Made by a program: the position numbers and the translations under genes. The notes below the pieces were generated by a model. It did no database searches. It saw only the letters and a program-made list of their open reading frames with translations, and was not told the origin of the DNA. Source: a virus. Taken from it: DNA of 20,839 bases. The stretch covers positions 1-20,839 of the IMG/VR virus record IMGVR_UViG_3300048593_000688. One strand, given 5' to 3'. Positions 1 to 20,839 of this stretch are shown piece by piece (the stretch's first letter is position 1; each line of letters starts with the position of its first letter).

Positions 1-1464
1 AGTGCCGGGCTATTAATTGATTTTGCCCGTCAAGAATTTATTAGCAATCCTGACTATCGGGCTGTTATATTTCGTCGGACGTATCCTGAATTTACTCAAG
101 CAGGTGGACTAATAGATGAAAGCCAAAAAATCTATCAAGCAGTGAAAGGTAATTTTATTGAAAAGCCTCCAGGGTGGCGATTTCCATTTGGATCAAAAAT
201 ATCTTTTAGACATTTGCAATACGAAAAAACTGTCTATGTTTATCAAGGGGGACAAATTGCAAGGATAGGTTTTGACGAATTAACCCATTTTACAGAAGAA
301 CAGTTTTTCTATCTTCTCTCTAGAAACCGTTCAGTATCGGGAATTAAACCCGCAGTTAGGGCAACTTGTAACCCCGATGCTGACTCTTGGGTAGCTAGTT
401 TTATCTCTTGGTGGATCGACCCTAAGACTGGGTATGCTATTGAAGAAAGAGGGGGAATAGTTAAATATTTTATTAGACGAGAAAACATAATCCACTGGGC
501 TGATACTAAAGAAGAACTAATCGATAAATTTAGTCTTAAAGATGAACTTTTTGACCTTATTCCTAAAGATAAAAGAGAAAAGTTTTTATCAAATACAGAT
601 ACTAATATTACACCAGATAATCTGATTAAGAGTTTTACTTTTATTCCAGCTACGATTTTTGATAATCCAGCTTTAATTAGGGTTAATCCTACTTATTTGG
701 CTAACCTTTACGCTTTACATCCTATTGAGCGGGAAAGACTTCTCAGAGGTAACTGGAAAGTTAAATATGAAGCTGGTACGGTATTTGATCGGACTTGGTT
801 TGAGATTCTCGATAAAATCCCCGATAGTTGGAAATTAATAGGTAAAGTGAGATTCTGGGATTTAGCGGCAACTGCTAAAGAGAATGCTGAGAATTATCAT
901 TGCTATACCAGTGGCACTCTTGTCTATAAATACCAAAGAATTAAGAACACACTGCCAGATTCAACTGAGATTAAGGAATTTGCTTATGTGATTGCCGATA
1001 ATATCTGTGAACAGAAAAAGGTCGGGGAAGTTGAGCTAATGCTTAAAAATACTGCTGAACTGGATGGGAAAACTGTAGCTGTAAGATGGGAACAGGAAGG
1101 GGGATCGAGCGGTAAATTTGTTGAAAATACCATTACTAAGGTAATCAGAGAGAATCATCCGAACCATGACGTTAAAGCGATCGTACCTCAAGGGGATAAG
1201 CTAACGCGGGCTTTACCAGTAGCCACGACGGCCAGTCGGGGACAAATCTTTATCTTAAGAGATGGGACGTGGAACACTCGGTTTTTAAATGCCTGCCAGG
1301 GTTTTGATGGTAGCAAAAAAACACCCCCGACTAACGACATCGTAGATAGCCTATCGGGAGCATTTTATTCCCTTGAAAATGAGTTTCAAGAACATGAGAG
1401 AATTATTAGCACGATTGTTACTTCTGCTCCTGTTAATCGGTTTAGAAGCGGTTTTAGGGGTTAG
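1..1464 (+). CDS. terL: Phage terminase large subunit (5' end outside window)
   Basis: ATP-driven DNA packaging motor and headful nuclease. The frame is open from base 1, so the gene begins upstream of the window; the visible 487 residues start just after where the Walker A lysine should lie (first residues SAGLL). The Walker B motif is IGFDEL, with its Asp-Glu at about 274-279. The coupling motif CNPDADSW follows near 367-390. The C-terminal RNase H-like nuclease domain shows FWDLAA, with its metal-binding Asp at 859-861, and ends with NDIVDSLSGAF, whose last acidic residue is near 1345. This order matches the Terminase_6 type of TerL. The small terminase subunit and portal gene would be expected just outside the window. 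The 3' end overlaps the convergent small gene by 11 bp. Confidence 0.95.
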   Translation, partial: SAGLLIDFARQEFISNPDYRAVIFRRTYPEFTQAGGLIDESQKIYQAVKGNFIEKPPGWRFPFGSKISFRHLQYEKTVYVYQGGQIARIGFDELTHFTEEQFFYLLSRNRSVSGIKPAVRATCNPDADSWVASFISWWIDPKTGYAIEERGGIVKYFIRRENIIHWADTKEELIDKFSLKDELFDLIPKDKREKFLSNTDTNITPDNLIKSFTFIPATIFDNPALIRVNPTYLANLYALHPIERERLLRGNWKVKYEAGTVFDRTWFEILDKIPDSWKLIGKVRFWDLAATAKENAENYHCYTSGTLVYKYQRIKNTLPDSTEIKEFAYVIADNICEQKKVGEVELMLKNTAELDGKTVAVRWEQEGGSSGKFVENTITKVIRENHPNHDVKAIVPQGDKLTRALPVATTASRGQIFILRDGTWNTRFLNACQGFDGSKKTPPTNDIVDSLSGAFYSLENEFQEHERIISTIVTSAPVNRFRSGFRG

Positions 1465-1648
1465 TGGTAGTCCATCCACATTTCCAAACGATACCAGAGG
1501 TGTTAATGTTAATACGCTCTATTTCAATTGGATTGTCGTTATTGCCATAAAAATAGCTGCACCAATGCCAGATAGCCTCTGGTTCTGATTCCGATACAAT
1601 AAGAAGACTAAATGATGTGACTGAATCTTTAACTAGGTACAAATTCAT
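1454..1648 (-). CDS. Small hypothetical phage protein
   Basis: A 64-residue protein I do not recognise. It begins MNLYLVKDSVTSFSLL and is aromatic and Ile-rich, with WHWCSYFYG in the middle; no membrane segment is obvious. A GAGG ribosome-binding sequence lies seven bases upstream of the ATG, which supports translation. It is the last minus-strand gene of the left block and converges on terminase, overlapping its end by 11 bp. The competing plus-strand frame here contains an artificial-looking run of leucines, so I prefer this strand. It could be a small accessory protein, but no function can be given. Confidence 0.5.
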   Translation of the reverse strand: MNLYLVKDSVTSFSLLIVSESEPEAIWHWCSYFYGNNDNPIEIERININTSGIVWKCGWTTTNP

Positions 1649-1677
1649 AAATCCTCGTTAATATTTTTACAACTATT

Positions 1678-1953
1678 CTAATCAATTTGATTTACTAGAG
1701 ACTCTCGATAAAGTCTTTCGCGTTCTATCCAGAAACTGGCGGGAGTTCCTAACACTAACTGTATCTGTAGGGCGGTATCGATAGTAATCTCCGCTTTACC
1801 TTTTATGATCTCATTGATAGTCTTTTTTGGTCTGCCCATGCGTTGGGCGAGTTCCGATTGAGACATATTTTTTTCTTCTATGATTTCGGCAAGGGTTTCT
1901 CCCGGTGTAGAAATAAAATCCGGTGCATATCTGTTCTCAATAGTATTAGTCAT
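1678..1953 (-). CDS. higA: HigA/VapI-family Xre antitoxin-like regulator
   Basis: A 91-residue HigA-type helix-turn-helix protein. Residues 16-27 carry the family's STPGETLAEIIE start, and the HTH runs about 30-53 (SQSELAQRMGRPKKTINEII). It is followed by the usual ITIDTALQIQLVLGTPASFW segment. HigA proteins neutralise the HigB ribosome-dependent RNase and repress their own operon. I chose the ATG at 1953 because the earlier TTG at 1965 overlaps the stop of the upstream gene and has no ribosome-binding site. No HigB-like toxin is next to it: the upstream neighbour looks like an oxygenase. It may therefore be an orphan antitoxin, an anti-defence decoy that neutralises host toxins, or simply a repressor. 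The family call is firm; the role is inference. Confidence 0.88.
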   Translation of the reverse strand: MTNTIENRYAPDFISTPGETLAEIIEEKNMSQSELAQRMGRPKKTINEIIKGKAEITIDTALQIQLVLGTPASFWIERERLYRESLVNQID

Positions 1954-1961
1954 AGATTTGA

Positions 1962-2510
1962 TCAATAGTTACAAAAAAAATCATAAACAAAATAATTAAC
2001 AACTTTAACAGCTTCCTTGACTTTTGGAATAAAGTCAATATCTAAGTTAATAAACATAAAAGGGTCTTCTGTTTTTTTTGTGTTTTTTAGTTTATGATAG
2101 CACGAAATATCTAGTAATAAAATATCTCCTGCTTTTAAAACCAATCTTTGTGTATCTTTTCTTTGGACTAATAAAGAGTTTATTTGATCATCCATACTTT
2201 TAAAGGGAGTATAATTTTTTAAGAGTTTTTCTAAAGTATTATTGTTTACTGTAGAAGAGTAGAGTTCATAGTTGTCACTCTGAACAACTAAAATAATTGA
2301 ATATTTTCTACCCTTATAAATATCGTCAGTGTGCCAATTTACTCCTATCGTTCCCCATGAAGCATAATTTGGAGAGTCTTCGCCCGCATCATAAAGAGGG
2401 TGTATATTGTTATGTGTTACAAAATACTTAGTGGTATAACAAGAATCAGTTGCTATTTTGTTTAACTTTTCTAAATTGTGATATTTGCCTAATTTATACA
2501 GAGGTTTCAT
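1962..2510 (-). CDS. Putative 2OG-Fe(II) oxygenase-like protein
   Basis: A 182-residue protein with a possible double-stranded beta-helix metal site. It has the HxD pair H60 and D62 (GVNWHTDD), a strand-like segment SIILVVQSDNYELY, and then LKAGDILLLDISCYHKL, whose H139 sits where the distal histidine of 2-oxoglutarate/Fe(II) oxygenases normally lies. Such enzymes hydroxylate proteins, nucleic-acid bases or small molecules, and phages carry many of unknown substrate. A basic residue that would bind 2-oxoglutarate is not certain; K140, K142, K145 and K146 are candidates. It lies 8 bp upstream of the antitoxin-like gene in the same direction, so the two may be cotranscribed. The call rests on motif order only and could be wrong; a cupin-like protein is the main alternative. 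Confidence 0.45.
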   Translation of the reverse strand: MKPLYKLGKYHNLEKLNKIATDSCYTTKYFVTHNNIHPLYDAGEDSPNYASWGTIGVNWHTDDIYKGRKYSIILVVQSDNYELYSSTVNNNTLEKLLKNYTPFKSMDDQINSLLVQRKDTQRLVLKAGDILLLDISCYHKLKNTKKTEDPFMFINLDIDFIPKVKEAVKVVNYFVYDFFCNY

Positions 2511-2555
2511 TTTTTATTTGGTTGATGATTTTTGACTGATAGCTGATGACTGAAA

Positions 2556-2876
2556 CTAATACTCGGAGGATAGCAATAAAACACCGTCACACAACCAAAG
2601 CGTGACCTCTGAAAAAGGAAAATCGGTAAATGGGATTTGCTGAGTTATGACAGATTCATTGTCTTGTTCGCAGGTAAGGACTGCGGATTTATCGGAGTTA
2701 ACTATTAACATCCAGAACTGAATCTGGCTTGAATCAAGTTTTTTTTGCCATGACGCAATTGCATCAAGTAACCAATAGGCTTTACCATTTTCGGCCACAT
2801 ATTTTACACCATCGGTGTACTCAAACGGGTAATTTTCCGTGCCATGAAAATTACTAAGATTTTCTAGTTTGTTCAT
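2556..2876 (-). CDS. DUF6876 family protein
   Basis: A 106-residue protein closely matching the DUF6876 pattern as I know it. It has YTDGVKYVAENGKAYWLLDA, ASWQKK, a middle FWMLIVNSDKSAVLTCE and the end GVLLLSSEY. Members are common on cyanobacterial plasmids, phages and other mobile elements; no biochemical function is established to my knowledge. The length is normal for the family. AGGAG lies seven bases before the ATG. The gene sits in a minus-strand series with short gaps. A short intergenic repeat of the CTGATAACTGA type lies on each side of it (about 2534-2552 and 2906-2930). Confidence 0.8.
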   Translation of the reverse strand: MNKLENLSNFHGTENYPFEYTDGVKYVAENGKAYWLLDAIASWQKKLDSSQIQFWMLIVNSDKSAVLTCEQDNESVITQQIPFTDFPFSEVTLWLCDGVLLLSSEY

Positions 2877-2931
2877 TTTTTTGACTCCTAAATAATGGGT
2901 TAATTACTGATAGCTGACAACTGATAACTAA

Positions 2932-3369
2932 TTAAAACTCTTGCCATGTCGTCGGGTCTGTCATCGGCTCGCTGTACCGGCTTAAATCTAACGGCTCGGT
3001 ATCGCCATCAATAAAATCGTCGTTCGGTTCGTTGGAAGGAATCTCATAGTAGCGTCCGCCGCAATCCACAAAGCCCATTGTAGGGGACAATGCAAAAGCT
3101 TTTTTGACGGGTTGAAATTCGATTGCGGGTAATTCCCGGTTGGGGAGTTTTCCGTCGGGACTAAACCCCCGACTTAATTTGCCATTAAAAACATCAAACC
3201 ACCACTCCTTCCCAGTTTGCTGGCAAGTGACTCGGAGAGTGGTAATCTGTCCCTCTCCCCATACTTCAAGAGCGACACGGTGTCTTTGTCCTTTGGCGAT
3301 CATAGTAAAATCGCCAGACATGACAGGAACGCGGTTAAATTTGACGGATACGCGATTGGATGCTAACAT
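2932..3369 (-). CDS. Hypothetical protein, first gene of the left minus-strand series
   Basis: A 145-residue protein I do not recognise. The first two thirds look like a beta-rich domain (MLASNRVSVKFNRVP, then HRVALEVWG and TTLRVTCQQTGKEWWFDVF). The C-terminus is acidic and probably unstructured (NEPNDDFIDGDTEPLDLSRY). No membrane segment or catalytic motif is evident. Its ATG is preceded by AGG about nine bases upstream. It is the promoter-proximal gene of the leftward series starting from the divergent promoter near 3450-3479. GC content is slightly higher than that of its neighbours. On mobile elements, proteins of this kind often travel with DUF6876, but that is only context. Confidence 0.6.
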   Translation of the reverse strand: MLASNRVSVKFNRVPVMSGDFTMIAKGQRHRVALEVWGEGQITTLRVTCQQTGKEWWFDVFNGKLSRGFSPDGKLPNRELPAIEFQPVKKAFALSPTMGFVDCGGRYYEIPSNEPNDDFIDGDTEPLDLSRYSEPMTDPTTWQEF

Positions 3370-3449
3370 GACTTAGACCTGATAAGGGTTGACGGAAAGG
3401 CGATCACACTAATTTGTGGTTGGGAGTGGTCGTCTTTTTCTATATCTGT

Positions 3450-3504
3450 ATATTACCGCGAAGTCAGTAATATTGTCAAGCATTATTCTAAAAAAAGTTA
3501 TAAT
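3450..3504. promoter_or_regulatory. Divergent promoter pair sharing a TTGTCAA -35 core
   Basis: On the minus strand TTGACA (3474-3479) is followed after 18 bp by TAATAT (3450-3455), directing the leftward series from 3369. On the plus strand TTGTCA (3473-3478) precedes TATAAT (3499-3504), but with a long 20-bp spacer, in front of the Xre gene. The two -35 boxes overlap. An imperfect inverted repeat (ATTAC ... GTAAT, 3453-3471) lies within the leftward promoter and could be an operator for the Xre protein. The same ATTGTCAAG core recurs at 7402 and 19691. Confidence 0.5.
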
Positions 3505-3531
3505 AAATTGTAGAGACACAAAACTAATACA

Positions 3532-3735
3532 ATGGTACTAAAAAACAGAGTCAAAGAATTTACACAGTCTAGAGGTATCACAATCTATAAATTCATTCAA
3601 CAAACAGGGATTGCGATGTCCACGGGATACAAACTATCTCAGAATCCTAATCACTTACCGTCTATCACAGTCTTACAGGCAATCTGTAACAGATACGAGA
3701 TACAGCCTAACGAAATTGTCTATTGGATTGATTGA
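3532..3735 (+). CDS. Small Xre/Cro-type helix-turn-helix regulator
   Basis: A 67-residue single-domain protein of the Cro/C1 HTH type. The recognition region is ITIYKFIQQTGIAMSTGYKL (about residues 16-35), followed by ITVLQAICNRYEIQPNEIVYW, the dimer-side helices typical of the HTH_26 group. It lacks a C-terminal peptidase domain, so it would act like Cro or like a short repressor. It is read away from the leftward series across a shared promoter region, the classical arrangement for a lysogeny or copy-control switch. No clear ribosome-binding site precedes the ATG, as is common in cyanobacteria. A target operator at 3453-3471 is inferred only. Just downstream lies the tRNA gene. Confidence 0.85.
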   Translation: MVLKNRVKEFTQSRGITIYKFIQQTGIAMSTGYKLSQNPNHLPSITVLQAICNRYEIQPNEIVYWID

Positions 3736-3754
3736 AAGTGTGATATACTGGCAA

Positions 3755-3827
3755 GCGGGGTGAGTGAAATGGTTTCCACATAGGCCTCATAAGCCTAAAA
3801 CACTAGGTTCGACTCCTAGACCCCACA
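3755..3827 (+). tRNA. tRNA-like gene, anticodon CAU (Met-type)
   Basis: The sequence folds as a full cloverleaf of 73 nt without encoded CCA. The acceptor arm is GCGGGGT paired with ACCCCAC, with one C-A mismatch at pair 2-71. The D arm is GTG/CAC with GG in its loop. The anticodon stem is TAGGC/GCCTA with loop CTCATAA, giving CAU with T33 in place. The variable region has five bases, and the T arm is CTAGG-TTCGACT-CCTAG. The G1-C72 pair argues for elongator Met rather than initiator; an Ile tRNA modified by lysidine cannot be excluded. Position 8 is G instead of the usual U, and the D stem is short, so it is divergent, as phage tRNAs often are. Confidence 0.8.
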
Positions 3828-3831
3828 TTAA

Positions 3832-3890
3832 TCAAGTAAAATTCCAATTAAGAGAATTATCAAATCCTTGAATGTCAGTAAGGAATTTTT
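3832..3890 (-). pseudogene. Duplicated 3' fragment of the PadR gene
   Basis: These 59 bases match 5565-5623, the last 18 codons and stop of the PadR gene, with only three mismatches; the first 42 bases are identical. In the matching frame the fragment reads KFLTDIQGFDNSLNWNFT and stop, with a TAA codon just before it, so it cannot encode a protein alone. It begins four bases after the tRNA. The two copies are direct repeats about 1.73 kb apart, bracketing the SAP gene and its divergent partner. This points to duplication followed by loss, or to recombination in or out at the tRNA-proximal site. Confidence 0.85.
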
Positions 3891-4150
3891 AACTGACAGG
3901 GGGACAAGAGGACTGAATCTATATATCATAAGCTTTTCATGGTTTTAGCTCGAAAAAATTCGCCGCACCATATCTCGCTTATTAATAATAATTCCCAGTA
4001 AGCTTGCTCCTGTCCCTAATTCTTTCGTTGGCTTTTTGCCTAGAATCGCTAGTTCTTTAAATCAGGCGCAGAACCCCGCAGGGGAAAGAAGCAGAAACCT
4101 AAATCGTGAGGCTTGGGAATCGCCGTCCGTTTACGGCGGTGAGAGTGAAA
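3891..4150 (+). mobile_element. Possible remnant of an IS200/IS605-type (TnpB) right end
   Basis: No intact gene is visible here. Around 4080-4145 the plus strand carries a hairpin (CGCCGT paired with ACGGCG) preceded by GGCTTGGGAAT and followed by GAGAGTG. This resembles the 3' end and terminal hairpin of cyanobacterial tnpB elements as I remember them. In one frame it reads NLNREAWESPSVYGGES, similar to the way such tnpB genes run into their right end. The rest of tnpB and any left end are missing, so at most this is a scar. The stretch 3891-4000 shows nothing I can name. The assignment is from memory of motif style and needs a search. Confidence 0.35.
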
Positions 4151-4178
4151 CTTCCGGGGTCACGGTTTCGATCAACGG

Positions 4179-4679
4179 TCAGGACGGAGGGGGAAGGGGG
4201 CAAGGTTCCCCAGTGGGAATTGGGGAAGCGATCGAAGCCGATTGCTGTAACCTTAGCAGTCTTTCCATATTGTCTAGCCGTGATTTAATTGCCGCTATCT
4301 GATGATCGACTTGAAGCGACCTATCTCTGATTTTTTGATTAATATCCTTGATGTCGCCGTCAACAGCCAGAACCCAGTTGTCAAGCCGATCCTTTACAAC
4401 CTCTATACTCGGTACATTATCGGGTAAGTGATTAGATAGCTTTTTTTCTATCGCATCCTCACTAAATTTACTAGGTACGGTATCGAGTAACGGACTACCT
4501 ACTAACTCAGGGTTATAGGCTAAAAGCTTCAATAATTCGATGATGCCAGTGCCAAGAGAAGGGAGCGTTTCCCCTTCCTTATCCTTACGGGTGATACCGT
4601 ACTGGTTGCAGTACCCAGTAATAAAATCTTCTATGTCCTTTGGCAAATAGCAGGTTACAGCCTTGTTGTTTGTGGTCAT
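4179..4679 (-). CDS. Putative ribbon-helix-helix-like DNA-binding protein
   Basis: A 166-residue protein. The N-terminus (AVTCYLPKDIEDFITGYCNQYGITR) resembles the strand-helix start of ribbon-helix-helix regulators, followed by a second helix (LGTGIIELLKLLAY, about 43-56). Residues 95-145 are likely helical or coiled coil (VVKDRLDNWVLAVDGDIKDI, then HQIAAIKSRLDNMERLLRL). The tail is proline-rich and runs into the possible transposon scar, so the original C-terminus may be replaced. It is divergent from the SAP gene across an intergenic region with five GGTAAnTgAC-like sites, one touching its own start codon. Autoregulation or a partition-type DNA complex is therefore likely. No ribosome-binding site is seen. 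The fold call is tentative. Confidence 0.6.
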   Translation of the reverse strand: MTTNNKAVTCYLPKDIEDFITGYCNQYGITRKDKEGETLPSLGTGIIELLKLLAYNPELVGSPLLDTVPSKFSEDAIEKKLSNHLPDNVPSIEVVKDRLDNWVLAVDGDIKDINQKIRDRSLQVDHQIAAIKSRLDNMERLLRLQQSASIASPIPTGEPCPLPPPS

Positions 4680-4680
4680 G

Positions 4681-4828
4681 GTAAGTTACCTAGCCGATTA
4701 CTTTTTTAGTCTAACACCTTACCTTACTAGGGTAAGTGACCTATAAGATATAGTAATGTTTTGTAGTCAATTACCTAGTAAAGTCTGATTAATGGGTAGT
4801 TGACTTAGGTAAGTGACTAGGGTATTAT
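4681..4828. promoter_or_regulatory. Divergent control region with five GGTAAnTgAC-type sites
   Basis: Related 10-bp sites occur at 4681-4690 (minus, GGTAACTTAC), 4731-4740 (plus, GGTAAGTGAC), 4766-4775 (minus, GGTAATTGAC), 4795-4804 (plus, GGTAGTTGAC) and 4808-4817 (plus, GGTAAGTGAC). Most are preceded by CTA or TTA. A strong rightward promoter, TTGACT (4800-4805), 17 bp, TATTAT (4823-4828), contains the last site in its spacer, and the fourth overlaps its -35. A leftward promoter, TTGACT at 4765-4770 and CTTATA at 4742-4747 with a 17-bp spacer, overlaps the third site. Binding would thus repress both genes. Confidence 0.65.
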
Positions 4829-4897
4829 AGATACATAAGGGGTTGAGACACCACAGAAAACCCCGCAGAACCTAGAAAACTAAAGAGGATTAAAGAT

Positions 4898-5452
4898 ATG
4901 TTGTTCGCTAACAAGATTAACGAAGTTAATGCGTCTATTGCTGGCATTTCTCAAGAAATCGAAGATTTACAGTCCCGGATTGAAGCCTTACGGATCGAAA
5001 AGCTTGAGTTAGAACAGTATCAACAGCAACTCGGATCGGCGGAAAATGCCTCCGAGAGTGCGATCGAGCAGGTCAAAACTGCATTGGCTATGATTAAAGC
5101 CATTAGCCCAGCAGAACGAGAAACCTTCAAGGATGCCCTAATTAGCCTTTTTGATGAGGGTGACATTCCCTTACTGGCAAGCGCCGAACCCGAACCCGAA
5201 CCGGAACCGTCGGATAATGAAAATAACCCCCCCAATGGGAACGGTCACAATGGCAATGGTCACGGGCATATTGATGTGGAGTCTTTTGAGATAGGGGTCA
5301 GTGACCTCACAGCTTCCCTAAACAAAATGGGGATTAACGACCTACGAAAACTAGCCAAAAAACACCGACTAGATAGTAAGGGTGCAAAATTCATCCTGAT
5401 TCACCGATTAATCGAGTCTGGCATCTCAGAAGCTGATCTAGTGGCAAGTTAA
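4898..5452 (+). CDS. SAP-domain DNA-binding protein with coiled coil
   Basis: A 184-residue protein in three parts. Residues 1-45 form a probable coiled coil (INEVNASIAGISQEIEDLQS and on). Residues 50-90 are helical. A low-complexity linker follows, with an EP repeat (97-104) and an Asn/Gly/His stretch (113-124). The C-terminus (138-173) matches a SAP domain (LNKMGINDLRKLAKKHRL, then GAKFILIHRLIE), which binds AT-rich DNA. AGAGGA precedes the ATG at good spacing. It is expressed from the operator-covered promoter at 4800-4828. Coiled coil plus SAP suggests an oligomeric DNA-tethering or nucleoid-like protein, possibly for maintenance or segregation of the element. That role is inference from domain layout and from the divergent DNA-binding partner. 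Confidence 0.85.
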   Translation: MLFANKINEVNASIAGISQEIEDLQSRIEALRIEKLELEQYQQQLGSAENASESAIEQVKTALAMIKAISPAERETFKDALISLFDEGDIPLLASAEPEPEPEPSDNENNPPNGNGHNGNGHGHIDVESFEIGVSDLTASLNKMGINDLRKLAKKHRLDSKGAKFILIHRLIESGISEADLVAS

Positions 5453-5464
5453 AGCGATAATCAC

Positions 5465-5487
5465 CCCGACCGATCGCGACGGTCGGG
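5465..5487 (+). terminator. GC-rich hairpin after the SAP gene
   Basis: CCCGACCG (5465-5472) pairs perfectly with CGGTCGGG (5480-5487) around a seven-base loop, 12 bp past the SAP stop codon. No T-run follows on either strand, so it may be a factor-dependent terminator or an mRNA 3'-end stabiliser rather than a classical intrinsic terminator. Confidence 0.5.
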
Positions 5488-5517
5488 TGCAATCCTCTAA
5501 ACTAAACTATCTAAAAT

Positions 5518-5560
5518 TCGGTTTGAAGGCTCTCAGTTTTACCGATGAGATGAAAACCGA
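5518..5560. other. Compound stem-loop between converging genes
   Basis: TCGGTTT (5518-5524) pairs with AAACCGA (5554-5560), and inside it TCTCA (5531-5535) pairs with TGAGA (5546-5550) around a ten-base loop. It lies between the SAP gene and the convergent PadR gene, a natural place for a shared terminator. No strong T-run is seen, and it could instead be a structured RNA element. Confidence 0.4.
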
Positions 5561-5564
5561 CATT

Positions 5565-5858
5565 TCAAGTAAAATTCCAATTAAGAGAATTATCAAATCC
5601 TTGAATATCAGCAAGGGATTTTTCTCCTGATTGGGTAAGTCGATAGTATCTTTTTCTAGCACCGGCTCTATCGTTAGATCGCTCGGTTCCCCATCGAGAT
5701 TTAATGAGTCCTTTTTCCTCTAATTTCTGAAATACAGGGTAAAACGAGCCAATATCAAGGCTTCTACCTTTAGTATTGGCTATAGATTCAATTATCTGTA
5801 ATCCCGACAATTCTTTATTGTAGAGAGAGCGTAAAACAAGGATTTCTTTGTTTGTCAT
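5565..5858 (-). CDS. PadR-family transcriptional regulator
   Basis: A 97-residue winged-helix protein of the PadR type. The N-terminal helices (TNKEILVLRSLYNKELSGLQ), the recognition region SFYPVFQKLEEKGLIKSRWG (about 38-57) and the wing ending ARKRYYRLTQSGEKSL are all present. It has no long C-terminal dimer helix, so it is a short PadR like many on cyanobacterial mobile elements. PadR proteins are usually repressors of neighbouring genes. It is the second gene after the 44-residue gene (4-bp gap), under the promoter near 6034-6062, where GGCTCATAA repeats lie. Its last 18 codons are duplicated at 3832-3890. Confidence 0.9.
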   Translation of the reverse strand: MTNKEILVLRSLYNKELSGLQIIESIANTKGRSLDIGSFYPVFQKLEEKGLIKSRWGTERSNDRAGARKRYYRLTQSGEKSLADIQGFDNSLNWNFT

Positions 5859-5862
5859 TGCT

Positions 5863-5997
5863 TTAAAGTTTTCTAATCGGTCTTTTTCTGGGTGATTGTC
5901 GATCTTGAATTAAATCTTGGTTTTCCTCAAGGAAAGACTCTAGCTGATCATCGGGAATTTCTCGGAACTCGCCAGTTTTCAATAAAACAGTAGCCAT
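5863..5997 (-). CDS. Small hypothetical protein, 44 residues
   Basis: A short protein beginning MATVLLKTGEFREIPDDQLE and ending in a basic tail (RKRPIRKL). I do not recognise a family. I chose the ATG at 5997 because AGGAGT lies about ten bases upstream and the -10 box TATAAT (6034-6039) is in front of it; the longer frame reaching 6084 would run through that promoter and part of the repeats. It is followed after 4 bp by PadR, so the two are very probably cotranscribed. An acidic centre and basic end would suit a small partner or DNA mimic, but there is no direct sign of that. Confidence 0.6.
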   Translation of the reverse strand: MATVLLKTGEFREIPDDQLESFLEENQDLIQDRQSPRKRPIRKL

Positions 5998-6033
5998 GGT
6001 AAATCGAACTCCTGAATATTCGTCTCGATCGCT

Positions 6034-6110
6034 ATTATAGCAGTGACTTGACATTGGCTCATAAAGGCTCATAACTTGGCTCATAAAGGCTCATAACGGC
6101 TTTATGAGCC
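6034..6110 (-). promoter_or_regulatory. Leftward promoter with GGCTCATAA repeats
   Basis: A perfect TATAAT (minus strand, 6034-6039) precedes the 44-residue gene. No good -35 box is present at the right distance. Instead four direct copies of GGCTCATAA lie at 6056-6064, 6066-6074, 6078-6086 and 6088-6096, with an inverted copy at 6102-6110. Spacing of 10, 12 and 10 bp keeps them on one face of the helix. This suits an activator or a cooperative repressor, perhaps PadR itself or the winged-helix protein upstream. Confidence 0.6.
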
Positions 6111-6356
6111 TTTTGTATAAAAGGTTGCACGGCGCATACCATGCTGGTTTAAGCGACCTTGTTGTTTGAGCTTCTGTAACAGTTTAGAGGCTTGATCTTT
6201 GGTTAGACGACAGAGATACATCACATCCGATCGCTTGATTTGCCCATGTTGAGCGGCGTAGTTAAGGACGAACTGCTCATTTTGGAGATTTGAAAAGCCT
6301 ATTTGTCGAGCGTACTCAGTTTTTTGTCCTGCGGATTGATAGACGATTGAGAGCAA
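6102..6356 (-). CDS. Winged-helix DNA-binding protein
   Basis: An 84-residue protein whose second half reads as a winged helix: EQFVLNYAAQHGQIKRSDVM, then LTKDQASKLLQKLKQQGRLN as the recognition helix, and a wing ending MRRATFYTKG. The start is uncertain: the frame begins at a TTG (6354-6356) with no convincing ribosome-binding site, so the true start may be further downstream or the protein N-terminally truncated. The stop codon overlaps the inverted GGCTCATAA copy. It is the nearest gene to the repeat-rich non-coding region to its right, so it may bind there or at the GGCTCATAA sites. A small plasmid-type replication regulator is possible, but only by position. Confidence 0.6.
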   Translation of the reverse strand: MLSIVYQSAGQKTEYARQIGFSNLQNEQFVLNYAAQHGQIKRSDVMYLCRLTKDQASKLLQKLKQQGRLNQHGMRRATFYTKGS

Positions 6357-6408
6357 AAACTCTACTCTAGAGGAACAAATCGAGTTAATGGGGGGATATT
6401 AAGTAAAA

Positions 6409-6434
6409 AGCAGTAAACAACCTTGTTTACTGCT
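6409..6434 (-). terminator. 26-bp palindrome, possible leftward terminator
   Basis: AGCAGTAAACAA (6409-6420) and TTGTTTACTGCT (6423-6434) are perfect inverted repeats with only CC between. On the minus strand TTTTA follows, so it may stop leftward transcription leaving the repeat region. Its near-perfect symmetry would also suit a protein-binding site. Confidence 0.5.
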
Positions 6435-6490
6435 AAAATAAAAAACAATTGAAATTGACACCATAAATGGTACATAACTGATAAAGCTAA

Positions 6491-6517
6491 CCCCTGTAGT
6501 CTCTACAGGGGTTTTTT
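6491..6517 (+). terminator. Intrinsic terminator, rightward
   Basis: CCCCTGTAG (6491-6499) and CTACAGGGG (6503-6511) form a 9-bp stem with a three-base loop, followed by six T residues. This is a textbook rho-independent terminator. Only a weak promoter-like pair (TTGACA 6455-6460, 18 bp, TGATAA 6479-6484) lies upstream on the same strand, so it either ends a very short RNA or shields the iterons from read-through. Confidence 0.85.
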
Positions 6518-6601
6518 GTTGTCTAATGTTCGGAGCTTGTTGTCTAATGTTCGGAGCTTGGTGGGTAATGTTCGGAGCTTGTTGTCTAATGTTCGGAGCT
6601 T
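6518..6601 (+). repeat. Four 21-bp tandem iterons
   Basis: Units start at 6518, 6539, 6560 and 6581. All share the 15-base core TAATGTTCGGAGCTT; units 1, 2 and 4 are identical and unit 3 differs in its first bases (GGTGGG instead of GTTGTC). A period of two helical turns puts each copy on the same face of the DNA. Confidence 0.95.
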
Positions 6602-6626
6602 GGCTGATTGTTAGATTGTTAATAGA

Positions 6627-6648
6627 TTGTAGATAAGGATATCTACAA
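6627..6648. repeat. Interrupted palindrome 1 (TTGTAGATA / TATCTACAA)
   Basis: Two perfectly inverted 9-bp half-sites separated by AGGA; symmetry extends one more base on each side. First of four 22-bp sites in this region with the same plan. Confidence 0.9.
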
Positions 6649-6769
6649 TGGAAGTCTTGATATATATAGGGTTCAGACTTTGTTGATGTTGTTAACGCTA
6701 TCCCCCAATATTATTTTTTGTGTTCTTATTGCTGACCTCGATTAATTAGATTGTTAGTTTGTAAATAGG

Positions 6770-6791
6770 TTGTAAATACCCTTATTAACAA
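6770..6791. repeat. Interrupted palindrome 2 (TTGTAAATA / TATTAACAA)
   Basis: Half-sites separated by CCCT, inverted except for one position. Same 9-4-9 plan as its neighbours. Confidence 0.85.
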
Positions 6792-6952
6792 AGATAAAAA
6801 GGATAAAAGTATTGATATATATAGCTTTCATTATTTCTTTACCTCTTTGTTGATATTGTTGATGATTACCCCGTGTGTATTTTTTGCCTTATTGTTGAGC
6901 CTGTTTCTTTTTATTGTTGACCTTGTTTGTTTTCTTTATCTTTTTCTCCTCC

Positions 6953-6982
6953 TATAAGGCATCGACAATATCTACAAAGTCT
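6953..6982 (+). repeat. 30-bp module, copy 1
   Basis: Identical to 7189-7218. It begins TATAAGGCATCGACA and includes TATCTACAA, the right half-site of palindrome 1. Each copy is followed after about 25 bp by an interrupted palindrome. Confidence 0.95.
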
Positions 6983-7004
6983 CAAACCTAGTCAAGGTAA
7001 AGGT

Positions 7005-7036
7005 TTCGATTGTTAATAACCTTATTAACAATCGAA
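7005..7036. repeat. Interrupted palindrome 3, extended 15-bp arms
   Basis: TTCGATTGTTAATAA and TTATTAACAATCGAA are perfect inverted repeats with only CC between. The inner 22 bp (7010-7031) match the TTGTnnATA, four bases, TATnnACAA plan. Confidence 0.95.
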
Positions 7037-7188
7037 TTACAAAAGAACAAATTAGCGATAAAACACTTCTCGACACTAAAATTCTCTGATTAGCCAAAAA
7101 TACGGCATTTTGTCAATAGAGTCGGTTTTGCATTTAATGACTTTTTATTGCTGACTTTGCTGTATATCTTCTTTTCTCTCTTTTCCTC

Positions 7189-7218
7189 TATAAGGCATCG
7201 ACAATATCTACAAAGTCT
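7189..7218 (+). repeat. 30-bp module, copy 2
   Basis: Exact copy of 6953-6982, 236 bp further on, also preceded by a pyrimidine-rich tract and followed by an interrupted palindrome. Confidence 0.95.
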
Positions 7219-7245
7219 AAAGCCTATACTCAGCAAGGGTTTCGA

Positions 7246-7267
7246 TTGTCGATAACCTTATTAACAA
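7246..7267. repeat. Interrupted palindrome 4 (TTGTCGATA / TATTAACAA)
   Basis: Half-sites separated by ACCT and inverted except for the two central variable bases (CG against TA); GA and TC extend the match outward to 7244-7269. Confidence 0.85.
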
Positions 7268-7326
7268 TCTATCTACAACCTAACAACCGCTCTGTAGTAT
7301 TTGTAGTATATGTAATACGGATAGAT

Positions 7327-7357
7327 AAAAAAAATACCGCTCCCTCGTAGGGCGGTA
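7327..7357 (-). terminator. Intrinsic terminator, leftward
   Basis: On the minus strand TACCGC (7352-7357) pairs with GCGGTA (7335-7340), with two further C-G pairs past a bulge, followed by eight T residues (7327-7334). It would stop leftward transcription entering the repeat region. A TTGACA on the same strand (7403-7408) lies just upstream and might drive a very short RNA. Confidence 0.75.
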
Positions 7358-7408
7358 ATCCAAGTCAATCTTTAAAAAAATTCTCTCATAGTCTTAATAG
7401 AATTGTCA

Positions 7409-7539
7409 AGACAAAAAAATAAACGCGCTCCCGGGTGCGGTATAAAAGAGCGCGGCGGTATAAATTATGTTTTCCTTTTAAGTATATCTCAAAAAAGAAA
7501 ATTTAATATATAATACAATAAACAGTACAGAACTTATTG
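7409..7539 (+). promoter_or_regulatory. Leader of the tail-gene block
   Basis: Contains an inverted repeat CGCGCTC (7424-7430) / GAGCGCG (7448-7454) and two copies of GCGGTATAAA (7437 and 7455, 18 bp apart), unusually GC-rich for this region. A good -10 box TATAAT lies at 7509-7514, with no clear -35, as expected if a phage-encoded or modified factor drives late genes. No ribosome-binding site is visible before the ATG at 7540. Confidence 0.45.
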
Positions 7540-7998
7540 ATGCCCCAAAAAGTCCTCACAGGCAATCTCTATTTAATAGGGCAGTCGTATCCTACGATTG
7601 CCAGTGAAACTGTTATTGAGATTAAGCAGGGAACGACTTGGGATGAGGAGTTTTATGTTCAAGGAGATATTACGGCATGGAACATTAACTTCTATATTGC
7701 CAAACAATCAGGCGAGACTAGAATAGCTACTGGTCGGATCGAGGGGTTGCAATTTGGAGATTTTACGGTAGAGGGAACTGAATATGAAAATTACACTTAT
7801 TTTAAGTTGATTGTCGATAGTAATATTACGGCTGAAATGGATATTACTCCAATTGCAATCAAAGAAATACTCCAACCGAAAGCAGGAAGAGACTACTGGC
7901 AAGCTGACTTAGAGGCTTCTAGAACAATTGCTAGTAAATTGATAGTCCAACCTTTAGCTTTTGATTTAACTCCTGTAGTGGTGAGGGGGCAAGTCTGA
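7540..7998 (+). CDS. Phage baseplate or tail-associated protein
   Basis: A 152-residue protein. The N-terminal region (ETVIEIKQGTTWDEEFYVQG, then WNINFYIAKQSGETRIATG) resembles the beta-sandwich start of baseplate upper proteins (BppU type), which open with a similar ligand-type statement on range or unit of input. It is acidic and beta-rich, without signal peptide or membrane segment. I start at the ATG 7540 rather than the preceding TTG. It is the first of five tightly packed tail genes and overlaps the next by one base (TGATG). Role in attaching fibres to the baseplate is inferred from position and weak similarity. Confidence 0.6.
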   Translation: MPQKVLTGNLYLIGQSYPTIASETVIEIKQGTTWDEEFYVQGDITAWNINFYIAKQSGETRIATGRIEGLQFGDFTVEGTEYENYTYFKLIVDSNITAEMDITPIAIKEILQPKAGRDYWQADLEASRTIASKLIVQPLAFDLTPVVVRGQV

Positions 7999-8468
7999 TG
8001 GCGGTAATTATTCAGTCCTCTGGTGCGATAGCGGAAATAACAGGCATCTCTCAAAAGGTAATTCTTTCAGCTACTTTAGGGAATGCCGGCTGGTCTCCTA
8101 TTCTTTCTTTAATTTCTGACGGCAATCGTCGGGTACTGCAAGTATCTGATTGGGTAGGCGGTTCTGGTTCGCCACCGGCTATTGGTGGGTATATTGGGAA
8201 TAATGGCATAGTTCTATCGATTACCGATGCGATTAATATTCGTGGCGAAAAAGGTGAGCAGGGAGAGCCAAGTCCTTCCTATCTACACACTCAATCCACT
8301 AATTCAGATAGTTGGCTAATTAACCATAATTTAAATGCCTATCCTCAAATTCAATTATTTAGTTTAGGTTGGGTTAAAATTTATGCCGATGAACAGCATT
8401 TATCTTTGAATACTACCCAAGTTTCTTTTTCGTATCCTGCTGTAGGATACGCGATTCTTTCTTTATAG
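7998..8468 (+). CDS. Phage tail fibre-like protein with collagen-type motif
   Basis: A 156-residue protein. A short Gly-X-Y segment (RGEKGEQGEPSPS, about 91-103) precedes a C-terminal domain with SWLINHNLNAYPQIQLFSLG and ending VSFSYPAVGYAILSL. That order is typical of phage tail-fibre or tip proteins, where the collagen-like piece trimerises the beta-rich end domain. The N-terminal 85 residues are beta-rich (WSPILSLISDGNRRVLQVSD). Its ATG overlaps the stop of the preceding gene, indicating coupled translation. Host contact is the likely role. Confidence 0.75.
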   Translation: MAVIIQSSGAIAEITGISQKVILSATLGNAGWSPILSLISDGNRRVLQVSDWVGGSGSPPAIGGYIGNNGIVLSITDAINIRGEKGEQGEPSPSYLHTQSTNSDSWLINHNLNAYPQIQLFSLGWVKIYADEQHLSLNTTQVSFSYPAVGYAILSL

Positions 8469-8477
8469 AGGTAAATT

Positions 8478-9272
8478 ATGCCCCGATTTGATAACAACCT
8501 TACGTTTGCTCCTAATTCGACGGCAAAAGTCCCTAATCCACAGAGTGCAAACGACGCTGTAAATCTTGGATTTATAGAAGATTATTTTACTGGATTAAAT
8601 GAGAAGGCGGCGGTTTTAGCTTCATCCTCTGGTAATATCAATTTAGATGCTCCAGGATCGACTATTGGGGGAGTAACGATGTCCCTTAATGGCCGTTTTT
8701 TAGCACTTAGTCAAACAAATAACACTCAAAACGGGATTTATATTTGGAACGGGGCTTCTGTACCAGCAACGCGAAGTTCTGATGCAAATACTTCTACTGA
8801 GTTAAATAATGCCACTGTTTATGTTCCCGATTCTACGGGGACAACTATCGGTGCGACTTATCGACAAATTACCCGAAATCCAATAATAGGAACCGATCCG
8901 ATTATCTGGACTATTTACGGAAATTCTGTCCCTGATGCAACGACAACTACTCCGGGAAGAGTAACTTTAGCAGCCTCGACAAATATTAATAACAATACCG
9001 ATGTAGGTAAAGTTGTTACTGTGGAAGCTTTGCTAGGTTCAAATGTAATTAAACGACAAGCTAAAGCCACAATTGGCAATGGCACGGACAGCACTTTTCC
9101 TGTTAGCCATACTTTTAATACTTTCGATGTTGATGTAAAAGTCCGCAGAACTGCTGGCGATCGAGCCGATGTGTATCCAGATATTACAAGGACAACTACC
9201 GGATCAATTACGGTTACTTTTAGCTATGTTCCGACTGCTGGAGAGTTTACTGTATTGCTAGAGGCTTATTGA
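8478..9272 (+). CDS. Phage tail fibre protein
   Basis: A 264-residue protein with the common fibre N-terminal motif NPQSANDAVNLGFIEDYF (about 20-37), close to the SANDAANKGYVD signature of phage tail fibres. The middle is Ser/Thr/Asn-rich beta structure (NGIYIWNGASVPATRSSDAN), and the C-terminal 75 residues form another beta domain (FNTFDVDVKVRRTAGDRADV). GAGGT stands seven bases before the ATG. It probably builds the shaft of the fibre, with the following genes supplying tip or chaperone functions. No catalytic motif is visible. Confidence 0.75.
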   Translation: MPRFDNNLTFAPNSTAKVPNPQSANDAVNLGFIEDYFTGLNEKAAVLASSSGNINLDAPGSTIGGVTMSLNGRFLALSQTNNTQNGIYIWNGASVPATRSSDANTSTELNNATVYVPDSTGTTIGATYRQITRNPIIGTDPIIWTIYGNSVPDATTTTPGRVTLAASTNINNNTDVGKVVTVEALLGSNVIKRQAKATIGNGTDSTFPVSHTFNTFDVDVKVRRTAGDRADVYPDITRTTTGSITVTFSYVPTAGEFTVLLEAY

Positions 9273-9273
9273 T

Positions 9274-9684
9274 GTGGCAGAAAACGCAGGGATAATTACT
9301 AAACTCCAGGATTTTGTTGACGTTAATTGGGTTGCTAGTCGGTTGCAAAGCGAGATAGTAACTATTACGAACATTTCTGCTGCACAGCAAATTCCTGTTG
9401 CTTCTTTTCTAAGAGAAATTACTCTTTTAGAAGTGCGAAATTTGCGTACAACCGTGGGAAGTGCTACAATGACTTTTAGCTTTGGTAGTGGTGCTTCTTT
9501 TGGGGCAATACCAGGACTATCTAACCTATCTCTTACTACTGCCCGGGCTAATTTTACAGTATCTGGACAAGGACAAATTATTACTACTGCTCAAGAAATT
9601 CGATTCGATATTACCAGTGTCACTGGCGGACCATTGAGTATTCCTTTTTTGTTGATTTTTCGCGAAACACCGTCGCTAACTTAA
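9274..9684 (+). CDS. Phage structural protein, tail region, unknown
   Basis: A 136-residue protein starting at GTG 9274, two bases past the preceding stop; an out-of-frame ATG overlaps that stop. It is rich in Ser, Thr and Ile, with alternating hydrophobic residues indicating a beta-sandwich (TVGSATMTFSFGSGASFG, then ARANFTVSGQGQIITT). I cannot name a family. Position between a fibre gene and the lectin-like gene makes a fibre-associated or head-decoration role most likely. Confidence 0.65.
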   Translation: MAENAGIITKLQDFVDVNWVASRLQSEIVTITNISAAQQIPVASFLREITLLEVRNLRTTVGSATMTFSFGSGASFGAIPGLSNLSLTTARANFTVSGQGQIITTAQEIRFDITSVTGGPLSIPFLLIFRETPSLT

Positions 9685-10113
9685 ATGCCTAATAGTTTAA
9701 CTGCCCAAAGTTTATTCCTAAATAGTCCCGAATATATTGAAAGATACCAAATTGCATTAACAAATGTTTCTGGGTCTTTTAATGAAATGTCAACTGATCC
9801 AGGTTTTTTCGGTAATCAAATCAAGCCTAATTTAATCGATGATGAATCTGTCCGATTTTATGTTTACAAAAGGATTTTATCAGAAATGATCGTTTTTAAT
9901 CCTTATGTTAAATTAAATGTGGCTAAATTGGGAATGACGGCAGCAGTCTTTGGAGAAACTCCAAGACTTGTGATTTCTATTAATAATGATAAATTAAATC
10001 CGATTTCTGAATCGGATATTTTGCAAGCAGTAATAGAACAATTCAACGACGAGAATCTGTTAGCTCAATTGCTAAATCAAAATATTCTCAAAGTGTCTGC
10101 GGTTTTTAATTAA
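9685..10113 (+). CDS. Hypothetical protein in tail block
   Basis: A 142-residue protein of mixed helix and strand that I do not recognise. It begins directly after the previous stop codon and overlaps the next start by one base (TAATG), so it is part of one polycistronic message. It contains no membrane segment or evident enzyme motif. The segment ESVRFYVYKRILSEMIVFNP looks helical, and the C-terminus SDILQAVIEQFNDENLLAQL is a clear amphipathic helix. In this position it could be a fibre chaperone or connector, but I have no direct sign of it. Confidence 0.6.
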   Translation: MPNSLTAQSLFLNSPEYIERYQIALTNVSGSFNEMSTDPGFFGNQIKPNLIDDESVRFYVYKRILSEMIVFNPYVKLNVAKLGMTAAVFGETPRLVISINNDKLNPISESDILQAVIEQFNDENLLAQLLNQNILKVSAVFN

Positions 10114-10844
10114 TGCTAATAATTGACGCTAGTCCCCCATTGTGGACACCCGCAAATCTACCTGGGCTTTCGGTGTGGTTTGATGCAGCGGACCTGGCCA
10201 CCATCACGGCGAGCAGTGGCGGCGGTGTGACCGAGTGGCGCGACAAAAGCGGGTTTCAACGTAATGTGTCCGTGCCATCCGTGTCCAATAGCCCGACCCT
10301 GCGACAGAATGTCCAAAACGGCTTGCCGGCCATCGACTGGGGGGCAGCGATAAATAACAGAGGGCTGCGCAACCTCGCGGTTTCCAACTTCAATCCGATG
10401 CGTTACCTGATCGTCGCCCATTACGAAGGGCCGAACCCGTTCAGTGATTATGTTGGTTTGGTTGCACACAACTTTAGCCTGAACCCCGATATTATTATCG
10501 CGTATAGCAGCAGCACTCTTTGGAACGCTGGCTCATTTTTTCATAACGGGGCCACCTCGGCGACCCAAACGGCTTTGCCGACAATCAGCCAGCCTTTCGT
10601 CGCAGCGTCGAACTTTACGCAGAGCGCCAACAGAACCAGTCTCTTTATCGGCCATGATCGGTTTGTGGCAACTACGCGCGGCTGGCGCGGCAAGATTTTC
10701 GAGGTCGTGGGGATAAACTTCGTCTGGTCGTTGGCGGAGCGCCAACGAGCGGAGGGCTACGCATCATGGAAATGGGGTCTAACCGCTAACCTGCCCGCCA
10801 CGCACCCGTTCAAAAACCGTCCGCCTCTTGTGTCTGATATTTAA
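10113..10844 (+). CDS. Lectin-like (LamG/concanavalin-type) tail tip protein, GC-rich
   Basis: A 243-residue protein opening with LPGLSVWFDAADLATIT and WRDKSGFQRN, the usual start of phage concanavalin-like tip domains. It ends AERQRAEGYASWKWGLTANL then PATHPFKNRPP, the common C-terminal motif of such fibre tips. It probably binds host surface glycans and sets host range. From about 10140 to 10830 the DNA is far more GC-rich than anything around it (roughly 55-60% by eye), with GGC and GCC codons frequent, while the first codons match the AT-rich neighbours. That suggests recent transfer of this domain from a high-GC source, fused to the native start. The previous gene overlaps its ATG by one base. 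Confidence 0.85.
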   Translation: MLIIDASPPLWTPANLPGLSVWFDAADLATITASSGGGVTEWRDKSGFQRNVSVPSVSNSPTLRQNVQNGLPAIDWGAAINNRGLRNLAVSNFNPMRYLIVAHYEGPNPFSDYVGLVAHNFSLNPDIIIAYSSSTLWNAGSFFHNGATSATQTALPTISQPFVAASNFTQSANRTSLFIGHDRFVATTRGWRGKIFEVVGINFVWSLAERQRAEGYASWKWGLTANLPATHPFKNRPPLVSDI

Positions 10845-10881
10845 GGTAAAATAAAATCAGAAAATATTTGGAGAATTTAAA

Positions 10882-11052
10882 TTGAATTACAGAAAATATT
10901 TAGCTGAAATTAGTATTCCACCAGCAGAATTGATCACATGGCAAGATAAGAGTGGCAATAATAACCACCTTTTACCACAACCGAAAAAAAGGTGGCATCA
11001 ACGGCTTTCCGTCTTATCGAGCGATGCCGTTAAATATCATCCCATCCCGTTA
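10882..11052 (+). pseudogene. Remnant of an older lectin-like tip gene, frameshifted
   Basis: From TTG 10882 (GGAG eight bases upstream) the frame reads SIPPAELITWQDKSGNNNHL, matching the start of a concanavalin-type tip domain. After an A7 run (10984-10990) the continuation typical of the family appears in the +1 frame, as GGINGFPSYRAMPLNI and stop at 11051-11053. Without the shift the frame goes on as RWHQRLSVLS and stops at 11065-11067. One extra A would explain it. Only about 55 codons remain, so it is a fragment, running into the 3' end of the convergent nrdB gene. It probably represents the tip displaced by the GC-rich version upstream. A sequencing error in the A-run would not restore a full gene. 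Confidence 0.65.
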
Positions 11053-12091
11053 AGCCAGAAGACATGACATAACTGGTAACAGTAGCTTCAAAAAAGTTCG
11101 ACTTAGTGTGACCTTCTCCTTGAGTATCAGAGAATTTCTCTAAATGGGAATAGGGAGATTTTTTGTATTTATCTTCAGTAAAAATTGGATTTAAACCAAT
11201 AGCTTTTAGTCGAATATTGGCAAGGTATTTGGTATATTGATCAGTGCTATCTTCTGTAATTCCTAATATTTGATTGCCGACAATATGATTAGTCCATTTG
11301 ATTTCCTGCTCAACTGCACAATAAAATAAATTTTCTATTTCTTGTTTGCTATAAGAGAAAACATTCATCGCTTCAACAATTAACTTTTGATATAATCGGA
11401 CGTGGCTTAATTCGTCTCGATTAATCATCCTAAAAATATCGGCAGAACCAGGCATTAATTGTCGAGAAGCAAGATTGTAAAAGAATACAAATCCATTATA
11501 AAAATACAAACTTTCTAGCAGATAATCAGCGAGAAGGGCGATAAAATAGCTTTCAGTAGTTTGTTTATTGATATATTGCTGATAAAGATTAGCAATAAAT
11601 TCACAGCGATCCTTAAGAACTTTATCGGTGCGCCATAAATCATAAATTTCAGCCCTTTTGTTTGAGGGAATAATAGTCTCAATCAAGTATTGATAACTTT
11701 GATTGTGCATAGCCTCTTGAGAGATTTGTTCTGCCATACAAAGGCTAATCTCTGGGGCTGTGACACAAGATTTTAAGTGAGGAATGTTACAGGTTTGTAC
11801 AGAATCAAGAAAAGTTAGATAAGACAAAATACCATCATAGGCACGTCTTTCGTCAAGGGTTAAATTATTATAATCAGTTATATCTTGAGTAATATCTATT
11901 TTTTGCGGGATCCAAAAATTTTCACGCATCTGTTGATACAAACTTACAGCCCAAGTATAGCGGACATCATTTAATTGCATCAAGTTGGTGGTGTTACCAA
12001 ACCAGATAGATCGAGTTTCAGTCGCATCATCTCCTGATGGATTGAAGATCGGGGAAATGGGCATTTTATTGCTAAGATTTGCTGATGTCAT
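11030..12091 (-). CDS. nrdB: Class I ribonucleotide reductase, small subunit
   Basis: A 353-residue radical-generating subunit that works with NrdA to reduce ribonucleotides to deoxyribonucleotides. All six metal ligands are present: D96 (FLDSVQT), E126 and H129 (EAMHNQSY), E193 (LLESLYF), E227 and H230 (RDELSH). Y133 stands seven residues after E126, as for the tyrosyl radical of class Ia, so a di-iron/tyrosyl cofactor is expected. The C-terminal tail ends GLTGWDDI, presumably the piece that binds the large subunit. It is the last gene of the long leftward series and is separated from nrdA by three small genes. The 3' end abuts the tail-gene remnant. Confidence 0.95.
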   Translation of the reverse strand: MTSANLSNKMPISPIFNPSGDDATETRSIWFGNTTNLMQLNDVRYTWAVSLYQQMRENFWIPQKIDITQDITDYNNLTLDERRAYDGILSYLTFLDSVQTCNIPHLKSCVTAPEISLCMAEQISQEAMHNQSYQYLIETIIPSNKRAEIYDLWRTDKVLKDRCEFIANLYQQYINKQTTESYFIALLADYLLESLYFYNGFVFFYNLASRQLMPGSADIFRMINRDELSHVRLYQKLIVEAMNVFSYSKQEIENLFYCAVEQEIKWTNHIVGNQILGITEDSTDQYTKYLANIRLKAIGLNPIFTEDKYKKSPYSHLEKFSDTQGEGHTKSNFFEATVTSYVMSSGLTGWDDI

Positions 12092-12108
12092 AGTTTTGAT
12101 TGAGTAAA

Positions 12109-12381
12109 TTATCTGAAGATTGATTTAAAAGCCTCTAGGTCAAAATGTATGTCGTATTTTTCCCAGTGAATATAGCTGCCGTCTTCTGGAATAGTAAATC
12201 TTGATTGGTCGGATATTTCAATTCTTTTTAGTGCTGACAGAGAACTAAACGGAATCCGAAATAAATTTAAATTGCAATCAAAAACGATTAAGCTATCTTT
12301 AAAAACAATAGCTGTACTAATCATCTTATTAGATGAACGCCATTTGTGAGCGATTATGATTCTTTTAATTATTGAAATCAT
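12109..12381 (-). CDS. DUF2442-like small protein
   Basis: A 90-residue protein resembling DUF2442. It has STAIVFKDSLIVFDCNLNLF, then IPFSSL, and finally FTIPEDGSYIHWEKYDIHFD, comparable to the family's IHWPxLDEDIS end. The function of DUF2442 is not established; members often sit beside HTH proteins or toxin-antitoxin genes. The first 18 residues are basic and hydrophobic and may be an extra or misassigned start; the second Met (20) is an alternative. The ATG overlaps the stop of the upstream gene (ATGA), so the two are translationally coupled. Its place between nrdA and nrdB may be chance. Confidence 0.55.
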   Translation of the reverse strand: MISIIKRIIIAHKWRSSNKMISTAIVFKDSLIVFDCNLNLFRIPFSSLSALKRIEISDQSRFTIPEDGSYIHWEKYDIHFDLEAFKSIFR

Positions 12382-12668
12382 GGTTTATCTGAAGGTTCCC
12401 AGTCTCTACATTGTACACAAGAAATAGAAGGATTTACACTACATTTCAAATTAAAATCTTTATGGGTTTCAGGATTATAATATTTACAAGAACTAATCCG
12501 ATTATATTCAGCTATTGAATAGCATTTAAATTGTTTAACTGTGTAGATTAAATTGGTCTTAAATCCAAAAAACACTCTACACAAGACAACAGCAAAAATT
12601 AAAGCAGTATAAAGTAAAAATATACTTAATACAATAGTTGCTAGAAAGTTAATAATTATTATTGCCAT
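12378..12668 (-). CDS. Membrane protein with Cys-rich DUF6464-like domain
   Basis: A 96-residue protein. Residues 1-35 form a transmembrane helix (IIIINFLATIVLSIFLLYTA and on). The C-terminal half has four cysteines in the order CKYYNPETH, LKCSVNPS, CVQCRDWE, close to the cyanobacterial DUF6464 pattern as I recall it, and may bind zinc. Topology would place the Cys domain on one side of the membrane. It overlaps the following gene by four bases. No function is known. The host-like family suggests capture from a cyanobacterial chromosome. Confidence 0.6.
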   Translation of the reverse strand: MAIIIINFLATIVLSIFLLYTALIFAVVLCRVFFGFKTNLIYTVKQFKCYSIAEYNRISSCKYYNPETHKDFNLKCSVNPSISCVQCRDWEPSDKP

Positions 12669-12673
12669 GATGA

Positions 12674-12844
12674 TTATTTATTTTTTCGAGTATTGATAAA
12701 ATCTTCAAGAATTTCAATAAAACATTCAACAAAACCTTCAAGCCAACCAATTGTATAAAACGAAATTGAAAAAACAGTTAGGGCAAATATTGTGCTAACT
12801 ACAAGACCTACAGTACATAAAATTACATTAAAGATAATATTCAT
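12674..12844 (-). CDS. Small single-pass membrane protein
   Basis: A 56-residue protein from the ATG at 12844, beginning MNIIFNVILCTVGLVVSTIF: one long hydrophobic stretch (about 3-33) followed by an acidic helix (GFVECFIEILEDFINTRKNK). An earlier in-frame TTG (12859) lies inside nrdA and has no support. It starts three bases past the end of nrdA and ends five bases before the next gene, so it belongs to the same transcript. Together with the next gene it forms a pair of small membrane proteins inside the ribonucleotide reductase cluster. Function unknown. Confidence 0.55.
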   Translation of the reverse strand: MNIIFNVILCTVGLVVSTIFALTVFSISFYTIGWLEGFVECFIEILEDFINTRKNK

Positions 12845-12846
12845 GA

Positions 12847-15102
12847 TTAATTGGCGCAACTAGAACAACTATTGTCAGACTCTTTAAAATTATCTTTTTG
12901 AACAGTTCGTACATAATAGACTGCTTTACATCCTGATTCCCACGCTAAAACTAGGGTTTCATAAATGTCTTTAGCTGTTAATGCGCGGTTAGGTTCATCA
13001 GGAAAATAAACCCCTTGATTAAGGTTGAACAGCAATTCCATAGAAATCCCTGTATCAATCCATTTTTGCATTTCAGCAATCGCTTGAACGACAATCTTTT
13101 GATCAAGATTTTGATTCTCTTGATAATACCAAAAGAAATCCTTAATAAAAGGAGGGCAATTAGGGATAGCACCCTTTGAGTTCTTTTCCGTAAATACCCG
13201 CTTAAAAACGGGCAAAACACTGGCAGTGCAACCTTGAATTAAGGAAGAAGTAGTGTTGGGAGCTACAGCAGTAATATGGGAATTTCTAATGCCAAATTGT
13301 TGAATACTTTTGGCTAATTGATGCCAATTATAGGTATTATCAGAATTTACGTATTCTAATGGTTTAGCCCCTAGTAATTTACCCTGACTCCATTCACTGC
13401 TGGAAAAAGCTTGATAAGCACCGCGTTCTTTAGCCAATCTCATCGAAGCTTGAGTACAAAAATAGCTAATATTTTCAAACAAAATGTTGATAAATGAAAA
13501 AGATTTATACGATAATTTACGTTTAGCTAACCAATCAGCTAATCCCATAACCCCAACTCCAATCGTTCGATATTTATCATTATGTTCTTTAGCCTCGCCA
13601 ATTGGGGGACAAGTGAGGTCGATAGTATTGTCAAGCATCCTGACAGCAAGATGACACATTTCTGATAAATTAGTAGGAGTGTCAATGTTAGCAAGATTAA
13701 GACTAACTAAATTACAGCAATGGGCTGTTTTACCCGGTGTGACATTAGAAAAGCTCTCACAGCACAAATTAACTTGAGGGATGTACCCATCATGTTTATT
13801 AGGATTAGCGCGATTGATAGTATCTTTGAAGGCAAGATAGGGCATACCTGTCTCAATTTGAGGGCGCATAACATCTTTAAATAACTCCCTAGCATTAACC
13901 TTTTTGTAGAGAGTAATTTTTGTTCCTAGACTATCTTCAATTAATTCATAAGCCTCTTCAAATTTGTCCCCCCATAGCTCTGCTAATTCTATCCCTAGTT
14001 TTATCCGAACTTCATAAGGATCAACTAATGTCCACTCGGCTTTATTTATTACCCGACGCATAAATTCATCGGTGATAACTAATTGGGGAAAAATATCATA
14101 AGCTTTGCGTCTTTGATCACCGTTTTCTGTTTGCATTTCCAGAAATTCTGGCACATCTAAATGCCAGATGTCAACACCGATAGTTACTGCCCCGGCGCGT
14201 TTTCCCCCCTGATTTACTGCAATAGCTGTATCGTTGAGTAATTTAATCCAAGGAATAATCCCACCAGAAGCGTTAGCTTTCCCCATAACCGAGCTACCAG
14301 TGGCACGGATTCTACTCACATTCACCCCGACACCGCCACCATTCTTGGAGATGCGAGCAGTATTAGTAATCTCGCTAAAAATACTCTCTAGATTGTCTTC
14401 CATTGCTACGATGAAGCAACTACTTAAAGAACCATTAGGGGTTCTTAGATTGCCTAAAATTGGAGTAGCTAGAGAGATTTTTCTTTGGGCTATGGCTAGG
14501 TAGATTTGACAGGCAAAACTTAATCTATCTTCTGGTTTCTTTTCTACACTGGCAAGTAATAAAGCGCACGTCAAAAAAGCCTCTTGAGGTAATTCACAGT
14601 CAAGTAAATATCTTTTTGACAACATGATTGCACCAGCATAGTCAAAGTCTTTATCGTATTCTGGGTATATCCACTCCCCCGCATTTTCTAAGTCTTTTTC
14701 GTCATAGATTTCCGTAATTTTTGAATCATAAACACCTCTATCCACTTGCCACTGGACATATTTAGCGTAGTCGGTTCCTTCTAATCTTCTGAAAACCGTG
14801 CAAGATAAATAACCGCCAAATTTTCTCTTGATTCTAGTATCCTTCCACAGTCCCCAGACGTGAAGTCTTCCAGCTACATACTTCCAATCAGTCTCTTCTA
14901 CACAAAACAATTGTGTGGCGACATTGATTAAATTTTCTTGAATTTCCCTAGTGGTAATGCCATCTCGTAATCGAGAAGTTAATCCTGATTCTAAAGCGAG
15001 GGGATTTACTTCTAACCCTTCACACGCCCATTCAACTACTCGCCGAATTTTGGTAACGTCTAGGGGACGAGTTTCTCCACTTCTTTGAATTACGTTAATC
15101 AT
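12847..15102 (-). CDS. nrdA: Class I ribonucleotide reductase, large subunit
   Basis: A 751-residue catalytic subunit. An ATP-cone-like regulatory domain occupies about residues 1-90. Active-site residues are in place: C229 (SLSSCF) and C463 (HCCNL) as the redox pair, and N445, C447 and E449 in VNLCCES as the radical cysteine centre. Y729-Y730 carry the radical-transfer chain, and the C-terminal swinging arm ends CSSC (746, 749). Thus the enzyme should be active, aerobic, and fed by thioredoxin or glutaredoxin, none of which is encoded here. There is no intein, unlike many cyanobacterial copies. AGGAGT precedes the ATG; the same leader, AGGAGTAAATAA, stands before the DUF7736-like gene. Confidence 0.96.
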   Translation of the reverse strand: MINVIQRSGETRPLDVTKIRRVVEWACEGLEVNPLALESGLTSRLRDGITTREIQENLINVATQLFCVEETDWKYVAGRLHVWGLWKDTRIKRKFGGYLSCTVFRRLEGTDYAKYVQWQVDRGVYDSKITEIYDEKDLENAGEWIYPEYDKDFDYAGAIMLSKRYLLDCELPQEAFLTCALLLASVEKKPEDRLSFACQIYLAIAQRKISLATPILGNLRTPNGSLSSCFIVAMEDNLESIFSEITNTARISKNGGGVGVNVSRIRATGSSVMGKANASGGIIPWIKLLNDTAIAVNQGGKRAGAVTIGVDIWHLDVPEFLEMQTENGDQRRKAYDIFPQLVITDEFMRRVINKAEWTLVDPYEVRIKLGIELAELWGDKFEEAYELIEDSLGTKITLYKKVNARELFKDVMRPQIETGMPYLAFKDTINRANPNKHDGYIPQVNLCCESFSNVTPGKTAHCCNLVSLNLANIDTPTNLSEMCHLAVRMLDNTIDLTCPPIGEAKEHNDKYRTIGVGVMGLADWLAKRKLSYKSFSFINILFENISYFCTQASMRLAKERGAYQAFSSSEWSQGKLLGAKPLEYVNSDNTYNWHQLAKSIQQFGIRNSHITAVAPNTTSSLIQGCTASVLPVFKRVFTEKNSKGAIPNCPPFIKDFFWYYQENQNLDQKIVVQAIAEMQKWIDTGISMELLFNLNQGVYFPDEPNRALTAKDIYETLVLAWESGCKAVYYVRTVQKDNFKESDNSCSSCAN

Positions 15103-15112
15103 TTATTTACTC

Positions 15113-15529
15113 CTATACTTCAACAATTTTAATACCATTTTTTTCGCCCACCTCAAACAGTTCATCAATCGGATTTTTAAAATCGTGATAACCTTGTGGA
15201 ATTTTCTGTAACGTGATCGTCTCACCAAACTTTGCAAGCATTGCGGTTTGAGAGTTGATCACGTCCTCAGCTTCGCATTTTTCTATCAATTTGTTTTCTA
15301 TCCATTCGTCTGCCTTGATAATCTCAGGATGCCATTGATAAATCCACTGCTTACACTCTTCTGCAAATCGCCCCAATTGATGCGTAAACGGCTGATCGTC
15401 AGTCATCCATCCTAATACTTCGTATATCTGATCGATGCCGTTACCTTCGCTTGCGTCTCTTGGCTACGTCAGTAATCGCCCGCTAGTGACACTTAGAACT
15501 GCTAGTGTTGGGAAATCTTTTTTAGTCAT
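15113..15529 (-). pseudogene. DUF7736-like phage gene interrupted by an in-frame TAG
   Basis: From ATG 15529 (AGGAGT upstream) the frame reads TKKDFPTLAVLSVTSGRLLT, then TAG (15464-15466), and continues unbroken as PRDASEGNGIDQIYEVLGW into a 97-residue frame starting at 15406 (MTDDQPFTHQLGRFAEECKQ). Joined, it has the order I associate with DUF7736: VLSVTTGRLL, a short gap, IYEILNFMTG, FTHQL, EECKPWL. So one gene of 138 codons is broken by an amber codon near codon 22. The bases around the TAG (GTAGCCAAGAGACGCAAGCG) look like cyanobacterial short dispersed repeats, so an in-frame insertion may have brought the stop. The 97-residue part has no ribosome-binding site of its own that I can see. 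Confidence 0.75.
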
Positions 15530-15763
15530 TTATTTACTCCTAGTTTTTGATTTTATTTTTTGATTTTCAAGTTTATCTAGAAACTGTAAAACTTTTAAAG
15601 CATCATACAAAACAACGTGCTTGCCTCGTTTATTAATACACAGTAGTTCTCCGATAGGACCGTGACTTACTAGCAATCGAGTTGATTCTGTTTCTAGAGT
15701 GATAGTTTTATGTCTGTTAGCAATTCTATCACAGCAAAATTGCTTTAATTCCTTTATTTCCAT
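15530..15763 (-). CDS. Small hypothetical protein
   Basis: A 77-residue protein beginning MEIKELKQFCCDRIANRHKT and ending in a basic tail (KIKSKTRSK). A beta-hairpin-like middle (RLLVSHGPIGELLCINKRGK) is followed by an amphipathic helix (DALKVLQFLDKLENQ). I recognise no family. Its stop codon directly touches the ATG of the next gene, and that gene's ribosome-binding site lies inside its last codons, so translation is coupled. It is one of several small early-type genes between the thymidylate synthase and nrdA. Confidence 0.6.
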   Translation of the reverse strand: MEIKELKQFCCDRIANRHKTITLETESTRLLVSHGPIGELLCINKRGKHVVLYDALKVLQFLDKLENQKIKSKTRSK

Positions 15764-15769
15764 TTTATT

Positions 15770-16015
15770 TTAATTAAACACTCCTTTCCATTCGGTTCTT
15801 TCCCATTTACCATTTTTTTTAATTATCCAGCTATGAGGTAAAGTTGAACAGAGTTTTGTGTTTGGTTGACGACGAGCTTTTACAGCTTTTTTCCATCTGC
15901 GAATAGTAGTTAAGCTAACCTCGTAAATTTCAGCAATCTCTTTGTCAGTGAAAGTCTTACCAGCGTCAATTAATTTAGGGATAACGTGTGAGCGTTTGAA
16001 AAATTTTGTCAGCAT
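15770..16015 (-). CDS. Helix-turn-helix protein
   Basis: An 81-residue protein when started at the ATG 16015, just after the stop of the upstream gene; a longer start at 16051 would lie inside that gene. The segment FTDKEIAEIYEVSLTTIRRW (about residues 22-41) is a clear helix-turn-helix of the homeodomain-like/MerR-start kind, followed by a basic stretch KKAVKARRQ. The C-terminus (SWIIKKNGKWERTEWKG) is aromatic. It could regulate the series or modify host transcription. The target is unknown. Confidence 0.7.
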   Translation of the reverse strand: MLTKFFKRSHVIPKLIDAGKTFTDKEIAEIYEVSLTTIRRWKKAVKARRQPNTKLCSTLPHSWIIKKNGKWERTEWKGVFN

Positions 16016-16016
16016 T

Positions 16017-16256
16017 TTATCTGTGCATTCCTTCAATATTAGGGCGGCCATTTTCTTCTGATTTTTCGTAAGCCGCTTCTACAGCTTTATCAATCCAAGC
16101 ATTGATTTGATCATGCCTAATTTCTCCATAATCGGTTTCATCGTAAACTTCATTTTCACTCTTAATTCCTATATTTGAATAAAGTAATAAGAAATTGTAT
16201 AAATCAATTTCGTTGACCGATTGTATTAACTCTGCAAGAACTTGTTTAGCGTCCAT
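16017..16256 (-). CDS. Hypothetical acidic protein
   Basis: A 79-residue, mainly helical and acidic protein (MDAKQVLAELIQSVNEIDLY at the start, INAWIDKAVEAAYEKSEENG near the end). No family is recognised. It begins two bases after the stop of the thymidylate synthase gene and ends next to the start of the HTH gene, so all three are tightly coupled. An acidic small phage protein could be a regulator partner or DNA mimic, but nothing in the sequence proves this. Confidence 0.6.
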   Translation of the reverse strand: MDAKQVLAELIQSVNEIDLYNFLLLYSNIGIKSENEVYDETDYGEIRHDQINAWIDKAVEAAYEKSEENGRPNIEGMHR

Positions 16257-16258
16257 TG

Positions 16259-17857
16259 TTATTTATCCTGAGTGTAATTTGTTTTTAGTTGAGATGCCCG
16301 TTCAATTTCTCTAGCTAGGTAGCCAATGTGAAACGATTGAATACTGGGACAATCGGCAATTATTTGACGGATTAGTTTTAAAGGATTTTTACCTTCCCAT
16401 TTCCCTACAAATTCACCACTGGGAGTTAGCTGACTAACCGTGATATTATTGCCATCTGTTTCCACTAAAAAGTTACCAGCAGGGTCACTGTAGCCTCGAA
16501 ACTCTTGACTAATAATTGATTGGTATTGATTGTTAATTAACTGTTCTACATTTTCCCAACAGTCATCGTAAATATGGGCTGATTGACTAATGGTAATCAG
16601 TGGACCCATTGATAAATCGTAGTCAGACTGCCTAGCAATTTCATCTCTGATATGACGCTGTAAAGCCCGTAATCCCATTGCATTAGCTGGCCAAGCGGAA
16701 AACATATCATTACTTCTAAAGGTAGCTGTTAAAGACAGTTCATTATCTACTACTCTTACCCAGATATGATTGAGACAGGGAGATCCGCTGTGATTATGAT
16801 CTGAATCGCCTACCGAGCGGCCTCCTCGGTCAATAGAATTTGGTACTATTTCCCACCCGTCAGAATCGAAAAAAAACTCGTTTGATCGGGAAAACTCACT
16901 TTTTAAAGCCAAGCTGTAACATCCACTGGTAAGACTTTGGGGGTTGCCACTCCCGCTATCCCAAAGGGACATAACGGCACTAGCTGAGTCATTTTCTTCA
17001 ATCAATTTGTTGATAACTGCTTTAATCTGGTCTTGACCAAACCAAGAGCGTAATCTTTGACCATAGGTATATTTAACCCCCTCCCTATAATCAGCATCAT
17101 CAAGTATTTGTGGGATATAGTTCTTTAGATATTCTCTATCTAAAGGTAAGTAATTAGGTTCTGGAAAATAAAAATCTTCTGGTTCATCGGTAACTATCGC
17201 CATTAGGTCGATTAATTCTTGCCATTTACCGTCGTAACCAGTAGGTCTGATAGTGCCAGTAGTTTTGATTCTTTGCAGTATTTTTATCCAAGTTTCAGCA
17301 ATGGTTTTGCCCTCAACCCGATGCCCATAGCGCGGTCCGGGTTTTACTTCTGATGTAGGTTCATTGTAGGGAAAAACCATCGGTTCTGCCCACAAACCAA
17401 GGTTTCCTACTTTTACTATTGATTTTATATCTATATCCCGTTCAAGATTTGGTATTAAAATCATAGAATATCGTAATTGATTTAAAACTTCTAAAGGAAT
17501 ATCTATATCGATATATCCTTTTACTAAAGAATCAATTACCCAGCACTCTTTCCCTACATAATTCTTCCCTCTATAAACTCCATTGTCAAAAAAGTCTTTT
17601 AGACATTGAACGCTACCAGAATTTTTGTCTTCTTGGGTTAAATCCATTACAACAAGATAACGAACGTGGGGATTAGCTAACAAATTGCGAACCAAAAAGT
17701 TAATTCCCCTTGGTGCGCTATAGAGGTTCCCGATCACAGCATAATTAGAGGGATCGAGTTTTGCGGCTACTGACTTAGCAGGAGTCCATCCTGTACAGAT
17801 AGCAGTATAACCACTGCCTAAAATCAACTGATTGGGCTTGTAGATCGCATTAAACAT
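16259..17857 (-). CDS. Three-domain thymidylate synthase (MtrA-like, ThyA, DUF4346)
   Basis: A 532-residue fusion. Residues 15-165 resemble the MtrA/tetrahydromethanopterin-methyltransferase-A fold (AICTGWTPAKSVAAKL, then YAVIGNLYSA). Residues 185-450 are an archaeal-type ThyA. The likely nucleophile is C361 in SPCLNHIWVRV; RSNDMFSAWPANAMGL (381-396) binds phosphate and uracil, and SQSAHIYDDCW (425-434) supplies H428 and Y430. Residues 456-522 match DUF4346 (DPAGNFLVETD to GYLAREIER). This layout is that of cyanobacterial chromosomal proteins, so capture from a host is likely. It should methylate dUMP to dTMP using a folate; a hydroxymethylating variant is not excluded. About 50 residues (301-350) seem inserted just before the catalytic Cys. 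It overlaps the upstream small gene by eight bases. Confidence 0.85.
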   Translation of the reverse strand: MFNAIYKPNQLILGSGYTAICTGWTPAKSVAAKLDPSNYAVIGNLYSAPRGINFLVRNLLANPHVRYLVVMDLTQEDKNSGSVQCLKDFFDNGVYRGKNYVGKECWVIDSLVKGYIDIDIPLEVLNQLRYSMILIPNLERDIDIKSIVKVGNLGLWAEPMVFPYNEPTSEVKPGPRYGHRVEGKTIAETWIKILQRIKTTGTIRPTGYDGKWQELIDLMAIVTDEPEDFYFPEPNYLPLDREYLKNYIPQILDDADYREGVKYTYGQRLRSWFGQDQIKAVINKLIEENDSASAVMSLWDSGSGNPQSLTSGCYSLALKSEFSRSNEFFFDSDGWEIVPNSIDRGGRSVGDSDHNHSGSPCLNHIWVRVVDNELSLTATFRSNDMFSAWPANAMGLRALQRHIRDEIARQSDYDLSMGPLITISQSAHIYDDCWENVEQLINNQYQSIISQEFRGYSDPAGNFLVETDGNNITVSQLTPSGEFVGKWEGKNPLKLIRQIIADCPSIQSFHIGYLAREIERASQLKTNYTQDK

Positions 17858-17993
17858 TGACTTTTCCTTTTTCTTTAATATTGGGTTGCTTCCAAGTTTC
17901 TATTTCTTTCAGAAATAAATCAGATTTAGGTTTCCAATTTTCTATTTCTTCTAGAAGCAAGTCCAGTTTTGCGTTGATTTCTTCAAGAGTCAT
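17850..17993 (-). CDS. Small coiled-coil protein, 47 residues
   Basis: Read directly from the minus strand: MTLEEINAKLDLLLEEIENW, then two similar heptad-like pieces (LLLEEIENWKPKSDL and FLKEIETWKQP). It is strongly helical and acidic, with an internal repeat of the form LxEIExWK. The ATG overlaps the end of the broken gene upstream, and its end overlaps the thymidylate synthase start (ATGTTTAA), so it is coupled on both sides. It may be a partner of the enzyme that follows, judged only by coupling. The plus-strand frame over the same bases has no support. Confidence 0.65.
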   Translation of the reverse strand: MTLEEINAKLDLLLEEIENWKPKSDLFLKEIETWKQPNIKEKGKVNV

Positions 17994-18132
17994 AATTGAT
18001 TTTACCTCTACTTTGTTCAAGAGATTTTATTTCTGCTAATGTTTTTTTGATTGATTCTTTTTCATTGGCAAGCAATTCTCTTGCTTTTTAAAAAAGAATC
18101 AATATTCTTTTGTCAATTTCTGTAATAGTCAC
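17983..18132 (-). pseudogene. Small coiled-coil gene broken by an in-frame TAA
   Basis: From GTG 18132, with GAGG well placed upstream, the frame reads TITEIDKRILILF, then TAA (18088-18090), and continues in the same frame as KARELLANEKESIKKTLAEI then KSLEQSRGKINYDS and stop. The second part is plainly coding in character (helical, with no stop for 34 codons), so this is one 49-codon gene with a single nonsense codon, most simply GAA or AAA changed to TAA. It overlaps the next gene by 11 bases. The change lies in a T6/A5 stretch, but no shift of frame is needed to explain it. Confidence 0.6.
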
Positions 18133-18194
18133 AAGTCCCTCTTTATTTGAGAATTGTTTACGAAAAGCAAATATTAGGGATGCTATCAGAAACT

Positions 18195-18491
18195 TTAACA
18201 AATATACGAAAGGTTTAGAGGAGGAGATGCGGGATGGGGTCTAACAAATACATGATGTACCAATCCAGCTAGTTGATAAGTTCCAATGTATTGTCCTTTT
18301 TTATCAATCCAATAGGAGTCAGTATAGTAAGTCAAAATATCAAAAATTCTCTTAGGTTCTTCTGTTTCTACTGATGCCCAAAGTGTAGGAATATTATCCT
18401 GCAACTGAACGCATAATATCTCTGCGTTTAAAGACATTTCAATCTCGTGACAAGGAGTTGTATCTATAGGGTACTTCCAGATGGTTCTCAT
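18195..18491 (-). CDS. DUF7352 family protein
   Basis: A 98-residue protein matching the DUF7352 pattern well: TIWKYPIDTTPCHEIEMSLN, AEILCVQLQDNIPTLWASVE, then a glycine-centred GQYIGTYQLAGLVHHVF at the end. The family is widespread in tailed phages and prophages; its function is unknown. It is compact and beta-rich. No clear ribosome-binding site precedes the ATG. It follows nblA in the leftward series after a 55-bp gap containing a short CTAATAACTGA-type repeat. Confidence 0.85.
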   Translation of the reverse strand: MRTIWKYPIDTTPCHEIEMSLNAEILCVQLQDNIPTLWASVETEEPKRIFDILTYYTDSYWIDKKGQYIGTYQLAGLVHHVFVRPHPASPPLNLSYIC

Positions 18492-18546
18492 TGGTTTTTT
18501 GGGTTAGTGTACATTGATCCGATAACTAATAACTGAAATTGTAGTA

Positions 18547-18750
18547 TTACTTTGTTTTTTGCCACAGACTATCACCTAATCCCCATTGATGTTTAAGAAA
18601 AGCTTTGTACATATTTTCTCTGACCATCATTTGTTCGTAGAGCTTGATCAGGAAATCCTGCGCTTGCTCCTGACTCATTTTTTCTACCTGAGACTGAAAA
18701 GAACGAATATTGAACTGCTGTTCTAAAGAAAGTTCGATAGGTTGAGACAT
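18547..18750 (-). CDS. nblA: NblA-family phycobilisome degradation protein
   Basis: A 67-residue protein that follows NblA/Ycf18 from end to end: SQPIELSLEQQFNIRSFQSQ, then VEKMSQEQAQDFLIKLYEQM, then MVRENMYKAFLKHQWGL. NblA dimers bind phycobiliproteins and link the antenna to Clp protease. Here the phage would trigger antenna breakdown, limiting photodamage and freeing amino acids. The ATG at 18750 has AGGAG six bases upstream; an upstream in-frame start (18804) would overlap the previous gene. The tail GDSLWQKTK is slightly longer than usual. It sits ahead of the nucleotide genes in the same leftward series, so it should be expressed early. Known from Microcystis and Planktothrix phages. 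Confidence 0.95.
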   Translation of the reverse strand: MSQPIELSLEQQFNIRSFQSQVEKMSQEQAQDFLIKLYEQMMVRENMYKAFLKHQWGLGDSLWQKTK

Positions 18751-18763
18751 GATTACTCCTAAG

Positions 18764-18955
18764 TTAAAATTCAGACTCTTCTTTTTGAGGTTCTCTATTA
18801 TCAAAGTCTTCCAACGTTTGTTTTAGACAATGATAAAAGCCGTTAAATTCGTCAAAGGGTTCCCAGTCTTTTTCATGTTTTTCCAGAAGCTTTCTTGCTA
18901 ACTCTGGTTCAATGGGAACATAGATGTAATCTTCTAGCGTGAATTTATCTTCCAC
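18764..18955 (-). CDS. Hypothetical acidic protein
   Basis: A 63-residue acidic protein starting at GTG 18955, which has an excellent GGGAGGAG seven bases upstream inside the previous gene. It reads EDKFTLEDYIYVPIEPELAR, then KLLEKHEKDWEPFDEF, and ends EPQKEESEF. No family is recognised. It overlaps the preceding gene by 11 bp and is followed by nblA after 13 bp. Acidic small proteins in such early clusters often inhibit host enzymes, but here that is a guess. Confidence 0.65.
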   Translation of the reverse strand: MEDKFTLEDYIYVPIEPELARKLLEKHEKDWEPFDEFNGFYHCLKQTLEDFDNREPQKEESEF

Positions 18956-19202
18956 TGTCTAACTCCTCCCAAAAATTGTCAAAACAAGTGATTTTCATCT
19001 CTAATCTTCTGTCAAATAAATCTTGAAAATTAGGATTATCAATTTCTTTTTTTATTCTATCAGAGTATTCATGTACAAAAGAAATAATGTTTTCAAGGCT
19101 GATAGCATTGTTAGCTTCATCTTGATAATGTTGATTAATGTCAGCATCCGACATTTTATCCCAAATTTGACTTCTTAGGTTTTTTATTAGATTCGCATCC
19201 AT
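18945..19202 (-). CDS. Hypothetical helical protein
   Basis: An 85-residue, mostly helical protein (MDANLIKNLRSQIWDKMSDA, then ISLENIISFVHEYSDRIKKE). AGAGGTG is placed nine bases before the ATG. I recognise no domain. It lies between the ribbon-helix-helix gene and the acidic gene in one tightly packed series, with overlap at its 3' end. Confidence 0.6.
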   Translation of the reverse strand: MDANLIKNLRSQIWDKMSDADINQHYQDEANNAISLENIISFVHEYSDRIKKEIDNPNFQDLFDRRLEMKITCFDNFWEELDSGR

Positions 19203-19217
19203 ACCATAACACCTCTT

Positions 19218-19412
19218 TTAGATAATTATCTCTTTTTGATCGCCATTTTTTTCGAGTATTAACCGAGTATCTTTTTCTGCCTGAGATTTAGCGTATAAAG
19301 CCATAAACTTTAATCCTTTGCGAATAATTTCAGCCCTCGGTAAATTCAACTGCTGAGATATTTCTTCGAGATGTTCTGAGCTTTTCCCACTAATTGAAAT
19401 TTTGATAATCAT
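19218..19412 (-). CDS. Ribbon-helix-helix (CopG/Arc-type) protein
   Basis: A 64-residue protein with the ribbon-helix-helix plan: beta strand MIIKISISG, helix SEHLEEISQQLNLPR, turn and second helix AEIIRKGLKFMALYAKSQAE. Such dimers bind operator DNA through the strand, and often act as antitoxins or as phage repressors. It is the first intact gene after the strong leftward promoter (19670-19698), so it could regulate the whole early series by binding the CTTGAATTGTCAAG palindrome there. No toxin partner is visible nearby. Confidence 0.8.
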   Translation of the reverse strand: MIIKISISGKSSEHLEEISQQLNLPRAEIIRKGLKFMALYAKSQAEKDTRLILEKNGDQKEIII

Positions 19413-19422
19413 GTTTTAGCTC

Positions 19423-19633
19423 TTACCGATACTTTTCCACTAAATAATCAATATACGATTCTTTGGGGTCTTCTGAGCCTAAATCAACAACCCCCACTAA
19501 GTTTCTTGTCCAAGAATCAAGATCGCTTAAATCATCTGTTAGGGAATGAGAGTAGGTGATTTTTTGCTTTGTCTTTTACTATCGCAATATTTAACATGAA
19601 AAATGTTAAATCTATCAGTAATTGTTTTGACAT
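19423..19633 (-). pseudogene. First gene of the leftward series, frameshifted at an A-run
   Basis: From ATG 19633 the minus strand reads SKQLLIDLTFFMLNIAIVKD, then runs into an A6 tract (near 19560) and soon stops. In the neighbouring frame after the A-run a clear coding stretch continues: ITYSHSLTDDLSDLDSWTRN, then LVGVVDLGSEDPKESYIDYL and VEKYR, stop. Removing one A joins the parts into 69 residues. I know no family. It may be a real pseudogene, a programmed slippage site or an error in the sequence. It ends ten bases before the ribbon-helix-helix gene. Confidence 0.55.
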
Positions 19634-19669
19634 AATTTTATCTTGTTTCTACAAATTTACCATAATTAA

Positions 19670-19720
19670 ACTATACGCCTTCTTACTTGAATTGTCAAGA
19701 TAATTTTGATACACTAAGAT
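19670..19720. promoter_or_regulatory. Back-to-back strong promoters sharing a palindrome
   Basis: Leftward: TTGACA (19693-19698), 17 bp, TATAGT (19670-19675), in front of the whole NblA-to-nrdB series. Rightward: TTGTCA (19692-19697), 17 bp, TAAGAT (19715-19720), in front of the gene at 19744. The overlapping -35 boxes lie in the palindrome CTTGA-ATTG-TCAAG (19686-19699), so one protein bound there, or polymerase itself, would choose between the two directions. Confidence 0.7.
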
Positions 19721-19743
19721 TAGAAAAATTTATATTAATACAA

Positions 19744-20178
19744 ATGTTCGACAGTGCTATTGGAGTTGCGGGGAAATTTCTAGAAAATCCCACAATTAAG
19801 GCTAATGCCTCTCTATCCTTTTCCGTGGCTACAGGCTCGACTATAACTACAGATAGCGTAGGCAATCCGATCATAAGCCCTGCAGCGATGGAATCCGTAG
19901 TAATTACCTGTTGGTTGCAGCAGTCAAAACCGCCTGTAGCAGAAGTACAAGAAGGTAGTTATCTCGATTGTGAATATTTTGAGGGAAGATTAGTAAAGCC
20001 TAAAGATTACCCGCTCCCAATCAGGACTACAGGGGAACTACAAGTAACAATTAATGGCAGAATCGGTCTTGTCAGGCAGTTAAATGTGTTTGAGTCTCCA
20101 ACAAGTCAACAGTTAGGAATTGCCGCAAAACTAGGACGGAGAATTAAACTTTATGCAAGATTTGATCAGGGTAGTTAA
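19744..20178 (+). CDS. Probable phage structural protein, unknown
   Basis: A 144-residue protein starting at ATG 19744 (MFDSAIGVAGKFLENPTIKA). An earlier ATG at 19687 is rejected because the promoter lies over it. It is beta-rich with a central DCEYFEGRLVKPKDYP and a C-terminal LGRRIKLYARFDQG. Size and style are like small phage head-completion or tail-completion proteins, but I cannot match a family. It is the only plus-strand gene in this part and converges on a small minus-strand gene, overlapping it by four bases. Confidence 0.6.
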   Translation: MFDSAIGVAGKFLENPTIKANASLSFSVATGSTITTDSVGNPIISPAAMESVVITCWLQQSKPPVAEVQEGSYLDCEYFEGRLVKPKDYPLPIRTTGELQVTINGRIGLVRQLNVFESPTSQQLGIAAKLGRRIKLYARFDQGS

Positions 20179-20336
20179 GTACCGGAACCTTTTAAGTAGC
20201 CGAGGTATCCTGAAACAATTGCCACGATAACATTGCCGTAGGTGTCAGTAGTTTCAGGAGTAAAAAAAGAATGAATCAAGCAGGCGAAAACAATTAAAAC
20301 ACAGACAATAGACGGGTCTAACTTAAGATATGACAT
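20175..20336 (-). CDS. Small two-helix membrane protein
   Basis: Read directly from the minus strand, 53 residues: MSYLKLDPSIVCVLIVFACL, a polar turn SFFTPETTDTYG, then NVIVAIVSGYLGYLKGSGT. Two hydrophobic segments (about 8-24 and 36-49) with a short loop fit a holin-like or other small inner-membrane protein. The ATG lies inside the end of the RusA-like gene (14-bp overlap), so translation is coupled. Holin is a possibility from topology only, and no lysin is seen in the window. Confidence 0.65.
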   Translation of the reverse strand: MSYLKLDPSIVCVLIVFACLIHSFFTPETTDTYGNVIVAIVSGYLGYLKGSGT

Positions 20337-20733
20337 TGCTGTTATCATCCTCTATAAAAATTTTCCTTAGAATTGGTTTATCACTAATTGTTAACTTTAA
20401 TTCGTCTTTCGTCCATTTTGTGAATATTGAATCGTATTCATAAATATATTTTAAACTGTCATCGACAATAACTCCTGCTTTTTTTAGCCCATCATTGACA
20501 TATTTTGCGCTACCACAAACATTATCAGGGTCACGCCCAAGGTTTTTAATTCGCCATTCGTAAAGCATCCATACTTTGTCAGGAAAACATGGAATTTCTT
20601 GTTCTATAATAAGTTTTTGTATATTAAAATCCCATTCTTTTTTAGTAGTTGCGCTTTTAAATTTATTTGCACGAGCTAATCTTATTTGATCATTAAGAGT
20701 CGGCGGAAGTGGACAGATAAAAATCGCTTTCAT
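20323..20733 (-). CDS. rusA: RusA-like Holliday junction resolvase
   Basis: A 136-residue protein. The family signature is near residues 61-100: RDPDNVCGSAKYVNDGLKKA, with D68 and D70, then VIVDDSL with D91 and D92, the acidic metal-binding residues of RusA. The N-terminal FICPLPPTLNDQIRLARANK matches the usual start. RusA cuts four-way DNA junctions, here most likely to clear branched replication intermediates before packaging. Its ATG overlaps the stop of the upstream gene (ATGA). Confidence 0.85.
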   Translation of the reverse strand: MKAIFICPLPPTLNDQIRLARANKFKSATTKKEWDFNIQKLIIEQEIPCFPDKVWMLYEWRIKNLGRDPDNVCGSAKYVNDGLKKAGVIVDDSLKYIYEYDSIFTKWTKDELKLTISDKPILRKIFIEDDNSNVIS

Positions 20734-20839
20734 AATCTTATTGGGCGATACTTTTTAAATATCATTAACAAATCATCAGGAATTGTACCAAGTTGACCAG
20801 TCCCATAATTGATTTTTGCCTCTTCAAAAGGTAATTCAA
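20730..20839 (-). CDS. Hypothetical protein, N-terminal part outside window
   Basis: The last 35 codons of a gene that enters from the right edge: ELPFEEAKINYGTGQLGTIP, then DDLLMIFKKYRPIRL, and TGA overlapping the rusA start. Coupling to rusA suggests a shared replication or recombination role. The fragment is too short for a family call. Confidence 0.55.
   Translation of the reverse strand, partial: ELPFEEAKINYGTGQLGTIPDDLLMIFKKYRPIRL

Follow-up and report, generated by a model that had tools for sequence, protein, structure and literature searches.

The DNA that we analysed (the window, 20,839 bases) is the whole of one virus record. Between positions 6357 and 7536 it contains no open reading frame of at least 50 amino acids, and this gap carries repeats, palindromes and terminators far beyond what chance would give, as the first-pass annotation of the sequence had described. 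Of the 15 copies of the half-site TTGTWRATA in the window, 13 lie at 6616-7278; shuffled sequences held 1.7 copies on average and 5 at most. The palindromes of the form TTGTNRATA-N4-TATYNACAA at 6627, 6770, 7010 and 7246, that is, four of one design as had been claimed, are the only ones in the window, where 0.11 would be expected even if two mismatches were allowed. The duplicated modules that had been reported are also real: a stretch of 115 nt is repeated at 79%, and there are arms in inverted orientation with lengths of 46, 41 and 37 nt.

The array is insulated on both sides. An intrinsic terminator on the plus strand (6489-6517; -17.4 kcal/mol, z -4.9) faces the array from the left and would stop rightward transcription; it was found by folding and is conserved with compensatory changes. 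Another on the minus strand (7327-7357; -13.4 kcal/mol, z -2.6), also found by folding, faces the array from the right and would stop leftward transcription. Both had been proposed earlier. To these we add a second hairpin with a T-run on the minus strand (6409-6434), recognized by folding and in the alignment of relatives, which would stop leftward transcripts leaving the array. A 21-bp tandem repeat with four copies (6516-6602) adjoins the array. These copies, previously called iterons, do exist, but they are a variable-number repeat with 1 to 7 copies in relatives, and therefore lie beside the conserved core and are not the core itself.

Some further features were seen at and around the gap. 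Among close relatives, loops and spacers occur in both orientations (CCCT/AGGG, ACCT/AGGT and TCT/AGA) at window positions 6489-6513, 6409-6434, 6770-6791, 7010-7031 and 7246-7267, and these flips resemble the template-switch inversion of quasi-palindromes. Flanked by two small leftward genes, positions 6054-6110 carry two identical copies of the 22-bp repeat GGCTCATAAAGGCTCATAAC and, after them, GGCTTTATGAGCC in inverted orientation. Upstream of the tail operon, a highly conserved GC-rich dyad with GGTATAAAA/GGTATAAAT (7421-7470) is possibly the promoter region of that operon.

Structure of the module and the facing arrangement

Profile searches defined a module of about 97 bp. Its parts stand in the order direct half-sites, 22-bp palindrome (TTGTWRATA-N4-TATYWACAA), a GAAACC-N10-GGTTTC-like stretch, and two further direct half-sites (TTTGTWGATATTGTYGATG), and the direct half-sites are spaced about 8-11 bp. 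Two subtypes could be distinguished: T1 is characterized by TTGATATATATAG and a CCCC...ATTATTTTTTT tail, and T2 by GAAACC...CCCTG and a purine-rich tail.

At the window locus, two T1 modules (A and B) face two T2 modules (C and D). Module A (6609-6704, plus strand, profile match 71.8 bits) consists of an extra half-site, the palindrome at 6627-6648, the TTGATATATATAG core and two direct half-sites. Module B (6752-6871, plus strand, 47.4 bits) has its palindrome at 6770-6791 and contains an insertion of about 24 bp. Facing them on the minus strand are module C (6954-7049, 74.3 bits), with its palindrome at 7010-7031, and module D (7190-7285, 79.5 bits), with its palindrome at 7246-7267.

The tract between B and C (6872-6953) is 78% pyrimidine on the plus strand, and the most purine/pyrimidine-asymmetric 60-mer of the window sits in it (maximum at 6892). 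Such a tract, 71-84 bp long and 75-81% pyrimidine on one strand, separates T1 from T2 in general. The array centres of six genomes fall in the top 0-0.4% of 60-mers for asymmetry, and they are not the least stable DNA of these genomes. As for the AT-rich tracts of the first-pass annotation, the centre is asymmetric in purine/pyrimidine composition and not exceptionally AT-rich or unstable. The two arms of the palindrome differ at a variable dinucleotide in 31 of the 56 modules. This argues for half-sites of a protein over an RNA stem.

The locus is conserved in 23 aligned relatives, which are not independent events, and its half-sites are constrained across them. This conservation, and that in the sister lineage described below, strengthen the view that the locus is an insulated, multi-site non-coding element that is probably bound by protein. 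That much of the earlier claim of "the origin or centromere" can be kept; the role as origin or centromere itself goes beyond the evidence, and several such loci are present in each genome.

Dispersal in the window lineage and a switched half-site in sister phages

The window overlaps closely related contigs of up to about 88-90 kb, and is a fragment of an uncultured cyanophage of about 88 kb that carries NblA. The gene content is that of tailed cyanophages, with a terminase large subunit, thymidylate synthase, RusA and NblA. The last, a phycobilisome-degradation protein (18547-18804, minus strand; PF04485, 89.6 bits), is an auxiliary metabolic gene of freshwater cyanophages. The thymidylate synthase region is joined to a PterinBD-DUF4346 domain in a protein of 532 amino acids (16259-17857, minus strand), and a tRNA-Met gene lies at 3755-3827. 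The first 260 or so residues of one protein of this lineage (L034:397-2064) match a gene of Microcystis phage LMM01 at 91% identity, which makes Microcystis a likely host. The gene has a paralogue close by, and in G001 it is flanked by T1 and T2 modules. Searches with the terminase, the ParB-like protein and the primase revealed no close relative in the phage collection, the locus had no similarity to known phages and plasmids, and publications about ParB or repeated origins in Microcystis phages contained no matching case.

All genomes compared are metagenomic contigs, some of which may be incomplete or permuted, so that absences carry weight mainly within covered, syntenic stretches. Near-complete genomes have about 12 modules at 4-6 syntenic intergenic loci, mostly in the facing arrangement; G001, for example, has 12 when the single modules at 2k, 36k and 89k are counted. 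There are 3-6 copies of the array per genome, the window gap being the largest copy, and most intergenic gaps longer than 150 bp contain no module. Loci with a single module persist, and at some loci copies were lost or shortened, as in the truncated module of L119. The composite motif was found in 88 stretches of IMG/VR; nearly all of them belong to contigs of this lineage, and a few to sister phages. Among 85k prokaryote genomes (257 Gb) it had one match, apparently by chance, and no relative of it was found in host genomes or plasmids. This counts against its being the site of a host-derived regulator.

The sister lineage (G009-G012) is 62-63% identical to the window lineage in the ParB-like protein and 54-57% in the primase. 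Using a profile seeded by hand with repeats from self-BLAST, we found its dispersed repeats in arrays at three homologous loci. One separates the 753-aa-type tail gene from the recombination operon, another is the antirepressor/tail-fibre locus, and the third is the "35k" locus. In the sister arrays the parts follow the same order, T1 again faces T2, and the centre is likewise asymmetric, being only 49-67% AT. Their half-site, in contrast, is ATGTTA and not TTGTWRATA, and their palindrome is ATGTTA-N8/9-TAACAT. The window-lineage profile detected most sister modules only at E 0.01-0.1, and the sister profile detected window-lineage modules at E 0.0009 at best; the two kinds of module look homologous but diverged. 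The same architecture with a different half-site implies a phage-encoded, trans-acting binder whose specificity has changed, as far as can be judged from sequence. Such a concerted change between lineages, at roughly a dozen scattered half-site clusters, would be a clear natural example of a DNA-binding protein co-evolving with its whole set of sites.

Two putative tyrosine recombinases were seen in the sisters (L215:11451-12563 and L216:1-1107; PF00589 at E 7e-5 and 4.5e-4, below the cut-off), while neither a tyrosine integrase nor a serine recombinase was found in six window-lineage genomes. The sister phages may therefore be temperate.

Candidate binding proteins and neighbouring genes

The winged-helix protein encoded at 6102-6356 had been named as the nearest candidate for binding the locus. 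Its gene is present only in the nearest relatives, is missing from most, and is not conserved beside the locus, so we dropped it as a general binder. An Xre-type gene was likewise rejected, not being found beside the primase in the array-bearing genomes G001 and G002.

An RHH-like gene stands directly upstream of the primase-helicase gene in all eight genomes that cover that place; in G001 it occupies 84768-85016 on the minus strand. Its product is about 30% identical between the lineages, and the predicted DNA-contacting strand differs. The assignment is made by sequence pattern and weak matches (best PDB RHH E 0.42; Pfam RHH_1 E 0.014). The DUF3987 primase-helicase itself is universal where covered; it has no PDB relative by profile, and a low-confidence model gives it a C-terminal winged-helix-like fold. 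It is related to the likely Rep of cyanobacterial plasmids of about 7 kb. The small plasmids that encode a related DUF3987 protein had no such arrays, and on one larger plasmid a relative of the primase-helicase is accompanied by an RHH-like gene.

A gene of the ParB superfamily (phrog_1033, E 1.6e-4) lies in a RecT-containing cluster downstream of an array; its position in G001 is 86459-87508 on the minus strand. The top Foldseek matches of its low-confidence model are Noc, Spo0J, ParB and SopB, with E 0.006 at best. The array-bearing sister G009 has no ParB-like match in its 64.5-kb contig, the syntenic position included, and this protein was thus rejected as the sole binder. By phylogenetic profile, the RHH-like protein is the best candidate binder and the ParB-like protein the second.

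Conserved sigma70-like promoters, which are consensus matches read by eye in alignments, lie between the arrays and the downstream genes, 60-170 bp from the array and with no overlap. Array polarity does not follow the orientation of adjacent genes. Rha, Bro-N and KilA-N genes, assigned above Pfam cut-offs, flank the sister arrays. Of the 15 Rha/Bro-type genes in six genomes, 14 stand no more than about 0.6 kb from a module. When the gene positions were rotated, this association recurred in 404 of 20,000 trials; about three independent gene positions underlie it. Profile comparison links the Bro-like family to Bro-N (probability 96%), and in one genome the array-flanked place of the Bro-like gene is taken by a Bro-N gene. 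A 5' leader hairpin followed by GGGACTAAC is common to the Rha and Bro-like genes (G002 73702-74623 and 13864-14009; L052 and L049).

Interpretation and comparison with known systems

We propose, with a probability of roughly 0.45, that the locus is one of several dispersed regulatory arrays of a putative, cooperative DNA-binding protein encoded by the phage. Dimers of this protein would bind the 9-bp half-sites (TTGTWRATA), which stand in direct or inverted orientation at spacings of about 9-11 bp, and two facing subtypes would build one nucleoprotein complex across the pyrimidine-rich tract. The arrays lie between operons and upstream of promoters of the early, sigma70-like type, and from there the complex would control how active the adjacent operons are. 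The putative targets are the recombination genes, the antirepressor-type regulators and the divergent genes at the window locus. The network would work like those of SPBRE/MrpR in SPbeta or of OB/KorB in RK2. Counting against the regulatory reading, the purine/pyrimidine tract and the facing geometry are unexpected for simple operators, the promoters are not overlapped, array polarity is independent of gene direction, and the RHH assignment is weak.

The main rival to this reading concerns replication. The arrays may possibly be several replication origins, at which an initiator (the RHH-like protein, the winged helix at the C terminus of the DUF3987 primase-helicase, or both) would bind the facing modules, open the pyrimidine/purine tract and load the phage primase-helicase. 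The multi-site arrays around a 71-84 bp tract of extreme asymmetry in six genomes and asymmetric also in the sisters, the insulating terminators, the RHH gene directly upstream of the primase-helicase gene, the Rep-like relatives of the primase-helicase and its modelled winged-helix-like C terminus are consistent with this, and lambdoid origins likewise combine iterons with an AT-rich tract (PMC7466680). We nevertheless consider the origin reading the less likely of the two: there are 3-6 copies per genome, the tract is not the least stable DNA and has an AT content of only 49-67% in the sisters, the arrays are missing from small plasmids that carry a related primase, and single-module loci persist. 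GC skew, which had been suggested as a check, gave no clear origin, and third-position skew was also without an informative turn. It is conceivable, though we hold it only tentatively, that we are dealing with an undescribed class of multi-copy phage origins or switch sites, in which half-site arrays face each other around a purine/pyrimidine-asymmetric tract at three ancestral loci and the half-site was replaced wholesale between lineages (ATGTTA versus TTGTWRATA) in parallel with the rapid evolution of the RHH protein that is linked to the primase-helicase.

We think it improbable that the arrays serve the ParB-like protein as dispersed centromeres or as sites for organising DNA, in the manner of N15, Noc or KorB. 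The ParB-superfamily gene exists, in its RecT-containing cluster downstream of an array, but six window-lineage genomes gave no match to the ParA family PF13614 and no ParA-type Walker motif was seen, which weakens the partition reading; the array-bearing sister G009 has no ParB-like match, and host genomes and plasmids have no relative of the motif. That the array is a mobile or MITE-like repeat, or an artefact of assembly, with no function in cis, is very improbable: the repeats are duplicated and face each other, and some loci have lost or truncated copies (L119), yet syntenic positions and architecture persist down to about 55-63% protein identity despite the divergence in sequence, and relatives show constraint on the half-sites. 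A transcribed structured RNA or attenuator would agree with the many hairpins and with the conserved leader hairpin upstream of the Rha and Bro-like genes; the locus, however, had no Rfam match, the palindrome arms mismatch in more than half of the modules and the terminators shield the locus, and we give this explanation hardly any credence. Whether they act as dispersed regulatory arrays, as we favour, or as origins, the arrays offer a precise handle on the control of gene expression or replication in these freshwater cyanophages.

In the centromeres of N15 and of plasmids (SopB, ParG, omega), RHH- or ParB-type proteins bind arrays of short half-sites. Short half-site arrays are present here also, but no partition ATPase was found; of what marks a ParABS centromere, neither a ParA-type ATPase nor a ParB wherever the sites occur was seen in the genomes compared. 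The OB sites of RK2 are single short palindromes, whereas the sites here form clusters, no ParA was found and the ParB-like gene is not universal among array-bearing phages. RK2 resembles the present case in having dispersed palindromic sites proximal and distal to promoters and a global regulator, and a ParB-superfamily protein occurs here as well; KorB acts from OB sites 45 to more than 1000 bp upstream of promoters (PMC11790492). Lambdoid origins, with their O-protein iterons and AT-rich tract (PMC7466680), are alike in having repeated sites beside a tract of unusual composition. Lambda, however, has one origin inside the O gene, as against 3-6 intergenic copies here, where the modules face each other, the tract is not especially AT-rich and no O homologue was identified.

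The SPBRE elements sit in promoter regions of phage SPbeta and bind the master repressor MrpR (PMC10516654). The SPBRE motif is 15 bp in MEME, in contrast to the 97-bp multi-site modules, facing pairs and pyrimidine tract seen here, and the window lineage has no match to the tyrosine recombinase family. The likeness is that one element is repeated at several intergenic sites of a single phage genome, about ten in SPbeta, in promoter regions (PMC10516654). Judged by sequence, the two features that would mark dispersed operators of the SPBRE kind, a repeated intergenic element and a position in promoter regions, are both found in the arrays of these cyanophages.
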